Assembly (NCBI RefSeq): GCF_003640665.1
Contig: NZ_QQXL01000005.1
Span: forward strand, 62,001 to 126,000
Length of the DNA stretch: 64,000 bases
Source: Galactobacter caseinivorans
GTDB taxonomy: Bacteria > Actinomycetota > Actinomycetes > Actinomycetales > Micrococcaceae
Direction: 5' to 3'
Both the position numbers and the translations under genes were made by a program. Shown here one piece after another: positions 1 to 64,000 of this stretch. The notes beneath the pieces were generated by a model that saw only the letters and a list, made by a program, of their open reading frames with translations, made no database searches and was not told the DNA's origin. The stretch's first letter is position 1, and each line of letters begins with the position of its first letter.

Positions 1-1895
1 AGCCGCCCGTCGGGCAGCCGCCACAGCCCCACCACGGTGGTGTCCCCGGTGAGCTGGCCGGTCTGCGGGTCAAAGAGTTCAGGAGACGCGGTGCGCAGCA
101 GCGCCGTCTGCGTCGGCAGGAGCGAGGTCGGGACAAAATACTCCCGGCCGGAGCGCGACGAGGCTCCGCCGGCCTCGGGACCGTCCTTGCCGCTGTCCGC
201 GACGGCCCGTTTCACCAGCTCCGGCGCCGGGTCCACACGGATCACCAGGTGCTGCGGCCGCGGGAAGCGGGCCTCGTCCAGCACCCTGAGTACGTCGTCC
301 TGGTCCAGCGGCAGGCCATCGCCTTGGATGCTCACGCGCTCCACACGCTGATCGCCGGCGGATTCCGGGGGTTCCGCCCCGTAGCCCACCAGGATGGCCG
401 GGATCACCGCCACTGCGCCCACCGCGGCCGCCACGAGCGACTGCAGCGACCAGCGCACCACGCGCTCGCCGCGCAGCGGCTTGGCGGGACGCGACGCGGC
501 GGATCGGGAAACGGCACTGCCCCTGCCCGACGCCGCGGGGTTGCCTCTGCGCGACGCCGCGGGGTTGCCTCTGCGCGACGGCGCGGGGTTGCCTTTGCGC
601 GACGGCGCGGGGTTGCCAGTGCCCGACGCTGCCGGGGTCGCCGCAGCGGGCCCGTCGCCCAGGAGGCCGCGCGTCTGCGCGGCCAACCCTGCGGCGCTCG
701 CCAGGAGGCGACGCGCCGGATCGTCGGTGGAGGTGCCGTCCTTGGGACGATCCGCGGAGCCGCTCGTGGAGCCGCCCGTGGGGCCGCTCGTGGAAATACC
801 CTCGGTACCCAGCTGATCCCGCAATGTCTTGAGTCGCTGACGCAGCGGCTCGATGGCCAGCTCCACCTTGCGGACCGTGGCCGCAGGAAGGGCGGGTTGC
901 TGTTCGCTCACCCGCTGACTGCCGGCCCGCTGATTGCCCGCTCGCTGATTGCCCGCCCGGACCTCGGTGGCCCACGACTCCACGGCGGTTCCGGCCCTGC
1001 GCAGCCGCTTGAGGTCGGCGCCCAACCGATCTTGGTCCATTCCGGGGATGCCGCGGGGCAGGCGCTCCCACCGAAAACACAGCTCCTCCAGCAGTGGCGC
1101 CAGGTCTGTGGCTGGGTCCTGCGCCACCTGACCCTTCTGCTCCGTGGACCGCGCGCCGACGGCACCCGAGGAGCCAGGTGACAGCGTGCTGTCAATGCGG
1201 GCTGTGACACCCGAGCCATTGCGCCTCAGACTCCCTGGCATGCGCCGTGAACTCCCAGACATGCGGCGCGGCCAGCCCATCAACAGGCTGGTTCCGCCCG
1301 CGCTGCCAAGGCCCACTGCCACCAGCAGCCAGCCGCCGGGCTCCTGCCAGGCCCTGCCCGGTTGGCCCTCCGCTAGCGCGCGAGCCACCTGCACCACGGC
1401 GGTGGGTCCGTTCCCCGTGTCCAGATTCTGACTGAGCACCCGGTCCAGCTCGCGGGAAAGTTCGCTGACGGAAGGGGCCCGTCCGTCGGTATCTTGCAGT
1501 GCGGAGACGGCGTTGCCGCGGCTGGGCGCGGAAGAACTCAGGGCCCCGATCCTGTCCGTGGGCGCATCCAGGGTGACGAAAGCGTCCGCGCTGATGGGGA
1601 CGCGTCCATAGCGTTGGGCGTCCGGCATGGGGCCGCGGGCCACCCGGATCTCCAGCGGCTCGCGTGAGCGCACCGGACTCTTGGCCATCGCCGCTTCCAC
1701 ACTGGCCTGGGTCACGCCGTACGGCAGCCCCTGTTCCACCTGAAAGCGCACCTCTTGTTGGGGTGCGGCGTTCTGGGCCAGCCCCACACCGAGCGAGCCC
1801 AGGGCGGCAGCCGCCAGAGTCCAGCCCGTGACCAGGGCAAGGCGGGAGTTTCTGGGGGAGAGGGGAGGTGGCTTGGGCTTGCTGCTATAGCTCAT
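1..1895 (-). CDS. Large two-module membrane protein, first of three paralogues (3' end outside window)
   Basis: Not assigned to a family. About 631 residues are visible; the C-terminus runs off the left edge. A membrane segment at about residues 19-39 precedes an exported domain containing 'EQGLPYGVTQ', which matches 'ESALPLGLTQ' and 'EPGLPDELTQ' in the two upstream genes. A second membrane segment, a low-complexity cytoplasmic stretch with SRRGNPA and AGNQR repeats, a third membrane segment and a second exported domain follow. This is the same two-module plan as the neighbours. ATG 1895 overlaps the upstream stop (ATGA) and has AGGGAGG about 8 nt before it, so the start is well supported. 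Family and function are unknown; a DUF5129-like relationship is only a suspicion. Confidence 0.8.
   Translation of the reverse strand, partial: MSYSSKPKPPPLSPRNSRLALVTGWTLAAAALGSLGVGLAQNAAPQQEVRFQVEQGLPYGVTQASVEAAMAKSPVRSREPLEIRVARGPMPDAQRYGRVPISADAFVTLDAPTDRIGALSSSAPSRGNAVSALQDTDGRAPSVSELSRELDRVLSQNLDTGNGPTAVVQVARALAEGQPGRAWQEPGGWLLVAVGLGSAGGTSLLMGWPRRMSGSSRRMPGSLRRNGSGVTARIDSTLSPGSSGAVGARSTEQKGQVAQDPATDLAPLLEELCFRWERLPRGIPGMDQDRLGADLKRLRRAGTAVESWATEVRAGNQRAGNQRAGSQRVSEQQPALPAATVRKVELAIEPLRQRLKTLRDQLGTEGISTSGPTGGSTSGSADRPKDGTSTDDPARRLLASAAGLAAQTRGLLGDGPAAATPAASGTGNPAPSRKGNPAPSRRGNPAASRRGNPAASGRGSAVSRSAASRPAKPLRGERVVRWSLQSLVAAAVGAVAVIPAILVGYGAEPPESAGDQRVERVSIQGDGLPLDQDDVLRVLDEARFPRPQHLVIRVDPAPELVKRAVADSGKDGPEAGGASSRSGREYFVPTSLLPTQTALLRTASPELFDPQTGQLTGDTTVVGLWRLPDGR
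524..632. repeat. 24-bp tandem repeat, about 4.5 copies
   Basis: Units begin at 524, 548, 572, 596 and 620 and differ by a few bases (tgcccgacgccgcgggg changing to tgcgcgacggcgcgggg). On the minus strand they encode in-frame SRRGNPA(A/P) repeats in the cytoplasmic linker of the partial membrane protein. The first unit contains the dispersed motif TGCCCGACGCCG. Length change by slippage would keep the frame. Confidence 0.85.
913..957. repeat. 15-bp tandem repeat, 3 copies
   Basis: Three consecutive 15-bp units (913-927, 928-942, 943-957), each close to cgctgattgcccgct, encode RAGNQ/RAGSQ repeats in the same membrane protein as the 24-bp array. In frame, probably a flexible linker. Confidence 0.75.
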
Positions 1896-4681
1896 GCGCC
1901 GGCCTCCCTTCGCGCGGCGGTGTCAGCGGTGTCGTCGGTATCGGCGTCGGATTCCCCGTCGGACTGCCCGTCGGACTCCCCGTCGGTTTCCCCACCCGCG
2001 CTCCCGACCTGACCCGGCCCCGCGCCGTCGCTATCCAGGGCACGCAGGGCCCGCGCGGCGTCGGCCGCCACTGCAGAGTCCTGCTCAGAGAGCGCCGCGA
2101 CCAAGGCATCCAGGGCCTCCAACTGCTCCAGCGTGGCGGGGCTACGCCGCTGCACGGCGCCAAGCGAGTCAAGCTCATCCCAGCGCCGCCAGGCCTCGTT
2201 CAGCCGCGCCGCGTAGAGGCGCTGTTCCTGCTCCGCCGCGGCCCCGCGATCCTGGCCAAGGACGGCCACGGATTCCAGCGTGTTCTGATCCTGGCGCAGG
2301 TTCAGCGCGGTGAGGCGGCGCCGAATGCGCGTGAACAGCGTGCCAGTGGGGGAGAAGGAGCGTACGGTCGCGCGCACCAGCACACCCACGCCCAGGAGCG
2401 CGGTGGTGGCGAGCGCGGCACCGGCCATGAGCAGCGCCGCGACGGGCAGGCGCTCCGTGGTCCGCGCCTGGCCGTACAGCCCGCGCGCTCCCTGCTCGCC
2501 CGTGACCAGCAGCGTGACGTCCCTGGCGATGTCCCGCAACTGGCCATCCAGCGCGCGGTTCAGCGAGGTGGGGCCGTCGATGGCGCGGGCATCCCGGGAG
2601 AGGGGCGAGTCAGAGGTGGCCCCCGCGCTGACGGGGGACTGCGTCTGCCACCCCAGGTCCTTGCTCTGCACCGTGCCCAGGCCCACCGCCAGGATCACGC
2701 CTCCGGTGCCGTCGCCCCAACTGGTGGTTCCTGGGCCGGTGGGCTGCGGGCTGCCATCCGGCGGGCCGTCCACCAAGATCACGGCCGCCCCCGGGCGAAG
2801 GTCCCCGGTGGCCGGGTCCTGCAACGCTGGCCGGGCCTCGATCGCGGAGCGCAGCAGAGCCAGACGCTCCGCCTTTGGCATGGCCGGCGGCACGGTCTGC
2901 GCGCCCTTGGACAGGTCAAAACGATCCCGGGCCATGTAGGGGCTAGAGACGCCCACCACGGCGATGTTCAGCCCCGTGGGAGCGGAGATGGAGTTGGCGG
3001 AGGCCCGGATTCCGTCCGCGTTCAGGCCGTGATTCACGCCGTCCACGGTCAGCGACTCCACCCTGCCGCTGCCCGAGCCCTGCACCTGCCCGCCGCCCTC
3101 CGGAATCACGATCCCGGAGGCCACCCACGCCAGCGTGCCGATCACCACGGACCCGGCCGCCACGCCGGTGACCACCCAGGCGGGGCGCTCCCAGAAGCGC
3201 TCCACGTCCTGCGCCGGGCTGGGCGCCCGGTCCTGTGCGGCGGGAAGGGGCGGCTGATGGCCGGCGTAGGCGGCCAGCGCGGCGCGGGCCTGGCGCAGGG
3301 CCGGTGCGGGGCCCGACGCCGGTAGGCCAAGATCCGCGCGCAGCGGCGCCACCGCTGCGCCCGCGGAGGGGGACGCCTCTGGTGCCGGGGTCAGTGCGCT
3401 GAGGGATTCGGTGAGTTCCTGCGCGGCGGCCGTGGTCTGCGCCTCCAGCTCCGCCAGGCGGCGCACCGCGCCCTGGCCCTGCAGGCGCTGGTTCTCTACG
3501 TCGTTGCCCAGGGCCAACACGCCGTCGCGCAGTTCCTCCAGGCGCGCCGCCGCGGGAAGCAAGCGCAGCACCGGGGCGCCGGATTCCAGCTCGCGGGTGA
3601 GCGCCTGGGACTCCAGAACGGTGGGAGCGATGACCCGATCCCAGGCGCTGATGCCGCCCGTGCGCTCCCCCAAATAGGAGGAGGTGAGGCGCAGGCGCTC
3701 GGCGTCCGCGTACACGGCGCGCGCGTCCGCCACATAGACCCTCCTGGCGGAGCGGGCCGCAGGGCTGGCCGCCGCGGAGGGCGTCTTGTGCAGGCCCGCG
3801 AGCCGCTCGTCCCACTCCAACAGGCCAAGCGCCCGTCGCTCCAAGTCCGCCCAGCGCTGCTGCTGCGCCTCGGCGGCGGAGGTGGACAGGGTCAGGGCAT
3901 CCACGGCCAGGGCGTCCAGGTCCACGACCACGGAGGCCACCTGCCGCTGGCCGGCCCTGACCTCGTTCTGGCGCCGGCGCCAATCCCGACGGCGCACCAC
4001 GTGCCAGGCCAAGAGCGCGACGGTGGCCACGGAACCGCCCGCGACGCCGAGGGTGAGGGCCAGCGGGGGCTCCGAGTCCTCCGCGGATTCCTTGAGGCGC
4101 GCATCCTGCCAGGTCTGGACCGCGCCGGAGACCGCGGTGGCGAGATTGCCGGTCTGGAGATTGTTGCTGAGGGCGCTGACGGAGACCTCGCGTGCGGCCC
4201 GGTCCGCCGCCGGATCCGCGCCCGGGTTGAAGGGCGAGGACGGTGAGCCGGGCGCGGCGGTGGGCGGCCGCACATCGCCGGCCCGGTATTGCTCCGTCCA
4301 CGGCTGGCCAAGACCTACCAGGAAGTCACCCGGATGCGCGTCCTGCGCGGCCTGCGGAATGGTGCCCGGATACACCCGGACGGTGAGCGGGGCCTGCGTG
4401 CGCACGTCCTTCAACGCGGCATTGAGGCGGTCCTGCGTTAGGCCGAGGGGCAGTGCGGATTCGGCGGTGACAGTGACGGGCTGGGACAGCTGGACCTGGG
4501 CCTGTTGGGCCTGTTGGGCCTGCGGGGCGAAGGCCGCGCCGCCCAGGGCCAATGCCAGGGTGGCGCCACCCGTGGCGATGGCCGCCCACGGGGCAACGAG
4601 GCGCCCGCGCAGGCCCCCGAGGCCGCGCAGGCCCCTGTGGCCGCGGACGCCAGCCGGCCGGCGGGGCGAAATCTGGCTCAT
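1892..4681 (-). CDS. Large two-module membrane protein, middle paralogue
   Basis: 929 residues; function not recognised. Predicted order: membrane segment 30-52, exported domain 53-205, membrane segment 206-229, helical cytoplasmic domain 230-500, membrane segment 501-526, exported domain 527-745, membrane segment 746-770, helical cytoplasmic tail. The two cytoplasmic parts resemble each other (both begin RR-rich, then a Q-rich helix with 'WDERLAGL' or 'WDELDSLG'), which suggests an internal duplication. A GTG at 4726 would add 15 residues, but ATG 4681 overlaps the upstream stop as ATGA and has AAGGGG upstream, so 4681 is preferred. It ends by ATGA overlap with the next gene. Exported domains joined to cytoplasmic helices could be a scaffold or sensor; this is inference. 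Confidence 0.8.
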   Translation of the reverse strand: MSQISPRRPAGVRGHRGLRGLGGLRGRLVAPWAAIATGGATLALALGGAAFAPQAQQAQQAQVQLSQPVTVTAESALPLGLTQDRLNAALKDVRTQAPLTVRVYPGTIPQAAQDAHPGDFLVGLGQPWTEQYRAGDVRPPTAAPGSPSSPFNPGADPAADRAAREVSVSALSNNLQTGNLATAVSGAVQTWQDARLKESAEDSEPPLALTLGVAGGSVATVALLAWHVVRRRDWRRRQNEVRAGQRQVASVVVDLDALAVDALTLSTSAAEAQQQRWADLERRALGLLEWDERLAGLHKTPSAAASPAARSARRVYVADARAVYADAERLRLTSSYLGERTGGISAWDRVIAPTVLESQALTRELESGAPVLRLLPAAARLEELRDGVLALGNDVENQRLQGQGAVRRLAELEAQTTAAAQELTESLSALTPAPEASPSAGAAVAPLRADLGLPASGPAPALRQARAALAAYAGHQPPLPAAQDRAPSPAQDVERFWERPAWVVTGVAAGSVVIGTLAWVASGIVIPEGGGQVQGSGSGRVESLTVDGVNHGLNADGIRASANSISAPTGLNIAVVGVSSPYMARDRFDLSKGAQTVPPAMPKAERLALLRSAIEARPALQDPATGDLRPGAAVILVDGPPDGSPQPTGPGTTSWGDGTGGVILAVGLGTVQSKDLGWQTQSPVSAGATSDSPLSRDARAIDGPTSLNRALDGQLRDIARDVTLLVTGEQGARGLYGQARTTERLPVAALLMAGAALATTALLGVGVLVRATVRSFSPTGTLFTRIRRRLTALNLRQDQNTLESVAVLGQDRGAAAEQEQRLYAARLNEAWRRWDELDSLGAVQRRSPATLEQLEALDALVAALSEQDSAVAADAARALRALDSDGAGPGQVGSAGGETDGESDGQSDGESDADTDDTADTAARREAGA

Positions 4682-6666
4682 GATCGGTACCCCTTGGGGC
4701 CGTTGCGCCGCGGCCGCAGGGCCCACGCCCAGCTCAGGATGGCAGCGGTGCCCAGCCCGCCCGCCACGCTCGCGATGGCCGTGGCAGCAGGTAGGCGCAC
4801 GGTGCTGGGGACGCGCAGCTCTTGCCAGCCGGCGTATGCCGCTCGGTCCATCGCCTTCACCAGCTCAGCCGGCGCGTCCTTGGCGGAGACCAGTTCAAGC
4901 TCTGGTGAGGTGGGCAGGAGCCGATCCCATGTGATGTTGGTGCCCGCGCTGGGGGTGGAGCTGCGGGTGCCGAGCAGCACGGAGTCGCCGTTGGCCAGGC
5001 GCGTGTGCACCACGGTGACCGTCCGTTCGGTCTGCGGATCGGGGGCTTGGTTCAGCCCCGGGGGAATCGCCGACGCGGTCCACGCCGGGGCCGCGTCCCT
5101 GCCCAACTCGGCGATGGCCGCGTCCACGACCCGCTGGCGCACGGAGGGGCTCAGGGAAACCAGGGAGGAGCTAGGGTCCTTGGCCCTGGCGGCGGTGAGT
5201 TCGGCGGGAGGGGCCACCGCCACCAGGCGAAGGTGCAGCCGCCCGGCCGTCCGCGCCTTGGCCAGCTCCGGCTGCATCCGGGTCCGGAGCTCTTCGGCGC
5301 CCGGCCCGCTGAGCTCCACGGAGAGTGGGGCAACGGACGGGGGCTGCGGGGGGAGGAAGGCGCGGAAGGTGGGGGTGGTTCCCCATACGGCGGCGGCCGC
5401 GGCAATGCCGCCGCACAGCGCCACGCGCCAGAGCACACCGCCCAGGCCGCGGCTGAGCCGGGCGCCAGCGGAGGTGGCGCGCAGCTGCTGCGTCCGGGTG
5501 GAGGGTTTCACGGCGGAATCCGTGGTCGATTCCGCGGCGGACCCCTCCAGCGCGTCGAGTGAGGCGGCCAGGGCCACCGCCGCCGCGGTCAGCGGGGCGG
5601 TTCGGGGCAGGGGACGGTCAGCGGGGTGGAGCAGCTCGGAGTCATCGGCCGGCGACCCCTGCGCCAGCGCGGCGACGGTCCGCGCGAGGGAGTCGACGGC
5701 GCTGGGCGGCACGGGTAGCTCCCCTCCGGGAGAAGCCTGCGCCAGCTCGGCGAGATCCCGCGCACGCGCCGCCGTAGCGCCGAGATTCTCGCCGGTTCCC
5801 CCGCCTGCAGCTGCGCCGGTGCCCTCGAAGCCGGCCGTTCGCTCGCTGCCAGCCGTGCCCTCGAAGCCAGCCGTGTCGTGGCCGGACCTGGGCTCCGCGT
5901 CCCGCCGTGCAAGCACCTCCGCGGTCCGCAGCAACAGCCCCACCAACGCTGGGCGCAGCGCGTCAGGATCGTCCTCGGTGCTCAGGCGGGCCCGCTGCGC
6001 CACTGCGGTGAGCTCCGGCTGGGACGTGGGCACACGCCGTCGGGCACCGACTGCGATGCCCGCCAGCGCCACGGCCGCCAGGCCAAGGCCCCCGGCCGTG
6101 GTGAAGGACTGGACGGAGTGATCTTCCCGCCGCGCCGCCTCCGTGAAGGATTCCTGGAGGGCAAAGGTGAGCGCGGCGGGCCCCTGGCCTAGCTCGCGGT
6201 TGAGGGTGGCGGGGCGCTCGGCCCCGCTCCCCGCGCTCCGGACGGCGGCGCCCAGCCGAGTACTGGCCAGGATCTTCACGGGCTCCGAGGCATGGCGGCC
6301 CTGCCAAAAAACGTAGAAATCAGCGTCCGTGAACTCCCGCTGTTGCTGGTCCTCGCTTGGCTCACCGCCCTTGACCTTGATCCGCAGCGGCTCCGACGCC
6401 ATGACGGGAGAGACGGCCAGGATGCGCTCCACGTTCTGCTGCGTCAGCTCATCGGGGAGCCCGGGCTCCACCTCGATGCTGACAGCGGAGTCTAGCGCCG
6501 GGCCACGCTCCTGGAACGCGCCGACCCCACCAAACACGCCGGCTCCGGCGGCGCACAGAGCGGCCAACCCACCCCACAGCTGCCACGCGCGCGGGCGAGG
6601 CCGGGCTGGGGTGGCGGCTGGTTTCCGGGATTCCGGGGCCTCGGCGGAGGGCTCGGCGGGGCTCAC
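4678..6666 (-). CDS. Large two-module membrane protein, upstream paralogue
   Basis: 662 residues from GTG 6666, with GGAG lying inside the end of the upstream reductase gene; the GGAG-to-GTG spacing of about 13 nt is long, so the start is tentative. Membrane segments at about 30-50, 187-208, 411-430 and 632-654 enclose two exported domains, the same plan as the next two genes but with a shorter central part. The first exported domain contains 'VEPGLPDELTQQNVERIL', aligning with the N-terminal domains of both paralogues. The cytoplasmic linker has near-repeats of AGFEGT/AGSERT. It sits 7 nt after the aldo/keto reductase stop and is coupled to the middle paralogue by ATGA. Role unknown. Confidence 0.75.
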   Translation of the reverse strand: MSPAEPSAEAPESRKPAATPARPRPRAWQLWGGLAALCAAGAGVFGGVGAFQERGPALDSAVSIEVEPGLPDELTQQNVERILAVSPVMASEPLRIKVKGGEPSEDQQQREFTDADFYVFWQGRHASEPVKILASTRLGAAVRSAGSGAERPATLNRELGQGPAALTFALQESFTEAARREDHSVQSFTTAGGLGLAAVALAGIAVGARRRVPTSQPELTAVAQRARLSTEDDPDALRPALVGLLLRTAEVLARRDAEPRSGHDTAGFEGTAGSERTAGFEGTGAAAGGGTGENLGATAARARDLAELAQASPGGELPVPPSAVDSLARTVAALAQGSPADDSELLHPADRPLPRTAPLTAAAVALAASLDALEGSAAESTTDSAVKPSTRTQQLRATSAGARLSRGLGGVLWRVALCGGIAAAAAVWGTTPTFRAFLPPQPPSVAPLSVELSGPGAEELRTRMQPELAKARTAGRLHLRLVAVAPPAELTAARAKDPSSSLVSLSPSVRQRVVDAAIAELGRDAAPAWTASAIPPGLNQAPDPQTERTVTVVHTRLANGDSVLLGTRSSTPSAGTNITWDRLLPTSPELELVSAKDAPAELVKAMDRAAYAGWQELRVPSTVRLPAATAIASVAGGLGTAAILSWAWALRPRRNGPKGYRS

Positions 6667-6673
6667 GGCCGGC

Positions 6674-7507
6674 TCAGAACTCCTCGTAAACCGCGGGGTC
6701 CTGGTTCTTCATGCGGCCGTCCGCGCGGCCGAGCGCCGTGATGGCCGCAACCTCTGCGTCCGTCAGGACCAGGTCCTGGGCGCGCAGATTCGCCAGCTGT
6801 CGCTGAGGGCTGGAGGACTTGGGGATGGGGAGTGAGCCCACCGCCACGTGCCAGGCCAGCACCGCCTCTGCCGGGGAGACGCCTAGCCGCTCGGCCGGCG
6901 CAGTCACCGCCGATTCCTCAAACAGGTCGCCGCCGCGCCGCAGCGGGGACCACGCCTGCGTGATGATGCCGCGCTCGCGGTGGTACGCCAGCGCCTCGGT
7001 CTGCGGGAAGTAGGGGTGCAGCTCAATCTGGTTGACCTCGGGGTATTCGCCCGTGGCCTCCTTGAGCGTCTCGAGGTGCTCGGGCAAAAAGTTGCACACG
7101 CCCACGTGGGAAATGAGCCCGTCCTGGCGGGCCTGCAGCAGCGCCTCAAACGCCTCAACGTAGAGCCCCTGCGCCGGGTTGGGCCAGTGAATCAGGTACA
7201 GATCAACGCTCGGAAGGCCCAGCCGGTAAAGGCTCTCCTCCACCGTGATCCGGGCGTCCTCGCGGCGCTGGTAGCGACCGGGCAGCTTGGACGTGACGAT
7301 GGCCCGGTTCCGCGGCAGCCCGCTGATGCGCAGCGCCTCGCCAACGGTGCCCTCGTTCTCATAGTTATAGGCGGAATCCAGCAGGGCGTACCCCAGGTTC
7401 ATGCCCTCTGAAATGGCCACCGCCCCGTCCGCGCCCTTGAGCTTGTACGTGCCAAGCCCTATCGCCGGGAGTTGCAGGCCGCGGTGGGACACATGCGTCT
7501 TCGCCAT
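6674..7507 (-). CDS. Aldo/keto reductase family oxidoreductase
   Basis: 277 residues, normal for a soluble NADPH-dependent AKR that reduces aldehydes or ketones. The catalytic tetrad is visible as Asp44 and Tyr49 in LLDSAYNYE, Lys74 in TSKLPG and His107 in YLIHWPNP. C-terminal 'PIPKSSSPQRQ' matches the AKR cofactor-binding motif IPKS. The start ATG lies 3 nt after the upstream membrane-protein stop, and the next gene starts 7 nt downstream, so it is embedded in the membrane-protein operon. The link between a reductase and these membrane proteins is not explained by known families. Substrate unknown. Confidence 0.9.
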   Translation of the reverse strand: MAKTHVSHRGLQLPAIGLGTYKLKGADGAVAISEGMNLGYALLDSAYNYENEGTVGEALRISGLPRNRAIVTSKLPGRYQRREDARITVEESLYRLGLPSVDLYLIHWPNPAQGLYVEAFEALLQARQDGLISHVGVCNFLPEHLETLKEATGEYPEVNQIELHPYFPQTEALAYHRERGIITQAWSPLRRGGDLFEESAVTAPAERLGVSPAEAVLAWHVAVGSLPIPKSSSPQRQLANLRAQDLVLTDAEVAAITALGRADGRMKNQDPAVYEEF

Positions 7508-7510
7508 GGC

Positions 7511-8482
7511 TCAGCGCTCCCGCGGCGTCTGGTCCGGGAACTGGTCAAAGGGGGCATTGGGATCGCGATGCCCGACGCCGCTTGGTCGGGTCGGCGCGTC
7601 CGCGTTGCCCTGGGTGCCGGGAGCCTGGGTGCCGGGGGCCGGGGTGCCGGGGGCCGCGGTGCCGGGGGTGGTGCGCGGGGAGGTGCGGGGCGCGTTGGTG
7701 TGGGTCGTGTTGTTGTGGGCGGCGGAGGAATCTCGGGCGACGTCCGCGTCCGTGATGACAGCGGCGTCGTCCGTCGCCTCCGTGGCGGTCCGGTCCGCGG
7801 CGGTGCGGTCTGTGGAGGCGTCCGCGTGAGAGGCGGAACGGGTCGCATCGGTGACCGAGGCGTCGTCGGGCAGATCCTGTGAGGCAGGTGCGGAGGCGGC
7901 CAATCCGCCCAGGCTGCGCAGGAAGAGCGCGCCGGCGACCAGCAGGACCAGCACGCCAATCAGGCCAAACCACGGGAGCAACGGGCGTGCCGCGACCCAG
8001 CCGATCACGGGGAGCAGTAAGAAGACGGCGGTGAGGGCCAGGTAAACGGGGCGGCCGTACAGGGTCACCATCGGCAAGAACGCGGCGGCGAGGCCCAACA
8101 TGGAGGCCGCGAAGAACGCGCTGTCCTTGTCGCCTCCCAGCTCCTGGGTCTGGGCCAGGGCCATGGCGGCGAGGACGCCGATGAGCGGAATGGCGGAGAC
8201 CTGGAAGGAGAGGCCCTTGAGCGGATTGCTGCGCGGCAACATGGCCGGGCCGCCCGCCAGCTTCAGCACGAGCCAGGCCACCGGGCAGGCGGCGGCGGTG
8301 CCGATCAGGAGGGCAATCTGCCCGGCCAGCGGGGTGCCCCACGTGTATAGCGCGGCCGCGATGCCCCAGAACGCCGCGAGCGAGAGCAGCATCATGCTGC
8401 CGGAACGGTGCAGGCGATCGGCCTCCACCTGGGCCGCGGACATGGTCATGGATTGCCCTGCCGGGGTCGTGTCAGTGCTCAT
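7511..8482 (-). CDS. Multispanning membrane protein with PGT-repeat tail
   Basis: 323 residues, no family recognised. About six membrane segments occupy residues 29-190, followed by a hydrophilic, probably disordered cytoplasmic tail of about 130 residues that includes a TPGT/APGT/APGT run (about 7600-7665) and ends 'DQFPDQTPRER'. It is the first gene of the operon containing the reductase and the three large membrane proteins. A TAGCCT -10 element lies 6 nt before the ATG, which suggests a leaderless operon transcript. The tail contains a copy of the dispersed motif at 7569. A later in-frame Met (residue 12 or 14) is a possible alternative start. Confidence 0.75.
   Translation of the reverse strand: MSTDTTPAGQSMTMSAAQVEADRLHRSGSMMLLSLAAFWGIAAALYTWGTPLAGQIALLIGTAAACPVAWLVLKLAGGPAMLPRSNPLKGLSFQVSAIPLIGVLAAMALAQTQELGGDKDSAFFAASMLGLAAAFLPMVTLYGRPVYLALTAVFLLLPVIGWVAARPLLPWFGLIGVLVLLVAGALFLRSLGGLAASAPASQDLPDDASVTDATRSASHADASTDRTAADRTATEATDDAAVITDADVARDSSAAHNNTTHTNAPRTSPRTTPGTAAPGTPAPGTQAPGTQGNADAPTRPSGVGHRDPNAPFDQFPDQTPRER
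7569..7580 (+). repeat. Dispersed 12-bp motif TGCCCGACGNCG (representative copy)
   Basis: Copies read by eye on the plus strand: 524, 7569, 27240, 33534, 43945, 45587, 47351. On the minus strand (as CGNCGTCGGGCA): 6035, 11882, 18087, 21071, 40230, 47863, 57028, 61799. Copies lie in linkers, low-conservation tails and intergenic DNA. Several extend to ...GC(T/G)TGG. Function unknown. Confidence 0.75.
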
Positions 8483-8488
8483 GTTCTG

Positions 8489-8494
8489 AGGCTA
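8489..8494 (-). promoter_or_regulatory. -10 element TAGCCT, leaderless promoter
   Basis: TAGCCT read on the minus strand ends 6 nt before ATG 8482, so transcription would begin at or next to the start codon. No Shine-Dalgarno sequence precedes this gene. Confidence 0.5.
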
Positions 8495-8587
8495 CAGGGG
8501 AGGGGCGGCACGGGCACGGGACCGCGCGAACCTGCTCGATTCGTGTCCTGACGGTGTTGCGGGTGGGGTTGCGGGTGAGGCGGTGGA

Positions 8588-9433
8588 TCAGATCCAGCCG
8601 GGAGCCTGGGGGAGGGGAACGGGCAGGCCGGCGAGCGTGGCCTGGGGGAGGCCGTCGGGTTGGTCGGTGGGTTGGTCGGCGGTGGTGGCGGTGGCGATGG
8701 ATTTTGCGCGGCCGGTGGCCCATGCCGTGACCTGGGCCAAGGTCCCACTCACCACGGTGACCGCGGGGTCCTCGGCGGCACCCAAGGTGAGGGGGGCGCC
8801 GTCGGACGCTGTGGTGGTGATCGCCAATCCGTCATCAGCGCCGCGGGTGGTCCAGCTGAGCCAGACCTCGCGCAGCACGGCCTCGCGGAGGGGGGCGGGC
8901 ACCGAGCCGAAGCCCACACCGACGTTGAGGTCCACGAGATGCACCCAGACCTCGCGGGCGCGGAAGACGACCGAGCGGCGCACGGGCAGGAGTTTGCCCT
9001 GGCCGCTGGTGAACGTCAGGCGCCACTGTTCGTCGCTGAGGCCGGCCCACGTGTCTTGGAGGCGGCGCGATTCCTCGTCGCTGCGCCGGCGAAGTTCGGC
9101 CGGAGGGGCGGTCTCGAGCGCGGCGATTTGGGCGTCGCGTTGGGCCCGATCGTCGTACATCCGGGTGTCGCCGCCCGCGATGACGCCTTGGGTGGCGCGG
9201 ATGAACCCGGCGGCGTTGCAGGCCACGTGGGCAATCACGGTGGCGCGAGACCATCCAGGCAACAAGCTGGGGCCGGACAGTTCGCCGTCTGGGAGGGCGG
9301 CGATCTGCTCGGAGAAGGCACGTTCGCCCTGCTCGGCGAGGGCGAAGGCGTCCGTGGATTCGGCGGCGGTTGGCCGGTTGCTCTGCGTGGTCGCGGCGTC
9401 GGCGTTGGCGGAGTCTGGCGTGGGCGTAGTCAT
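8588..9433 (-). CDS. Maleylpyruvate isomerase family mycothiol-dependent enzyme (MDMPI/DinB-like)
   Basis: 281 residues. The N-terminal DinB-like four-helix domain has 'LLPGWSRATVIAHVACN', in which the His is the usual metal ligand, and a second ligand-bearing helix 'EVWVHLVDLNVG'. A shorter C-terminal domain follows and ends in an Asp/Pro-rich tail. Family members use mycothiol to isomerise, conjugate or detoxify small molecules in the cytoplasm; the substrate here cannot be read. ATG 9433 is chosen because AGGAG sits 6 nt upstream and the longer reading frame extends into repeat DNA. It is transcribed away from a large repeat-rich gap and stands alone. Confidence 0.85.
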   Translation of the reverse strand: MTTPTPDSANADAATTQSNRPTAAESTDAFALAEQGERAFSEQIAALPDGELSGPSLLPGWSRATVIAHVACNAAGFIRATQGVIAGGDTRMYDDRAQRDAQIAALETAPPAELRRRSDEESRRLQDTWAGLSDEQWRLTFTSGQGKLLPVRRSVVFRAREVWVHLVDLNVGVGFGSVPAPLREAVLREVWLSWTTRGADDGLAITTTASDGAPLTLGAAEDPAVTVVSGTLAQVTAWATGRAKSIATATTADQPTDQPDGLPQATLAGLPVPLPQAPGWI

Positions 9434-9539
9434 GATGCTCCTGGCGAGTGTCCGGCGGGTGGTGAATATGACGCTACTCGGGAACCCGCCGTCGCGGTGG
9501 GGGCGTCGAGCTTGGGGGGCCTCCCGCCCGCACGCCCCC

Positions 9540-9760
9540 GCCGATCCCGCACCCTGGCCCCGCGCACCCCGTCGGCCCCGCGCACCCCGCTCGTCCTCGC
9601 CCCCGCCGACCCCGCACCCTGGCCCCGCACCCCGCACCCCGCACCCCGCACCCCGCTCGTCCTCGCCCCCGCCGACCCCGCGCCCTGACCCCGCACACCC
9701 CGCTCGTCCTCGCCCCGGCCGATCCCGCCGATCCCGCCGATCCCCCGCCCCTCGCCTGCT
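9540..9760. repeat. C-rich direct repeats (CACCCCGCTCGTCCTCGCCC)
   Basis: The segment caccccgctcgtcctcgccc followed by cgccgaccccg occurs three times with spacers made of 'accccgc' units; the last copy degenerates into tandem 'gatcccgcc'. Reading frames here are compositionally simple and judged spurious. Confidence 0.8.
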
Positions 9761-9799
9761 GTTGAACGGGATCTGCTCGTGTTCCGTCGATTTGCTCGT

Positions 9800-9846
9800 G
9801 TTTCGTGGATTTGCCCTGCCCATTGGACGGAGCAAATCCACGAAAC
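9800..9846. repeat. Perfect 15-bp inverted repeat, 17-nt loop
   Basis: Arms gtttcgtggatttgc (9800-9814) and gcaaatccacgaaac (9832-9846). Related direct fragments flank it: 'tgctcgtgttccgtcgattt' at about 9773 and 'gagcaaatccg' at about 9869. It has no U-tract, so it is not an evident terminator; it could be a dispersed element or a protein-binding site. Confidence 0.75.
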
Positions 9847-9991
9847 CAGGACGGATCCACGCAACCTGAGCAAATCCGTCCCGCCACCCACACCACCCAC
9901 CACCCGCCATTACCGTCCCTCACACCCCGTTTATCCACAGATCGCCCCTGCGCCCTGCACGCCCGGCCGCGTCTTCCTCGATTCTTGGAGC

Positions 9992-11131
9992 ATGAGCACT
10001 ACTCGCTACTCGCCCCGAACCTTCTCGCCGCTCATCCGCGCCGGCGCTGGAGACTCCGAGGTCAATGCGGCGTTCCGGCATGGGAGGGCCGTCCGCCTGG
10101 CCCGTGGCCAATACGTGCTCGCCACGGCGTGGAAGGACGCGCCGCCGTGGGTGCGATTCGAGATGGCGGCCGCTGCGGAGTCCCTGGCCAACCCTGGGAC
10201 CGTGTTCTGTGGAGAAACGGCGGTGTATCTACATGGGCTTCCGGTCTGGGTGGCTCCGCTTCGTCTTGAGTACAGAGCGGCGAATTCCGCCCGCGTGGGG
10301 CGCCAAGTGGAGGTCTTTGCAGCTCGTGGCCCCGCCCAATCACTCCGCCCTCCCCCGTACCGTTTTGGCCACAGACATCGTCTCGTTCAAGCCCAGGCCC
10401 AGGCCCAAGCCCAAGCCCAAGCCCACGGCCCCGGACACATCGACAATTCCCCTTCCAGAGCCGCCCTAGACAAGCACGGCACAGGCGCTGGCGCAGGGAG
10501 CGGAAACGACGGGGGGGTGGGAAATCAGGCAGTGGTCCAAGCGGGCCACTTCCTCACCATTCCGCTGCCCCAGGCCATCGTTGAGGTACTCGCCACTCAG
10601 CCACTGCAGCGCTCGCTCGTGGTGGCGGACGCCGCCCTCCGCGCCGAGTTCCCCGGCGGTATCTCGCGAACTGAACTCACCGCCGTCGCCTCCGCTTGGC
10701 CCATCAAGACGCAAGCATCCCGCGCGCTCTCGGTGCTCCAGCTGGCCAGCGGCCTGGCGGAGTCGCCGGGCGAATCGCGGAGCCGGGCCCTGCTGATCCA
10801 GGCCGGATTCTGCCCGCCCGTGCTCCAGTACGAGTTCTCCGACGACGCCGGGTTTATTGGTCGCTGCGACTTTTGGTGGCCGGAGTGTGGGGTGGTTGGT
10901 GAGTTTGAGGGGCGCGCCAAATGGGCCGGAGACCTAGTCAAGGATGAGTTGCAGCAGTGGGAGGTGGTGCACGCAGCGCAGGAGCGGCACGCGCGGCTGG
11001 CCGCTCACCCGCAGGTGAAGCGTGTGGTGCATTGGGTGGGGGAGGATCTGGAGGATCCGGAGGTGTTTTTCGCCAAGCTTGAACGGGCGGGTGTTCGGCG
11101 TGATCCCCGCCGTCGCGTGCGGGCGGCGTGA
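9992..11131 (+). CDS. AbiEi-antitoxin-like / DUF559 endonuclease-fold protein
   Basis: 379 residues. The N-terminal half resembles the AbiEi winged-helix type ('RLARGQYVLA...'). The C-terminus has the DUF559/Vsr-like pattern 'ESRSRALLIQAGFCPPVLQYEF' then 'GRCDFWWPECGVVGEFEG', where Asp and Glu could form a nuclease active site. Such proteins are widespread solitary genes in Actinobacteria, usually annotated as type IV toxin-antitoxin AbiEi family; no AbiEii toxin is adjacent. ATG 9992 follows 'ttggagc', giving an unusually short spacing. The reading frame upstream is repeat DNA. The middle carries an (AQ)n microsatellite. Function unproven. Confidence 0.7.
   Translation: MSTTRYSPRTFSPLIRAGAGDSEVNAAFRHGRAVRLARGQYVLATAWKDAPPWVRFEMAAAAESLANPGTVFCGETAVYLHGLPVWVAPLRLEYRAANSARVGRQVEVFAARGPAQSLRPPPYRFGHRHRLVQAQAQAQAQAQAHGPGHIDNSPSRAALDKHGTGAGAGSGNDGGVGNQAVVQAGHFLTIPLPQAIVEVLATQPLQRSLVVADAALRAEFPGGISRTELTAVASAWPIKTQASRALSVLQLASGLAESPGESRSRALLIQAGFCPPVLQYEFSDDAGFIGRCDFWWPECGVVGEFEGRAKWAGDLVKDELQQWEVVHAAQERHARLAAHPQVKRVVHWVGEDLEDPEVFFAKLERAGVRRDPRRRVRAA
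10388..10426 (+). repeat. 6-bp microsatellite (CAAGCC/CAGGCC)n
   Basis: About six consecutive hexamers encode (AQ)n in the AbiEi/DUF559-like gene. Hexamer slippage would alter linker length but not frame. Confidence 0.85.
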
Positions 11132-11226
11132 GCCCCGGCGGCCCCAAGAACCCGCCCGGGAAGGTCGCCAGCGCTGGCCCTTTGTGGGAGTCTGGGCAGA
11201 AGAGTTCGATTCGAAGGAGGACCACC

Positions 11227-11361
11227 ATGAGTGATCACAAGGACCCTAGCCACGCGCCGGATTCGGTGTCGGACCCCGCTGAGAACGTCGAGAACGGCCA
11301 GGATTGGACCGACGAGGGCGGCGCCACGGAAGACGGCCCCGCCGAGGGTTACAGCCTCTGA
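11227..11361 (+). CDS. Small acidic hypothetical protein (44 aa)
   Basis: ATG 11227 has a strong AAGGAGG seven bases upstream and the frame encodes 44 residues, rich in Asp/Glu, ending 'GGATEDGPAEGYSL'. The ribosome binding site and the nearby terminator at 11455 support a real short gene. No family recognised; the acidic, Pro/Gly-rich composition suggests a disordered cytoplasmic peptide. Confidence 0.6.
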   Translation: MSDHKDPSHAPDSVSDPAENVENGQDWTDEGGATEDGPAEGYSL

Positions 11362-11454
11362 GCTAGCCGGTCGGATGGTCAGTCTGCCCGTGCGCTCGCC
11401 TGGTCGGCTGCGCTCGGCCGGGTCAAGCGCCCGTCGCATCTCAAGAACACCACC

Positions 11455-11489
11455 GCTCACGCCCCGTCACCGACGGGGCGTGAGCTTTT
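11455..11489 (+). terminator. Rho-independent terminator
   Basis: Perfect 14-bp stem (11455-11468 with 11472-11485), 3-nt loop, followed by TTTT. It ends the small acidic gene and probably the AbiEi-like gene upstream. Confidence 0.9.
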
Positions 11490-11608
11490 GCGGCGCAGCC
11501 GATCGGCAGAATCACGCAACACGGCGTCCTCGGTTCTGGCCGCGCCTTGGCGCGTGAGGGTTCCGTGAGGGTTTTGCACAAACCGCATTCCGCGCCGGAT
11601 CGCGGGCG

Positions 11609-11614
11609 TAGCGT
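11609..11614 (+). promoter_or_regulatory. -10 element TAGCGT, leaderless promoter
   Basis: TAGCGT ends 7 nt before ATG 11622; no Shine-Dalgarno sequence is present in the intervening bases. Confidence 0.45.
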
Positions 11615-11621
11615 CGTTTTT

Positions 11622-11822
11622 ATGTTCGCACGCATCTTTCTTCTTGCCATCGCCTGCGCCGTGGCTGGCGGCTACCTGCTCAAGGTCGACGAGTGGGCGG
11701 CCTGGCTCGCGTTCGCCGGCTCCGCCGTCTGCCTCGGCGTCGCGGCAGTCAGGGGCCTCAAGCTTGCTCGACGCCGCCACTTGGCTCAGACGCACCCCGA
11801 GCGTTTCGCGGTACGCGCCTAA
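11622..11822 (+). CDS. Small membrane protein (66 aa)
   Basis: Two membrane segments (about residues 4-20 and 26-44) are followed by a basic cytoplasmic tail 'RGLKLARRRHLAQTHPERF'. An in-frame ATG at 11547 would add 25 residues without hydrophobic character, so ATG 11622, directly behind a -10 element, is preferred. Family not recognised. It stands alone between a terminator and the WYL regulator gene, which converges on it. Confidence 0.6.
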   Translation: MFARIFLLAIACAVAGGYLLKVDEWAAWLAFAGSAVCLGVAAVRGLKLARRRHLAQTHPERFAVRA

Positions 11823-12027
11823 TACCCCCGCCGCGTGGGTTCCAGCCCACACACGTGGCGCGTCCCGCGGGCTGAACCGCACGCCGTCGGGCATCAAAAA
11901 CCGCCGTGCAAAAACGGTCGTTTGTGAGCCGGGCGGGTGTGCGCTGGGGAAATGGTGCCCGCAAGCGTCTCCCGGATCGAAACCGATGACAGGTCGTCGG
12001 GGTTTCGGCCCCGGCTCGTGGTGGGGC

Positions 12028-13023
12028 TCAGTTTCGGGCCGTCGGTTCGCCGGGTGGCGAGGCGTAGCGGTTTGCGACCTCAACCGCTTGTTGGTGAAGT
12101 GCCTGCCGCAACTCCGGGGGGCTGAGCACTTCCGCTCTGTTGCCGAGCTGCCAGAGCGCCCATTCCGCGTGCCGTAGGTCCTGGAAGGTCAGTTCGATTC
12201 GAAGCCAATGGTCCGGGTCGGTCGTCTCCCAGATGATCGCTAGGGCCGTTCCGGCGAGTTCTTCGCGTCTCAAGGGGTCGATTCGGGCGCGCACGACGAG
12301 CTGTGATTCCCCGGCGCGGAATCGTGCGCTGCGGGCCTCCCAAAGCTCCGCGAGGTCGACTGCAGCCGGGCGTTGGGCGGGCATGGCGAGTTCTTCTGCG
12401 ACCAGGATGCGCGACAGGCGGTAGGTGCGATCGCTGCCGTCGACCAGAGCGAGGAGATATCCCTTCTCGCGCACAGTGACAAGGCCGATGGGGTCTACTT
12501 CGCGCCACGCGGGGTCGCGGCCTTCGGCGGCGTAGTGGATGCGCAGCTTGCGACCGCTGAGCACCGAGCGGCGGACCTCGAGCATGATCGATTCCGGGAT
12601 GCCTTCTGTGATGCGGTGTCGTGACAGGAGGTCCGCTTCTGGCTCGATGAGGATGCGCCGGGCGGCGTCGGTCGCTGCGAGCTGGTGGCCGGCTGGTATT
12701 GCGTCGACGACCTTGCGCATGGCAGAGGACAGCGCGGATCCCAGGCCGAACACTTGCCGTCCGCCCGCACCGCCGGCAGTGAGGAGGGCCAGAGCTTCCT
12801 CGTGGTTGAGTCCCATCAGCTCGGTTCGAAATCCGGGGAGCAGGGAGAAGCCGCCGTTGCGTCCGCGGTCGACGTAGACGGGCACCCCGGCGGTGGACAG
12901 TGCCTCAACGTCTCTGAGGACGGTTCGGGTGGATACTTCCAGTTCCTTCGCCAGCTCGGGCGCGGAGAGGCGCCCCCGTTGTCGTAGGAGGAGCACGAGT
13001 GAAACCAGCCGGTCGGCGCGCAT
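12028..13023 (-). CDS. WYL-domain helix-turn-helix transcriptional regulator
   Basis: 331 residues: N-terminal DeoR-like HTH ('RLSAPELAKELEVSTRTVLRDV', about residues 20-40), then a WYL ligand-sensing domain (core 'KLRIHYAA...VDPIGLVTVREKGYLLAL') and a WCX C-terminal extension. Such regulators commonly respond to small ligands or nucleic acids. The frame is open to 13212, but ATG 13023 starts exactly at the family's usual MRADRL N-terminus. It is divergent from the RidA-family gene across 130 bp, so that gene is its likely target. The preceding 205-bp stretch (11823-12027) holds no gene. Confidence 0.9.
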   Translation of the reverse strand: MRADRLVSLVLLLRQRGRLSAPELAKELEVSTRTVLRDVEALSTAGVPVYVDRGRNGGFSLLPGFRTELMGLNHEEALALLTAGGAGGRQVFGLGSALSSAMRKVVDAIPAGHQLAATDAARRILIEPEADLLSRHRITEGIPESIMLEVRRSVLSGRKLRIHYAAEGRDPAWREVDPIGLVTVREKGYLLALVDGSDRTYRLSRILVAEELAMPAQRPAAVDLAELWEARSARFRAGESQLVVRARIDPLRREELAGTALAIIWETTDPDHWLRIELTFQDLRHAEWALWQLGNRAEVLSPPELRQALHQQAVEVANRYASPPGEPTARN

Positions 13024-13153
13024 AGGGAACTCTCTCAGAAATACCTGACATGAGGTGTCGTGTTTCGTTGACATGCTCGAACTGAAGCCATCGCTGGTGG
13101 CGCGTGACTTGGCCGGATCACCGGTACAGCACGAACAACGAAGGGGGCAGGAA

Positions 13154-13555
13154 ATGACACTGGAACGCAGCGCAGTAAACCCGGTCAAGTGGTCGCTGGA
13201 GATGGGCTTCAATCAGGGTGAGGTCGTGTCCGGGGAGGCGCGCACGCTGTACATCTCGGGACAGACTGCGATGCGCACGGATGGCCGTCCTGAGCACGAA
13301 GGCGACATTGCCGCGCAGCTCGCACTCTGCGTCGACAACCTTGAGGCGGTGCTCACCGACGCTGGAGTGACCCTCGCGGATCTCGTACGTCTGAACGTCT
13401 ACACGACCGACATTGACGCGCTCTTCCCTCATTATGGGCACCTGGCCGGGCGTCTCGGCGCAGCCGGCGTGGCGCCCACGACCACGATGCTCCAAGTCTC
13501 CTTGCTCGCGATTCCTGGTCTGCTGGTCGAGCTGGAAGGTACAGCGGTCGCCTGA
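13154..13555 (+). CDS. RidA/YjgF/YER057c/UK114 family protein
   Basis: 133 residues, the usual Rid length. 'LYISGQTAMRTDGRPEHEGDIAAQ' and 'DLVRLNVYTTDIDALF' are family hallmarks; members form cytoplasmic trimers, and RidA itself hydrolyses reactive enamine/imine intermediates of PLP enzymes. The canonical RidA arginine near the end is not obvious, so it may belong to a non-archetypal Rid subgroup. ATG 13154 has a G-rich Shine-Dalgarno. Divergent from the WYL regulator and followed by a hairpin terminator, so it is monocistronic. Confidence 0.85.
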   Translation: MTLERSAVNPVKWSLEMGFNQGEVVSGEARTLYISGQTAMRTDGRPEHEGDIAAQLALCVDNLEAVLTDAGVTLADLVRLNVYTTDIDALFPHYGHLAGRLGAAGVAPTTTMLQVSLLAIPGLLVELEGTAVA

Positions 13556-13563
13556 TCCGAACC

Positions 13564-13596
13564 ACGCTGCCCGCGCGACCCCTGCGCGGGCAGCGT
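13564..13596 (+). terminator. Stem-loop terminator after the Rid gene
   Basis: 13-bp perfect stem (13564-13576 with 13584-13596), 7-nt loop, no U-tract: the GC-rich type common in Actinobacteria. Confidence 0.65.
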
Positions 13597-13701
13597 GATC
13601 GAGCCCGCCGCGTTGTCGGATTCCGCAACGGGCCAAAAGTGGCCCGATGAGTGCGCTGGGCCACGGCGCGCCGCACCCTATCCGTGAGACGATGGACCGT
13701 T

Positions 13702-14967
13702 ATGACAGAGCGCACCACGGACCCCGACCGCCACCGTTCCGGTACCTCGCGCGCGCATGCAGCGCGCTCAGACCGGTTCACCGGACGCCCGCAGGTGCGC
13801 CCCACAGCTGAGGGTTGGAAGCAGCCCATGGGTGCGGATGGCCGCCCCACGCTGCAGTTTGCCCAGCGTCCGCGCGTCTCGCAGCCGCCGGTGCACCTGG
13901 CGGATATGACCATGGAAGAGCGCCAGGCCAAGATGAAGGAATTGGGCCTGCCCGCCTTCCGCGCCAAGCAGCTTTCCGTGCATTACTTCCAGCACCACAC
14001 CACGGATCCCGAGAAGATGAGCGATCTTCCCAAGGAGCGCAAGGCCGAGATTGCGCAGGAGTTCTTCCCGCCGTTGCTCACCGAGGTCAAGCGACTGGTC
14101 ACGGACGATGGCAAGACCATCAAGTTCCTGTGGCGCCTCTTTGACGGCGCCCTGGTGGAGTCGGTGCTGATGCGCTACTCCAAGCGCATCACCCTGTGCA
14201 TCTCCTCGCAGTGCGGCTGTGGCATGAACTGCCCCTTCTGCGCCACGGGCCAGAACGGCCTGACCCGCAACATGTCCACCGCGGAGATCCTGGATCAGAT
14301 TGTCCAGGCCAACCGCGTCATCACCGAAGGCGCGCTGGGCGGGGATCGCCACAGCGGCCCGGACGCGGAGCGCGTGAACAACATTGTGTTCATGGGCATG
14401 GGTGAGCCGCTGGCCAACTACAAGCGCGTCATGAATGCCGTGCACCGCATGGTCGCGGACGCCCCCGAGGGCCTGGGTATGTCAGCCCGCGGCATCACCA
14501 TCTCTACGGTTGGCCTGGTTCCGGCCATGCGCAAGCTTGCGGATGAGGGTGTTCCGTTTACGTTTGCGCTCTCCCTGCACGCACCCGATGACGAGCTGCG
14601 CGATGACCTGATTCCGGTGAACTCACGCTGGAAGGTGGATGAGGCGCTGGACGTGGCACGCGAGTACTACGACAAGACCGGGCGCCGCGTCTCCATCGAG
14701 TACGCGCTCATCAAGGACATGAATGATCACCCGTGGCGCGCGGACCTGCTGGCGCAGAAGCTGAACCAGCGCGGCCGCGGCTGGGTGCACGTGAACCCCA
14801 TCCCGCTTAACCCCACGCCGGGTTCCATCTGGACCTCCTCCACGGACGCCGTGACGCGGGAATTCGTGAACCGCCTCGAGGCGGCCGGCATCCCCACCAC
14901 GCTGCGCGATACGCGCGGCAAGGAGATCGACGGCGCGTGCGGCCAGTTGGCCGCGGCGAACGACTAA
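13702..14967 (+). CDS. rlmN: 23S rRNA (adenine2503-C2)-methyltransferase / tRNA A37 methyltransferase RlmN
   Basis: 421 residues, radical-SAM enzyme that methylates C2 of A2503 in 23S rRNA and A37 in tRNAs. The [4Fe-4S] motif is Cys173-x3-Cys177-x2-Cys180 ('CGMNCPFC'); '[11 protein letters not shown]' is the GGE-type SAM-binding motif; the catalytic C-terminal Cys is in '[10 protein letters not shown]'. About 55 N-terminal residues are a basic extension beyond the core. ATG 13702 is chosen, as the frame further upstream is non-conserved. It is followed 19 nt later by a small membrane-protein gene with its own GGAGGG. Confidence 0.95.
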
Positions 14968-14985
14968 CCCCGCGGAGGGCAACGC

Positions 14986-15237
14986 ATGAATCCCCTTGAT
15001 GTCCTGGTCCTTCAGGGCCTGCCCGTGGCCAATGCCTTTGAGACCATTGGCAAAGGCTTTGGCGGGCTGTTTGGACTGCTGGGTCTGATCTTCCTGATCT
15101 GGGGCGTGGTCTCCGTGGTGCGCTCGTCGCTGAGCACTGGCCCCAAGGTCTTGTGGGTGATCGCAGCCGTGATCTTCCCGTTCGCCGGGCCGCTGTGCTG
15201 GCTCATCTTCGGCGGCGCATACCGCCAACGCGTCTGA
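14986..15237 (+). CDS. PLDc_N domain small membrane protein
   Basis: 83 residues with two hydrophobic helices (about 24-45 and 55-77). The second contains 'WVIAAVIFPFAGPLCWLIFG', the PLDc_N (cardiolipin-synthase N-terminal) signature, without any catalytic HKD domain. These short proteins are common in Actinobacteria and of unknown function. GGAGGG lies about 6 nt before the ATG; probably cotranscribed with rlmN. Confidence 0.8.
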   Translation: MNPLDVLVLQGLPVANAFETIGKGFGGLFGLLGLIFLIWGVVSVVRSSLSTGPKVLWVIAAVIFPFAGPLCWLIFGGAYRQRV

Positions 15238-15288
15238 GCCTGCTGCACGGGAACGGCCGGGAATAGAACCCTCCCGCCCGCTGGTTAT

Positions 15289-15352
15289 GAGGGGCAGAAC
15301 CGCTTTGGGGGCAGAAGCCCTTGGAGGGGTAGCCCCCGGAGGGGCAGAACCG
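15289..15352. repeat. GGGGCAGAA direct repeats upstream of thioredoxin
   Basis: GGGGCAGAAC occurs at 15291 and 15341, with the variant GGGGGCAGAAG at about 15306; short purine-rich repeats separated by gccc elements. They lie 45-105 bp before the thioredoxin start and could be regulatory. Confidence 0.5.
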
Positions 15353-15396
15353 ATTCGTGAGGCCGGCCCCGCCGGCCAACCAGACAGGAGCGCCGC

Positions 15397-15831
15397 ATGG
15401 CCACCGTCAATCTGAACCAGTCAAACTTTGAGTCCATGGTGGACCGCGAGGGCATTGTGCTCGTGGACTTCTGGGCGGCCTGGTGTGGCCCGTGCCAGAT
15501 GTTTGGCCCCATCTTTGAGAAGTCCTCTGAGCAGCACCCGGACATGGTTTTCGCCAAGGTGGATACCGAGGCGGAGCAGGCCCTGGCCGGCGCCGCAAAT
15601 ATCACTTCCATCCCCACGCTCATGGCGTTCCGCGATGGTGTGATGGTCTTTAACCAGGCTGGCGCGCTGCCGGGCAAGGCGTTGGAGGACCTGATTGAGC
15701 AGGTCCAGGCGTTGGACATGGACAGCATCAGGACGCAGATCGCCGAGGCTGAAGCGGCCGAGACCGCCGCGCCGCAGGACGGCGCATCCCAGAGCGCAGC
15801 GCCTCAGGACGCGGCCCAGGCCAACGCCTAA
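15397..15831 (+). CDS. trxA: Thioredoxin
   Basis: 144 residues. The thioredoxin fold covers residues 1-110 with the redox motif WCGPC (Cys30, Cys33) in 'VDFWAAWCGPC' and the cis-proline loop 'TSIPTLMAF'. It reduces cytoplasmic protein disulfides with electrons from thioredoxin reductase. A 30-residue Ala/Gln-rich C-terminal tail (two AAPQD units) extends beyond the usual 105-110 residues and looks disordered. The stop codon lies in a 12-bp tandem repeat. ATG 15397 is preceded by 'acaggag'. Confidence 0.95.
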   Translation: MATVNLNQSNFESMVDREGIVLVDFWAAWCGPCQMFGPIFEKSSEQHPDMVFAKVDTEAEQALAGAANITSIPTLMAFRDGVMVFNQAGALPGKALEDLIEQVQALDMDSIRTQIAEAEAAETAAPQDGASQSAAPQDAAQANA

Positions 15832-15861
15832 GCCGACGCCTAAGCCGACGCCTAGACCAGC
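15826..15861 (+). repeat. 12-bp tandem repeat at the trxA stop codon, 3 copies
   Basis: Units gcctaagccgac (15826-15837, 15838-15849) and a degenerate third (15850-15861). Each carries a TAA or TAG in the trxA frame, so the gene ends in tandem stops. Confidence 0.75.
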
Positions 15862-15880
15862 GGCTCGTCACCACCACGCC

Positions 15881-16714
15881 ATGACACGACACCAGCACCA
15901 CCCCGGGCTTCGCGATCCTCGCCAGGCCCGGGGTTTTGCCGATCTGGCCCCGGAATCCGTGCTGTTGGGCGGCGCCGGTGCGGCGATCCTGCTGCAGCTG
16001 GCTGACCCGCGGGTGGGGCGAGGGGTGGCCGTGCATTCGGGCTTTGCGCAGGACCCGCTCAAGCGCCTGTGGGCCACGCTGGATTACGTCTACGCGGTGG
16101 CGCTGGGCGGCCCCCGCCTGCGCGCGGCGCAGGTGGCTCACGTCAACCGCGCCCACGACCCTGTGCACGGTACCGCCACGGCGGAGCACCCCGGTTATGA
16201 CGCGCATGACGACGACGCCCGCGTCTGGGTCGCCATGACGCTGGCCTGGTCAGGGACGCGCGCTTGGGAGGCCGTGCTTGGCCCGCTGGAGCCCGCCGCG
16301 CAGGACGCGATCACGCGCGGCTACGGCCGCCTGGCGTCCTCGCTCGGCGTGCCGCCGGAGCGCTGGTTTGCGACGCGGGCGGAGTTTGATGCGGAGTTTT
16401 GGCGCCGCGTGGAGGAGCTCACAGTGCACGACGACGCTGCGGCCGTCTCCCGCACGCTGCTCGCCGCTCGCTCTGCTCCGTTGTGGTTGCGCGCGGCCAT
16501 GCCGGCGGCTCGGTTGGCCACGGCGGCGCTGCTTCCCGCGCAGATTCGCGAGCAGTTTCAGTTGCCCTATGGGCCTGGCCGCGACGCGCTCTGGCGCGGG
16601 GCCGTGCGCGGGGTGGGGGCGGTGTACCCGCGGCTGCCCGTCGGCGTGCGGCAGGCTCCCGCGTGGTGGCGGATTGCGCAGCAGGGCAAGGCGCTCGCGG
16701 CAGCGTCCAAGTAG
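15881..16714 (+). CDS. Oxygenase MpaB family protein (DUF2236)
   Basis: 277 residues. The pattern 'FAQDPLKRLWATLDYVYAVALGG', then 'VAHVNRAHDPVHGTAT' and 'YDAHDDDARVWVAMTLAWS', matches the ER-bound oxygenase MpaB/rubber oxygenase catalytic domain, whose His residues bind haem. Characterised relatives include fungal MpaB and bacterial rubber oxygenase Lcp; actinobacterial copies are mostly uncharacterised. ATG 15881 begins just before the domain; the longer upstream frame overlaps trxA. It lies between thioredoxin and an aminotransferase on the same strand. Confidence 0.8.
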   Translation: MTRHQHHPGLRDPRQARGFADLAPESVLLGGAGAAILLQLADPRVGRGVAVHSGFAQDPLKRLWATLDYVYAVALGGPRLRAAQVAHVNRAHDPVHGTATAEHPGYDAHDDDARVWVAMTLAWSGTRAWEAVLGPLEPAAQDAITRGYGRLASSLGVPPERWFATRAEFDAEFWRRVEELTVHDDAAAVSRTLLAARSAPLWLRAAMPAARLATAALLPAQIREQFQLPYGPGRDALWRGAVRGVGAVYPRLPVGVRQAPAWWRIAQQGKALAAASK

Positions 16715-16717
16715 TTT

Positions 16718-16771
16718 GCGTCACGGGCCGGAGCAGCGTCACGGGCCCGCGCAGCGTCACGGGCCGTGGCA
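16718..16771 (+). repeat. 18-bp tandem repeat, 3 copies, abutting a start codon
   Basis: Units at 16718-16735, 16736-16753 and 16754-16771, each gcgtcacgggcc followed by a variable six-base end. The array begins 4 nt after the MpaB stop codon and ends 2 nt before the aminotransferase ATG. Confidence 0.9.
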
Positions 16772-16773
16772 CC

Positions 16774-18033
16774 ATGGCTGGCATGAGCTCCGACCACCCC
16801 TCCACCGCCTCGAGCCCCGCAACCGCCAGCGCCAGTGCCACCGCCTCCAGCCGCGGCGCCGTGCCCGCTTTTCAGGTCATGTCCGTGCTGCAGCGCGTCG
16901 CGGAGCTGCGGGCGCAGGGCCGGGACGTGATTTCGCTCTGCGCAGGGGAGCCGTCCGGTGGCGCGCCGTCGGCGGTGAATCGAGCGGCGGCGGAGGCCCA
17001 CGCGGACACGGCGCTGAATTACACGCCGGCCGCCGGGCTCCCGCAGTTACGCGCGGCGATTGCCGGGCACTACGCCCACTGGTACGGGACGCAGGTGGAC
17101 CCGGAGGAGGTCATCGTGACCACCGGCGCCTCGGGTGCTTTCCTGTTGAGTTTCCTGGCCGCGTTTGACGCAGGGGACCGGGTGGCGCTGGCCAGCCCGG
17201 GCTACCCGGCCTACCGCAACATCCTCACGGCCCTTGGCCTCCAGGTGGTGGAGCTGCCCAGTGGCGAGGCGGCCAGGTACCAGCCCACGCCGGAACTGCT
17301 GGACGCTGCGGAGGCGGAGCACGGCCGGTTGGCCGGGCTCATCGTGGCCTCACCTGCCAACCCGACCGGCACCATGCTCAACCGCGCCGAGCTCACGGCC
17401 CTGCACGCGTGGTGCACTGAGCACGGTACTCGCCTGATCAGCGACGAGATTTACCACGGCATCACCTACCCGGCCCCCGGGGAACCGGACCCGCGCGGGG
17501 TCAGCGCCCGCGAGCTGGGCACGGATTCGGTGGTGATCTCCTCCTTCTCCAAGTACTGGGGCATGCCCGGCTGGCGCGTGGGCTGGCTGCTGGCGCCGCC
17601 GGAGCTGCGCGCCAACATCGAGGCGCTCGCTGGCAACGTGGCGCTGTGCCCGCCCCACGCCGCTCAGCGGGCGGCGGCTATGGCGTTCGACGACGCGGCG
17701 TACCAATTCGGCGACCTTCAGGTGGCCGGCTTCGCACAGACGCGGGCCGCCCTGTTGGAGCGGCTCCCGGAGTTGGGTTGGGGCCCGGTTGCGCCCTCTG
17801 ACGGCGCCTTTTACCTCTACGCCCAACTTGGTACGGCGCTGGGCGGCTTCCCGGACGCCGCGGCCTGGTGCGCAGCGCTGTTGGAGGAGGAGGGCGTTGC
17901 GCTCACCCCTGGCGACGACTTTGATGCCGTGCACGGGCGCCAGGCGGTGCGTCTCAGTTTCGCCGCCGGCCCCGACGCCGTGCTCGCCGCTGTGGAGCGC
18001 ATCCTGGTCTTCCAGCGGCGGCACGCCGCCTGA
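16774..18033 (+). CDS. Class I/II pyridoxal-phosphate aminotransferase
   Basis: 419 residues. A Ser/Ala-rich N-terminal tail of about 28 residues precedes a fold-type I aminotransferase: 'TTGASGAFLLSFLAAF' (cofactor phosphate loop), 'SPANPTGTMLNRAEL', the PLP-contacting Asp in 'LISDEIYHGITY', the PLP lysine in 'SSFSKYWGMPGWRVGW' and the carboxylate-binding Arg in 'VRLSFA'. It is an aspartate/aromatic-type transaminase; the exact amino acid is not deducible. ATG 16774 and an in-frame ATG 16783 are equally plausible. No Shine-Dalgarno is visible because an 18-bp tandem array occupies the leader. Confidence 0.85.
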   Translation: MAGMSSDHPSTASSPATASASATASSRGAVPAFQVMSVLQRVAELRAQGRDVISLCAGEPSGGAPSAVNRAAAEAHADTALNYTPAAGLPQLRAAIAGHYAHWYGTQVDPEEVIVTTGASGAFLLSFLAAFDAGDRVALASPGYPAYRNILTALGLQVVELPSGEAARYQPTPELLDAAEAEHGRLAGLIVASPANPTGTMLNRAELTALHAWCTEHGTRLISDEIYHGITYPAPGEPDPRGVSARELGTDSVVISSFSKYWGMPGWRVGWLLAPPELRANIEALAGNVALCPPHAAQRAAAMAFDDAAYQFGDLQVAGFAQTRAALLERLPELGWGPVAPSDGAFYLYAQLGTALGGFPDAAAWCAALLEEEGVALTPGDDFDAVHGRQAVRLSFAAGPDAVLAAVERILVFQRRHAA

Positions 18034-18113
18034 GCCACAGGCCGCGCGCCGCCCGAGCCGCGCGCCGCGCGCCGCACCCAACCACGCGGCGTCGGGCACC
18101 TTTGTCACAAGGC

Positions 18114-18890
18114 TCAGGCGCGCTGGCCGGTGTTCGGGGGGCCCTGACCGCGTTGGGTGGGCGGGGTCCAGCCCTCGGCGTGCCCAAATTCGCTCTCGTC
18201 CGTTTTGCCTTTGGCATCGCCGCTGAACTTGGTGCGGTCGCGCATGGAAATGATGCAGACCAGGGTGCGATCCCCCTGGGCGTATTCGGACTTAGTTGCC
18301 GCCCAGCCGCCGGAGACCAGGCGAGATTCGCCGAAGGCGGTGCCGGTGTAGGCGGCAAAGTGCGCGTCGCACTGGCTCATCATCAGCTGGGCGTAGGCGC
18401 CCTTCGCATCGCGATTGAAGCCCTCTGGAAGGATGCCGTGGCCCACCACTTGGGCGTCGTGGAACTCGGTGCAGGGGACCACGCCGAAGGACGGGTCGGT
18501 GATGCGCAGCTGCCGATTGATGTTGATGCAGGCGCCAACCGTGGCCTCCGCGGGCGTGATCCATTCCGGCGCGGTGGTGCTGGTCGGCGGGGGCGGCGCC
18601 GTGGGAGCGCCCGTGGGCGCCGCAGAGGTTCCGGAGGTTCCCGAGGTCCCGGACGTCTCCGGCGGCCACGGAATTCTGCTGGCCGACGACGTGGGGGCGG
18701 GTGCCGTCGCGGACGTCACCGGGGCGGGGCTGCTTGCGTCTGAGCCGGTCGTGGGAGGCATGCTCACCGACGGGGCGCTTGCCTCCGGGCCGGATCCGGC
18801 CGGGCCGGCGCCGGAACAGGCAACCAAGGTGCCGGCGCAGACGGCTGCGGCCGCCGCGAGGAGAAGTCTGGTGCGTGCTTGGCGTGACAT
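18114..18890 (-). CDS. Septum formation family lipoprotein
   Basis: 258 residues. A signal peptide ends in a lipobox (LVAC, Cys at about residue 25), so the protein is lipid-anchored outside the membrane. A Pro/Ser/Thr-rich spacer with TSG repeats (residues 30-110) leads to a domain 'VGACININ...VVPCTEFHDAQVVG...CDAHFAAYTG...VCIISM', the four-cysteine pattern of the actinobacterial septum-formation family (Pfam Septum_form). AGGGAGG lies before ATG 18890. It is divergent from the ABC/two-component operon across 231 bp; the operator there could serve both. Confidence 0.8.
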   Translation of the reverse strand: MSRQARTRLLLAAAAAVCAGTLVACSGAGPAGSGPEASAPSVSMPPTTGSDASSPAPVTSATAPAPTSSASRIPWPPETSGTSGTSGTSAAPTGAPTAPPPPTSTTAPEWITPAEATVGACININRQLRITDPSFGVVPCTEFHDAQVVGHGILPEGFNRDAKGAYAQLMMSQCDAHFAAYTGTAFGESRLVSGGWAATKSEYAQGDRTLVCIISMRDRTKFSGDAKGKTDESEFGHAEGWTPPTQRGQGPPNTGQRA

Positions 18891-19047
18891 TCTGCCTCCC
18901 TGGAAGGGCCACTTGGAGGCGCCGTCCCGGGGGCCGGCGCTGTGGCGTGACAGTCATCCTCTCACCCCGTCCGGCGTTTGACACCCAAAAACTAACGTTG
19001 TTGTGGATATGACGTGTGTGCCGGGCAGGAGCGTCTCGCAGCTACGC

Positions 19048-19078
19048 CCATGACAGTTGTCATGGCCCCTTCATGACA
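19048..19078 (+). promoter_or_regulatory. Palindromic operator CCATGACAGTTGTCATGG plus third half-site
   Basis: Perfect 8-bp arms (19048-19055 and 19058-19065) around GT, followed by an inverted third half-site CATGACA (19072-19078). It lies 44-74 bp before the ABC ATPase start. The LuxR-type response regulator encoded in the same operon is the likely binder (inference). Confidence 0.65.
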
Positions 19079-19121
19079 CTTCCCCGAGGCGGGCCCCGCC
19101 CCCACCGGCCAGAGTGGAGGT

Positions 19122-20042
19122 ATGAGCACACAACTCGCCCCCGCCGTGGAGCTGAACGGCCTGAGCAAGCGATTCGGCGCCCAGAACTCCTCCCGCGTCG
19201 TGAACGCCGTGAACGGGATTGACCTGACGGTCCAGGCGGGCGAGATCGTGGCCTTCCTTGGCCCCAACGGAGCCGGCAAGACCACCGCCCTTGACATGCT
19301 GCTTGGCCTCTCGGAACCGACCGGCGGCACGGTGCGCGTGCTTGGCCAGACGCCGTCCAGCGCAGTGGCAGCTGGCAGGCTCGCCGCAGTTTTGCAGACC
19401 GGCGGGCTGCTGCATGACATGCGCGTGGGGGAGACGGTGCGGGCGGTCGCCGCGATGCACCGGGTCACCTCCCGCGTGCAGGAGGTCATGGAGCGTGCGG
19501 ATCTGACGGGCATTGCGCGCCGCTCCGTGGGCAAGTGCTCCGGTGGCGAGCAGCAACGCATCAAGTTTGCGCTGGCGCTGCTGCCGGATCCGGACGTGCT
19601 GGTGCTGGATGAGCCCACTGCCGGCATGGACGTGGGTGCGCGGCGTCGTTTTTGGGACGCCATGCGCATGGATGCAGACCAGGGCCGCACCGTCATTTTT
19701 GCCACCCATTACCTGGAGGAGGCGGAGCAATTTGCCCGCCGCACCGTCTTGGTGGCACACGGCAAGGTCGTGGCGGATGCCCCAACCGAGCAGCTGCGGG
19801 CCTCCCTGGGTGGGCGCACGCTGAGCTGCTCACTTCCCGAGCAGGGCCGCGAGGCCGCCATGGAACTGCTGGGAGCCACGAGCGGGATTGCGGACGTGAG
19901 CCTTGACGGGCACCGCGTGACGCTGAGGGCAGCGGACTCGGATGCGGTGGCCAGGCTGCTGCTCAATGAACTGGGCGCCACCGATCTGGAGATCGTGGCG
20001 GCCACCCTTGAAGCCGCCTTCACCAACCTCACGGAGGACTGA
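19122..20042 (+). CDS. ABC transporter ATP-binding protein
   Basis: 306 residues. Walker A GPNGAGKTT, Q-loop 'AVLQTGGLL', signature CSGGEQQR (atypical C in place of the first L), Walker B VLVLDEP and the switch His in 'FATHYLEEAE' are all present. An 80-residue C-terminal domain follows, as in DrrA/CcmA-type exporters. It is the motor of the exporter whose permease starts 3 nt downstream, next to a histidine kinase and response regulator; such sets usually respond to and export membrane-active agents. GGAGG precedes ATG 19122. Confidence 0.93.
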   Translation: MSTQLAPAVELNGLSKRFGAQNSSRVVNAVNGIDLTVQAGEIVAFLGPNGAGKTTALDMLLGLSEPTGGTVRVLGQTPSSAVAAGRLAAVLQTGGLLHDMRVGETVRAVAAMHRVTSRVQEVMERADLTGIARRSVGKCSGGEQQRIKFALALLPDPDVLVLDEPTAGMDVGARRRFWDAMRMDADQGRTVIFATHYLEEAEQFARRTVLVAHGKVVADAPTEQLRASLGGRTLSCSLPEQGREAAMELLGATSGIADVSLDGHRVTLRAADSDAVARLLLNELGATDLEIVAATLEAAFTNLTED

Positions 20043-20045
20043 ACC

Positions 20046-20882
20046 ATGAGCACTCACACCAACGCCGCCGCCGCGGCGGCGCCGGGCCAGCCCACACCGG
20101 CCCAGCCCACGCCGGGCCAGCGCGGGCTCGGCTTCTCTGCCACGTTCTTCTGGATCGAGGCAGCGAGGATGGCCCGCAACGGCTACACGCTGGCCTTCAC
20201 CATCGTGATGCCGGTGGTGATGTACGTGATCTTCGGCGCCACTCCGGAGTACGGCAGCATGGACGCAGGCAACGGCAATGTCTCCTTCTCCGTCATGGTT
20301 TCCATGGCCGCGTATGGCGTCGCCACGTCCATGACCTCGCTGACTAGCCTGGCCGCCACGGAGGCGCAGCAGGGATGGGGCAGGCAGTTGGCGCTGACCC
20401 CCGCCGGGCTGCGCGGCTACGCGGCGGTCAAGGTCGCCGTGGCGCTCTTCTACTCGGCCATCTCGGTGGTGGCGGTCTTCCTGACCGGCGCGCTGACCGG
20501 TGCGGCCATGGACACCGCGGGCGGCTGGCTGGCCACCGCGGGCATCATCCTCGGCATTGGCCTGATCTACGGCCTGTTTGGGCTGGGCGTGGGACTGATC
20601 TTCCCTTCCGATGCCGCCTCCGGCCTGGCCTCCATGACCCTCACCCTGTTCGCTTTCTTTGGCAACGTCTTCATGCCGCTGTCCGGCGTGATGCTGGATA
20701 TCGCCCACTACACGCCGCTGTACGGCTACGTGGCGCTGGCGCGCTGGCCGCTCTCCGAGGGCTATCTCAGCGACGGCTCGCAGGATCCGCTGTGGGCGCT
20801 GATCCTCAACGTGGTTGCCTGGACCGCCGTGTTTGTTGGCCTCGTGTTCCTGGGTCTGCGCCGCTCGCGGGCGCGGCACTGA
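20046..20882 (+). CDS. ABC-2 type transporter permease
   Basis: 278 residues with six membrane segments, starting at about residue 45 after a Pro/Gln-rich tail ('PGQPTPAQPTPGQ'). Layout and the late 'MPLSGVMLDIAHYTPLYGYVALARWPLSEGY' region match the ABC-2 export permeases partnered with DrrA-type ATPases. Start 3 nt after the ATPase stop, so translationally linked. Substrate unknown; a lantibiotic, drug or lipid is typical for DesKR-linked exporters. Confidence 0.88.
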   Translation: MSTHTNAAAAAAPGQPTPAQPTPGQRGLGFSATFFWIEAARMARNGYTLAFTIVMPVVMYVIFGATPEYGSMDAGNGNVSFSVMVSMAAYGVATSMTSLTSLAATEAQQGWGRQLALTPAGLRGYAAVKVAVALFYSAISVVAVFLTGALTGAAMDTAGGWLATAGIILGIGLIYGLFGLGVGLIFPSDAASGLASMTLTLFAFFGNVFMPLSGVMLDIAHYTPLYGYVALARWPLSEGYLSDGSQDPLWALILNVVAWTAVFVGLVFLGLRRSRARH

Positions 20883-20916
20883 GCGGCGTGCACATGGCAG
20901 CCCAGGGGCAGAGCGC

Positions 20917-20922
20917 TAGGCT
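20917..20922 (+). promoter_or_regulatory. -10 element TAGGCT, leaderless promoter for the kinase
   Basis: TAGGCT ends 6 nt before ATG 20929, so the kinase-regulator pair could also be expressed separately from the ABC genes. Confidence 0.5.
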
Positions 20923-20928
20923 CGCGTC

Positions 20929-22263
20929 ATGATCCGTCGGGGACACACAGCGCACGACGACGCGTCCGGCACCCAGGTGCCGGACGCCGCGGCGGGCGTG
21001 CGCTCAGGTTTCGCAACGGCGCCGGGCCCCACTACGGGACCGGGCCCCGCCGCGGGACCGGGCGAAGCGGCGGCGTCGGGCATGGAAGCGCACCCGGTAG
21101 TACAGGCGCACCCGGCCGCAGAGGTGCAGCCGGCAGCGGGCCGGTCCGTCAGGGGCCAAGCCCGCGCGGCAGGCCCGTCCGGGCTGACGAAGGACCCCCG
21201 GGACCCGTGGGCGCGCTTTGGCTGGCTACTCGCCGCGGTGTGGCTGGTCTTCCTGTTTTATCCCATTCGGGCGCTGCTGCAGCACCAAGCGCCGGTGGAG
21301 TGGGAGGTGCTGGCGTGGATTGGCATGGGCGCGTTTGTGGTGCTGTACCTGCTGGGTTTCCAGCTGGGAATGAGCAAGGGCTCGCCCAGCACTGGCCCCA
21401 TCCCGTTGCAGTGGTGGTGCTTTGGCGCACTGATTTTCAGCGGTGCGTTGACGCTGCCCGCCCTCGGTTTTGACGCTGTCTCTTTCCTGCCGTTCGTGAT
21501 GAGTTTTGCGTCCTACGGGCTCACGCGCCGCATGCACTGGATCACGCTGGTGGTCTGCCTCCTGCTGGCGCTGAGCGCGTGCATCTTCAGCGGCAGGTTC
21601 ATGGATTACCTCTCCGTGATGCTGATTGTGGTGCTGCTTGGCGCGGTGAATACGGTCTCCACTTTCTTGATTCGGCGCTCCACGGAGGCGGACGCGCTCG
21701 CGCTGAGCCTCGCGACCAGCCGCGAGCGCGAGTCTGTGGCCCGGGACGTTCACGATCTGATGGGGCATTCGCTCACGGTGGTGAAGCTCAAGGCGCAGCT
21801 GGCCCGGCGGCTCGTGGACGCGGACCCAGAGCGGGCCAAGGCGGAGCTGGCGGACATCGAAACCATCACCGCGGAGGCCATTGCCGGCGTCCGCGCCACG
21901 GTGACGGGCCTGCGTTCCGAGGGGCTTGCCGCGCAGCTGGAGGCATCGCGCGCGGCGCTGGCCACGGCAGGCGTGGGTTTGACGGTGACGGGGGACCCTG
22001 CGGCGCTCTCGCCCGCCCAGGCCCTGCCTGCCGGGTGGATTCTGCGCGAGGCCACCACCAACGTGCTGCGACACGCCGGCGCCACCAGGGTGCGGGTGCG
22101 GGTGATGCCTGGCGGCATCAGCGTGGAGGACGACGGCGTGGGGTTGAGTGGCGCCGCGGGCAACGGGATGCGCGGCATGGCGGAGCGCGCAGCCCTCTCC
22201 GGCGGGGTGTGTGTGGTCAGCGGTTCGGAGTTGGGCGGAGTGAAGGTGGACGTGACGTGGTGA
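20929..22263 (+). CDS. Sensor histidine kinase, DesK/NarL type (HisKA_3)
   Basis: 444 residues. An unusually long Pro/Gly/Ala-rich N-terminus (1-90) precedes about five membrane segments (95-245). The dimerisation/phosphoacceptor helix has His275 in 'RESVARDVHDLMGHSL', and the ATPase domain shows an N-box 'REATTNVLRHAGA' and G-box 'EDDGVGLSG'. Absence of an extracellular loop suggests sensing within the membrane, as in DesK. It phosphorylates the response regulator encoded next, with which it overlaps (GTGA). Part of the N-tail may be untranslated if a later start is used, but the -10 element supports ATG 20929. Confidence 0.9.
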   Translation: MIRRGHTAHDDASGTQVPDAAAGVRSGFATAPGPTTGPGPAAGPGEAAASGMEAHPVVQAHPAAEVQPAAGRSVRGQARAAGPSGLTKDPRDPWARFGWLLAAVWLVFLFYPIRALLQHQAPVEWEVLAWIGMGAFVVLYLLGFQLGMSKGSPSTGPIPLQWWCFGALIFSGALTLPALGFDAVSFLPFVMSFASYGLTRRMHWITLVVCLLLALSACIFSGRFMDYLSVMLIVVLLGAVNTVSTFLIRRSTEADALALSLATSRERESVARDVHDLMGHSLTVVKLKAQLARRLVDADPERAKAELADIETITAEAIAGVRATVTGLRSEGLAAQLEASRAALATAGVGLTVTGDPAALSPAQALPAGWILREATTNVLRHAGATRVRVRVMPGGISVEDDGVGLSGAAGNGMRGMAERAALSGGVCVVSGSELGGVKVDVTW

Positions 22264-22907
22264 GGCCGGCGGAGGCACTGGGCACGGAGCCGGGGGCAGG
22301 TGCTATCCGCCTGGTCCTGGCGGATGATCAGGCCATGGTGCGTGGCGCCCTGGGGGCGTTGCTGGAGCTTGAGGGTGACCTGGAGGTGGTGGGGGAGGCT
22401 GGAAACGGCACCGAGGCCGTCGCGCTCGCCGCGTCCCTGAAGCCGGATGTGGTGCTGATGGACATTCAAATGCCGGGTGTGGATGGGATAGAGGCCACGC
22501 GGGCGGTCCGGGAGGGCTGCCCCGGCACGCGGGTGCTGATCGTGACCACCTTTGCCCGGCCCGGGTACCTGCGGGCGGCGCTGGAGGCGGGGGCCAGCGG
22601 ATTCGTGGTGAAGGATGCACCGGCTGAGCAGCTCGCGGACGCGGTGCGCAGGGTGCACGCGGGTCTGCGCGTGGTGGACCCCGCGCTGGCGGAGGCCTCG
22701 CTCTTTGACGGGGCCAATCCGTTGACGGAGCGCGAGCAACAGGTGCTGAGGCTGACACTGGATGGGCGCCCGGTGGCCGGGATCGCCGCCGAGGTCTTCC
22801 TCTCAGCGGGCACTGTGCGCAACCACCTCTCCTCCGCGATTGGAAAGACCGGCGCGGAGAACCGCTCGCAGGCCGCGCAGATGGCACGCCAGAAGGGCTG
22901 GATCTAG
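22260..22907 (+). CDS. LuxR/NarL-family response regulator
   Basis: 215 residues. Receiver domain: acidic pocket Asp22-Asp23 ('LADDQAMVRG'), phosphoacceptor Asp68 ('VVLMDIQMPG'), conserved Thr and Lys ('FVVKD'). The C-terminal LuxR HTH contains 'LTEREQQVLRL' and 'LSAGTVRNHLSSAIGKTGAENR'. GTG 22260 overlaps the kinase stop. It likely activates the ABC operon through the palindrome at 19048, as DesR/LiaR-like regulators do (inference from context). Confidence 0.93.
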   Translation: MRPAEALGTEPGAGAIRLVLADDQAMVRGALGALLELEGDLEVVGEAGNGTEAVALAASLKPDVVLMDIQMPGVDGIEATRAVREGCPGTRVLIVTTFARPGYLRAALEAGASGFVVKDAPAEQLADAVRRVHAGLRVVDPALAEASLFDGANPLTEREQQVLRLTLDGRPVAGIAAEVFLSAGTVRNHLSSAIGKTGAENRSQAAQMARQKGWI

Positions 22908-22961
22908 CAAGCGGCGTCGCCGGATCCCGGAGGAGGCGTCGCCAGGAGTACCCTTGGCTCC

Positions 22962-23702
22962 GTGTTGACGGTGGCGATGGCGGGTCTAGCGGTGCTGGTT
23001 GGCACCATTTTGCAGCGGATTTCCGGTGCCGGGGTGGGGCTGGTGGTCGCGCCGGTCCTGTCCCTCTTGATTGGTCCAGCCCATGGGGTGCTCGTGACCA
23101 ACGCGGTCACCACCGTCTCCGGCGCCACACTCACCGTGCAGGCCTGGAAGCGCATCAACTGGCGCCGCTACGCCGTGATTGTCATCAGCGCCCTATTCGG
23201 CCTGATCCCGGGGGCGTTCCTGGTGGCACGGCTGCCCGCCGCCTGGCTGCAGATCGTGGTGGGAGGCGTGGTCCTGCTTGGGCTTGCCGTCACAGTGGGC
23301 CTGCGCCGGCTGCCGCCCGCCCCGGAGCTGCCCACCAACATCATCACCGGCGTGGCAGGAGGGCTCCTCAACGTCACCGCCGGGGTGGCCGCCGCCGCGA
23401 TGGTCGTGAACGCGCGGCTCACCCGCTGGGCCCAGAGCTCCTACGCGGCCACCATGCAGCCCGTCTTTGCGACGCTGGGGCTCTGCTCCGTCATCGCCAA
23501 GCTGGCCACCGGCGTGGGTGCCGGAGAGGGCTGGCCCAGCCCCTGGCTGGCGGTCGCGGCGCTCGCCGCCGTGTTCCTTGGCGCGTGGCTTGGCGGGATC
23601 GCCGCCAAGCGTGTCCCCGCCTCCACGGCGCGCACGCTGGCACTGAGCCTGGCGGCGCTGGGCGCGCTCGCCGCCGTCGTGCGTGGGGTGTTGGAACTCT
23701 AG
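22962..23702 (+). CDS. TauE/SafE family sulfite exporter-like permease
   Basis: 246 residues with about eight membrane segments and two TauE-type repeats, including 'GAGVGLVVAPVLSLLIGPAHGV' and 'GVAGGLLNVTAGVAAAA'. Family members move sulfur-containing or small organic anions such as sulfite, sulfoacetate or taurine derivatives; substrate here unknown. GTG 22962 lies close to the -10-like 'TACCCT' and lacks a Shine-Dalgarno. It stands alone after the two-component genes. Confidence 0.85.
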   Translation: MLTVAMAGLAVLVGTILQRISGAGVGLVVAPVLSLLIGPAHGVLVTNAVTTVSGATLTVQAWKRINWRRYAVIVISALFGLIPGAFLVARLPAAWLQIVVGGVVLLGLAVTVGLRRLPPAPELPTNIITGVAGGLLNVTAGVAAAAMVVNARLTRWAQSSYAATMQPVFATLGLCSVIAKLATGVGAGEGWPSPWLAVAALAAVFLGAWLGGIAAKRVPASTARTLALSLAALGALAAVVRGVLEL

Positions 23703-23751
23703 GGACCCGGCCGGCCCGTTTGATGCGGGGTGCTTCAGGTGTCGAGGGGCC

Positions 23752-23991
23752 CTAGTTGCGGGCGGCGCGCCTCTTGTTGTTGGTCTGGACGCTGACCCAG
23801 GTGGTGAACACCGCGAACAGTCCGGCACCGATGAAGCTGAAGCCGGCGATCATTCCCGGGGCGCCGCCGATCACGATCAGGCACACGATGCCGATGATGA
23901 CCGCGATGGCCGCACCGATGGTGGCGGCGCGCATGGCCAGCTGTGTGGAGCGAGTCTGACGGGCGGTGGCAGTGGCAGCGGTGGTGCCCAT
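23752..23991 (-). CDS. Small two-helix membrane protein (79 aa)
   Basis: Hydrophilic, Thr/Ala-rich N-terminus, two membrane segments (about 20-42 and 47-68) and a basic end 'NNKRRAARN'. The topology suggests both ends in the cytoplasm. No family recognised. It lies downstream of a terminator hairpin that separates it from the CGNR gene, so it has its own promoter. Confidence 0.6.
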   Translation of the reverse strand: MGTTAATATARQTRSTQLAMRAATIGAAIAVIIGIVCLIVIGGAPGMIAGFSFIGAGLFAVFTTWVSVQTNNKRRAARN

Positions 23992-24073
23992 GATCTTTCT
24001 CTTTTCTCCGAGTGGATGACGGCTTCACTCTGGCCCGTGGATCGGCGCCACGTCCAGCGTTTTGCGGTGGAAT

Positions 24074-24109
24074 CCACCCTCCGGGGGAACGGATTCCTCC
24101 GGAGGGTGG
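24074..24109 (-). terminator. Hairpin terminator between two minus-strand genes
   Basis: Perfect 11-bp stem ccaccctccgg/ccggagggtgg (24074-24084, 24099-24109), 14-nt loop, just downstream of the CGNR-protein stop. Confidence 0.65.
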
Positions 24110-24139
24110 AGAGGGTCCGCCGCGCGGAGGGGGGCCGTT

Positions 24140-24673
24140 TCAGCGCTGCTTGGCCCGGTGCCGGCGCACCGCGGCGCGGTTGGCACAGCGCACGGAGCAG
24201 AAGCGCTGGCGGCCGTTACGCGTCACGTCCACCACCACGTTGGTACACGGATCCCCGGGGTCCTGGCCGGCAGCGCAGCGCGAGAGTCGGTGCATGCCAC
24301 GGGTGGTGAGATGCAGGGCCGTGCCTACCGCGAAGACGGAGCGCAGCACCCAGGGAAGCTCCTGGACCTCGTCGCGGTAGTGCAGGTGCCACCCCTCCCC
24401 GCCGTGGTCGGTGAGGCGCGGATAGGCGGCCACGGCGGCCATGATCGCGTTGAGGCGGGCGGCCCGTTGTTCCTGCGTGGGGGCGTCCACCACGGTCTGC
24501 CATTCGGCCAGGACGGTGCGGGATCGTTCCAGGTCTTGTGGGCCGGTGGTGAAGGCCATGGTCATGCCAAAGTCCCGGGTTCGCTGCTCAATGTTTGCCC
24601 CGGTCTGTGGGGGATCATTCACCAGTGACGCGGCCAGGAGCACCGCATATTCGCCGTAAGGGTTGAGTTGCAT
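24140..24673 (-). CDS. CGNR zinc-finger (ABATE domain) protein, CANR variant
   Basis: 177 residues: an N-terminal ABATE domain (1-125) and a C-terminal zinc finger 'RCAAGQDPGDPCTNVVVDVTRNGRQRFCSVRCANRAAVRRHRAKQR'-type segment, in which the usual CGNR tetrad is CANR. Cys spacing and the basic RxxVRRHRA end are typical. Members are predicted stress-responsive transcription factors, common in Actinobacteria. ATG 24673 is divergent from a small CxxC protein 25 bp away. Confidence 0.85.
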   Translation of the reverse strand: MQLNPYGEYAVLLAASLVNDPPQTGANIEQRTRDFGMTMAFTTGPQDLERSRTVLAEWQTVVDAPTQEQRAARLNAIMAAVAAYPRLTDHGGEGWHLHYRDEVQELPWVLRSVFAVGTALHLTTRGMHRLSRCAAGQDPGDPCTNVVVDVTRNGRQRFCSVRCANRAAVRRHRAKQR

Positions 24674-24698
24674 AAGGGCATTACACCAGGCTGGGGGC

Positions 24699-24998
24699 AT
24701 GAACGCTACAAGCCCCACCCAGATCCCGACGTACTCCGCCTCAGACGCCGCCGTTGCCGCCGTTTCTGCGGCCGCCGCCCAGGCGCCGGTCTCAACGCCA
24801 GCCTCCGTTTCAGCCCCGGCCCCTGTCCCGACCCACGAGCACGGCTGGTTCACCCAGTCCTCCCACCGCACCTCGCAGGGCGTGGTGGTGTATGTCAGCT
24901 GCGCCGAGTGCGGCGCCTCCCGCGTGGATCTGCACCCCAGCCCGGGACTGATTGGCTCATCCCACGCGCTGAGCCACGAGGTCGGTGGGCGGGCCTGA
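24699..24998 (+). CDS. Small protein with CxxC motif (99 aa)
   Basis: Ala/Pro/Ser-rich, low-complexity N-terminal half and a compact C-terminal half 'HGWFTQSSHRTSQGVVVYVSC' followed by AEC, giving one CxxC (CAEC) that could hold half of a metal site. Pattern of a short zinc-ribbon-like domain; family not recognised. ATG 24699 is preceded by 'ctggggg'. Divergent from the CGNR regulator with only 25 bp between start codons, so shared control is likely. Confidence 0.55.
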   Translation: MNATSPTQIPTYSASDAAVAAVSAAAAQAPVSTPASVSAPAPVPTHEHGWFTQSSHRTSQGVVVYVSCAECGASRVDLHPSPGLIGSSHALSHEVGGRA

Positions 24999-25038
24999 GC
25001 CTGCCCGAGCCGGCCACAGTGCATGGCATCATGGCGGC

Positions 25039-25593
25039 ATGAAGGCAGCCGATGTCCCCGTCCAGCTCCCCGCCGCGCCGCCCGTGCTGCTCTCCGATGG
25101 GCTCCGGCTGCGCGCCTACACGGACGCCGATGCGCAGCTGGTGCGCCAGGTCGTGGATGATCCGCTGATTCCCCTCATCACCACCGTGCCCACCACGAAT
25201 GACCCGCGGCTGATCGCCGAGTACATTGCGCGCCAACACTCGCGCCTGGCCACAGGGCAGGGCATCCAAATGGTGGTGGCGGAGCGGGATTCCGACCGGG
25301 CCGTGGGCCAGGCGGGGTTCTCCGTGCAGGGTCACGGGCGCCTGAGCGTGGGCTACTGGATTGCGCCGGCGCACCGCCGCAAGGGCTACGCGGCGGCGGC
25401 CTTGGCTCTCCTCTCCGACTGGGCGCTGACCCTGCCGGGGCTGGGACGGCTGGAGCTCTACGTGGAGCCCTGGAACCAGGGCTCGTGGAGGGCCGCGGAG
25501 GCCGCCGGCTTTGAGCGCGAGGGCCTGCTGCGCGCCTGGGAGACCGTGGGCCAAACCCGCGTGGACATGTTCATGTACTCGCGTCTGCCGTAG
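25039..25593 (+). CDS. GNAT family N-acetyltransferase (RimJ/RimL-like)
   Basis: 184 residues. The acetyl-CoA pyrophosphate loop is visible in 'GYWIAPAHRRKGYAAAAL' and the fold ends with 'RLELYVEPWNQGSWRAAEAAGFEREGLLR', the RimJ/RimL N-terminal-acetyltransferase arrangement. It probably acetylates an amino group on a small molecule or protein. ATG 25039 is in frame and closest to the domain start. Followed by a strong terminator. Confidence 0.9.
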   Translation: MKAADVPVQLPAAPPVLLSDGLRLRAYTDADAQLVRQVVDDPLIPLITTVPTTNDPRLIAEYIARQHSRLATGQGIQMVVAERDSDRAVGQAGFSVQGHGRLSVGYWIAPAHRRKGYAAAALALLSDWALTLPGLGRLELYVEPWNQGSWRAAEAAGFEREGLLRAWETVGQTRVDMFMYSRLP

Positions 25594-25614
25594 AGCGGGC
25601 CCCACCAACGCGCA

Positions 25615-25645
25615 CGACGCCGCGTGGCCAAGCCACGCGGCGTCG
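25615..25645. terminator. Bidirectional terminator hairpin
   Basis: Perfect 14-bp stem cgacgccgcgtggc/gccacgcggcgtcg with a 3-nt loop between converging genes. The stem contains the core and extension of the dispersed motif (CGACGCCGCGTGG). Confidence 0.8.
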
Positions 25646-25698
25646 AGCAGGGGGTGCGTCTTGCGGCACCCGCACCCCGAAAGGGGGCGTCAGGAGTG

Positions 25699-27108
25699 TC
25701 AGCGCTTCAGGTGATCCACCAGGGCGTCCGCCAGGCCAATGTAACTGCCCGGAGTGAGGGCCAGGAGGCGCTGCTCGGACTCGGCCGGCAGGCCAAGGCC
25801 CTGCACAAACTCCTGCATGCGGGCGCCGTCCACGCGGTGCCCGCGGGTCAGGTCCTTGAGACGCTCGTACGGGTTGTCCATGCCCGGCGTGCCGGCGATG
25901 GCCTCGGCGCGCATCACCGTCTGGACGGCCTCTCCCAGCACCTCCCAGTTGTGGTCAAGATCGTTGGCGAGCACGTCTGCGGCGGTGTTGAGGCGCTCCA
26001 GGCCCTTGGCCACGTTGGAGATGGCGAGCAGGGAGTGGCCAAAGCCCACGCCGATGTTGCGCTGCCCGGAGGAGTCCGTGAGGTCGCGCTGCCAGCGGCT
26101 CGTGACCAGGGTGTCCGCGAGCGTGTCCAGGATCCCGTTGGAGAGCTCCAGGTTGGCCTCGGCGTTCTCAAAGCGAATGGGGTTCACCTTGTGCGGCATG
26201 GTGGAGGAGCCGGTGGCGCCGGCGACCGGCACCTGCTGGAAGTAGCCGATGGAGATGTAGCTCCACACATCCGTGCAGAGGTTGTGCAGAATCCGGTTGA
26301 AGCGCGTGATGTCTGAGTAGAGCTCCGCCTGCCAGTCGTGGGACTCAATCTGCGTGGTGAGCGGGTTCCAGGTCAGGCCAAGGCCGCTGACAAAGCTCTG
26401 GGAGACCTGCTGCCAATCGGCTCCGGGCGCCGCAGCGACGTGGGCCGCGTAGGTGCCTGTTGCACCGTTGATCTTGCCCAGGAACTGGGTGTTGGCCACG
26501 CGGTCCAACTGGCGGGTGAGGCGGTGCGCAAACACGGCCAGTTCCTTGCCAAGCGTGGTGGGGGTGGCCGGCTGGCCATGGGTGCGGGAGAGCATGGGGG
26601 TGGCGCGGTCCGCCACGGCCATGGCCGCGATCTGCTCCACGAGCGCGCGGGCGGCGGGCAGCCACACGTCCATCACGGCATCGCGAACGCCCACGGCGTA
26701 GGAGAGGTTGTTGATGTCCTCAGACGTGCATGCGAAGTGCACCAGCGGCGTCATGGCCTCCAGGTCAAGCGCCTCGAGGCGGCGCCCGATGTAGTACTCC
26801 ACCGCCTTCACGTCATGCACCGTGACGGCCTCAATCTCCGCCAACTCATGCACGGAGTTCAGGTCAAAGTCGGTGACGATGGCGCGCAGGCCACTCTTCT
26901 GCGCCTCCGTCAGCGGGGCCAGGCCCGGCAGTACCGCCTGTTCCGCGAGGTGAATGAACCACTCCACCTCAACGTGCACACGGTTGCGATTCAGGGCCGC
27001 CTCAGAGAGGTGATCCACCAGCGGCGCGACCGCCGGGCGGTAACGACCATCAAGCGGGCCAAGGGCCAGGGCTTCAGTGGACAGGGACACGCGCGCACTC
27101 AAGGACAT
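25699..27108 (-). CDS. purB: Adenylosuccinate lyase
   Basis: 469 residues. It cleaves adenylosuccinate to AMP and SAICAR to AICAR in purine synthesis. The fumarase/aspartase-superfamily signature 'GSSTMPHKVNPIRFENAE' (flexible loop with catalytic Ser) is intact, as are 'SRTHGQPATPTTLGKE' (catalytic His) and 'FACTSEDINNLSYA'. Length and opening 'ALGPLDGRYR' match the E. coli-type enzyme. ATG 27108; upstream 'TAGGGG' could be either Shine-Dalgarno or part of a -10. Monocistronic. Confidence 0.96.
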   Translation of the reverse strand: MSLSARVSLSTEALALGPLDGRYRPAVAPLVDHLSEAALNRNRVHVEVEWFIHLAEQAVLPGLAPLTEAQKSGLRAIVTDFDLNSVHELAEIEAVTVHDVKAVEYYIGRRLEALDLEAMTPLVHFACTSEDINNLSYAVGVRDAVMDVWLPAARALVEQIAAMAVADRATPMLSRTHGQPATPTTLGKELAVFAHRLTRQLDRVANTQFLGKINGATGTYAAHVAAAPGADWQQVSQSFVSGLGLTWNPLTTQIESHDWQAELYSDITRFNRILHNLCTDVWSYISIGYFQQVPVAGATGSSTMPHKVNPIRFENAEANLELSNGILDTLADTLVTSRWQRDLTDSSGQRNIGVGFGHSLLAISNVAKGLERLNTAADVLANDLDHNWEVLGEAVQTVMRAEAIAGTPGMDNPYERLKDLTRGHRVDGARMQEFVQGLGLPAESEQRLLALTPGSYIGLADALVDHLKR

Positions 27109-27331
27109 GCCCCTATTCTTCCACGGCGGCGCGGGGGTGGGGACGGTTTATCCCCGTGAGGGACGGGGGCCAAATAACGGGGTGTTGCGGGCTTGTGAGG
27201 GATGGGAATGTGCGCCTTGGGCGTGTCGTCCACAGACCCTGCCCGACGCCGCGCGGCGGGCAGGTGGCGCCGCTAGCGTCGGGCGGTAGACGGCGGGCAC
27301 AGCGCCCGGCTCGCAAGAGAGGAGGTGGAGC

Positions 27332-27670
27332 ATGTCGGTCATGCCCATACCACCGGCCATGCCCACGCACTTTGTTGAGGAAGCGCTCACCAAGGTCACA
27401 GCGGCGCAGGGGGCGGTGTCCGCGACGGGCAAGCTCAAGTGGAGCGGTGACGCCGCGGCGCAATACGCCGCCCAGCGGCCCGGTGCCGTGCGCTCTGTGA
27501 CCCACCTGCATTCGTGCCTGCTTGAGCTGGAGCTTGCGATCATGACCTTCAACCTGTTGCGGGGGGCCATGACGGTCGCCCAAGCAAGTGGCGTGCCCCT
27601 GCCAACGCCGCCGTCAGCCCCGAAAACGTCGCCGTTCCCGGCCCTGCCGACCTTTGGTGGCCGGCCGTGA
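27332..27670 (+). CDS. WXG100-like small protein
   Basis: 112 residues. A helix-turn-helix-like hairpin is suggested by 'LKWSGDAAAQYAAQ' (a W-S-G turn as in ESX WXG proteins), with a second amphipathic helix around 'LLELELAIMTFNLL', and a Pro-rich C-terminus. WXG-type proteins are exported by type VII (ESX) systems, often as dimers with a larger partner. AGGAGGT precedes ATG 27332. Its stop overlaps the GTG of the lipase-like gene (GTGA), implying a stoichiometric pair. No ESX ATPase or membrane core is in the window. Confidence 0.6.
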   Translation: MSVMPIPPAMPTHFVEEALTKVTAAQGAVSATGKLKWSGDAAAQYAAQRPGAVRSVTHLHSCLLELELAIMTFNLLRGAMTVAQASGVPLPTPPSAPKTSPFPALPTFGGRP

Positions 27671-29139
27671 GCGACTACTCCGTCTTTGGTGGGGAGGGCA
27701 GCCTGGGCGTCGTCACGGAAGATCTGCGCGCCGAGTCCGCCCGCTACCGGGCGGCACTGGGGCACCTGGCGGGCTGCTCTGGAACCATGTTTTACCCGGG
27801 CGGGGCACCCTATGGCCTCCCGGTCACGCATCCTCACCTGGTGCAGGCTTTTGAGCAGGTGAAGACCAAGGCGTATTCGGCCTCGCTCGCCTTGGACGCT
27901 GTCAAGGAGAAGATGAGTGCCCTGGCCACTCAGCTCTCGAGTTGTGCCAGCACCTATCAGGCCGCGGAGGAGCGTGCCAAGGCTCAGCCCGGTGGATTCA
28001 AGTCTCATCTGCTCTACCCCAAGGGAGTCTTGGGCGCCATGAGCGTGCTGGCGCTTCCAGATGATTTTCCCGTCGGGGCCCTCTGGCTCTTCTCGCCTGC
28101 GGCCGCGGCTGCGGCTGTGGCGACGCAGTCACAACTGGGCTCCATCGGTTCCATGGCCATCGCCGCACTGGCGAAGGGGGCCAACGAAGGCGCACCGCCG
28201 GGGATGGAGGTCTCCGCGGCGGCGGTCAAAGCGCTCACGGAACGCATCAACGCTGGCGCCCTGGGGGTTCCCGGACGCCACGGCCTGGGCGCGTTGGGCG
28301 GGCTGACGGGAACGGTGGCAGACGTGTCCCCTCTGGGGCCCATCGCCACGGAGCCCCCGCAGCTGATGGGAGACGCCCCCGCCGCAGACGGCCTGGCGGG
28401 GATGGTGGGCCTACAGGGGCGAGCCTGGGACGGCAAGGGCCAACTGTTGTACACGCGGGTCACCGATGCGCAGGGGCAAGAAACCTGGATCGTGACCATC
28501 CCTGGCACCCAGGACGCTGAGGGAGGCGCCTGGGGGTCTAGGCGCATCGCAGAGGCCATGTCAGGCAAGACCGAAAATGTCTCCGCGGCCGTGTTGAACG
28601 GCCTGGCCTCCGTGGGCGCCAAACCCGGCGCACGCATCGTGCTCAGCGGCCACAGCCAGGGCGGGCGTCACGCCATCAACCTGTCATCAGACAAAGTCTT
28701 GAGCACGCGGTACAAGGTGGCCGGCGTAGTGACTGCTGGCGCGCCGTCTGGAACCCAAGAGACTCCGCGGGGCGTGAAGGTCATCCAGCTGGAGGATCCG
28801 GATGATCCCGTGCCGGGTTTGGACGGCGCAGCGGGCGTCCCCACCAATCGCGAGCGGGTGCTGGTGCGCAGTGCCACCGGCGGTTCCATCCACGCGGATC
28901 CGGGAGGGAAGGCAGGGATATTGGGCTGGGAACACAAGGTGGCCAATTACCAGGAGCTGGCGGCCAAGGCTGACGCGGACAAGGGTGAGGCCCTCACGAA
29001 GGCCATCAGCGCACTGGGCATCAAGGGCGGGCAATCCACCACATACCAGGTGCCCACCTCGGCTGGCCCGCCCCCGCCGCCTCGAGAACCAATCCCCGCA
29101 CCAACAGGAGAAGGCAAGGTGTTCTACGGAGGGCGGTGA
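27667..29139 (+). CDS. ESX-like alpha/beta-hydrolase (putative type VII-secreted lipase)
   Basis: 490 residues. Residues 1-110 are helical and LXG/WXG-like, 115-180 Ala-rich, and 235-435 an alpha/beta-hydrolase: oxyanion region 'IVTIPGTQD', nucleophile Ser330 in 'LSGHSQGG', acid Asp379 or Asp380 in 'LEDPDDPVP', and His423 in 'WEHKVANY'. The tail is Pro-rich. There is no Sec signal, so export would depend on the WXG-like partner encoded immediately upstream. Lipase, esterase or toxin activity against cells is possible; no immunity gene is recognisable, though the adjacent membrane protein at 29154 cannot be excluded. Confidence 0.7.
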   Translation: MSDYSVFGGEGSLGVVTEDLRAESARYRAALGHLAGCSGTMFYPGGAPYGLPVTHPHLVQAFEQVKTKAYSASLALDAVKEKMSALATQLSSCASTYQAAEERAKAQPGGFKSHLLYPKGVLGAMSVLALPDDFPVGALWLFSPAAAAAAVATQSQLGSIGSMAIAALAKGANEGAPPGMEVSAAAVKALTERINAGALGVPGRHGLGALGGLTGTVADVSPLGPIATEPPQLMGDAPAADGLAGMVGLQGRAWDGKGQLLYTRVTDAQGQETWIVTIPGTQDAEGGAWGSRRIAEAMSGKTENVSAAVLNGLASVGAKPGARIVLSGHSQGGRHAINLSSDKVLSTRYKVAGVVTAGAPSGTQETPRGVKVIQLEDPDDPVPGLDGAAGVPTNRERVLVRSATGGSIHADPGGKAGILGWEHKVANYQELAAKADADKGEALTKAISALGIKGGQSTTYQVPTSAGPPPPPREPIPAPTGEGKVFYGGR

Positions 29140-29153
29140 GTCACCAGGGAGCG

Positions 29154-29567
29154 TTAGCCGCGCTGCTCGTCGCGGTCGCGGACAAAGAGCTTGTTCAGGA
29201 CGGCAGACACCACGCTGACGATGATGGAGCCCAAGATGGCATCCCAGAAGAACGCGTCCACGTGGAAGTTCACTGGGAACAGGTTGGCCAGCGCGGAGGT
29301 GGCCATCAGCAAGGCGGCATTGACGATCAGGGCAAAGAGGCCAAGCGTGAGGCAGGTGAGGGGCAACGCCAGGAAGCGCAGAACGGAGCCAAGGATCGCG
29401 TTGACCACCCCAAAGATCAGTCCCACGAAGGCGTACGTGGCGACGATGGAGGCCGTCTTCCAATCGGGGTCAACCGTGGCAGTGGGATCAATGGTGATGC
29501 CGGGAAGTAGCCAGGCGGCTAGCCACAGAGCCACGGCATTGATGGCGGTACGCAACAGGAATCTCAT
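29154..29567 (-). CDS. Phage holin family / YvlD-type membrane protein (PF04020)
   Basis: 137 residues with four membrane segments: 'AINAVALWLAAWLLPGITI', 'VATYAFVGLIFGVVNAILG', 'RFLALPLTCLTLGLFALIVNAALL' and a C-terminal helix. This is the pattern of the small YvlD family, annotated as phage holin-like but chromosomally encoded and widespread; function uncertain. Its stop is 14 nt from that of the converging lipase-like gene. Confidence 0.85.
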   Translation of the reverse strand: MRFLLRTAINAVALWLAAWLLPGITIDPTATVDPDWKTASIVATYAFVGLIFGVVNAILGSVLRFLALPLTCLTLGLFALIVNAALLMATSALANLFPVNFHVDAFFWDAILGSIIVSVVSAVLNKLFVRDRDEQRG

Positions 29568-29690
29568 GCGGCTCCTTGGGAGGGGGGGGGCGCGGCGGCT
29601 GGGGCCGGTGACGCGGGCTTGGCGGCTGGGGAAAGTCCCGGACGGGATCCGCGTTCATGATGGCATGCCCGGCAGGGAGCGCGCTGAGCT

Positions 29691-29704
29691 ACCGAACGTT
29701 CGGT
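29691..29704. promoter_or_regulatory. Palindrome ACCGAACGTTCGGT, probable operator
   Basis: Perfect 14-bp palindrome 34 bp before the hisC -10 element, in the divergent space between the YvlD-type and hisC genes. The form resembles TetR-family sites; no such gene lies nearby. Confidence 0.55.
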
Positions 29705-29738
29705 GAAAAAAGACGAGCCAGGAAGCACTTTCCACAGA

Positions 29739-29744
29739 TAGGCT
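29739..29744 (+). promoter_or_regulatory. -10 element TAGGCT, leaderless promoter of hisC
   Basis: TAGGCT ends 6 nt before ATG 29751; no ribosome binding site in between. Confidence 0.55.
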
Positions 29745-29750
29745 GACCCC

Positions 29751-30875
29751 ATGTCTGAGCCGCACGCGGACGGCCGCGCCGTCCACCCCGAACCCCGCCC
29801 CGTCTTGCAGCAGCTGCCCAAGTACGCAGCAGGCAAGCCCCCCGCCGTAGTGGAGGGGCTCACGTCCTTCAAGCTCTCTTCCAATGAGAACCCGCTGCCG
29901 CCCCTTCCGCAGGTGCTAGAGGTCATCCGGAACTTTGATGACATCTACCGTTATCCGGATCCCCTCAGCTCCAAGCTGCGCGCCGCGCTGTCCACTGAGT
30001 TGGACGTCCCGGCTGAGGATGTGGTCACCGGCGGTGGCTCGTTGGGCGCCCTGATCCAGATCCTTGCCGCCTACGCGGGCACCAACGATGACGGCATCCA
30101 AGACGAGGTCGTCTACGCCTGGCGCTCCTTCGAGGCGTACCCCATCGTCATCGAGACAGCTGGGGCACGTTCGGTGCAGGTGCCGCTTTTGGCCGACGGG
30201 CGCCACGATCTGGACGCCATGGCCGCTGCGGTGACAGAAAATACCTCCATCGTCATTCTTTGCACTCCCAACAATCCCACCGGCCCGGTGCTGCGCACGC
30301 AGGACGTGGAGGACTTCATCGCGAAGGTCCCCGCGGACGTGCTGGTGATCATCGACGAGGCCTATCAGGAGTTTGTCCGTGTGGAGGACGCGGTGGATGG
30401 CATTGCCATGTATCGCAAGTACCCCAACGTGGTGGCCCTGCGCACCTTCTCCAAGGCGCACGGCCTGGCCAATCTGCGCGTGGGTTATACGGTCTCCAAC
30501 CCGGAGATCACGCAGTACCTGCGCGTTGTCGCCACCCCCTTCGCGGTCTCCTCCATCGCGGAAGCCGCCGCCGTAGCCTCCGTGAGCAATACCGCGGAGA
30601 TGGAGGTCCGGGTCAAGGGCATCGTCGCCGAGCGTGAGCGCGTTGTGGCTGCACTCACCGAGCAGGGCTGGGAGCTGCCGGAGTCGCAGGGAAACTTTGT
30701 CTGGCTTGGCCTGGGGGAGCGGGCAGCGGAGTTTTCCCTGGCTGCCCAAGAGCGCGCCCTCGCGGTGCGCGCCTTCGCCGGGGAGGGCGTGCGCGTGAGC
30801 ATCGGAGAGCCGGAGGCCAACACGCGGTTCATCGAGCTGGCTGGCGATTTTTTGCGGGGCTCGGAGCTCAGCTGA
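29751..30875 (+). CDS. hisC: Histidinol-phosphate / aromatic amino acid aminotransferase
   Basis: 374 residues. A PLP transaminase that makes L-histidinol phosphate, or as the Pat subtype transaminates aromatic amino acids. Visible: substrate loop 'KLSSNENPLPPLP', PLP-phosphate loop 'TGGGSLGALIQIL', 'CTPNNPTGPV', Asp202 in 'IIDEAYQEF', Schiff-base Lys235 in 'RTFSKAHGLANLRVGY', and a C-terminal Arg in 'TRFIELA'. No other his genes adjoin it, so the Pat role (pat) is equally possible, especially upstream of a branched-chain-type dehydrogenase. A leaderless promoter and palindrome precede it; a terminator separates it from the dehydrogenase operon. Confidence 0.88.
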   Translation: MSEPHADGRAVHPEPRPVLQQLPKYAAGKPPAVVEGLTSFKLSSNENPLPPLPQVLEVIRNFDDIYRYPDPLSSKLRAALSTELDVPAEDVVTGGGSLGALIQILAAYAGTNDDGIQDEVVYAWRSFEAYPIVIETAGARSVQVPLLADGRHDLDAMAAAVTENTSIVILCTPNNPTGPVLRTQDVEDFIAKVPADVLVIIDEAYQEFVRVEDAVDGIAMYRKYPNVVALRTFSKAHGLANLRVGYTVSNPEITQYLRVVATPFAVSSIAEAAAVASVSNTAEMEVRVKGIVAERERVVAALTEQGWELPESQGNFVWLGLGERAAEFSLAAQERALAVRAFAGEGVRVSIGEPEANTRFIELAGDFLRGSELS

Positions 30876-30934
30876 GACCACTTATGTGCCGAGAGGCGCA
30901 TATCTAGGAAGTCCTAGTAAAAACAGCGCCATGC

Positions 30935-30966
30935 AGGGCGGGGGCCCACGTAGCCCCCGCCCTTTG
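30935..30966 (+). terminator. Terminator downstream of hisC
   Basis: 11-bp GC stem (30935-30945 with 30953-30963), 7-nt loop, then TTG. It isolates hisC from the downstream operon. Confidence 0.7.
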
Positions 30967-31077
30967 TGGTCGTTTGGCCCGGTGGGGATGGGTAGGGTGG
31001 ACAGGTCGGTCAGTCGGCCGGCCATGCATATGCTTTCATCGGCATGCGTTCTTGGTTCACTCAAGGCAAGGAGAATC

Positions 31078-32244
31078 GTGGAGACGATGCTCGCGGCAGC
31101 CCCCACCCAGGCACCGTTCATTCAGCTGCTGGACTCGGATGGAGTCAGGACGGCTCACCCCACCTGGGATCCGTGGGCCCAGTCCGTGGACCAGGAAACG
31201 CTGCGCGGCTTCTATCGCGACATGACCACCGCCCGCCGCCTGGATGATGAGAGCACCGCTCTGCAGCGTCAGGGGGAGCTCTTGCTCTGGGTGCCGCTGC
31301 GTGGGCAGGAGGCGGCGCAGGTCGGGGCCGGCCGCGCCACCCGCCCGCAGGACTACCTCTTCCCCACCTACCGTGAGCACGCCGTGGCCCTCACCCGCGG
31401 GGTGCGCATCGCGGAGATGCTGCGCGTGTTCCGCGGCATCAGCCACGGTGGTTGGGACCCGCGGACCACGGGTTTTCACCACTACACCATGGTGCTCGCG
31501 GCCCAGACCCCGCACGCGGTGGGCTATGCCATGGGCATGAAGCGGGACCAGAAGGGCTGGGACCAGGCCCGCATCGAGGAGGAGGGTGGCGCCGTCGTCG
31601 CCTTCTTCGGTGACGGCTCCAGCTCCGAGGGGGACGTCCACGAGGCCATGGTCTTTGCCAACTCCACCAACGCCCCCGTGGTGTTCTTCTGCCAGAACAA
31701 CCAGTGGGCCATCTCGGTGCCGTTTGAGGTGCAGTCAAAGGTGCCGCTGGTGAACCGCGCCGCCGGCTACGGCATGCCGGGCATCCGCGTGGATGGCAAC
31801 GACGTGATCGCCGTGCACGCCGTGACCCGCTGGGCCCTTGAGCACGCCCGCAGCGGCAAGGGCCCGGTGTTCATCGAGGCTGTGACGTACAGACGCGGAG
31901 CGCACACCACCGCTGATGACCCCACCAAGTACCGGACGCAGGATGAGGAACAGGGCTGGGATGAGAAGGACCCGCTGCTGCGGGTGGAGCGCCACCTGCG
32001 CGCCAACGGCACCGGCCAGGACTTCTTTGGCCAGATTGCCGCGGACGCGGACGTGTTGGCCGCGGAGCTGCGGGCCACCGCACTCGCGTTCCCCACACCA
32101 AGCCTCACGGACGCCTTCAACAGTGTGTACGCCGAACCGCATTCGTTGGTGAGCGAGGAACTGGCTTGGTATCAGGAGTACCAGGCGGGGTTCGCTGACC
32201 GGGACGAAGAGGGCACACAGAACCGAGCGGAGGGCACCCGTTGA
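31078..32244 (+). CDS. bkdA: 2-oxoacid dehydrogenase E1 component, alpha subunit (branched-chain type)
   Basis: 388 residues from GTG 31078 (AAGGAG 4 nt upstream; ATG 31087 is an alternative). It is the thiamine-diphosphate subunit that decarboxylates 2-oxoacids such as those from valine, leucine and isoleucine. The TPP motif runs 'FFGDGSSSEGDVHEAM' to 'FFCQNNQWAIS', with the phosphorylation-loop region 'EAVTYRRGAHTTADDPTKYR' typical of BCKDH/PDH alpha. It overlaps the beta gene (TTGA). Pyruvate dehydrogenase identity cannot be excluded on sequence alone. Confidence 0.88.
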   Translation: METMLAAAPTQAPFIQLLDSDGVRTAHPTWDPWAQSVDQETLRGFYRDMTTARRLDDESTALQRQGELLLWVPLRGQEAAQVGAGRATRPQDYLFPTYREHAVALTRGVRIAEMLRVFRGISHGGWDPRTTGFHHYTMVLAAQTPHAVGYAMGMKRDQKGWDQARIEEEGGAVVAFFGDGSSSEGDVHEAMVFANSTNAPVVFFCQNNQWAISVPFEVQSKVPLVNRAAGYGMPGIRVDGNDVIAVHAVTRWALEHARSGKGPVFIEAVTYRRGAHTTADDPTKYRTQDEEQGWDEKDPLLRVERHLRANGTGQDFFGQIAADADVLAAELRATALAFPTPSLTDAFNSVYAEPHSLVSEELAWYQEYQAGFADRDEEGTQNRAEGTR

Positions 32245-33236
32245 GCATCGAACGCATGACTCTGGCCAAGGCCCTGAACGCCGGCCTGGCCCGGGTCCTC
32301 GAGGAGGACCCCACCACCCTCATGATGGGTGAGGACATTGGCAAGCTTGGCGGCGTCTATCGCATCACCGAGGGGTTGCAGGCGCGCTTTGGCGAGGACC
32401 GAGTGATCGATTCCCCGCTGGCGGAATCCGGCATCATCGGCACCAGCATTGGCCTGGCCCTGCGCGGCTACCGACCCATCGCCGAGATCCAGTTTGACGG
32501 CTTTGTGTTCCCGGGCTTTAACCAGATCACCTCCCAGCTGGCCAAGCTGCGCATGCGCTCCGAGGGCAAGCTGACGGTGCCGGTCACCATCCGCATCCCC
32601 TTCGGCGGCGGCATCGGGTCCATTGAGCACCACTCCGAATCTCCTGAGGCGCTCTTTGCGCACACCGCTGGCCTGCGGATCATGACGCCCGCCACCCCGC
32701 ATGATGCCTACTGGATGATCCAGGAGGCGGTGCAGAGCCAGGATCCGGTGATCTTCTTTGAGCCCAAGCGCCGCTATTGGATGAAGGGGGACGTGGACAC
32801 TGAGCATCGAGCGGCTCCTGCCGCTCAGGCGCAGGTGGTCCGCGCCGGCAGCGACGCCACGATCGTGGCCTGGGGCCCACTTGTTCCGGTGGCGCTGGCC
32901 GCAGCGCAGGCCGCGCAGGAGGACGGACGCGACGTGGAGGTCATTGACCTGCGCAGCCTGAGCCCCATCGACTTTGACACCATCACTGCGTCGGTGCAGC
33001 GCACGGGCCGCCTCATCGTTGCCCACGAGGCTCCTACCTTTGGCGGCCTGGGCGGGGAGATTGCGGCCCGCGTCGCGGAGCGCGCCTTCTATGCGCTGGA
33101 GGCGCCGGTGCTGCGGGTGGGTGGCTTCCACATGCCGTATCCGCCCTCCAAGGTTGAATCGCATTACCTGCCAGATATTGACCGCATTCTTGATGCGCTT
33201 GATCGTTCCTTCCAGCATTCAGAGGTGTCCGCGTGA
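32241..33236 (+). CDS. bkdB: 2-oxoacid dehydrogenase E1 component, beta subunit
   Basis: 331 residues. Pairs with the alpha subunit to build the E1 active site. '[19 protein letters not shown]', '[23 protein letters not shown]' and '[20 protein letters not shown]' are conserved E1-beta segments, the His pair contributing to catalysis. Rare TTG start at 32241 overlapping the alpha stop (TTGA), with 'GGAGGG' about 8 nt upstream. GTGA overlap with E2 makes a three-gene coupled operon. Confidence 0.92.
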
Positions 33237-34711
33237 GCACATTTAAGCTGCCCGACGTCGGTGAGGGCCTCACCGAGGCGGACATCGTCTCCTGGAAGGT
33301 GTCGGTGGGTCAGAGCGTCACCGTGAACCAGGTTTTGGTGGAGATCGAGACGGCCAAGTCGCTCGTGGAGCTGCCCAGCCCCTACGCCGGCACCGTCACC
33401 GTGCTGCACGCGCAGGAGGGCCAGACCCTGGAGGTGGGCGCCCCGCTCATCGAGGTGGCAGAGGCCGGCGCGGGCAACGCGACGCCTGTGCCCGCCACCT
33501 CTGTGCCCGCCACCTCTGCGCCCAGCACATCTGTGCCCGACGCCGCTGGGTCGGGTTCTGCCGCGGCCTCACCGCCCGCCGTTGAGTCTCCCGCGACGAG
33601 CTCCGTGCCGGCCGAGTCCACTCCGGCCGAGTCCTCCCCGGGCCCGCTAGTGGGCTCCGGCCCCGTGGCGGATTCGGTCAAGCGCCGCCCCCGCGTGCGC
33701 CCCGGCCAGCGCCCTGGCCACCACGGCGCTCACGCGGCAGCGACCCCGGCGTCCGAGCCCCACCACCACCGCGCCCTGGCCAAGCCGCCGGTGCGCAAGC
33801 TGGCGCGGGAGTTGGGCGTTGACCTGTCCCAGGTGCCGCCCACCGGCGCACGGGGCGAGGTCACGCGTGAGGACCTGTCTGCCTTCGCCGATCGGCGCCT
33901 GCACACCACCGGGCTCAGCGCCCCGGCGAGCCAGGGCACTCAGCCGGCCGCGGCGTCGTCCGGCGCTTTGGCCGCCGCCTTTGGTGCCGGCTCCTGGCAG
34001 GCGCCGGCGGATTCGATTGAGCGCGTGCCCGTGAAGGGCGTGCGCAAGGCGACCGCAGCGGCCATGGTGAGCAGCGCGTTCACCGCGCCGCACGTCTCCC
34101 TCTTTGTGGACGTGGACGCCACGCGCACCATGGAGTTCGTGAAGCGGCTGAAGGGCTCGCGGGACTTCCAGGGCGTCAAGGTCACGCCGCTGCTGATCGT
34201 GGCCAAGGCAGTGCTGTGGGCCGCGGCGCGCACCCCGCAGATCAATGCGAGTTGGGTGCAGACCGAGCAGGGCGCGGAGATCCAGATCAAGAGTTTTGTG
34301 AACCTCGGCATCGCCGCCGCGACCCCGCGCGGGCTTGTGGTGCCCAACGTCAAGGATGCGCAGGAGCTGAGCCTGCGGGAGTTGGCGCTGGCCCTGGAGC
34401 ACCTGGGTGCCACGGCGCGGGACGGCAAGACCAGCCCCGCAGACATGCGCGATGGCACCGTCACGATCACCAACGTTGGCGCCCTTGGCGTGGACACCGG
34501 AACCCCGATCCTGAACCCGGGTGAGGTCGCGATTGTGGCCTTTGGCACCGTGCGTGAGCGCCCCTGGGTGGTGGACGGGCAGGTGGTCCCGCGCTTCGTC
34601 ACCACAGTGGGCGGCTCCTTTGATCACCGCGTGGTGGACGGGGATCAGTGCGCCCGGTTCCTGGCGGACGTGGCCTCCATCCTGGAGGAGCCGGCGCTGC
34701 TGCTGGATTGA
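33233..34711 (+). CDS. bkdC: Dihydrolipoamide acyltransferase (E2)
   Basis: 492 residues. Lipoyl domain 1-80 with lipoylated Lys42 in '[13 protein letters not shown]'; a long Pro/Ala/Thr/Ser linker (80-180) containing a PATS repeat; peripheral-subunit-binding domain around '[21 protein letters not shown]'; catalytic domain from about 255 with the transferase motif '[11 protein letters not shown]' (His465). It transfers acyl groups from E1 to CoA. No E3 (lipoamide dehydrogenase) follows, so the complex must borrow one from elsewhere. The His-rich stretch '[12 protein letters not shown]' before the binding domain is unusual. Confidence 0.93.
33487..33545 (+). repeat. 15-bp tandem repeat in the E2 linker
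   Basis: Units tgtgcccgccacctc (about 33488, 33503) and variants (33518, 33533) encode [10 protein letters not shown] repeats; the last runs into the dispersed motif at 33534. Confidence 0.7.
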
Positions 34712-34737
34712 GTGGTGGGGGCGCGCCCTGCCCGGCG

Positions 34738-35481
34738 CTACTTTGACGAGGCCCGCAGGGCCCGGTCAAGGAGCTCGACGACGCGCGTCTGGCCGGCGCG
34801 CTGGGCTAGTTGGCGGGGCGTGGCGCCGTCGGCATCCGCCTTGGCCGGGTCTGCGCCTGCCTCCAGGAGGAGCCGCACCGTGGTGACGTGGTCCGCGTCG
34901 CCGTCGCCCAGCACAATGGCCTCCAGGAGCGCCGTCCAGCCCAACTGGTTCACGTGATCCACGGGCACGCCCGCCTTGAGCAGGATCCGAACCGTGCTCA
35001 CGTGGGCGTGCTCGCTCGCGGGAATGAGGGCGGTTCCGCCGTAGCGATTGGTGGACTTCACGTCCGCGCCGTGTTTCAGGGTGGCCTCCAGGATGGTGTC
35101 CAGCCCCTCCGCTCCGGCGTAGAGGAAGGCAGAATCCTGCAGCTCGTCCTTGGCGTCGGGGTCCGCCCCGGCCTCCAGCAGCGCCACGGCGGCGCGGCTC
35201 TTGTTTGCCTTGGTGGCGGCGACGAGCGGCGTGGCGCCTTTCTCGCCCTTGCTCTCCAACCCCGCGCCCTCCTTGAGGGCCGCGCGGACCGCCGCCGCAT
35301 CGTCGAGCTCAATGGCGCGCGTCAGCTTCTCTTGTGCCGCAAGGTTGGAGGTGCCCGGCGACGCAGCGGAGCCCGTGCCACCGGCTTCCACTGTGCAGGC
35401 CGTCATCGCCAGGGCGCCGAGCAGCAGAAGCGGTGCGCTCAGGAGGCGCCAGGGCCAAGGGCGGGAGTTGTTCACGGGCAT
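34738..35481 (-). CDS. Ankyrin-repeat lipoprotein
   Basis: 247 residues. Signal peptide with lipobox (AMTAC), then five or six ankyrin repeats from about residue 50 ('GATPLVAATKANKSRAAVALLEAGADPDA', shortened here in meaning: T-P-L-V...A...G-A-D pattern repeated), so it is likely a lipid-anchored protein-binding scaffold outside the membrane. AGGAG precedes ATG 35481; the longer upstream frame lacks a signal. It converges on the E2 gene with 26 bp between stops. Binding partner unknown; exported ankyrin proteins sometimes accompany catalases or effectors, neither found here. Confidence 0.8.
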   Translation of the reverse strand: MPVNNSRPWPWRLLSAPLLLLGALAMTACTVEAGGTGSAASPGTSNLAAQEKLTRAIELDDAAAVRAALKEGAGLESKGEKGATPLVAATKANKSRAAVALLEAGADPDAKDELQDSAFLYAGAEGLDTILEATLKHGADVKSTNRYGGTALIPASEHAHVSTVRILLKAGVPVDHVNQLGWTALLEAIVLGDGDADHVTTVRLLLEAGADPAKADADGATPRQLAQRAGQTRVVELLDRALRASSK

Positions 35482-35629
35482 GGGACTCCTGCGGTGGGTG
35501 GGTCGGGGACGAGGACGTGCCCGTTGCGCAGAAGCTACACGGAAAACGGCGACGCCCGCACCTTCCGCACACGAGTGGCGGAGGGTGCAGGCGTGGCTGG
35601 CGTGGCCCGAGCCGGCGCTGGCGACCCGA

Positions 35630-36238
35630 TCAAGCGTTGGCGACGGTGAAGCGCTGCTCGCGGTGCTTGGGGGACTCCAGCTCATCCAGGGCGGCGGCGG
35701 CAAAGGTGTCTGCGGAGACAAAGTCGCCCGCGGGCTGGTTGGAGCCAAGCACGTACTCGGTGCGCTCGCCCGGGGCGATGGCGGGGGCCGGGGCCAGCAT
35801 GACCCAATCCAGGCCGGAGGAGGACTGGTAGGTGAGCAGGACGTTGGCGAAGGTGTCCGCCTCCGCCTTGTAGGCGGCGGGGAAACCCTCGGTGTCCTTG
35901 AGCATCACGCCGTCCGGGGTCTGCGTGGCGCCTGCGCCACCCACCACAAAGAGGCGGGCCGGGATGGAGGTCTCGGCGATCTCGTCATGCAGCTCGCGGA
36001 ACTCGTCGTGGGCGGAGCCGTCGCGAGGGGACGGGATGGAGAGCACCACGGCGTCGTTCTGGCTGGCGATCACGGTGTAGTTCTCCAGGTCGGAGAGGTT
36101 GCCGGCCACGGTGGAGACGGCGCCGGGGACCTCGGTGCCGGAGCGGGTGATTGCGGTGACCTCGTGGCCGCGGGCGATGGCCTCTGCAGCAATGCGGCTG
36201 CCGACCATTCCGGTGGCGCCATAGACAGCAATCTTCAT
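35630..36238 (-). CDS. NAD(P)-binding Rossmann-fold protein (NmrA/SDR-a type)
   Basis: 202 residues. Dinucleotide-binding motif 'IAVYGATGMVGSRIAAEAIARGHEVTAITR' at the N-terminus, then 'NDAVVLSIPSP' and 'LFVVGGAGA', as in NAD(P)H-binding proteins annotated as epimerase-like reductases. A catalytic YxxxK is present only in weak form ('YKAEAD'). AAGGAG precedes ATG 36238. Divergent from the HxlR regulator gene with the start codons 135 bp apart; HxlR-reductase pairs often respond to quinones or aldehydes, so that control is likely (inference). Confidence 0.85.
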   Translation of the reverse strand: MKIAVYGATGMVGSRIAAEAIARGHEVTAITRSGTEVPGAVSTVAGNLSDLENYTVIASQNDAVVLSIPSPRDGSAHDEFRELHDEIAETSIPARLFVVGGAGATQTPDGVMLKDTEGFPAAYKAEADTFANVLLTYQSSSGLDWVMLAPAPAIAPGERTEYVLGSNQPAGDFVSADTFAAAALDELESPKHREQRFTVANA

Positions 36239-36327
36239 GGGGAACTCCTTGTGCTGGGTGGGCGCGCTGGGCGCCGCACGGTGGGTGCTGGTGGCCGTGG
36301 GGAATGTTCCCTGCGGCGATGCTTTGA

Positions 36328-36363
36328 TAGTACCCACTAGATACCGAGTACCTCAACGTACTA
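36328..36363. promoter_or_regulatory. HxlR operator candidate with TAGTAC/GTACTA inverted sites
   Basis: TAGTAC (36328-36333) and GTACTA (36358-36363) flank a third GTAC (36347-36350) in the divergent promoter region, 10 bp before the HxlR ATG. Spaced GTAC half-sites suggest dimer binding. Confidence 0.5.
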
Positions 36364-36373
36364 AGGTACCCAT

Positions 36374-36760
36374 ATGGATACTTTTGTGGACCAGCAGGGA
36401 TCCGAGCTGGCCTTCAATGTGATGGACCAGTTTTGCCCCTCCCGGGTGGTGCTGCAGCGGATCGGCGACAAGTGGACGCCCTTGGTGTTCCAAGCCCTGA
36501 AGCAAGGGGTGCTGCGCTTCTCCGAGCTGCGCTCCGCGATCGGGGGAGTGACGCCCAAGGTCCTGACCCAGACCCTGCGCTCGCTGGAGCGTGACGGCCT
36601 GGTCTCACGCACCGTCTACGCCGAGGTGCCCCCGCGCGTGGAATACCGCCTCACCGAACTGGGCGTCTCACTGCTGGAGCCCTTGGACGCGGTTCGCGCC
36701 TGGGCGGAGACCCACGCGGGCTCGGTTCTGACCTCGCGGGATGCGTTCGACGACGCCTGA
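36374..36760 (+). CDS. HxlR family winged-helix transcriptional regulator
   Basis: 128 residues. The HxlR signature is clear: 'CPSRVVLQRIGDKWTPLVFQALKQGVLRFSELRSAIGGVTPKVLTQTLRSLERDGLVSR' in outline, with Cys in the N-terminal part as a possible redox sensor. Usually a dimeric regulator of a divergent oxidoreductase, here the NAD(P)-binding protein. ATG 36374 follows directly on the GTAC-rich operator, which argues for autoregulation. Confidence 0.92.
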   Translation: MDTFVDQQGSELAFNVMDQFCPSRVVLQRIGDKWTPLVFQALKQGVLRFSELRSAIGGVTPKVLTQTLRSLERDGLVSRTVYAEVPPRVEYRLTELGVSLLEPLDAVRAWAETHAGSVLTSRDAFDDA

Positions 36761-36801
36761 TCGGCTTGGGTGCCCGGCCGTTACTTCTCGCATGGCGGGT
36801 C

Positions 36802-37458
36802 TCAGTAGGAAGAGGCGAATCGCAGGAGGGGAGCATCTTGCGCGGTGCCGGTGAACGGTCGGCGCGTGACGAGGAGAATGGCTACTGCTAAGAGGCATGC
36901 GCCCAGGCTGACATAGGCCACGGCCCCAGTCATCCCCTCACCGGTCCACCAGCTGCGAGACAACAGCCACGCCCAGGGGCGTAGCCCCGTCTCCTGACTC
37001 CTGCCGAAGAGAGTGACCAGTACGAGGTAGAGGACGGGCAGGCTTCCGGAGACCGGATGGGAGCTGAGCCACCGTGCGGCCATGGCGATGATGGCCATCG
37101 CTGTTGCGGTTGAGGCCACGTAGGCCATCTCGGTGAGCGGCATGCGCCCTAGCGCTAAGACGAGCACCGCGGCCCCGGAGTACAACGCCACCGCAGCGAA
37201 CTGTAACGCGATGCTGTGAGCGATGACGTTGCGTGCTTGGGACCTGACGCCTCTCGGTTCTCCTGCCCGGGCCACACCGGAGGCCACGACGGCCAGGAGC
37301 ACTGCCCCCACAACGGGAGCGGGCAGCGTGGATCGCAGTCCGCGCGGCACAAAGGGGATCTCTAGGTCGACGCCGCTCAGCACAGCCGCAACCGCGCCGC
37401 ACAACACCGCCCCCACCCACATCCACCCGGCATGTCGAGCCGCCAGCGCCCATCTCAC
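36802..37458 (-). CDS. Membrane protein, permease-like component of bacteriocin-type ABC locus
   Basis: 218 residues with about six membrane segments; no family recognised. GTG 37458 overlaps the stop of the upstream membrane gene (GTGA), matching the coupling seen elsewhere; an ATG at 37494 would overlap the other gene by 40 nt. As the last gene of the bacteriocin-like cluster it may form the exporter or immunity permease with the 444-residue protein. Its frame is intact, unlike the two genes at the head of the operon. Confidence 0.6.
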   Translation of the reverse strand: MRWALAARHAGWMWVGAVLCGAVAAVLSGVDLEIPFVPRGLRSTLPAPVVGAVLLAVVASGVARAGEPRGVRSQARNVIAHSIALQFAAVALYSGAAVLVLALGRMPLTEMAYVASTATAMAIIAMAARWLSSHPVSGSLPVLYLVLVTLFGRSQETGLRPWAWLLSRSWWTGEGMTGAVAYVSLGACLLAVAILLVTRRPFTGTAQDAPLLRFASSY

Positions 37459-38789
37459 GGCAGCCCCAACTCGGCCGCGGAGGGCACAGAGCATCGCGAC
37501 AAAGCCTCGTAGGTGGCGCTCACAGCCCGCTTCTTGGCCGTTGGTTCAGCAGCTCGCACCTCACGCCAGGCTTTGAAGGCGGCGCCCGTGCCTTGGAAGT
37601 CCTCCAAGGAGAGCGCGGCGGGGGGCTGGGTGCCGAAGCTACGCGCCAGCTCGGACTCGGCCCAGCTTTCAAGGGCGAGCGCCCAATCGAACCTCTCGAT
37701 GTTTGCTTCGCCGTCACCTCCCCCGTTGTTGCCGCAGTCCTGATTTTGGATCGCCACGCTGAAGGTGCTCGCCACAGAGTGCAACACTGGCTCCCTGTCC
37801 ATCCACGGTTCCACCACCACGTTGGCCACTCCGTCCTCGCTCAGCACCATGGCGCCCACGTCGCTGGAGCGCACCTGGCGCACGGCGGGAAGGCCCAGTG
37901 CTTCGAGGGAACGGAACGCCTCGGCGATGTCCGCCCGGTGATCCGCGCGGCTGAGCTGGATGTCATTAAGGCACACGCTTGGATTGTTGTCGTCGCAGGG
38001 CGAGTCGCTGGCCGGGAGGGCGAGCAGGGGGCTGTATCCGAGGGGGGCGGCCAGGCTCAGTGACGCTCCCACAACCATCCCCAGGGCCAACGCCGCGGCA
38101 ACACTGCGCTGGAGCCCGGCCTTGGTCAGCTTGAGCTTGGGGCGTCCCTTGGGTACGAGCAGGAGCAGCGGAAGGAGCGCGAGCGCAGAGAAGATCGCCA
38201 ATACCCAAAGCGCTCGCGGGTCCAGAGTCGTGGTGGCGGTGCAACAACCCGAGATCGCGGGCCCTGAGAGGTAGCGCAAGGGTGCGAACGGCGAAGTCCA
38301 CGTGAATCCGAGCCAGCCATAGGACAGCAGCAGGGCCAATGGCACCGCGAGGAAGACGCGTAGAGACCTTCCCAGCAAGTATCCAATGAGGGAGTGGAAC
38401 GGCAAGGGCAGCCACAGGGCGAGGATTAGCCACCAGGGGAACGTGTCCGGGGCCGGACCGGCCTTCGCAAGAAGGAATGCCGCACCGCAGAGCTGGATGA
38501 TCGCCCCTGCCGCTACGCCTGGCCAGATTCTGGCCAAGACCACTAAGGCGGCAGGGCGGGTCGTCGCTTCCAAGGGTCCGGTGGCCTTGCGGTCCCAGCC
38601 GCCTTCGATCGCCGCAGAGACGCTCGCAACGCCGCAGCTCATGATCAGAAGCAGCGCGGTCCACGCCACGGCTGCTTCGCGATGCGCCTCAAACTGACGA
38701 ACGTCGGCAAACGATTGAATGTAAACCACGGCGAGGGCCAGGCCCACGAGACCGAGCAGCCAAGCCGGGCGCTTCTTCCAGGGGAGCAT
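37455..38789 (-). CDS. Membrane protein, large component of bacteriocin-type ABC locus
   Basis: 444 residues. About seven membrane segments in residues 10-260, then an exported C-terminal domain with 'DSPCDDNNPSVCLND' and 'QNQDCGNNGG' (Cys pairs that could form disulfides). Layout resembles the ABC-type membrane proteins found beside secreted bacteriocins of lactococcin-972-like clusters, but assignment is from context only. The start ATG directly follows the ATPase stop (TAGATG). The frame is intact, and whether it works without the broken ATPase is doubtful. Confidence 0.6.
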   Translation of the reverse strand: MLPWKKRPAWLLGLVGLALAVVYIQSFADVRQFEAHREAAVAWTALLLIMSCGVASVSAAIEGGWDRKATGPLEATTRPAALVVLARIWPGVAAGAIIQLCGAAFLLAKAGPAPDTFPWWLILALWLPLPFHSLIGYLLGRSLRVFLAVPLALLLSYGWLGFTWTSPFAPLRYLSGPAISGCCTATTTLDPRALWVLAIFSALALLPLLLLVPKGRPKLKLTKAGLQRSVAAALALGMVVGASLSLAAPLGYSPLLALPASDSPCDDNNPSVCLNDIQLSRADHRADIAEAFRSLEALGLPAVRQVRSSDVGAMVLSEDGVANVVVEPWMDREPVLHSVASTFSVAIQNQDCGNNGGGDGEANIERFDWALALESWAESELARSFGTQPPAALSLEDFQGTGAAFKAWREVRAAEPTAKKRAVSATYEALSRCSVPSAAELGLP

Positions 38790-39544
38790 CTAGAAGTCGC
38801 CTTCCATGACGCTGACGTAAGCGGCCGTCAGCCGCTGTTGGTCACTGCCCGCACTCTCCGGCGCCCGAATCAAGAACTCGTCAAGAGTGCCGTCAAACGC
38901 CACGGCCCCACGCCGCATCACTACCACGCGGTCCACGAAACTCTCGATGCCGGCCGTGTCGTGCGTGGACATCACCGTGATTCGGTCGGCCCCGCCGGCG
39001 CGCAGCACCTCGGTGAAGCGTTCACGCTGCGCCATGTCTAGCCCGACGGTTGGCTCATCAAGCAGGAGCACGTCGGCATCGTGGACGTAGGCGCCGGCCA
39101 ATCCCAGGCGCTGAGTTTGCCCTCCAGAGAGGGAGGCGGCAGGCCGCACCGCGAGATCCTCCAGGCCGGCAAGCTTAAGCGCTTCAGGGGCCCGCAGTTT
39201 GGCCTCCCGTGCGGGCATGCCTTTCAGCCACCCCGAGTACTCCACGTGTTCTAGGACGCTCAGCCCACCCACTGGGCTGAATGCCTGCGGCACCCAGGAA
39301 ACCCGACGCAAGTATTCCTTGCGCCGGGCACCGAGCGGCGACTGCCCCTCGCTGATCTGTAGCGCAATCCGGCCGTCTGATGGCTTGAGTACCCCTGCGA
39401 GTAACCCCAACTACGTGGACTTGCCTGCGCCATTGGGTCCCAAAGGAGGGTTACTCCGGGCCCGAATTCAACCGAGACTGCTTGAAGTACGCTCCGGGAA
39501 CGTGAGTAACCAAAGCAGATCCCCGCGAGGGATAGGGCTGGCAT
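38790..39544 (-). pseudogene. ABC transporter ATPase, disrupted by frameshift and amber codon
   Basis: The N-terminal part starts at ATG 39544 ('MPALSLAGICFGYSRSRSVL') and stays in frame to about 39436, where a 1-nt shift is needed to reach the Walker A motif GPNGAGKST. The next codon is TAG (39411-39413), where related ATPases have Leu. Beyond it the rest is open: Q-loop 'VPQAFSPVGGL', signature LSGGQTQR, Walker B VLLLDEP, switch His in 'STHDTAGIE'. Both lesions lie within about 30 nt. The start overlaps the upstream peptide-gene stop (TGATG). A sequencing error could explain the shift but less easily the amber. Confidence 0.8.
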
Positions 39545-39958
39545 CAGAAGTACTGCACCACCTTAGAAGCGCTGAATTTGCGTCCGCTGGACTCCCCGTT
39601 GATCTTGTCCAGCGTGAAGTGGTAGCGGTCCGAGCGCGTCATTTCACCCCAGTTTGCAGTACCGCAGGCAACCGTTCGGGTACCCATGCTCTGGTCGGGG
39701 AGCCAGCCCATCTCGTTATAGAGGTTCATTGTGACGTTGTGGAACCTACTATCGCCCACCTGCGAACATCCGGACAGGACCGTGCGAGTGGACGCGCGGT
39801 CGTTGTGACTGTACTGCCAGGCTCTGGAGGAATGGCCTGTAGCCCACCCTGAAATATTGGACGTCCAGCTTCCTTCCGCCATGGCCGGCGCGGCCAGACT
39901 AACTGCAATTGTCAGCGCCGCCGCCGCGGCTGTGCTTGATCTTTAATGCAAGGTGCAT
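39544..39958 (-). pseudogene. Secreted bacteriocin-like peptide gene, frameshifted in the signal peptide
   Basis: A good start (AGGAG, 6 nt, ATG 39958) opens a frame that ends after 19 codons. Removing one A from the run in TTAAAG gives MHLALRSSTAAAAALTIAVS followed by LAAPAMA, a classic signal peptide, joined to an open frame of about 110 mature residues 'EGSWTSNISGWATGHSSRAW...'. The mature part has two Cys and W/G/Y-rich motifs, in the manner of lactococcin-972-type bacteriocins, but identity is not proven. It heads an operon with an ABC ATPase and two membrane proteins. The single-base insertion in an A-run could be a phase-variation site, decay, or a sequencing error. Confidence 0.6.
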
Positions 39959-39974
39959 AACAATCTCCTGGACT

Positions 39975-40005
39975 AGTATCCCGTTGGTGCATATGCGATT
40001 GACAA
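39975..40005 (-). promoter_or_regulatory. Possible promoter of the bacteriocin-like operon
   Basis: Minus-strand TTGTCA (plus 40000-40005) and GATACT (39975-39980) are spaced 19 bp, longer than ideal. They lie 16-47 bp before the peptide start in AT-rich DNA. The rest of 39959-40221 holds no recognisable gene. Confidence 0.3.
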
Positions 40006-40221
40006 TACTGAAAAAATACGCCGCTCGGTAGCCCTGGTCCCAAAGTCGCCCGGAATGCGCTTGCCCCGGCCTGCACCGCATAACCGTTTCGCTGGTGATT
40101 CTCGCTGCGCCCACCTTCTCGGTTCTCCGGCACGGTACTGATGAAAGTACGTCCAAGAGCAGCGGTAAAGGACTCTTCTTTTGCGGTGCCAACCTTCGCA
40201 CCGGGGTGTGACCCGCCTGCG

Positions 40222-40671
40222 CTACCGAGCGTCGTCGGGCATCGATGCCTGCCCAGCCTGCCCCGACGCGGCGGTGGCGCGCGTCGCATCGCGGCGCTTA
40301 ACCCAGGCCAGCACATCAGCGGAGAGGAAGCGCCGGTGCGATCCGCGATACGTCACCGGGATCTCCCCGGCGTCCGTCAAGTTGCGCAGATAGGTCTGCG
40401 AGATCCCCGCCAGCCGCGCGGCTTGCGAGGTATTGAGCCAGGACTGCGCGGAGGCCAGCTCCACGCCGTCGCCCTGTGCCAGCCGCCGCAGAACGTCCTG
40501 AACGGCAGCCAGTGCAGCGTCCGGCAGGCGGAAAGAGGTCCCGTCCACAACCACGGTTACGTCGCCGGCGGCCCCGGGTTGTCCCAGTGCCTGGCGCAGG
40601 GACGCAGCTTGCTCGGCAGGCAACGGGTCAATGCGGGTGTGGTGGCCCAGCGCGGTCAGAGGTTGAGGCAT
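40222..40671 (-). CDS. Excisionase-family / antitoxin-like DNA-binding protein
   Basis: 149 residues. The second half is a MerR-like winged helix of the excisionase type: 'LNTSQAARLAGISQTYLRNLTDAGEIPVTYRGSHRRFLSADVLAWV' in outline; the N-terminal half ('PLPAEQAASLRQALGQPG', 'VDGTSFRLPDAALAAVQDVL') matches proteins that act as antitoxins to PIN-domain toxins. No PIN gene follows; the next 260 bp are non-coding, so the toxin seems lost or never present. GGAG precedes ATG 40671. Its C-terminal codons include the dispersed motif at 40230. Confidence 0.7.
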   Translation of the reverse strand: MPQPLTALGHHTRIDPLPAEQAASLRQALGQPGAAGDVTVVVDGTSFRLPDAALAAVQDVLRRLAQGDGVELASAQSWLNTSQAARLAGISQTYLRNLTDAGEIPVTYRGSHRRFLSADVLAWVKRRDATRATAASGQAGQASMPDDAR

Positions 40672-40738
40672 GGCTCCATTGGACCCGAGTACCGTCCGCG
40701 GACCAAGTCCTGTGACTCGGGAGCGCGTGATGCAACAA

Positions 40739-40773
40739 CGCCGGGGCCGGACCTGTGTGGTCCGGCCCCGGCG
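40739..40773 (-). terminator. Terminator downstream of the CycA-like permease
   Basis: Perfect 14-bp stem (40739-40752 with 40760-40773), 7-nt loop, 25 nt after the permease stop; no U-tract. Confidence 0.75.
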
Positions 40774-40797
40774 GGGTGATTCAGGTTCAGCGGTGGG

Positions 40798-42294
40798 TCA
40801 GCGGCTGGCGTTCAGCTGCTGATCCTGCCAGGCGCGGGCGTTGGCCTGTTCGTCGGCCACCTTCGCCAGGTGCGCTGCGCGAGCGGCCTGGTGGGCCGGG
40901 TTGCGGCGCAGCACCAGGTAGCCGATGCCGACCAGGGCAAACCAGATCGGGGTGGCGATGAGGCCGGCCAGGGTGTCCGGATCGCGGGTGAAGGCCCACA
41001 GCAGGAAGGCGAAGAACGCCATCACGAGGTAGGGCATGAACAGCCCGCCGGGCATCTTGAACTTGCTGGTCTCGTGATCCATGGGGCGGCGCTTGCGATA
41101 GACCAGGTAGCTAATCAGGATGATGGTCCACACGAACATGAAGCACAGCGAGGAGATGGTTGTGACGATGGAGAAGCCCGTTGACTTGTCCAGGCCAAAG
41201 ACCATCAACACGATGGAGGAGAGCAGGAAGACGCCGGAGAGGAACAGCGCATTGCGCGGAACCTTGCGACCGGTCAGCTTGGCGAACGGGCGCGGGGCGT
41301 CCCCGTCCGTCGCCAGTGCGTAGACCATGCGGGAGGTGGAGTAGATGCCGGAGTTGGCGGAGGACAACGCGGAGGTCAGCACCACGAGGTTCACGATGTG
41401 CGCCGCGGCGCCCAGGCCCGCCAGCGAGAACAGCATGACGAACGGGGACTCGTCCTTGCTGAAGTTCTGCCACGGGACCACGGACATCAGGATGACCAGG
41501 GAGCCCACGTAGAAGAGCAGGATACGGATCGGGATGGCGTTCACTGCCTTGGGCAGGTTGTGCTCCGGGTTCTTGGTCTCCGCGGCGGCGGTACCGACCA
41601 GCTCGATGCCCACAAAGGCGAACACGGCGATCTGGAAGCCCATCACGAAGCCCATGAACTCGCCGCCGAAGAAGCCGCCACCGGTGGTGAACAGGTTCAT
41701 GAAGGAGGCGGTGGCGGTGCCGTTGGCGTAGTTGTGGGTGAAGCCGGTGAAGATGAGGATGAGGCCGATGACGATGAGGGCCACGATGGCCACGATCTTG
41801 ATCATGGCGAACCAGAACTCGGTCTCGCCAAAGCCCTTCACGGACGGCAGGTTGAGCACGATCAGCAAGGCGATGACCACGAGTGCAGGGATCCATAGCG
41901 GGATCGTGGGGAGCCAGAACTTGATGTAAACGGAGGCGATGACGATCACGTCAGCCACGCCGGTCACGATCCAGCAGAACCAGTACGTCCAGCCGGTAAA
42001 GAAGGCTGCCCAGGGGCCAAGGATGTCGCCCGCGAAGTCCGCGAAGTTGCGGTAGCCGGAGCGGGAGAGCAGCAGCTCTCCCATGGCGCGCATGACGAAG
42101 TAGAGCATGAAGCCGATGATCATGTAGACCAAGATCACGGAGGGGCCGGCGACCGAGATGGTCTTGCCTGAACCCATGAAGAGGCCGGTGCCGATGGCGC
42201 CGCCGATGGCGATGAGCTGAATATGCCGGTTGGTGAGAGAGCGGCTGAGTTCCTCAGTGCCGCCCTCTGCAGGCGCGTTGTGGTGCGAAGTCAT
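40798..42294 (-). CDS. cycA: Amino acid permease, CycA-like (D-serine/D-alanine/glycine)
   Basis: 498 residues, twelve membrane segments, APC superfamily proton symporter. 'IGGAIGTGLFMGSGKTI' is the substrate-binding unwound helix 1; 'YRNFADFAGDILGPWAAFFTGWTYWFCWIVTG' resembles E. coli CycA more than other APC members. It imports glycine, D-alanine, D-serine or similar small amino acids. ATG 42294 is 7 nt after TAGTCT, a leaderless arrangement; the longer frame to 42327 overlaps that element. Divergent from the CitE-like gene 170 bp away. Confidence 0.85.
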   Translation of the reverse strand: MTSHHNAPAEGGTEELSRSLTNRHIQLIAIGGAIGTGLFMGSGKTISVAGPSVILVYMIIGFMLYFVMRAMGELLLSRSGYRNFADFAGDILGPWAAFFTGWTYWFCWIVTGVADVIVIASVYIKFWLPTIPLWIPALVVIALLIVLNLPSVKGFGETEFWFAMIKIVAIVALIVIGLILIFTGFTHNYANGTATASFMNLFTTGGGFFGGEFMGFVMGFQIAVFAFVGIELVGTAAAETKNPEHNLPKAVNAIPIRILLFYVGSLVILMSVVPWQNFSKDESPFVMLFSLAGLGAAAHIVNLVVLTSALSSANSGIYSTSRMVYALATDGDAPRPFAKLTGRKVPRNALFLSGVFLLSSIVLMVFGLDKSTGFSIVTTISSLCFMFVWTIILISYLVYRKRRPMDHETSKFKMPGGLFMPYLVMAFFAFLLWAFTRDPDTLAGLIATPIWFALVGIGYLVLRRNPAHQAARAAHLAKVADEQANARAWQDQQLNASR

Positions 42295-42301
42295 GAGCAG
42301 G

Positions 42302-42307
42302 AGACTA
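42302..42307 (-). promoter_or_regulatory. -10 element TAGTCT, leaderless promoter of cycA
   Basis: Minus-strand TAGTCT ends 7 nt before ATG 42294; no ribosome binding site between. Confidence 0.5.
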
Positions 42308-42451
42308 CCGAATGTGGGGTGGGTCACGGGTTCGTGTGTCGGGGTGTCGGTCGTCGGATGACGGAGTTGTCACGTCACCCCGATGTTGAGTCAATTCCGG
42401 ATAAGTGTCTCCATGATGCGGAAACTGCCGCCGGTGCGGTCGGCGTCGGAC

Positions 42452-42457
42452 TAGGCT
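42452..42457 (+). promoter_or_regulatory. -10 element TAGGCT, leaderless promoter of the CitE-like gene
   Basis: TAGGCT ends 6 nt before ATG 42464, identical in sequence and spacing to the elements at 20917 and 29739. A GTG at 42458 would lie inside the spacer. Confidence 0.55.
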
Positions 42458-42463
42458 GTGTGC

Positions 42464-43309
42464 ATGCCGTTTCGTAACCTCCGTGCCGCCGCCCTGCCCG
42501 CCAAGCTTTCCCGCTCCTGGTTGCTGGTCAACGCCCTGAAGCCGGAGCTTTTTTCCCCGGCGCTTGCCTCGGAAGCGGACTCGGTCATTTTCGATATGGA
42601 AGCCCCGGTTCCGCCTGAGCAGAAGCAGCAGGCTCGGGACAATGTGGTTGAGGCCCTCTCCGGCGGCATGACCGGTTGGGTGCGCGTGAACCCGCCCACC
42701 TCGGAGTTTTGGGCGGACGACCTGGCGGCACTGACCCGCGTGCCCGGCGTGCGCGGCGTGATGCTGGCTGAGACGGAAAAGCCGGAGCAGGTCACCTACA
42801 CGGCCATGCGCCTGCAGGCGGGCACTCCCGTGATGGCACTCATTGAGTCCGCTGAGGGCATCGAGAACGCCACGGCCATTGCCTCCGCGCCGGGCACCTT
42901 CCGCCTGGCCTTTGGCATCAACGACTTCCGCAAGGACACCGGCGTGGGAGATGACCCGCTTGCGCTGGCATACGCCAGGGGCAAGTTGGTGATTGCCTCC
43001 CGCGTGGGCCGCCTCCCAGGCGCCATTGACGGGCCGGCCGCCGGCGGGGCAACGCTGGAGCAGGTGGCCGCCGAATGTGACGTGACGGCCAAGATGGGCA
43101 TGACCGGCAAGCTCTCCCTCTCCCTTGACCAGGTGGACCAAATCAACCAGGGGCTCTCTCCCAAGGACGACGAGGTCACGTGGGCGCACGAGCTGCTGGA
43201 GGCCCACGCGCACGGCGCCACGATGGGAGATGGCTCCTACCTGCCGCGCCTGAAGCGCGCTCAGAAGATCGCGGAGCTCGCGGATTCCTACGGGCTCTGG
43301 AACGCCTGA
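42464..43309 (+). CDS. HpcH/HpaI aldolase / citrate lyase beta-subunit (CitE-like) family protein
   Basis: 281 residues. TIM-barrel with 'SWLLVNALKPELFSPALASEADSVIFDMEAPVP' (Asp/Glu metal ligands), 'GWVRVNPP' and 'ALIESAEGIENATAIA', as in CitE-like lyases that act on acyl-CoA thioesters (malyl- or citramalyl-CoA). No other citrate lyase subunits adjoin, so a stand-alone CoA-ester lyase is likely; the substrate is unknown. ATG 42464 is favoured over the tracked upstream GTG because of the -10 spacing. A strong terminator follows. Confidence 0.82.
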   Translation: MPFRNLRAAALPAKLSRSWLLVNALKPELFSPALASEADSVIFDMEAPVPPEQKQQARDNVVEALSGGMTGWVRVNPPTSEFWADDLAALTRVPGVRGVMLAETEKPEQVTYTAMRLQAGTPVMALIESAEGIENATAIASAPGTFRLAFGINDFRKDTGVGDDPLALAYARGKLVIASRVGRLPGAIDGPAAGGATLEQVAAECDVTAKMGMTGKLSLSLDQVDQINQGLSPKDDEVTWAHELLEAHAHGATMGDGSYLPRLKRAQKIAELADSYGLWNA

Positions 43310-43336
43310 GCTAGGCCACCTTCGCAAGCACGGAGC

Positions 43337-43364
43337 GAGCCCCCGCCCTGCAGGGCGGGGGCTC
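43337..43364 (+). terminator. Terminator after the CitE-like gene
   Basis: Perfect 28-bp palindrome gagcccccgccctg/cagggcgggggctc followed by 'tgtg'. The 225 bp beyond it (43365-43589) hold an AT-rich stretch with no gene. Confidence 0.8.
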
Positions 43365-43589
43365 TGTGCGGCTCAGGGGGTGAGAACCGCATTCATTACA
43401 CTGTCAAACATTCGCGGCCTTTGGGAAGCGATTTGCGAAAGGTCGACGAATATTTACGTGAAAAGTTGACTTGGCAATTTTGCGCGACGGCGAATGCGCC
43501 TGGGGTCCCGGTGCCAACCCGGCGTGGCATCGCCGCCGGTCTGCCCCGTCCACGTTGACGTGAGCCGCGCCAAGGGCCAGGCTCAACAC

Positions 43590-44036
43590 ATGACTGAGAC
43601 CAGCGCCGATCCCGTCATTGCCCGCGTCCGTGTTCCCGTGGGGCCGGTGGCCGCCGAGGCTGGGTGGGTGCACCACATCGGCGAGTGGTGGCCGCTGGAT
43701 ACGCACGGGGTCCACGGTGGCACGGCGACTGTGGTCTTTGCCGGCGGCGAGATTCACGAGAAGGCGCCGGATGGATCCGTGGCCTACTGGGGCACCGTGA
43801 CCACGCGCGAGTCCGGTGAGCGCCTGGTCTTCACCTGGCATCCCGGACGCTCCAAGGATGAGGCCACGCTGGTCTCGCTGACGTTCGCGTCGCTGCCGGA
43901 GGGCGGCACTGACGTGCTGCTGGAGCATTCGGGCTTTGATTCCCTGCCCGACGGCGGTGCGGTGCGTACCAAGTATGCGGCCGGTTGGCCTGGGGTCCTG
44001 GAGCGCTACGCGGCGTTTATGGCGGCGCGCGACTGA
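43590..44036 (+). CDS. SRPBCC family protein (AHSA1-like)
   Basis: 148 residues. A helix-grip fold signature: 'WVHHIGEWWPLDTHGVHGG', 'VYWGTVTTRESGERLVFTWHPG' in outline and 'TDVLLEHSGFDSLPDG...RTKYAAGWPGVLERYAAFM', the AHSA1 C-terminal helix. Such proteins bind hydrophobic ligands or cochaperone Hsp90-like partners; most bacterial ones are of unknown ligand. ATG 43590 is chosen as first Met of the conserved part. The dispersed motif overlaps residues near 'LPDGG' (43945). An AT-rich 225-bp promoter region precedes it. Confidence 0.85.
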   Translation: MTETSADPVIARVRVPVGPVAAEAGWVHHIGEWWPLDTHGVHGGTATVVFAGGEIHEKAPDGSVAYWGTVTTRESGERLVFTWHPGRSKDEATLVSLTFASLPEGGTDVLLEHSGFDSLPDGGAVRTKYAAGWPGVLERYAAFMAARD

Positions 44037-44174
44037 GCCCGCGTACCTGGGGCGAACATCCTGCCTGGTGAGCGAATGCGGCGGCGGCTCCACCCGGTTC
44101 TGGCAGAGCTGATCGGTGTCAGCACGTAAACCCTTGGCCGCGCGGTGTCCGTGCCTCGTGAAATGATTCGGACC

Positions 44175-44888
44175 ATGAGCGAATCCCCAGTTGAGCAGCA
44201 AACCGACGCACTCCGAGACCTTGCCTTGCAGGCCCGCGACGAGCTCATGGTGCAGGCACAGCGCCTCCCGGTGGACCCCGCCCGATGGGGCGCGCACGCC
44301 AATGAGACGGTGGAGGCGCTGATCCGGGACTCCGGGGCGTGGGACGCGGAATCCGGGAAGGTCTCCCGCCAGGCGCTGTGGGATCTGGCCGAGCGCACCC
44401 GCAACTCCGCCGGTCAGGAGCGCGCCGACCTGGCCAACGCGCTGCTGTGGACCGCACTTGCCTGGGGCGAGGGCAATGACTATCGCCACGCCAGGAAACT
44501 GTCTTTCGCCCTGATGGGGGCACCTCGCGATTTGGCGCGCAGCGTCTTTGATCAGGCACAGAACCCGGAAGGCGCCGAGGCGCTCTTCACCTCCCTGCAC
44601 GGGCCCTCCAGCTCGGCGAAGGTGAGGTATTGGGGACCCGATATTTTCACCAAGTTCCTGTACTTCAGCGCCCCGCGCACCAACCCAGCCACCCACCTGA
44701 TCGTGGACCAGCGAGTCCGGGAGGTGCTGGCCGCGCGCAAGGACCCCAGGGTGGGCATGATTCACGCTGCACCCGGAGGCTTTGGTTGGCACAGCTACAA
44801 CGCCAGCGTCACCCTGATGAATCAGCTGGCGCAGGAGTGGAAGGTCCGCCCCGACGACGTGGAGTACGCGGCGTTCCGTCTGGCCTGA
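44175..44888 (+). CDS. 8-oxoguanine DNA glycosylase OGG-fold-like protein
   Basis: 237 residues. The pattern 'LANALLWTALAWGEGNDYRHA', 'GPDIFTKFLYFSAPR' (possible catalytic Lys) and 'HLIVDQRV' (possible catalytic Asp) is that of the actinobacterial OGG-fold family, in which Lys and Asp would act as in HhH glycosylases. This reading is by motif memory only; an alternative is an uncharacterised helical protein. ATG 44175 lies in 'gaccATG' without a clear Shine-Dalgarno. It converges on the FAH-family gene with 12 bp between stops. Confidence 0.5.
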   Translation: MSESPVEQQTDALRDLALQARDELMVQAQRLPVDPARWGAHANETVEALIRDSGAWDAESGKVSRQALWDLAERTRNSAGQERADLANALLWTALAWGEGNDYRHARKLSFALMGAPRDLARSVFDQAQNPEGAEALFTSLHGPSSSAKVRYWGPDIFTKFLYFSAPRTNPATHLIVDQRVREVLAARKDPRVGMIHAAPGGFGWHSYNASVTLMNQLAQEWKVRPDDVEYAAFRLA

Positions 44889-44900
44889 ACGCCTGCAGCG

Positions 44901-45743
44901 TTAGGAGAACACGTTGCGCTGCGTACCCAGGCCGTCGATGCTCGTCTCCATGACGTCCCCAGCCACGAGCCACGGGTGGCGGCCGGCCTCGTTGCGGCGG
45001 CCAAGCGCCACGCCGGCGGGGGTGCCGGTGAGGATGTGGTCGCCGGGTTCCAGCGTGATCATGGTGGAGAGGTATGCCACCAGGTCCGCGGGCGCGCGCA
45101 CCTGCTCGCCGACGGAGTCCAACTGCACCGTGGCGCCGTTGACGCGCGTCTCGATGCGAGCTGCCGGGTCAAATTCGTCCGGTGTCACCATCCACGGGCC
45201 CACCGGGGTGGACGCCTCCCAGATCTTGCCCTGGGTCCACTCGCTGGTGCGGCCCTGCCAGCCGCGCATCGAAACATCGTTCGCCACGGCGTAACCGGCA
45301 ATCGCGTCCTGCGCCTGCTCCGGGCTGAGGCGGCGGCCGCCTGAGCCGATGATGATGCAGAGCTCGCCCTCCCAATCCACCCGGTGATCCTCCGCCGGGA
45401 TCTCGAGGGGATCCTCCGGGCCGCACAGCGTCAGCGCGAACTTGGTGAAGACCGTGGGGAACTGGGGCGTCTGGCTGCCGGTCTCCGCGATGTGCTTGGT
45501 GTAATTCAGGCCGATGCACAAGACCTTGGCCGGCTTGAGCACCGGCTGCGCCAGCTGACCGGGCCGGGGCGCGGGGAGGGCTGCACTGCCCGACGCCGCC
45601 TCCACGGCTTGGTCGCGAAGGTGAGCCGGGGCGGCGAGCCAGGCTCCGACGTCCGCGAAGCCCTCCAGCGGAGTGAGGGATCCATCCGGGTGGACGACGG
45701 CGGCGACGGTGTCCTGGTCGCGGCGGAGGGTTGCGAGCTTCAT
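44901..45743 (-). CDS. Fumarylacetoacetate hydrolase family protein
   Basis: 280 residues. An N-terminal domain of about 70 residues and an FAH catalytic domain: 'LCIGLNYTKHIAETG', metal ligands in 'VDWEGELCIIIG' (Glu) and 'YAVANDVSMRGWQ' (Asp), 'LTGTPAGVALGRR'. The family hydrolyses, decarboxylates or isomerises 2-oxo acid derivatives in aromatic catabolism, including 5-carboxymethyl-2-hydroxymuconate type; the substrate is not readable. ATG 45743 starts 'MKLATLRR', a common N-terminus. Its linker contains the dispersed motif (45587). Confidence 0.85.
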   Translation of the reverse strand: MKLATLRRDQDTVAAVVHPDGSLTPLEGFADVGAWLAAPAHLRDQAVEAASGSAALPAPRPGQLAQPVLKPAKVLCIGLNYTKHIAETGSQTPQFPTVFTKFALTLCGPEDPLEIPAEDHRVDWEGELCIIIGSGGRRLSPEQAQDAIAGYAVANDVSMRGWQGRTSEWTQGKIWEASTPVGPWMVTPDEFDPAARIETRVNGATVQLDSVGEQVRAPADLVAYLSTMITLEPGDHILTGTPAGVALGRRNEAGRHPWLVAGDVMETSIDGLGTQRNVFS

Positions 45744-45843
45744 GTGGCAATGGAAACACATCTCCACCAGGTGAAACAGGGCGGGGTCAAGATGACCGGA
45801 CCGGTGGGTGGTGGTCCGAACACACGGGTGCCGCCGCTTGGGC

Positions 45844-47460
45844 TCAGGCCGCGGCGCGCACGGCCTCCGGTCCGGCGGCCTCGCCCGGCTCGGACGGCCC
45901 GGCGGCCTCGCCCGGCTGGGACGGTTCGGACGGGCGGATCATCGCTCCGGTCACGATGGCGATCACGCACAGCACGCCGGCGCCCAGGAACGCCCACCTG
46001 GCACCACTCATCTCCGCCGCGGGCCCGGCCAGGCCGGACTCCCCGGCCACGCGAGCGCCAAACGTCATGGTGGCCACCAGCAGCGCGGTTCCGGCGGCGC
46101 CGGCTAGCTGCTGGAAGGTGTTCAGGATGGCAGAACCATGCCCGTAGAGCGGCTTGGGCAGCGAGGACAGCGACGTGGTGAGCAGCGAGGTCAGCACGCA
46201 GGCCATGCCCGCGCCGTACAGGGTGTTCCACAACAGGACCACCCACAGCGGGGTCGCAGGGGTGACAAAGGCCAGCGCAAACATGGACACCGCCAGCAGC
46301 ACGGTGGCCGGAATGACCAGCGGGCGCGGGCCAATGCGGTCATAGATCCGGCCCACAAATGGCGCAAGCACGGCCTGCACCAGGCCGGCTGGCAGCAGGA
46401 TCAGGCCGGTGGTCATGGGGGAGAGGCCCATGCCCTGCTGCAGCACCATGGACAGCAGCACCACGGATCCCAGCAGCAGGCCAAAGGTGATGGCGACCGT
46501 GATGAGGGAGAGGCGGAACGTGGGAACGGAGAACGGGCGCAGGTCCATCAAAGCGGCACCGCGCGGCTGCAGGGCGCGCTGGCGCCGCACAAAGAGGACC
46601 AGCCCAAGCACGCCAACCACCAGCCCGAGGGCCGTGGGAATCCAGGAGCCGCTCAGTGCCGTCTCCGCCCCGGCCAGGGCGTAGACCACGCCGCCAAAGC
46701 CCAGCGCGGAGAGCACCACGGAGGGGGCATCAAAGGGCACGCGTCGGGTGGCGCCGCCGGCGGGAAGCTTGGTCAGCCCCACCAGCAGGGTCACCACGGA
46801 GATGCCGACCATGAGCCAGAAGATGGCGTGCCAGCCAAGCGAGCCAAGAATCAGGCCGGACAGCGCGGGGCCAATGGCGGGCGCGCAGGCAATCACGATG
46901 GTGTTCATGCCCATGATGGCGCCGCGGCGGCTGGGCGGCACCGAGCTCAGTGTGGTGGTCATCAGCAGCGGCATGATCACGGCGGTTCCGCCGGCCTGAA
47001 TCACGCGGGCCGCCAGCATGACGGAGAAGCTGGGGGCCAGCGCGGCCAGCAGGGAACCCAGCAGGAACAGCCCCACTGCACAGAGGAACAGCGAGCGCGT
47101 GGTGAAGCGCTGCAGCAGGAACCCGGTGGTGGGAATGACCACGGCCATGGTGAGCATGAATCCGGTGGAGAGCCACTGAATGGCGGTGGCGTCCACGCCG
47201 AATTCGATCATGAGCTGCGGCAGGGCCACGGCCAGCACGGTCTCGTTCAGGATCATCACAAACGCGGCCACGGCCAGGATCGCGAGCGTCGCGGCGACGC
47301 CAGCGGGGAGCTTGGGGCGCTCGGCGGCGCCACGCGTGGGGGCGGTCTTCTGCCCGACGCCGCTTGGCTGGCTGAGCGCGCCGGCTGCGGGTGCTGCGGG
47401 TGTTGAGGCTGGTTGTGTTGCCGGGGGAGCCGGGGGAGCCGGGGGTGTAGCGGGGGACAT
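45844..47460 (-). CDS. MFS transporter, DHA2-type multidrug efflux
   Basis: 538 residues with about 14 membrane segments. Motif 'FVMILNETVLAVALPQLM' and the DHA2 motif 'GFMLTMAVVIPTTGFLLQRF' mark an EmrB/QacA-type proton-driven exporter. The N-terminal tail is a PPAPPATP repeat region carrying a copy of the dispersed motif (47351). ATG 47460 is preferred over the longer frame to 47721. Divergent from a TetR gene; the palindromes between them point to drug-inducible control. Confidence 0.88.
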   Translation of the reverse strand: MSPATPPAPPAPPATQPASTPAAPAAGALSQPSGVGQKTAPTRGAAERPKLPAGVAATLAILAVAAFVMILNETVLAVALPQLMIEFGVDATAIQWLSTGFMLTMAVVIPTTGFLLQRFTTRSLFLCAVGLFLLGSLLAALAPSFSVMLAARVIQAGGTAVIMPLLMTTTLSSVPPSRRGAIMGMNTIVIACAPAIGPALSGLILGSLGWHAIFWLMVGISVVTLLVGLTKLPAGGATRRVPFDAPSVVLSALGFGGVVYALAGAETALSGSWIPTALGLVVGVLGLVLFVRRQRALQPRGAALMDLRPFSVPTFRLSLITVAITFGLLLGSVVLLSMVLQQGMGLSPMTTGLILLPAGLVQAVLAPFVGRIYDRIGPRPLVIPATVLLAVSMFALAFVTPATPLWVVLLWNTLYGAGMACVLTSLLTTSLSSLPKPLYGHGSAILNTFQQLAGAAGTALLVATMTFGARVAGESGLAGPAAEMSGARWAFLGAGVLCVIAIVTGAMIRPSEPSQPGEAAGPSEPGEAAGPEAVRAAA

Positions 47461-47487
47461 GCAATACCTGTTTCCAAGAGTGAGGGA

Positions 47488-47527
47488 GCCGCTTCGAAGC
47501 GGCCCCTCATCCTGGCACAGTGTGCCA
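47488..47527. promoter_or_regulatory. Two perfect palindromes, probable TetR operator and 5' hairpin
   Basis: TGGCACAGTGTGCCA (47513-47527; 7-bp arms, central G) is a likely TetR-dimer site. GCCGCTTCGAAGCGGC (47488-47503) flanked by gaggg/ccctc could be a second site or a stem in the MFS mRNA leader. Both lie between the divergent starts at 47460 and 47609. Confidence 0.65.
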
Positions 47528-47608
47528 ACTTGGCGTAAGCCGACACAACGTGAGTCCAGGCACACCACCCCACCGCCCATCCCAGAGCGCGCGTGCCAGG
47601 ATAGGAGC

Positions 47609-48232
47609 ATGTCCAACACCGCGCCCCAGGGCCTGCGCGAACGCCGCCGCCGCCAGACCGCGCTGGAGATCCATGAGGCCGCCATCGCCTGCTTTGAAAG
47701 CGACGGGCTGGAGCACGTCACCGTGGCACAGATTGCGCAGCGGGCCGGAGTCTCATCACGGACCTTCTTTCGCTACTACGCCAATAAGGAGCAGGCGGCC
47801 CTGCCCGGGCAGGGAACCCTGCGCACCGCCCTGGTAGGGCTGGAACAGCAGACTGGACCACACGCCGTCGGGCACTTGGTTGACCTGCTCACCCGCGTCA
47901 TCGCGGAGGATCCCAGCGATCCCGTGCGGCATCGCCGCATCGGCGCGCTGCTGGAAGCGGAGCCGCTACTGCGCGCCCACGTGGCGCACCAGGACGCGGA
48001 AATGGTGCGGGAAATTGGTGACCGGCTGATCCACGCGGACCCGGAGATGGACCTGGACGGGGCCCGGCTCGTGGCAGAGATCGCGATCGGCGCGTGGCGC
48101 GTGGCGTGGGCCGGATGGGACCGCGAAGGGGCCACCCAGAAGTATCCGACGCCGCTGGCGCGCTGGCTTGGCGTGCGCGGCAGGGTCATGCAGGCGGCGC
48201 TGGCAGTGGCGGAGCCCACGCCCGCTTCGTGA
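47609..48232 (+). CDS. TetR family transcriptional regulator
   Basis: 207 residues. HTH at residues 30-55 ('VTVAQIAQRAGVSSRTFFRYYANKEQA'), an MftR/AcrR-like arrangement, followed by a helical ligand domain ending 'VMQAALAVAEPTPAS'. Likely represses the divergent DHA2 exporter, and itself, through the palindrome at 47513, releasing on binding an exported compound. ATG 47609 has 'ggataggag' immediately before it. The dispersed motif is in the ligand domain (47863). Confidence 0.9.
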   Translation: MSNTAPQGLRERRRRQTALEIHEAAIACFESDGLEHVTVAQIAQRAGVSSRTFFRYYANKEQAALPGQGTLRTALVGLEQQTGPHAVGHLVDLLTRVIAEDPSDPVRHRRIGALLEAEPLLRAHVAHQDAEMVREIGDRLIHADPEMDLDGARLVAEIAIGAWRVAWAGWDREGATQKYPTPLARWLGVRGRVMQAALAVAEPTPAS

Positions 48233-48255
48233 CACGGGCACGGCGCAACGCAAGG

Positions 48256-48261
48256 TAGGTT
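48256..48261 (+). promoter_or_regulatory. -10 element TAGGTT of the lactonase gene
   Basis: TAGGTT lies 23 nt before ATG 48284, leaving room for a short leader with GGGAGGA. No clear -35 element. Confidence 0.4.
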
Positions 48262-48283
48262 GGTGCGGAACCTGGGAGGATCA

Positions 48284-49330
48284 ATGTCGACCTATTGCTT
48301 CATCGCATGCCGCACTGCCGGAACCATCGAGGCGCACGCCTTGGATGAGGAGCGCGGAACCCTGCGGCGCCTTGCCGTCATGGACGGCGTGGACGGCGTG
48401 AGCACGCTCGCCTTTGACCACGGCCGCGCCATTCTGTACGCGGGCCGCGCCGGTGAGACCCCGCTGCTCTCCGTGTTCACGGTCGTGGCCGGCGGGCGCC
48501 TGGAACCCCGCGGAGACTTTGAGCTGCCGCATTCCGCCGCCTTCATGTCCTTTGACGTGGACGGGCTGCTGATTGCCAGCTATCACGACTCCGCGCTGTC
48601 CCGGATTCCGCTGGATGACGACGGCATCCCCACGGACGCCCGCCCCACCTTCACGGATGCCAGCGCCGGCAAGAACATTCACTGCGTGCTCCCCACCCGC
48701 GACGGCCTCCATGTCTACGCGACGGCGCTGGGTAGCGACCGCGTCCTGGCGTACCGCCGCGGCGGCGAGGGTGAGGAGGCGCTGGTGCGCCTGCCAAGCA
48801 CCGTGGTGGAGCCCGCGGGTGAGGGGCCACGCCACCTGGTGATCTCCCCCGAGGGCGACCGCGTCGGCGTGATCACCGAGATGGGCGGGCACGTGTACTC
48901 CTACGATCGCGACACCGTGAGCGGCGCGCTGACCTTTACCGGCAGCGTCTCCATCGCGGGCGACGGCGATGAGCTGGCACACGGCGTGGCTCGCGTCCCC
49001 GGCGGTGCACCTGTTCCGGAGCGCCCCATGTGGGCGGCCGAGTTGCGTCAGGCGCGGGGCGGCTCGCTCTGGCTGGCGACCGAGCGCACCACGTCCAAGC
49101 TGACCGTGGTCCGCGCCGGGGAAACCCCGCGCGTCCTTGGCCGCGTGGGCACCGAGACCCAGCCGCGCGCCGCCGCCGTGGCGCCGAGCGGCGAGTTGGT
49201 GTTGGTGGGCGGAGAGAAGTCCTCACATGTGAGCGTGTATCGCGTGGGAGAAAAGGGGATTCTGGAGCCGACTCAGCGCATTGAGACCGGCGAGAACCCG
49301 GCGTGGTTCGCCTTTCAACGCGTGGACTAA
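48284..49330 (+). CDS. Lactonase family protein (6-phosphogluconolactonase-like beta-propeller)
   Basis: 348 residues. Seven-bladed propeller of the PF10282 family; repeated blades show 'G..VSTLAFDHGRAILYAG', 'GKNIHCVLPTRDGLHVYAT', 'GPRHLVISPEGDRVGV' and 'GENPAWFAF'. Characterised relatives hydrolyse 6-phosphogluconolactone or muconolactone; here the substrate is inferred only. GGGAGGA sits 6 nt before ATG 48284, so the GTG at 48260 is rejected. Ends at a long perfect terminator. Confidence 0.88.
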   Translation: MSTYCFIACRTAGTIEAHALDEERGTLRRLAVMDGVDGVSTLAFDHGRAILYAGRAGETPLLSVFTVVAGGRLEPRGDFELPHSAAFMSFDVDGLLIASYHDSALSRIPLDDDGIPTDARPTFTDASAGKNIHCVLPTRDGLHVYATALGSDRVLAYRRGGEGEEALVRLPSTVVEPAGEGPRHLVISPEGDRVGVITEMGGHVYSYDRDTVSGALTFTGSVSIAGDGDELAHGVARVPGGAPVPERPMWAAELRQARGGSLWLATERTTSKLTVVRAGETPRVLGRVGTETQPRAAAVAPSGELVLVGGEKSSHVSVYRVGEKGILEPTQRIETGENPAWFAFQRVD

Positions 49331-49345
49331 GCCGATCCCGTGAGC

Positions 49346-49391
49346 AAAACACGGATGGCCGCGACCCAAGGGTCGCGGCCATCCGTGTTTT
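49346..49391. terminator. Strong bidirectional terminator
   Basis: Perfect inverted repeat aaaacacggatggccgcga.../...ccatccgtgtttt with A-run before and T-run after (49346-49391); it serves the lactonase gene and, in reverse, the DUF805 gene converging on it. Confidence 0.92.
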
Positions 49392-49437
49392 CTTTGCCGT
49401 GCCTGCCTCGATTGCGGCGGGCTCCAGCGCCACCCCT

Positions 49438-50172
49438 CTAAGCGATGGCGAAGGGCTTGCCGCGCTCCGCAGCGCCAGGCACATCGAAGCGCATGCCCTC
49501 CGCTTTGGGGGGCAGGAACATGAAGACCAGCAGCACAATGCTTCCGACGCTGGTGAAGGTAATGAAGTACCAAGGGCCGGCGAAGTTGCCGTCGTGCAGG
49601 CGGCGCCAGGTCAGCGCGATGCTGGGGATCAAGAGTGCCAGCCACACCACAGCGCACAGGATGCAAGCGATCACAAAGAAGGTCAGGGCGCCGGCATCAG
49701 GGGGGCCAGTGGCATCGAGTCGCGTGTAGCTACTGGTGGACGTGGTGCTCGTCGTCTTCTCGAACGGGATGGAGGTGAACATGGCGATCATCGAGATGGT
49801 GAAAAGCACCGTCGGAATGAGGTAGATGAGCGCCAGCATCAGCGATGCCCACCAGTACTCGCTGCGCGAGGCGCGGCCGGTGAAGCGGGCGTAGCTCTTG
49901 AAGAAGCGCCGGGCTGCCTGGCCAAAACTGGCTCCGTAGAGAGGCAGATTCAGGTCATCCGGGGAGGCCGCGCCGAGGGGAGGGGTGAAGCCATAACCGG
50001 CGTTGGCGCCGGGGTTGCCGCTCGCGTACGCGCCGGGCGGCTGGTAGGCGGGCTGTGATTGTCCGCGCTGCGGTTCACCGTATGAAGGCTGGCCGTATTG
50101 CGGTTGACCGGGATTGCCCTGTGGGTGTCCACTGTCCTGCGGGCCGTAGCCACCGCCGGGTTGATTCGACAT
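49438..50172 (-). CDS. DUF805 family membrane protein
   Basis: 244 residues. A Gln/Pro/Gly/Tyr-rich N-terminal region (1-70, repeats of GQPxYG) precedes a DUF805 domain: 'FFKSYARFTGRASRSEYWWASLM' (the conserved RSEYWW), three or four membrane segments and 'ALTWRRLHDGNFAGPWYFI', the second signature RRLHD. Function of DUF805 is unknown. AAAGGGA precedes ATG 50172. The low-complexity head could mediate protein interaction at the membrane. Confidence 0.88.
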   Translation of the reverse strand: MSNQPGGGYGPQDSGHPQGNPGQPQYGQPSYGEPQRGQSQPAYQPPGAYASGNPGANAGYGFTPPLGAASPDDLNLPLYGASFGQAARRFFKSYARFTGRASRSEYWWASLMLALIYLIPTVLFTISMIAMFTSIPFEKTTSTTSTSSYTRLDATGPPDAGALTFFVIACILCAVVWLALLIPSIALTWRRLHDGNFAGPWYFITFTSVGSIVLLVFMFLPPKAEGMRFDVPGAAERGKPFAIA

Positions 50173-50521
50173 GAGTGATCCCTTTCTCGTCGTGAAGTAG
50201 TGCTAAAAAACTTATGCACCGCAACTGGCGTGCCCTGCCACCCATAGTGACAGGTGGCCAGCGCGCCCGCGCGGATGGTGCGGGTGAAGCGCCGCAGTGA
50301 GGCGTTGGAAACGGACTTGCCGCCTCCGCCGACTCCTCACTCTCGGCACCGCTCTTAGCCTCCATCGTGTCAAGTATTCGCAGTGAATGCGTCCGTCGCG
50401 CGGACGATTCCTCCAGAACTCCCACAGGATGATTTCTTGGATTTGATAGAATCTCCACAGAGTCGATGATCTCATCGGCAAAAATATTTGAATACATAAC
50501 TCACCTGAAGCGGGTTTTAAT
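50173..50521. other. 349-bp gene-free region before the OpuC operon
   Basis: No gene is supported. The right half is AT-richer than the surroundings and holds an extended -10 (50444-50452) and a CGATGA/TCATCG palindrome at 50464-50477. No riboswitch class could be recognised by eye. Confidence 0.6.
50444..50452 (+). promoter_or_regulatory. Extended -10 promoter TGATAGAAT for the OpuC operon
   Basis: TAGAAT (50447-50452) preceded by TGA fits an extended -10. It implies a leader of about 60 nt with a palindrome just downstream of the start point. No good -35 is visible. Confidence 0.4.
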
Positions 50522-51163
50522 GTGTGGAATTTTGTCACTGAACGATGGCAACAAATCCTCTTTGCCTCGTATCAACATCTCTCTCTCGTCGTCCAGTGCC
50601 TCATCCTGGCGACCGTCCTCGCAGTAATCATTGCGGTCCTCACAGCGAGGACCCCCTGGCTGGCCGGACTGGCCAACGGCGTCTCCGCCGTCGGGCTGAC
50701 CATCCCCTCCTTCGCCATGATCGGTCTCATGATTGGCCCCCTCGGCTTTGGTCCGCTGCCATCCGTGGTGGTCGTGACCTTCTTCGCGGTCCTGCCCATT
50801 CTGCGCAACGCGCTGGTGGGCCTGAACGGAGTGCCTGCTGCGACCGTGGAAGCGGCGCGCGGGCTGGGCATGAGCCGCCTGCGCACCCTCGCCACGGTTG
50901 AACTGCCCATGGCCTGGCCGGTCATCATGTCCGGCATCCGCGTCTCGGCGCAGATGGTCATGGGCGTGGCAGCAGTCGCGGCATTCGTGCTTGGCCCCGG
51001 CCTCGGCACCTTTATTTTCAACGGCCTCTCCCGCCTCGGTGGGGCCAACTCGCTCAATTCAGTGGTGGTGGGCGTCGTCGGCGTCGTCATCCTTGCGCTC
51101 ATCCTTGACCTGGCCCTCGTTGGCCTGTCCCGCCTCACTATCCGGAGGGGTCTTCGTGTCTGA
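50522..51163 (+). CDS. opuCB: Osmoprotectant ABC transporter, permease subunit
   Basis: 213 residues, five or six membrane segments, BPD_transp_1 fold. The EAA-like loop 'AATVEAARGLGMSRLRTLATVELPMAWPVIMSG' contacts the ATPase. Members import glycine betaine, choline or carnitine. GTG 50522 gives the conserved MWNF start; the Shine-Dalgarno is weak (GAAGCGGG). Overlaps the ATPase gene by 8 nt. Confidence 0.9.
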   Translation: MWNFVTERWQQILFASYQHLSLVVQCLILATVLAVIIAVLTARTPWLAGLANGVSAVGLTIPSFAMIGLMIGPLGFGPLPSVVVVTFFAVLPILRNALVGLNGVPAATVEAARGLGMSRLRTLATVELPMAWPVIMSGIRVSAQMVMGVAAVAAFVLGPGLGTFIFNGLSRLGGANSLNSVVVGVVGVVILALILDLALVGLSRLTIRRGLRV

Positions 51164-52490
51164 GAACCAGAACAAGCCTGCGAACCAGAACAACCAAACG
51201 GCCCAGGGTGACTCCAGCACCGGCGGTACCGCGATCCTCCTGAAAGAGGTCACCAAGAGCTACCCCGGCCAGGTCAAGGCAGCCGTGGGTGGCCTGACTC
51301 TGGAGATCCCGGCGGGCTCGGTGGTCATGTTCGTTGGCCCCTCCGGCTGCGGCAAGACCACCACCTTGAAGATGATCAACCGGCTCATCGAGCCCACCGA
51401 AGGCCAGATCATCATCAATGATGAGGACGTCACGGGCATGGATGCGGACAAGTTGCGCCGCAGCATCGGTTACGTGATCCAGGCCGGCGGGCTCTTCCCG
51501 CACATGACGGTGGCCGCCAATATCGCCATTGTCCCCAAGATGCTGGGCTGGGATAAGGCGCGGATTACGGCCCGTGTGGATGAGCTCCTTGAGCTGGTCT
51601 CACTCGACCCCGCCGTGTACCGGGATCGCTACCCCAAGGAACTCTCCGGCGGCCAGCAGCAGCGTGTGGGCGTGGCCCGCGCGCTGGCGGCTGACCCGCC
51701 AGTGTTGCTCATGGATGAGCCGTTTGGCGCCGTGGACCCCATCACCCGCCAGCGCCTCCAGGATGAGCTCCTGAACATCCAGGCGGAGCTGCACAAGACC
51801 ATCGTGTGTGTGACACACGACTTTGACGAGGCCATGAAGCTGGGCGACTGGATCGCGGTCTTCGATGAGGGGGCGCAGCTGGTGCAGTATGACTCCCCGG
51901 AGCGCATCCTGGCTCAGCCGGCCAATGAGTTTGTTGAGGGCTTCATCGGCTCTGGCGCCGCGCTGAAGCAGCTCTCGCTGCAGCGTGTCCGCGACGTCAC
52001 GCTGCTGCAGCCGGTCACGGCCTCCCCGGGGGAGAACGCCTCTGATGTGCTCTCGCAGCTGCAGGGAACGGGTGCCAAGCACGCCGTGGTCCTTGACGCG
52101 CGCCGTCGGCCCATTCAGTGGCTCTCCACCCGTCAGCTCTCTCGCATGGAGATCATTTCCGACCAGGTGGATCCCAGCCTGCCGCAGGTGGGCGAGTCAG
52201 CCACCCTGAATGATGCGCTGGATGAGATGCTCGTGGCCTCCTCCGGCCAGGCCCTGGTGACGGGCGCCCGCGGCGCCTTTGTTGGGCTGATCAACGTGGA
52301 GTCCGTGACCGAGGCCATCGCGGCCGCGCGGCGCACCAATGGCGATCATTCGGCGCCGGTTGGGCTGAACTCGGGCACCATGGCGGCCGTGGCGGTCGCC
52401 GCGGCGGATCAAGGGCCCGACGACGCCCTGCCGCTGGATGGCGACGGGCCTGACGGCACTTCGCTGGAGGACAGTGGGGTGCGCTCATGA
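51156..52490 (+). CDS. opuCA: Osmoprotectant ABC transporter, ATP-binding subunit with CBS domains
   Basis: 444 residues. Walker A GPSGCGKTT, signature LSGGQQQR, Walker B VLLMDEPFGAVD, switch 'THDFDEAMKLGD'; then tandem CBS domains (from about 280) that sense ionic strength or a nucleotide in OpuA/OpuC systems. The C-terminus is an acidic, Ala-rich tail. GTG 51156 has GGAGGGG 6 nt upstream. ATGA overlap with the second permease. Confidence 0.93.
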   Translation: MSENQNKPANQNNQTAQGDSSTGGTAILLKEVTKSYPGQVKAAVGGLTLEIPAGSVVMFVGPSGCGKTTTLKMINRLIEPTEGQIIINDEDVTGMDADKLRRSIGYVIQAGGLFPHMTVAANIAIVPKMLGWDKARITARVDELLELVSLDPAVYRDRYPKELSGGQQQRVGVARALAADPPVLLMDEPFGAVDPITRQRLQDELLNIQAELHKTIVCVTHDFDEAMKLGDWIAVFDEGAQLVQYDSPERILAQPANEFVEGFIGSGAALKQLSLQRVRDVTLLQPVTASPGENASDVLSQLQGTGAKHAVVLDARRRPIQWLSTRQLSRMEIISDQVDPSLPQVGESATLNDALDEMLVASSGQALVTGARGAFVGLINVESVTEAIAAARRTNGDHSAPVGLNSGTMAAVAVAAADQGPDDALPLDGDGPDGTSLEDSGVRS

Positions 52491-53281
52491 GTGCCGAGGT
52501 ACTCCCCGGCACCGGGCCGGGAAGCCTGAGCGCACTCGATGCCTCCCAGCCCAAGAAACCCTCCGGGTGGGGCTCGCTGATGCTGCAGATCGGCGTCTTG
52601 ATGGTGCTGATCGTGGCGCTGTTCATCTGGATGTCGGTGGCGCCGCTCACCACCGTGGAGCGCACCACCTTGGCCCCGGACGCGCTGTGGGGCATGACCC
52701 TGCAGCACCTGTCCTTGACTGCGGTGGCGGCCATCATCGTGCTGATCATCGCGGTGCCCTTGGGCATCCTGCTCACGCGTGGGCCGCTGCGTAAATTCAC
52801 CGGTGCGGTGTTGGCCATCGCCAACATCGGTCAGGCGGCGCCCGCCGTCGGGCTGGTGGTCTTGTTGGCCTTCTGGCTGGGCTTTGGCTACTGGGCCGCC
52901 GTGGTGGCCCTGGTCGCCTATGCGATTCTGCCCGTGCTGCGCAACACCATGGTGGGACTTGAAGGGGTGGACCAGCGCCTCGTGGAGGCCGGTCGGGGCA
53001 TGGGCATGAGCGCATCCTCCGTGCTGTTGAAGGTGGAGTTGCCGCTCGCCGTCCCCGTCATGCTCTCAGGAATCCGCACCGCGCTGGTGCTGCTGGTGGG
53101 TACCGCCACGCTGGCCACCTTCATCAATGGCGGCGGCCTTGGCCTGCTCATCATCACCGGCGTGAACCTCTCGCTCATGAACGTGCTGGTGGTTGGCTCG
53201 CTGCTTGTGGCGCTGCTGGCACTGGTCATCGATTGGTTGGGGCGCGTGGTTGAGCACGTGGCCCGCCCGAAGGGACTGTGA
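52487..53281 (+). CDS. opuCD: Osmoprotectant ABC transporter, second permease subunit
   Basis: 264 residues, six membrane segments after a 40-residue cytoplasmic N-terminus. EAA loop 'DQRLVEAGRGMGMSASSVLLKVELPLAVPVMLSG' parallels that of the first permease, as expected for a heterodimeric pore. Start by ATGA overlap; its stop overlaps the binding-protein start (GTGA). Confidence 0.9.
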   Translation: MSAEVLPGTGPGSLSALDASQPKKPSGWGSLMLQIGVLMVLIVALFIWMSVAPLTTVERTTLAPDALWGMTLQHLSLTAVAAIIVLIIAVPLGILLTRGPLRKFTGAVLAIANIGQAAPAVGLVVLLAFWLGFGYWAAVVALVAYAILPVLRNTMVGLEGVDQRLVEAGRGMGMSASSVLLKVELPLAVPVMLSGIRTALVLLVGTATLATFINGGGLGLLIITGVNLSLMNVLVVGSLLVALLALVIDWLGRVVEHVARPKGL

Positions 53282-54288
53282 TCATGAAGATCCCCTCCAT
53301 CCAGAATCATCGACGCCGCGCCGCGGCGGGAATCCTGGCCATCGCCGCCGTGGGCCTGGCCGGCTGTGGGCTTCAGCCCGCCGCCGCCTACGTCCCGGAG
53401 GCCGGGCCGGGCAGCCTGCAGGTGATTGACGGCGCCGAGAGCACCAAGGTCACCGTCACCAGTAAGCAGTTCACCGAGCAACAGATCATGGGCAAGATTG
53501 CCGTGCTCACCGCCAAGGCCTCTGGCTTTGAGGTGGGGGACCTGTCCAACGTGCCCGGCTCCCAGCCCGCCCGCGAGCTGATCGCGACCGGCCGTGCGGA
53601 TGTCATGTTTGATTACACCGGCACCGCCTGGCTCACCTATTTGAAGCATGAGACGGGCTACCCGGATCAGAAGAAGCAGTGGCAGGTGGTCCACGATCAG
53701 GATCTGGACAACGGCATCACGTGGGGCGCGCCGGCTCCACTGGATAACACCTACGCCTTTGCCATCAAGGCCAGTAGCCAGGACAAGCTCAAGGGCATCA
53801 CCAAGCTCTCGCAGATTGCCGACCTTCCGGTCAAGGACAGGACCTTCTGCGTCGAGTCCGAGTTCAACTCCCGCCAGGACGGCTTCACGCCCATGCTGGC
53901 CAAGTATGGGTTGAAGCAGGGTGCGGCGGACGGCGTGCCGACCAGCAACGTGTCTGTGCTGGATACGGGCGCCGTGTATGAGGCCACCGCCCAGGGTGCC
54001 TGCAACTTTGGTGAGGTTTTCACGACAGACGGCCGCATCAAGTCGCTGAACCTGACGGTGCTGGAGGATGACAAGAAGTTCTTCCCGTCCTACAACGTGG
54101 CGCCGCTCTTCCGCACCGAGCTGGTGCAGAAGTACCCGCAGCTGGAGGCCAACTTCGCGGAGGTCGCGAAGAAGATGAACAACGAGACCTTCATTGAACT
54201 CAATCGGAAGGTGGACGTTGACGGCGAGGAGCCGGCAGACGTTGCCTTCGATTGGATGGTCAAGCAGGGATTCATCAGCGCTAAGTAA
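53278..54288 (+). CDS. opuCC: Osmoprotectant ABC transporter, substrate-binding lipoprotein
   Basis: 336 residues from GTG 53278 (ATG 53284 possible). Signal peptide with lipobox LAGC, then an OpuAC domain: 'VTVTSKQFTEQQIMGKIAVLTAKASGFEV', 'ELIATGRADVMFDYTGTAW' and 'AFAIKASSQ', as in glycine-betaine/choline/carnitine binding proteins; the aromatic cage cannot be fixed by eye. Completes the four-gene CB-CA-CD-CC operon. Confidence 0.92.
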   Translation: MIMKIPSIQNHRRRAAAGILAIAAVGLAGCGLQPAAAYVPEAGPGSLQVIDGAESTKVTVTSKQFTEQQIMGKIAVLTAKASGFEVGDLSNVPGSQPARELIATGRADVMFDYTGTAWLTYLKHETGYPDQKKQWQVVHDQDLDNGITWGAPAPLDNTYAFAIKASSQDKLKGITKLSQIADLPVKDRTFCVESEFNSRQDGFTPMLAKYGLKQGAADGVPTSNVSVLDTGAVYEATAQGACNFGEVFTTDGRIKSLNLTVLEDDKKFFPSYNVAPLFRTELVQKYPQLEANFAEVAKKMNNETFIELNRKVDVDGEEPADVAFDWMVKQGFISAK

Positions 54289-54328
54289 CGCCAGCGCACG
54301 GCACCACCCGCCAGGGCGGTCGGACTCG

Positions 54329-54958
54329 TCAGAAGACGGGGCTGGCCGCCCTGCTGCCGTCCGGGTTCCAGAGCCCGGAGACCCCGCGCCGGTGGCTACC
54401 GACCAGGTGGGTGTCCACCATGCCGATGGCCTCCATGAGCGCAAACATGGTGGTGGGACCCACAAAGGCAAAGCCGCGGCGCTTGAGCTCCTTGGAGAGC
54501 GCCACGGATTCCTCCGAGGTGGAGGGGACCTGGTCAAGCCTCAGTGGCACCGGCGTGCGTTCGGGGCGGAAGGACCAGATCAGGGCGGGCAGGCCCTCTT
54601 GCTCCCGCAGGGCTAGCGTGGCACGGGCGTTGGTGATGGTCGCGTCCACCTTGCGCCGGTTGCGCACAATCTCCGCGTCCGTCATGAGCCGCTCCACGTC
54701 CGCGTCGCCGAAGGCAGCCACGGCGTCCGGATCAAAACCGGCAAAGGCCTCGCGAAAGGCAGGCCGCTTGCGCAGGATGGTGGACCAGGACAGGCCAGAC
54801 TGGAAGGCCTCCAAGCTGAGCCGTTCAAACAACCCCGTCTCAGAGGTGACGGGCACGCCCCACTCCGAGTCGTAGTAGGCGCTCATGAGGGCGTTTCCGT
54901 TGCCCCAAGGGGTGCGGTCAAGCCCATCCGGCCCGGTGGTTGCGGCGCTCTTATCCAT
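54329..54958 (-). CDS. tag: DNA-3-methyladenine glycosylase I-like protein, zinc ligands mostly replaced
   Basis: 209 residues, cytoplasmic HhH-superfamily enzyme excising 3-methyladenine. The family core 'AYYDSEWGVPVTSETGLFERLSLEAFQSGLSW' is clear, as is 'NRRKVDATITNARA'. However E. coli Tag's four zinc ligands Cys4, His17, His175 and Cys179 correspond here to Thr16, Tyr29, a His in 'DTHLVGS' and Ser, so only one remains. The second-half 'FAFVGPTTMFALMEAIG' is intact. It is a plausible metal-free Tag or a related specificity. It converges on opuCC. Confidence 0.85.
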   Translation of the reverse strand: MDKSAATTGPDGLDRTPWGNGNALMSAYYDSEWGVPVTSETGLFERLSLEAFQSGLSWSTILRKRPAFREAFAGFDPDAVAAFGDADVERLMTDAEIVRNRRKVDATITNARATLALREQEGLPALIWSFRPERTPVPLRLDQVPSTSEESVALSKELKRRGFAFVGPTTMFALMEAIGMVDTHLVGSHRRGVSGLWNPDGSRAASPVF

Positions 54959-55137
54959 GGCCCAACTCTGTCACGGGCCGGCGGGAGGGGCCCGTGGAGG
55001 GGCGGCGGCTGTGCAGGACACGCCGCGACGGTGCCCTCTGGGACCAACTGTGAGGGACGGCCCCTAGTGAGTGTCGGCCCTCTCTGTCACTCTGTGATGA
55101 GCGCCACCCGCCGGGCGGCCCTACGCAGGGAGTCATC

Positions 55138-55557
55138 GTGAACCCCACCGACCACATGTGCCCGTACCTCAGCTATCGCGATTCCGCACGGGAGGTCATG
55201 GACTTCTACGCCTCGGTGTTTGGCGGGGAGGTCTCCCGCTCCACCTTCGGCGAATACGGCATGGGTACCACCGAGGAAGAGAACGCCAGGATCATGCACA
55301 GCCAACTGGTGGTGGACGGCAAAACGCTGCTGATGGCCGCGGATACGCCGGACTCCATGGAGGTTGCGCCCTCCACGACCACCCTGTCAATCTTTGGCGG
55401 GGCCGCGGAAGGCGCCACGTTGCGCACGTGGTGGGCCGCCCTGACAGAGGGCGGAACCGTGGCGCAACCGCTGGAACCCGCGCCCTGGGGAGACTCCTTT
55501 GGCCAGGTGACTGATCGCTACGGGACCCCCTGGTACTTCAATATCGGCACGCAGTAA
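55138..55557 (+). CDS. VOC family protein (PhnB/glyoxalase-like)
   Basis: 139 residues. Two beta-alpha-beta-beta-beta modules: 'CPYLSYRDSAREVMDFYASVFGGEV' and 'FGQVTDRYGTPWYFNI' are hallmarks of the PhnB-like VOC subfamily. Metal ligands of true glyoxalases are not evident, so catalysis is unproven. GTG 55138 is the only start with nearby 'cagggag'. Divergent from tag across 179 bp of non-coding DNA. Confidence 0.88.
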   Translation: MNPTDHMCPYLSYRDSAREVMDFYASVFGGEVSRSTFGEYGMGTTEEENARIMHSQLVVDGKTLLMAADTPDSMEVAPSTTTLSIFGGAAEGATLRTWWAALTEGGTVAQPLEPAPWGDSFGQVTDRYGTPWYFNIGTQ

Positions 55558-55564
55558 GGGGTAG

Positions 55565-55595
55565 GGGCGCCGCCGGGACCTCCCCGCCGGCGCCC
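55565..55595. terminator. GC hairpin between converging genes
   Basis: 8-bp stem gggcgccg/cggcgccc (55565-55572, 55588-55595) between VOC and nitroreductase stops; no U-tract. Confidence 0.45.
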
Positions 55596-55615
55596 GCCGT
55601 GATGGCCACCGCGGA

Positions 55616-56251
55616 TCAGAGCGTCAGGGTCTGTTCCTCAAAGCTCAGCCGGCCCTGGCGGTCGCGGTACCCCGCGCCGTCGGCCGCCGGGTGCCCCAGG
55701 TTGACGACCGCAAAGGAGTGCCAGCCCTTCTCCGCCAGGAACTCGCGATCCACGCCGGACTTGTCAAACCCCGACATGGGACCAACGTCCAGGCCGTTGG
55801 CGCGCGCCGCGAGCAGGAAGTAGCCGGCCTGGATGTGTGCGCTCATTTGCGCCATGCCCGTGCGCAGCGGCTCGTTCGCGGCAAACTCCGCCTGGGAATC
55901 CAACCGGAACGGCGCCAACGTGGCCAGGTGCTCGTGCCAGTTCACGTCATAGGCCAACACCGCGCTCAGCGGGGCGGCCAGCGTCTTGGCGCGATTGGGC
56001 TGGCTCATCAGCGCGCCAAGACGCTCACGGGCCTCCGGGCTGCGCACCCACAGAATGCGCAGGGGCTGCGTGTTCATGGCCGTGGGCGGCATGCGCATCA
56101 TCTCGTGGATGGCGCGTTGCTGCTCCTGCGTCACCGGCGTTGGAGCAAAGGCTGCCGCCGTATGCGCGCCGGTAAAAAGCTGCTCGACGGCGCCCGAATC
56201 CAGTTGGGCGCGTGCGGCGCGTGCCGCAGTGGTCGGGGATTCGATGCTCAC
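55616..56251 (-). CDS. Nitroreductase-family protein, malonic semialdehyde reductase-like (RutE/HadB)
   Basis: 211 residues, FMN-dependent. Features: 'MMRMPPTAMNTQPLRILWV' (FMN site), 'AAPLSAVLAYDVNWHEHL', 'GYFLLAARANGLDVGPMSGFD' and 'SFAVVNLGHPA', as in RutE (3-oxopropanoate reductase of uracil breakdown) and putative NADH dehydrogenase/NAD(P)H nitroreductases. GTG 56251 overlaps the MarR stop (GTGA). Last gene of an MFS-MarR-nitroreductase operon, which suggests a detoxification role rather than pyrimidine use. Confidence 0.88.
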   Translation of the reverse strand: MSIESPTTAARAARAQLDSGAVEQLFTGAHTAAAFAPTPVTQEQQRAIHEMMRMPPTAMNTQPLRILWVRSPEARERLGALMSQPNRAKTLAAPLSAVLAYDVNWHEHLATLAPFRLDSQAEFAANEPLRTGMAQMSAHIQAGYFLLAARANGLDVGPMSGFDKSGVDREFLAEKGWHSFAVVNLGHPAADGAGYRDRQGRLSFEEQTLTL

Positions 56252-56925
56252 CGTGTTCCTGCTTCCGTGGGTGGTTCTGGTGCGGCGGTGGGCGGGTCAA
56301 CGGACATCTCCACCCCCGTGGGATCTGGCCAGGGCCCGTTGAGCTTGAGCAGGAGTTGCGCCAACTGCTCCACCTGGGAGATGTCCCAGGTCCGCAGCCG
56401 CTCCTGCACCTCGCGGCGCTGCTCCCGCCCGGTCTCCCGGTAACTGTCCGCCGCCTCAGTGGTGGGGTGGATCCGCTGGAGACGGGCGTCTCGAGGGTCG
56501 GCCTCGCGGCGGATGAAACCCACCTCGTCCAGCCGTTTCAGCGAGCGCGAGACCATGGACTTGTCAGAGGCCAACAGCTCCGCGATCTCGCGGGAGGTCA
56601 GGCCCTGCACCTCGGTGGCGGCCTGATCGTGATGCCACAGGGCGCCCACGACCTTGAAGTCAAAGGGCAACAGGTCCGGGTGCATCATGGTGGCCCGCAT
56701 GCGCATGGACCGCCTAGCCCCAGCAACCATGCGCGCAAACTCCTGCTCCACGGCAAAGATCCCGCGCTCGTGCGGAGTCAATTCCGCCTTGGGATCCGGC
56801 CCCATGGGGGTGGAGCGGTGTGCGGCCCCATGGGGGCCACACACATCGCTGTCCACCTGATCCGCGGGGTGCGCGGCGCTCGCCGCAGGTGTGGCGCTTG
56901 CTCCGGAATTAGGCGTGGCGGCCAT
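56248..56925 (-). CDS. MarR family transcriptional regulator
   Basis: 225 residues. A 55-residue Ala/Pro-rich N-terminus, then a MarR winged helix: 'FDFKVVGALWHHDQA', 'LTSREIAELLASDKSMVSRSLKRLDEVGFIRREADPRDARLQRI' in outline, and a long dimerisation helix. ATG 56925 overlaps the MFS gene end by 17 nt. As member of the exporter operon it is the probable repressor acting at the promoter palindromes near 58822. Confidence 0.92.
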   Translation of the reverse strand: MAATPNSGASATPAASAAHPADQVDSDVCGPHGAAHRSTPMGPDPKAELTPHERGIFAVEQEFARMVAGARRSMRMRATMMHPDLLPFDFKVVGALWHHDQAATEVQGLTSREIAELLASDKSMVSRSLKRLDEVGFIRREADPRDARLQRIHPTTEAADSYRETGREQRREVQERLRTWDISQVEQLAQLLLKLNGPWPDPTGVEMSVDPPTAAPEPPTEAGTR

Positions 56926-58765
56926 GATGCTCACGACCGTCAGTCGGAATCTCCTGTGCTGCCTGCTCCTGGTCCGTACCGGGGGCAGCGTCGCCCCCGG
57001 TGAGGGGCGCGCCATGACTGGACCCAGCGTCGTCGGGCAGGGCACCCTGACCGGTATCAGAGCCGGCCATCGCGGCACCCGTGGCGGCGATCGGGGAGGC
57101 AAGCACGGGCTCGCCCTCAGCGGGCTGCTCCTGCTCCGCGTCCGCACGCTCCGAGCGCGTCTGGTGAGAGAGCGAGAGGTTCGGCAGGAAGATGACCGCG
57201 ATCAGCGTGACAAGCGCCAGCGGCGCGGCCAGCAGGAAGACGTGCGCCAGGGCGTCGCCGTAGGCCCACTCGAAGATGGGGCGAATGGTCTCCGGCATGG
57301 AGGCCGGGGTCGGCAGTTGGCCGGAGGCGACCATCTCGTTGAAGGCCTTGGCAGCGGCCGGATCCGACTTCTGCAGCTCCACCGCAGCGTTCTGGAGGTC
57401 CGCCTGGCGCTCGCCAAGCAGGCTCGGCAGACGGTTGGCCAGCATGGCACCCAACCATGAGACACCGATGGTGCCGCCGAGGGAGCGGAAAAAGGTCACC
57501 GCGGAGGAGGCGACGCCCAGCTCGCGCGGGCTGACGGCGTTCTGGACCACCAGGACCAGGTTCTGCATCACCATGCCCAGGCCGGAACCCATGACGAACA
57601 TGTAGAGGGCCACGAGCCAGTAATTGGTGTCGTAGTGGATGGTGCCCAGCAGCGCCAGGGAGGCGGTCAGGAGCGCGGAACCGAGGATCACGTAGCGCTT
57701 CCACTTACCCGTGCGGGTAATCAGGGCGCCCACCACGGTGGAGATGATCAGCAATCCGGCCATCATCGGGATGGTCATGACGCCGGCCATGGTCGGCGTG
57801 GCGCCGCGGGCCATGATCATGTACTGCGAGAGGTAGACGGCAGCGCCAAACATGGCCAGGCCCACGGAAATGGAGGCCACGACCGCGAGCGTAAACGTGC
57901 GGTTCTTGAACAGGCCAAGGTCAATCAGGGGCTCCTTGACGCGGAGCTCAGTGATGACAAAGGCGAGCAGCAGGATCGCGGCGCCGCTGGTCATCCAGAC
58001 GGTCTCCGGGCTGGCCCACTTAAAGGACGCCGTGGCGGCGTCTCCGGCCATGGAAACCCAAATCAGCAGCAGGGAGACGCCCGCGCCAAGGAAGACGATG
58101 CCGAGGTAGTCAATGCTGACCTTGCGCTTCTCCAGCTTGGGCAGGTGCAGCGTCTTCTGCAGCAGGTACAGGGCGGCCACCGCGAAGGGCACGGACACAA
58201 AGAAGTTCCAGCGCCAGCCCATGCCGTCCGGGGTCAGGCCACCCATGTTGTCGGTGATCCAACCACCCAGGAGCGGGCCACCCACGGTGCCCACGGCCAT
58301 GACGGCGCCAAAGAGGCCCATGTAGCGCCCGCGCTCACGCGGGGAGATGATGTCCGCCATGACGATCTGGGAGAGAGCGGCCATGCCGCCGCCGCCCAGG
58401 CCCTGGAAGACGCGCATGGTGATGAGCATCTCCGGGGAAGAGGAGAAGCCGGCCACGGCGGAGGAGGCCACAAAGATGATCAGCGAGATCTGCAGCAGCA
58501 TCTTGCGGTTCACCAGGTCAGCGAGCTTGCCCCAGATCGGGGTGGAGACCGTGGTGGCGAGCAGCGCGGCCGTGATGACCCAGGTGTAGTCAGCCTGCGA
58601 GCCGTTGATGTCGTGCACAATCGTGGGCATCGACGTGGAGACAACCGTGTTGGCGATCATCGAAACGAACATGCCAAGCAGCAGGCCTGAGAGGGCCGTG
58701 AGCACCTGGCGGTGAGTCATGGGGGCGACCTTGGGGGAGGCCGCCAGGGGTGGTGCAGACGTCAT
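56909..58765 (-). CDS. MFS transporter, DHA2-type (EmrB/QacA) multidrug efflux
   Basis: 618 residues with about 14 membrane segments (core to about residue 530) and a 90-residue acidic, Gln/Pro-rich C-terminal tail containing the dispersed motif (57028). 'FVSMIANTVVSTSMPTIVHDINGSQADYTWVITAALL' and 'GLGGGGMAALSQIVMADIISPRERGRYMG' are typical DHA2 motifs. Proton-driven export of drugs or metabolites. First gene of the MFS-MarR-nitroreductase operon. AAAGGAC precedes ATG 58765. Confidence 0.9.
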   Translation of the reverse strand: MTSAPPLAASPKVAPMTHRQVLTALSGLLLGMFVSMIANTVVSTSMPTIVHDINGSQADYTWVITAALLATTVSTPIWGKLADLVNRKMLLQISLIIFVASSAVAGFSSSPEMLITMRVFQGLGGGGMAALSQIVMADIISPRERGRYMGLFGAVMAVGTVGGPLLGGWITDNMGGLTPDGMGWRWNFFVSVPFAVAALYLLQKTLHLPKLEKRKVSIDYLGIVFLGAGVSLLLIWVSMAGDAATASFKWASPETVWMTSGAAILLLAFVITELRVKEPLIDLGLFKNRTFTLAVVASISVGLAMFGAAVYLSQYMIMARGATPTMAGVMTIPMMAGLLIISTVVGALITRTGKWKRYVILGSALLTASLALLGTIHYDTNYWLVALYMFVMGSGLGMVMQNLVLVVQNAVSPRELGVASSAVTFFRSLGGTIGVSWLGAMLANRLPSLLGERQADLQNAAVELQKSDPAAAKAFNEMVASGQLPTPASMPETIRPIFEWAYGDALAHVFLLAAPLALVTLIAVIFLPNLSLSHQTRSERADAEQEQPAEGEPVLASPIAATGAAMAGSDTGQGALPDDAGSSHGAPLTGGDAAPGTDQEQAAQEIPTDGREHHGRHA

Positions 58766-58821
58766 GACGTCCTTTCAAAAAGGCGTGCCGAGGCGCGTGG
58801 TCTCGGTGGAGAAGTGGTTGC

Positions 58822-58859
58822 TTGACGTCAACGGTACGCCGATGGTTGCGTAACGACAA
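58822..58859 (-). promoter_or_regulatory. Promoter and MarR-type operator of the MFS operon
   Basis: On the minus strand TTGTCG (58854-58859) and TACCGT (58831-58836) are spaced by exactly 17 bp. The palindrome TTGACGTCAA (58822-58831) overlaps the -10/start region and the imperfect GTTGCGTAAC (58845-58854) lies between the elements, so a repressor here would block polymerase. Confidence 0.6.
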
Positions 58860-59095
58860 CTAACGTGATGGGGGTCGCATGAGAAATATGTTGGGGCTCC
58901 GGCGTGCCCTGCGGGGCGCTGGCGGGGCTTCTGCGGGGCGCTGGTGGGGCCGGCCGCCGCGGCACCCGACCGCGGCACTGGGAGCAGGCTCACGTCTGCG
59001 CCCTGCGCCTGAGTCGCTAAAATGATCACGGCAGGCGCGCGAACTCAGCTTCGCTCAGCCCAGCCAACCCCCCATGATTTGGAGAGATACCCCGC
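58860..59095. other. Gene-free divergent region upstream of the DUF2637 gene
   Basis: Completes the 330-bp gap from 58766. It contains a repeated 'ctgcggggcgctggc/tgggg' (about 58908 and 58929) and a possible -10 TAAAAT at 59018-59023. No ORF with coding character. Confidence 0.5.
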
Positions 59096-59743
59096 ATGAG
59101 CACCACAGCGCCACGCAACGAGCCCTCACTGGGCGTCCTTTGGACGGCCGTCGCCGCCACCGTCGTGATCGCGGTGGGTGCATTTGTGCTCTCCTTCGCG
59201 GCCCTGACTGACTTGGCGCAACGCTCCGGCATCGACACCAGCCTGGCGTGGATCTGGCCCATCATTGTGGACGGCATGATCGTGGCGGCGACCGTCGCCA
59301 TCGTGGCCCTGAACGGTCACGACCGCCGCGCCATGGTCTACCCCTGGTCGCTGCTCTTTTTTGGCGCCATTGTCTCCACCGCGGCCAACTCCGCCCACGC
59401 CATCCTGACCGTGGGTCAGATGCAGTCTGAGATCCCGCCGCTGGTTTCCGCGCTGGTGGCGGCCATGCCTCCCGTGGTGCTCCTGGCCATCACCCACCTC
59501 ACCGTGCACATGTACCAAAAGCGCGCAGAGGTGATTCAGGAGCGCCAGCGCATCGAGGAGGAGCGCCTGCAGGCGGACCAGGATTACTACCGCGAGTTGC
59601 AGCTGCGCAAGGCCTCCGCCCAGGAGGCCATGGCCCGCGCCGTGCTGGAGGGACAGGACCCCGCGGTCCAGGCCTCCGAGCTGGCCCACCTCGACGACGA
59701 GCTCCTGGCGCTGCAAGAGGCCCTGAGCCCCATCAACGGCTAG
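59096..59743 (+). CDS. DUF2637 domain membrane protein
   Basis: 215 residues. Four membrane segments in the first 140 residues, with 'WIWPIIVDGMIVAATVAIVAL' (a DUF2637 signature), then a charged coiled coil 'QERQRIEEERLQADQDYYRELQLRK' facing the cytoplasm. DUF2637 proteins include plasmid-spread (Spd-like) and chromosomal proteins of unknown action. GGAGAG precedes ATG 59096. Confidence 0.88.
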   Translation: MSTTAPRNEPSLGVLWTAVAATVVIAVGAFVLSFAALTDLAQRSGIDTSLAWIWPIIVDGMIVAATVAIVALNGHDRRAMVYPWSLLFFGAIVSTAANSAHAILTVGQMQSEIPPLVSALVAAMPPVVLLAITHLTVHMYQKRAEVIQERQRIEEERLQADQDYYRELQLRKASAQEAMARAVLEGQDPAVQASELAHLDDELLALQEALSPING

Positions 59744-59790
59744 AGTCGCCTGGCCGGGCCGGCGGTTTGGTCCCGTCCCAGGGGCCGGAC

Positions 59791-59804
59791 GTCCTCGAGA
59801 GGAC
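59791..59804. promoter_or_regulatory. Perfect palindrome GTCCTCGAGAGGAC
   Basis: 14-bp palindrome 67 bp before the FadR-like regulator ATG. A candidate autoregulatory operator; no other evidence. Confidence 0.4.
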
Positions 59805-59870
59805 CGGTCATTCCCGACGGAACTGGCCGCCGGATTCCCGTTCAGGGCCCTCACGGCCCAAGATAGAGGC

Positions 59871-60803
59871 ATGACTATGGCGTCAGCACCTTCCCCCGGG
59901 CCGGATCGTACCCCCGGCAGCGCCCCTCAGCGCACCCCCGGCCATGCCCCGGACCAGTCGCCTGAGCCCCCTCGTGGGGCCGGTGCCGGGCCGGAGAGGG
60001 AGCCGGAAGTGGGAACGGAAGCGGAAACCGAAACGGAACTGGGCCACGGCGAATCCCCGTTCCAGGGCCGGGCCCATCAGCGCGTCTTGGACTGGGTGGA
60101 GGCACAGCTGCGTGCCGGCCAGCTGCGCATCGGCGATCAGCTCCCCGGCGAGCGAGCCCTCGCGGAGACGCACGGCATCTCCCGCGCCAGCGTGCGTGAT
60201 GCCATCCGGACTCTGGAGGTCATGGGGTTGGTGCGCACCTCCACCGGCTCCGGCCCGCGTTCCGGCGCCGTGCTGATTTCTCGCCCGGCCAAGGGCATCT
60301 CCAACATGTTGCGTCTGCACGTGGCCAGCTCAGGCCTGGAGGTGGAGGACGTGGTGGAGGTCCGGGCGCTCCTGGAGACCTGGGCGGCCACCGTGGTGGA
60401 CTTCAACGAAATCCCGGATGGTGGCCGCGAGATCCTGGTCGAGGCCGCGGATTTGTTGGAGATGATGGACGACGCTGACCTGACGCGGGCGGAGTTCCAG
60501 GCGCTGGACACCCGCTTCCACGTGTTGCTGGCCAAGCTGGCAGGCAACAACGTCCTGGACGCGATCATGGCCTCGCTCAAGGACGCGATTGGCGACCTGG
60601 TTTCCGCCTCCGTTGATGACAACGCGACCTGGGAGCCCATCGCCAAGGTGCTGCGCGGCCAGCATCGCGAGATTTTCCACGCGGTGCAATCCGGCGAGCA
60701 CCAGCACGCCGCCAACCTGCTGCGCGAGCACATCGAGTGGTTCTACTCCCACACGAGCGATCAGCGCCCAGGCGAGGCGGAGCACCCGCCGCGCCTGGTC
60801 TAG
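59871..60803 (+). CDS. FadR/GntR family transcriptional regulator (FCD domain)
   Basis: 310 residues. A disordered Pro/Glu-rich N-terminus (1-65) precedes a GntR HTH ('LRIGDQLPGERALAETHGISRASVRDAIRTLEVMGLV' in outline, about 85-120) and an all-helical FCD ligand-binding domain with 'TRFHVLLAKLAGN' and 'QHREIFHAVQSGEHQHAANLLREHI', whose His/Asp residues bind metal and an organic acid. It probably controls uptake or breakdown of a carboxylic acid; no target operon adjoins. ATG 59871; an ATG at 59877 is also possible. Confidence 0.9.
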   Translation: MTMASAPSPGPDRTPGSAPQRTPGHAPDQSPEPPRGAGAGPEREPEVGTEAETETELGHGESPFQGRAHQRVLDWVEAQLRAGQLRIGDQLPGERALAETHGISRASVRDAIRTLEVMGLVRTSTGSGPRSGAVLISRPAKGISNMLRLHVASSGLEVEDVVEVRALLETWAATVVDFNEIPDGGREILVEAADLLEMMDDADLTRAEFQALDTRFHVLLAKLAGNNVLDAIMASLKDAIGDLVSASVDDNATWEPIAKVLRGQHREIFHAVQSGEHQHAANLLREHIEWFYSHTSDQRPGEAEHPPRLV

Positions 60804-60863
60804 TGGCGCACTTGGGGACGCGCGGGAGGGTGCGCCCGGGGGGTTCGCGGCTAGGGCTTGCGG

Positions 60864-61853
60864 CTAGGGCTTGGCCCGCGCCGCGACGGCCGCCTGGGCC
60901 TGACCGGCGGCCTTCCCGTACGCCTCGGCGCCCCAGAAACTTGCGACGACGCGGCCGTTGACCCGCTCCAGGATGGGTTGCGTGATCCCGCTGGCGCTCA
61001 GGCGCAGAGCCTGCTCGACGCTGCTCGCTTGGCTCAGGCGCTCAAGCTGCGCCCAGGTGGGCGGCATGAGGAAAAGATCCCCAGCCGCGAAGCGCGCCAA
61101 GGCTGCCGCCGGCGTGATCCAGAAGGACCGGGCTGACTCGGTGGTCTCGCCGTCCGCCTCTTGCCCGTGCGGCAGCGCGGCCACAAAGAAGTGGGTGTCG
61201 TAGCGGCGTGGCTCGCCCTCCGGCGTGACCCACCGATCCACCTCTCGCAGCCCGGCCAGGTTCGGGACCAGGCCGCGGCGGCTCAGGACCGCGCTCAGAG
61301 AGCTGCGGTGGGCGGAGAGGTCCTCGCGATCCTGGGGCTCAACCCAGCCGCCGCCCGGTGCGGGGACGGCCAGCAGCACCCCACATTCCTCGTAGCTCTC
61401 ACGCAGCGCCGCGGAGACCACGGCGCCCGCGCGCGTGGCCTGGTCCGCAACGAGGGGGTCGTGGCGCAACACCAACTCCCCGCCGTCCTGGCCCCAGAGG
61501 CGGGAGTCCTCGTAGTCGCTCGGGTCCACGGACCCGCCTGGGAACACGGCGGCCCCGGAGGCAAAGGCCATGGTGGAGGCGCGCACCTGCATGAACACCT
61601 CGACGCCTGCTGCGCCGTTGTCGCCGCTGTCGCCGTCGCTGCCGCCGCCTACGTCGGCGCTCCTGGCCGCCTGGCGCACAAGCAACACGGTGGCTGCGTC
61701 CTTCACGGGCCGCGGGCCCAGATTCGGAGACGGCGCCACCGGTGGGGCCTTTGGCGTGCCGACGCCGGAAGGCGCGGCCGCGCTGGATGCCTGCCCACCG
61801 CCGTCGGGCATGGCCGCCGTGCCGTGTGCCGCCTGCGTGCCCTGCTGATCCAT
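60864..61853 (-). CDS. NUDIX hydrolase
   Basis: 329 residues, larger than the 150-residue core because of a 50-residue Gly/Ala/Pro-rich N-terminus (holding a dispersed-motif copy at 61799) and a long C-terminal half. The Nudix box is seen as 'GAVVSAALRESYEECGVLL' (the RExxEExG core), following 'FPGGSVD'. Architecture resembles NUDT19-type enzymes that hydrolyse CoA derivatives, and the C-terminus has 'FLMPPTWAQLERL' as in that group. ATG 61853. Divergent from the Rieske gene. Confidence 0.87.
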   Translation of the reverse strand: MDQQGTQAAHGTAAMPDGGGQASSAAAPSGVGTPKAPPVAPSPNLGPRPVKDAATVLLVRQAARSADVGGGSDGDSGDNGAAGVEVFMQVRASTMAFASGAAVFPGGSVDPSDYEDSRLWGQDGGELVLRHDPLVADQATRAGAVVSAALRESYEECGVLLAVPAPGGGWVEPQDREDLSAHRSSLSAVLSRRGLVPNLAGLREVDRWVTPEGEPRRYDTHFFVAALPHGQEADGETTESARSFWITPAAALARFAAGDLFLMPPTWAQLERLSQASSVEQALRLSASGITQPILERVNGRVVASFWGAEAYGKAAGQAQAAVAARAKP

Positions 61854-61964
61854 GCTGCTGCCTTTCGACGCGAGTGCGCTGCTCCGCCGAGTCTAGGCGG
61901 CCCGGGCGGTAGCGTTGGGGGTAGTCAGGCCCGCGTGGAGCGGGCGCGCGCGCGAAGGAGTGGC

Positions 61965-62318
61965 ATGGCCCAGGTCTTGGACATTGCAGGCAACGACGAC
62001 ATCCCCGAGGGCGAGGCCGTGGTGGTCCCCGGCGAGGACAACGAAACGGGCAAGGACATTGCCGTTTTCCACGCGGAGGATGGCGAATTTTATGCGTTGG
62101 ATGACAATTGCACGCATGAAACGGCGTCGCTCGCGGACGGGTGGATCGAGGGCGACCGGGTGGAATGCCCGCTGCATGCCACGGAGTTCTGCCTGCGCAC
62201 GGGCAAGGTGATGTCGCTCCCGGCCACGGAGTCCACGTTCACGCACAAGGTGGAGGTCGTGGACGGCCGTGTGCTGCTGCACCCGGGCGAGGCCGTGTCT
62301 GACGCGGTGCGCAAGTGA
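61965..62318 (+). CDS. Rieske [2Fe-2S] ferredoxin
   Basis: 117 residues. Cluster ligands are C-x-H in 'DDNCTHETASLADG' and C-x2-H in 'ECPLHATEFCLRTGK', typical of dioxygenase-type (bacterial) Rieske ferredoxins. It carries electrons between the reductase encoded next (GTGA overlap) and an oxygenase. AAGGAG lies 6 nt before ATG 61965. No oxygenase component is nearby, so the acceptor is encoded elsewhere or the pair serves another enzyme. Confidence 0.93.
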   Translation: MAQVLDIAGNDDIPEGEAVVVPGEDNETGKDIAVFHAEDGEFYALDDNCTHETASLADGWIEGDRVECPLHATEFCLRTGKVMSLPATESTFTHKVEVVDGRVLLHPGEAVSDAVRK

Positions 62319-63754
62319 GCTCCGGCGAACCCACTCAGGCCGGGGCAGGGCGCCCGACGCCGCCGGAGTCGGTTCTGGTGATTGGCGGCGGTCCCGCGGG
62401 ATACACCTTCGTGGACCAGCTGCGCCTGCGCGGCTACCGCGGCGAGCTGACGCTCGTGGATCCGGACGGCCTGCCGATGGACAGGCCGCCGCTGTCCAAG
62501 GAGTTTTTGCGCGGGGCCATGAGCCGCGAGGAGCTGCAGTTCCGCGATCAGGCCTGGTACGACGAGCGCCAGATCACCGTGATTTCAGGACGCGTCGTGG
62601 AGATCAGCGGAGTGCGCCGCGGCGACGACGTAGCCGTGTGGGAGGTGGAGCTGCAGGGTGAGGTGGGTGCCGATGGCCGTGAGCAGTGGGGGCCCATGCA
62701 CCGTGCCGAGGTGGTGGTGCTGGCCACCGGCACCGGGCCGGTGGCCGCCGTCAGCGAAGGCGCGCTCCTGGAGCGGGTCATCCACCAGTTCTACTCGGTG
62801 CACGAGGCCCATCTGCTCCGCAAGCTCATGGTCCCCGGGGCGCGCTTGACCGTCGTGGGCGGCGGGCTGGTGGGCGCAGAGGTGGCCTCGGTGGCGCTGG
62901 AGCGCGGCGTTGTTGTGACGCTGGTAAATAGCTCTGGCCCCGCGGCGCACCGCTCCTTTGGGAAGGTGGCCGCGGCGCAGTTGGAGGATGCGCACCGCGA
63001 GCGTGGGGTGGACGTGGTCCAGGGGCAGGTGCTGCGACTCACGCAGCTTGAAGGGCAGCCGGGTGCCGGTGGCGTTGACGAGGTGACTGGCGTTGACGGG
63101 GTGACTGGCGCGGGTGGCACACCTGGCGCGGGCGGCAGGGCCGTGCTCGTGGAGCTCGCCGACGGGCGCTCCTGGGAGGCGGACCTGGTGCTGCAGGCCA
63201 CCGGTGCTGCCCCGCAGGACGAACTGGCGCTGAACGTGGGCGCTGAGGTGGCGCCGCGCTTCAACGTGAGCGGAGGCAACGAGGCGCGTGGTGGCGGAGG
63301 CGTGCTGGTGGACTCCACCGGCCGCACCTCGGTCCCCAACCTCTGGGCCATTGGCGACGTGGCGCGGCGCAGCGACGAGAAGGGTGCACCGCTGACCTGG
63401 AGCGGCCACTGGGAGGCGGCCATGCACTCCGCCGAGGACGCCGCGGCCGCACTCCTGGGCCAGTCCCCGGAGGAGCGCGGCGCCAAGTGGTTCTGGTCCG
63501 ACAGGCACGGGCAGCACATCGAGGTGGTCGGCGACCCCACGGCGGGCCGCGTGATCACGCGCGAGGATGAGCGCGGAGTGCGCGGCGTCTTCTCTCTGGG
63601 CGAGGCCGGCGAGCTGCTGGGTGCCGTCACGTTCGACGACGCTCGGCTGGCCCGGGCGGCACGCAGGCTGATCGACCGCGGGCGCGAGGTGGACGCCGCC
63701 GCACTCGCCGATCCGGAGGTCTCGGCTCGCGACCTGGTGCGCCCGGCCCGCTGA
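62315..63754 (+). CDS. Ferredoxin reductase, FAD-dependent (HcaD/BphA4-like)
   Basis: 479 residues. FAD-binding 'VLVIGGGPAGYTFVDQLRLRGY', NAD-binding 'LTVVGGGLVGAEVASVALERG', the FAD motif 'VPNLWAIGDVAR' and a C-terminal reductase domain ending 'KWFWSDRHGQHIEVVG'. It transfers electrons from NADH to the Rieske ferredoxin with which it overlaps. An insertion of about 25 residues rich in TG/GAGG (codons near 63060-63130) sits between the domains and looks like slippage. GTG start. Confidence 0.92.
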   Translation: MSSGEPTQAGAGRPTPPESVLVIGGGPAGYTFVDQLRLRGYRGELTLVDPDGLPMDRPPLSKEFLRGAMSREELQFRDQAWYDERQITVISGRVVEISGVRRGDDVAVWEVELQGEVGADGREQWGPMHRAEVVVLATGTGPVAAVSEGALLERVIHQFYSVHEAHLLRKLMVPGARLTVVGGGLVGAEVASVALERGVVVTLVNSSGPAAHRSFGKVAAAQLEDAHRERGVDVVQGQVLRLTQLEGQPGAGGVDEVTGVDGVTGAGGTPGAGGRAVLVELADGRSWEADLVLQATGAAPQDELALNVGAEVAPRFNVSGGNEARGGGGVLVDSTGRTSVPNLWAIGDVARRSDEKGAPLTWSGHWEAAMHSAEDAAAALLGQSPEERGAKWFWSDRHGQHIEVVGDPTAGRVITREDERGVRGVFSLGEAGELLGAVTFDDARLARAARRLIDRGREVDAAALADPEVSARDLVRPAR

Positions 63755-63881
63755 TCCCCTGGGTTGGTGAGGATCCCCCGGCGTCCGCGGTCCGGTTTTC
63801 CACCGCCTTTTCGCCCCAGGACCGAGCATTGTTCGGGTGTGGGCCCAAAACCCGGTGGAGAATCGCCCGCCCCATCTTAGT

Positions 63882-63905
63882 TCACCAAGTTATATAACCT
63901 GGTGA
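63882..63905. promoter_or_regulatory. 24-bp near-perfect palindrome, probable MarR operator
   Basis: TCACCAAGTTATATAACCTGGTGA is a palindrome with one mismatched pair. It ends directly at the -10-like TACGAT and 13 nt before the GTG of the MarR-like gene, so it most likely mediates autorepression. Confidence 0.65.
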
Positions 63906-63911
63906 TACGAT
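63906..63911 (+). promoter_or_regulatory. -10 element TACGAT, leaderless promoter
   Basis: TACGAT ends 7 nt before GTG 63919, adjacent to the palindrome. Confidence 0.45.
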
Positions 63912-63918
63912 TGCCCAC

Positions 63919-64000
63919 GTGACTGAGACAGTTCCCCCCGCAGGCGAGGTGATCGCCGCACTCCTGGGCCGCATGTACGTGCTGAACCGCATCGCGTCCT
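63919..64000 (+). CDS. Probable MarR-family regulator, N-terminus only
   Basis: Only 27 residues are visible (MTETVPPAGEVIAALLGRMY onward). The helix 'VIAALLGRMYVLNRIAS' is compatible with the first dimerisation helix of a MarR protein, and the palindromic operator in front supports a regulator. The call is tentative because the winged helix lies outside the window. Confidence 0.4.
   Translation, partial: MTETVPPAGEVIAALLGRMYVLNRIAS

Follow-up and report, generated by a model that had tools for sequence, protein, structure and literature searches.

The window, a 64-kb stretch of Galactobacter caseinivorans DNA, opens with three consecutive minus-strand genes, P3, P2 and P1, which are coupled by ATGA overlaps at both junctions (P3/P2 and P2/P1), as the first-pass annotation had noted. 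Their codon-position GC is like that of neighbouring genes (GC3 0.83-0.88). P1 extends past the edge of the window, with 286 bases (its last 95 residues) beyond position 1, and a fourth gene, P0 (335 aa), starts 5 bases past P1. Two co-directional genes lie upstream: an aldo/keto reductase (AKR) gene 7 bases from P3, and a DUF7010 gene 3 bases upstream of the AKR gene. Among NCBIfam models the AKR fits DkgA best, with 212 bits where the cut-off is 425. The features, with transmembrane helices abbreviated as TMs, are:

7511..8482, minus strand: DUF7010 protein with six predicted TMs (PF22765, E 2.2e-14)
6674..7507, minus strand: AKR, DkgA-like (PF00248, E 3e-37)
4678..6666, minus strand: P3, a 662-aa membrane protein with an N-terminal TPM/DUF5129-like module
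5992..6603, minus strand: P3 N module (TM1, exported domain, TM2), residues 22-225, by profile match and hhalign
1892..4681, minus strand: P2, a 929-aa two-module protein, ATGA-coupled to P3
4067..4510, minus strand: P2 first exported domain, residues 58-205, with a TPM-like predicted fold
3200..4063, minus strand: P2 TM2 and first cytoplasmic helical domain, residues 207-494, the stretch matched by Pfam DUF5129
2432..3160, minus strand: P2 TM3 and second exported domain, residues 508-750, by the C-module profile; model confidence is low here
2024..2431, minus strand: P2 TM4 and second cytoplasmic helical domain, residues 751-886 (DUF5129 profile over 749-873, 11.3 bits)
1..1895 in the window (whole gene L006:9715-11895), minus strand: P1, 726 aa, ATGA-coupled to P2
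1263..1820, minus strand: P1 N module, residues 26-211 (90 bits, E 2.9e-29; hhalign 99.1%)
1..437, minus strand: P1 second exported domain, residues 487-645, partly outside the window (44.7 bits, E 1.8e-15; hhalign 97.4%)

A promoter scan found none, terminator predictions were at chance level, and scans detected no Rfam family or tRNA in the window. P2 had no match among plasmid records, and a profile search detected no relation between P0 and the TPM-like/DUF5129 module.

A duplicated membrane module

The Pfam DUF5129 model (PF17173) scores P2 at 25.1 bits in a protein scan and 28.1 bits in a genome search (gathering score 27.3), and matches neither P1 nor P3; Pfam TPM (PF04536) matches none of the three proteins. 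Scans of P1 and P3 with Pfam, NCBIfam and PADLOC assigned no family. As a single query, P2 retrieves relatives in 10 other genomes, and its closest kin form a two-module family, mostly 810-980 residues long, in which four of the eight scanned members pass the Pfam DUF5129 cut-off (best score 45.1 bits, best E 9.7e-12). P2 itself has both an N module (E 7e-107) and a C module (E 3e-84), together with four TMs, and matches the A2 model from position 7 to 844 with 764.6 bits; the module profiles and the model include P2 among their rows. A2 (9 rows) was derived from A1 (12 rows) by removal of P1, P3 and a broken frame at locus L034.

The plan of the family is TM, exported domain, TM, helical domain, TM, exported domain, TM. 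Exactly four TMs are predicted in 19 of 24 two-module sequences, and in those 19 the charge bias places both domains outside. A fifth TM prediction in P2 (248-266) falls inside a predicted cytoplasmic helix. The 24 sequences represent loci whose frames are clean and complete and do not cover all 54 genomes that carry the family (see below); they also make up the N profile, in which P2 is one row and from which P1 and P3 were excluded. The same plan had been proposed for each of the three proteins. It stands for the two-module family, but the middle segment of P1 and P3 gives no helical profile matches, and the last cytoplasmic helical domain is absent from both.

Profile-profile comparison by hhalign links the module to known families in a chain. 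TPM proteins (31 gathered, 27 in the whole-module profile) align in register with the DUF5129 set (98.6%, E 5e-16), and DUF5129 aligns in register with both the N module (98.1%, E 7e-14) and the C module (96.5%, E 7e-10), preserving the order exported domain, TM, helical domain. The N and C modules also align in register with each other (78%, E 1.8e-5; 86.5%, E 5e-7 with slightly different limits). With reversed profiles as controls, the TPM-DUF5129 comparison peaked at 14.1% and the other three whole-module comparisons at 0.4%. Without its TMs the first domain is barely detectable (7.9% with DUF5129, 0.3% with TPM), the N and C exported domains alone give 0.3%, and comparison restricted to the helical portions of the two modules yields 3.3% and 25.8%. 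TPM with its TM scores just 29.5% against the N module; over full length the TPM set and the N module align at 73.3%, but out of register and in the coiled part. The resemblance runs from TPM through DUF5129 to the N module and, on these profiles, DUF5129 is a divergent TPM-domain module.

The first-pass annotation proposed related exported domains at the N termini of all three proteins, and profile scores against the N profile bear this out. P1 scores 90 bits where the best of 200 shuffles reaches 6.3, and P3 scores 41.3 bits (domain E 1.7e-14; best of 200 shuffles 4.1) with the HMMER composition-bias filter off, the only setting in which the P3 match is seen; the default run drops P3. hhalign gives 97.7% for the P3 N module, and blastp aligns the exported domains of P1 and P3 directly (42% over 59 aa, E 4.5e-7). 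By these sequence comparisons, the N-terminal exported domains of P1, P2 and P3 are homologous. A tandem duplication had been suggested inside each protein. Profiles and hhalign support it in the family at large, in P2 and between the two domains of P1, both of which are recognised. They do not extend it to P3, where an N module is present but a second module is not detected (hhalign probability 0.6%); the C-terminal half of P3 has a similar TM layout with no detectable sequence similarity. For the family, computation demonstrates homology, module order and topology.

Predicted fold and loss of a conserved aspartate

Structure comparison with VIA-align relates the first exported domain of P2 to the TPM proteins 2kpt (Z 8.2, rmsd 4.8, 122 aligned) and 8c7i (Z 6.4, rmsd 3.8, 112 aligned), with Cg2496 and Psb32 as named fold kin, and to the supercomplex chains 6hwh_O (Z 7.4, rmsd 3.7, 102 aligned) and 8ovc_V (Z 7.1, rmsd 3.6, 103 aligned). 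The first domain of an Arthrobacter rhombi relative matches two more such chains, 6adq_J (Z 6.6, rmsd 3.6, 100 aligned) and 8hcr_J (Z 5.8, rmsd 3.5, 97 aligned). Z values of 6-8 are middling by the tool's own note. Helical rows dominate the VIA lists; alignments limited to the first domain comprise these TPM and supercomplex entries, along with two heterocyclase rows for P2 (4v1u, Z 6.1; 4v1t, Z 5.9). Overall model quality for P2 is low (pLDDT 56.7), its second exported domain being unreliable, and a Foldseek search of the PDB with the A. rhombi model returned 0 of 71 matches at E ≤0.001. Sequence searches of solved structures with DUF5129 found the TPM entry 2kw7 only at E 0.015, ranked behind three unrelated chains, and reached 9i83_3 (Psb32) at E 1.3; a search with the two-module alignment turned up a single weak hit, to PhoU, at E 0.098. 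The predicted models point, at middling strength, to a TPM (Rossmann-like) fold for the first domain of P2 and of the A. rhombi relative, and they agree with the profile chain. The architecture had been described as matching no machine that could be named; profile-profile comparison with DUF5129 and TPM, the families named then as ones to check, together with the predicted folds, assigns the module to DUF5129 and to the TPM superfamily.

Single-module DUF5129 proteins (about 480-560 aa) have the same layout of signal or TM, exported TPM-like domain, TM and cytoplasmic helical region. Unlike them, P2 has two modules, the helical parts of P1 and P3 are eroded, and P1-P3 lack the Gly/Ser-rich C-terminal tail of the SGSGSSSSF type. 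TPM proteins (PF04536; Cg2496, Psb32, TLP18.3, BA42) share the predicted fold of the first exported domain, whereas here the modules are duplicated and fall outside the Pfam TPM model. A further difference from both families lies in the Asp of the VxDxAGxL motif in TPM and of VxD in DUF5129, which is invariant in the 28 TPM proteins of the residue-count alignment (28/28) and in DUF5129 (19/19). Among N modules it is found at the aligned column in only 1 of 26, and is lost in 25. The GTYxGED motif of DUF5129 is likewise unmatched in the hhalign alignment of the N module. Since the invariant Asp is lost, the first exported domains may bind rather than catalyse. Loss of catalysis is not proven for the C modules, because these keep the Asp at the aligned column in 9 of 26 and have one a column earlier in 20 of 26.

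A family with a duplicated module, an aspartate missing from nearly all N modules and paralogues lined up side by side offers a natural test of what TPM domains do. Should the proteins prove important although they lack a conserved active site, TPM domains may originally have served in binding. The comparisons also tie an unnamed Micrococcaceae family to DUF5129, and DUF5129 to TPM.

Distribution and genomic neighbourhood

The two-module family occurs in 54 of 395 genomes, its own included, from a sampled family whose Micrococcaceae label we infer, and in none of the 295 other genomes of a phylum-wide sample. The count was made by hand and required a single match from model position ≤60 to ≥740 of 846. 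Split copies (for example in G239, G128, G365, G290 and G334) fall outside it, while a few counted copies contain an internal stop. No convincing orthologue was found for P1 in 4 genomes, or for P3 and P0 in 295 genomes each. Paralogues can be missed because genome searches scored only 2-4 candidates per genome.

Two same-genus genomes (G002 and G003) carry a two-module gene near fumarase. A search of the window genome for a copy of that type found only a single DUF5129 gene (E 5.6e-8); this search missed P2 itself and is therefore too insensitive to exclude a diverged copy. A single-module DUF5129 gene lies about 4 kb downstream of P1 (L006:4194-5837, E 6.2e-104). By eye, 15 of 30 loci have a single-module partner upstream of the two-module gene. 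The Arthrobacter partner (about 480 aa) has a DUF5129 module by hhalign (97.8%), and two that were scanned matched no Pfam family at E 0.05. In the window P3 occupies this upstream position, and its sequence does not match the partner profile (13 sequences).

Among the relatives' neighbours, a fumarase gene recurs at 4 loci in 3 genera and a 2-oxoacid dehydrogenase acyltransferase gene at 2 loci. The AKR and DUF7010 genes had been thought to head a shared operon with the three proteins, but their arrangement was seen at none of the relatives' loci that were read. AKR genes are co-directional near two-module genes at L037 and L081, with two further genes between. We rejected the AKR as a conserved partner: the L037 AKR is only 40% identical, both proteins fall below the DkgA cut-off, and the enzyme family is very common. 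Neither the AKR nor the DUF7010 protein is supported as a partner, and the AKR is probably a DkgA-like co-directional neighbour outside the system. DUF5130-type proteins, which we take to be the PRSAF1 family, were found in 0 of 79 genomes of the order, a result from which no conclusion follows because the search controls were equally silent.

Possible roles

Distant relatives of the family elsewhere assist the assembly or stabilisation of membrane protein complexes. The supercomplex chains among the closest solved structures are probably PRSAF1, which we take to be Msmeg_4692 on the basis of entry titles and PMC8267372; PRSAF1 is a single small domain, unlike P1-P3. Published studies locate PRSAF1 where complexes III and IV meet (PMC7719681, PMC11189923), assign a TPM domain to Msmeg_4692 of the mycobacterial respiratory supercomplex (PMC8267372) and tie TLP18.3 and Psb32 to photosystem II (PMC13089150). 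In a PSP survey, TPM domains are reported from bacteria, cyanobacteria and plants, their real job (enzyme, chaperone or subunit) is disputed, and a chaperone-like role is argued (PMC11237479).

The reading we favour, at a little short of an even chance, is that P1, P2 and P3 are old, diverged paralogues of the DUF5129-module family that act as non-catalytic, membrane-anchored accessory, scaffold or assembly factors, with P2 as the core. The ancestral module would have comprised an exported TPM-like domain flanked by TMs and followed by a cytoplasmic helical bundle. Tandem duplication of the module within one gene may have produced P2, P1 and their relatives, and tandem gene duplication the adjacent paralogues. 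The exported domains would bind outside the membrane as accessory parts of envelope complexes, and the helical domains, kept in P2 and missing or eroded in P1 and P3, would act inside, making P2 the core subunit. In broader terms, these are probably lineage-specific, membrane-anchored, non-catalytic TPM-type accessory proteins of the envelope; the assembly or scaffold role is suggested by analogy, and P1, P2 and P3 may form a joint complex. Counting against this reading, the recurring neighbours of relatives are metabolic or regulatory and not parts of an envelope complex. A heteromeric P1-P2-P3 complex that exposes as many as six TPM-like domains outside the membrane, forming a lineage-specific assembly or stabilising platform, for example for the respiratory supercomplex, is a long shot.

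That the resemblance reflects membrane-protein composition without homology is scarcely credible. The weak signal of isolated exported domains and the dependence of the P3 match on the bias filter are what this would predict, but the shuffle and reversed-profile controls contradict it where P2 and the P1 and P3 N modules are concerned, as do the fold matches to several TPM entries and the relatives that exceed the Pfam cut-off. Could the modules instead be extracytoplasmic acid phosphatases or nucleotidases of TPM type, with two active sites per protein? TPM phosphatase and ATPase/ADPase activities are on record in the titles of papers that PMC13089150 and PMC9478572 cite, and many C modules keep an Asp at or beside the expected column; set against the near-complete loss of the residue in N modules and the unmatched GTYxGED motif, we consider this quite improbable.

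It is distinctly unlikely that the proteins are transmembrane sensors, with the exported domains recognising an envelope ligand and the cytoplasmic bundles relaying the signal. Every module pairs an outside with an inside domain, LysR-type genes lie near the two-module gene at four loci of the Paeniglutamicibacter group (L049, L051, L077, L078), and a regulator with a sugar-binding domain heads the gene row at L081. However, no cytoplasmic helical domain can be recognised in P1 or P3, and no regulator type is common to several genera at the loci read, where most neighbours were assigned by eye. Also unlikely is the view that P2 is the one working gene, flanked by duplicates (P1 and P3) in decay, with no multi-subunit machine. 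Both duplicates are truncated and yielded no convincing orthologue in the genomes searched, the P1 linker is repeat-rich, and split or broken-looking family copies occur in other genomes. Against decay, the frames of P1 and P3 are open and overlap P2 by ATGA, their GC3 (0.83 and 0.85) is like that of their neighbours, and P1 retains two recognisable exported domains.

The gene row and the kinship of its three membrane proteins

The genome that holds the window comprises 2.95 Mb in 19 contigs. The three membrane-protein genes under study (P1, P2 and P3) sit in a row of minus-strand genes, listed here in the order of transcription (window positions; TM, transmembrane segment).

Genes of the minus-strand row
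8482-7511, minus strand: DUF7010 protein, six predicted TMs
7507-6674, minus strand: aldo/keto reductase
6666-4678, minus strand: P3
4681-1892, minus strand: P2
1895 to 286 bases below the window, minus strand: P1
after P1, minus strand: P0, 335 aa, two predicted TMs, Gly/Asp-rich tail
45 bases beyond P0, minus strand: CDF cation transporter

The P3/P2 and P2/P1 junctions are ATGA overlaps, and gaps of 7 and 5 bases separate the reductase stop from P3 and P1 from P0, respectively. The codon-position GC of P1, P2 and P3 resembles that of the neighbouring genes. A 24-base tandem repeat (5.2 copies, window 518-642) corresponds to GNPAxSRR repeats in the linker of P1. Dense GC-rich tandem repeats also occupy the 5' part of a mycothiol maleylpyruvate isomerase-family frame (window 9533-9814), making its true start uncertain.

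The first-pass annotation took the three proteins to be paralogues, each with a likely internal duplication, and their mutual kinship is confirmed. Over 59 residues of the exported domain, P1 and P3 are 42% identical (blastp, E 4.5e-7), and P2 is too diverged from both for blastp. A profile of P2's relatives matches P2 along its whole length, a score that is not independent as P2 is a row of that profile; P1 and P3 are not rows. Here a module is a DUF5129 (PF17173) unit of exported TPM-like domain, TM and cytoplasmic helical part, with N and C denoting its first and second copies. The N modules of P1 (E 2.9e-29, 90 bits) and P3 (E 1.7e-14, 41 bits, with the composition-bias filter off; P3 is absent from the default run with the filter on) score far above 200 shuffles of each, the best of which reached 6.3 and 4.1 bits, respectively. 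A genome search with a nine-row profile recovered both domains of P1 (E 5.3e-27 and 1.1e-12) and the first domain of P3 (E 1.0e-8). The proposed duplication holds for P2 and P1, in both of which a C module is detected (P1, E 1.8e-15); it is not confirmed for P3, where profile comparison found none.

DUF5129 modules and the predicted fold

The earlier impression that the architecture matches no known machine gave way in local hhalign comparisons: DUF5129 matches the whole N module at 98.1% (E 7.1e-14) and the whole C module at 96.5% (E 7.1e-10), and itself matches the TPM set at 98.6% (E 4.8e-16). N and C modules match each other at 78.2% (E 1.8e-5). All four comparisons are in register over 261-292 columns, with reversed-profile controls of ≤14.1% for TPM versus DUF5129 and ≤0.4% for the other three. 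Stripped of TMs, the exported domains match weakly (DUF5129 versus N 7.9% and versus C 64.3%; TPM versus N and N versus C both 0.3%), so the case for tandem duplication rests mainly on the whole-module matches of both halves to DUF5129. Since direct comparisons of TPM with N are also weak (29.5% with the TM included on both sides, and an out-of-register alignment in the coiled part for the whole sets), the TPM link of the N module passes through DUF5129. In the protein scan, the Pfam DUF5129 score of P2 falls slightly below the cut-off, which is passed by four of the eight two-module relatives scanned (best E 9.7e-12).

TMs of the two-module proteins lie near residues 20, 180, 490 and 690, and 19 of 24 sequences have exactly four predicted. 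In those 19, the mean flank charge is positive ahead of TM1 and TM3 and behind TM2 and TM4, which places both domains outside the membrane.

AlphaFold2 models reached pLDDT 75.2 for the Arthrobacter rhombi relative and 56.7 for P2, whose second exported domain is unreliable. Foldseek found no significant PDB match for the A. rhombi model. From the VIA second look, we consider rows confined to the first domain.

Structural matches of the first exported domain (VIA)
P2, Cg2496 2kpt: Z 8.2, rmsd 4.8, 122/148
P2, respiratory supercomplex chain 6hwh_O: Z 7.4, rmsd 3.7, 102/142
P2, respiratory supercomplex chain 8ovc_V: Z 7.1, rmsd 3.6, 103/144
P2, Psb32 8c7i: Z 6.4, rmsd 3.8, 112 aligned
P2, two heterocyclase rows: Z 6.1 and 5.9
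A. rhombi, supercomplex chain 6adq_J: Z 6.6, rmsd 3.6, 100/145
A. rhombi, supercomplex chain 8hcr_J: Z 5.8, rmsd 3.5, 97/143

We infer that the supercomplex chains are the PRSAF1 subunit. For these predicted models the Z values are middling; what gives them weight is that they agree with the profile comparisons.

Binding or catalysis

PRSAF1 sits where complexes III and IV meet (PMC7719681, PMC11189923), TLP18.3 and Psb32 are linked to photosystem II (PMC13089150), and TPM genes are associated genomically with PspA, which the authors read as chaperone-like (PMC11237479). Together, these cases suggest that exported TPM domains may serve membrane complexes. The Asp that is invariant in TPM (28/28) and DUF5129 (19/19) sequences occurs in one of 26 N modules; C modules have Asp at the aligned column in 9/26 and one column earlier in 20/26. 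On these counts we prefer binding to catalysis, a preference that is stronger for the first domain than for the second. A scaffold role for P1-P3 is plausible by family. The DUF5129 gene cg3192 of Corynebacterium glutamicum is listed from an envelope screen, with the insertion in a non-coding stretch equidistant from glfT2 and cg3192 and therefore not assignable (PMC7775120).

Spread, arrays and neighbourhoods

Searching 99 relatives with P2 gave matches in 11 genomes, its own included, all of one family. The nine-row profile matched 140 of 395 genomes in the family and, across the phylum, 3 of 296; both counts include the window's own genome. The two other phylum matches cover 107 and 73 of 846 positions. 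Many of the 140 carry single DUF5129 genes; a match spanning both modules occurs in 54 of the 395 (hand count from the match list). Of 14 named loci, 11 bear the title Arthrobacter or Paeniglutamicibacter, two are metagenome assemblies under the title Micrococcaceae, and one is entered as Sporosarcina. This last, NZ_JADHDY010000020.1 (Sporosarcina beigongshangi), bears a Micrococcaceae-type two-module gene, and its name looks wrong. In G239 and G128, the N and C halves occupy separate adjoining open frames, a gene split or broken copy.

As such, P1, P3 and P0 turned up in the window's genome alone, besides weak partial matches: P1 in one of four genus genomes, P3 in 7/295 genomes including itself (others E 5.9e-5 to 9.4e-4) and P0 in 2/295 including itself (other E 2.3e-4). 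P1-P3 form a genuine set of diverged paralogues, specific to the lineage, from a superfamily that is known but uncharacterised. In the same genome, ~4 kb downstream of P1, lies a canonical DUF5129 gene with one module and a Gly/Ser tail (L006:4194-5837, roughly 4.2-5.8 kb below window position 1).

Arrays of the module recur, given partner pairs, a pair of adjoining two-module genes in G026, and longer rows elsewhere. The partner, upstream of the two-module gene and mostly overlapping it in 15 of 30 loci (counted by eye), is itself a DUF5129 module by profile. It was called at ~400-580 codons in loci whose edge does not truncate it. The rows, six DUF5129 genes in G849 (C1:190000-209000) and three in G860, belong to another family of the order and are an independent expansion.

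Wider neighbourhoods vary between branches. Four genomes from three genera (G002, G003, G326 and G048; loci L036, L149, L160 and L161) have a fumarase gene, matching Pfam Lyase_1 and FumaraseC_C, upstream of the two-module gene and co-directional with it. LysR-type genes are nearby in four loci, and a 2-oxoacid dehydrogenase acyltransferase in G052 and G006. These recurring neighbours give no pointer to an envelope complex, and none of the three lies beside P1-P3 in the window's operon. A GH25-family gene after the A. rhombi two-module gene (L074:12671-13810) alone hints at a cell-wall context. Three same-genus genomes carry, next to the two-module gene, a convergent gene that encodes about 520 aa and two predicted TMs (L036:5964-7532, L149:7671-9251, L150:1783-3354). 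The C-terminus of its product is similar to the helical domain of the C module (E 6e-8, 2e-6 and 6e-8, respectively).
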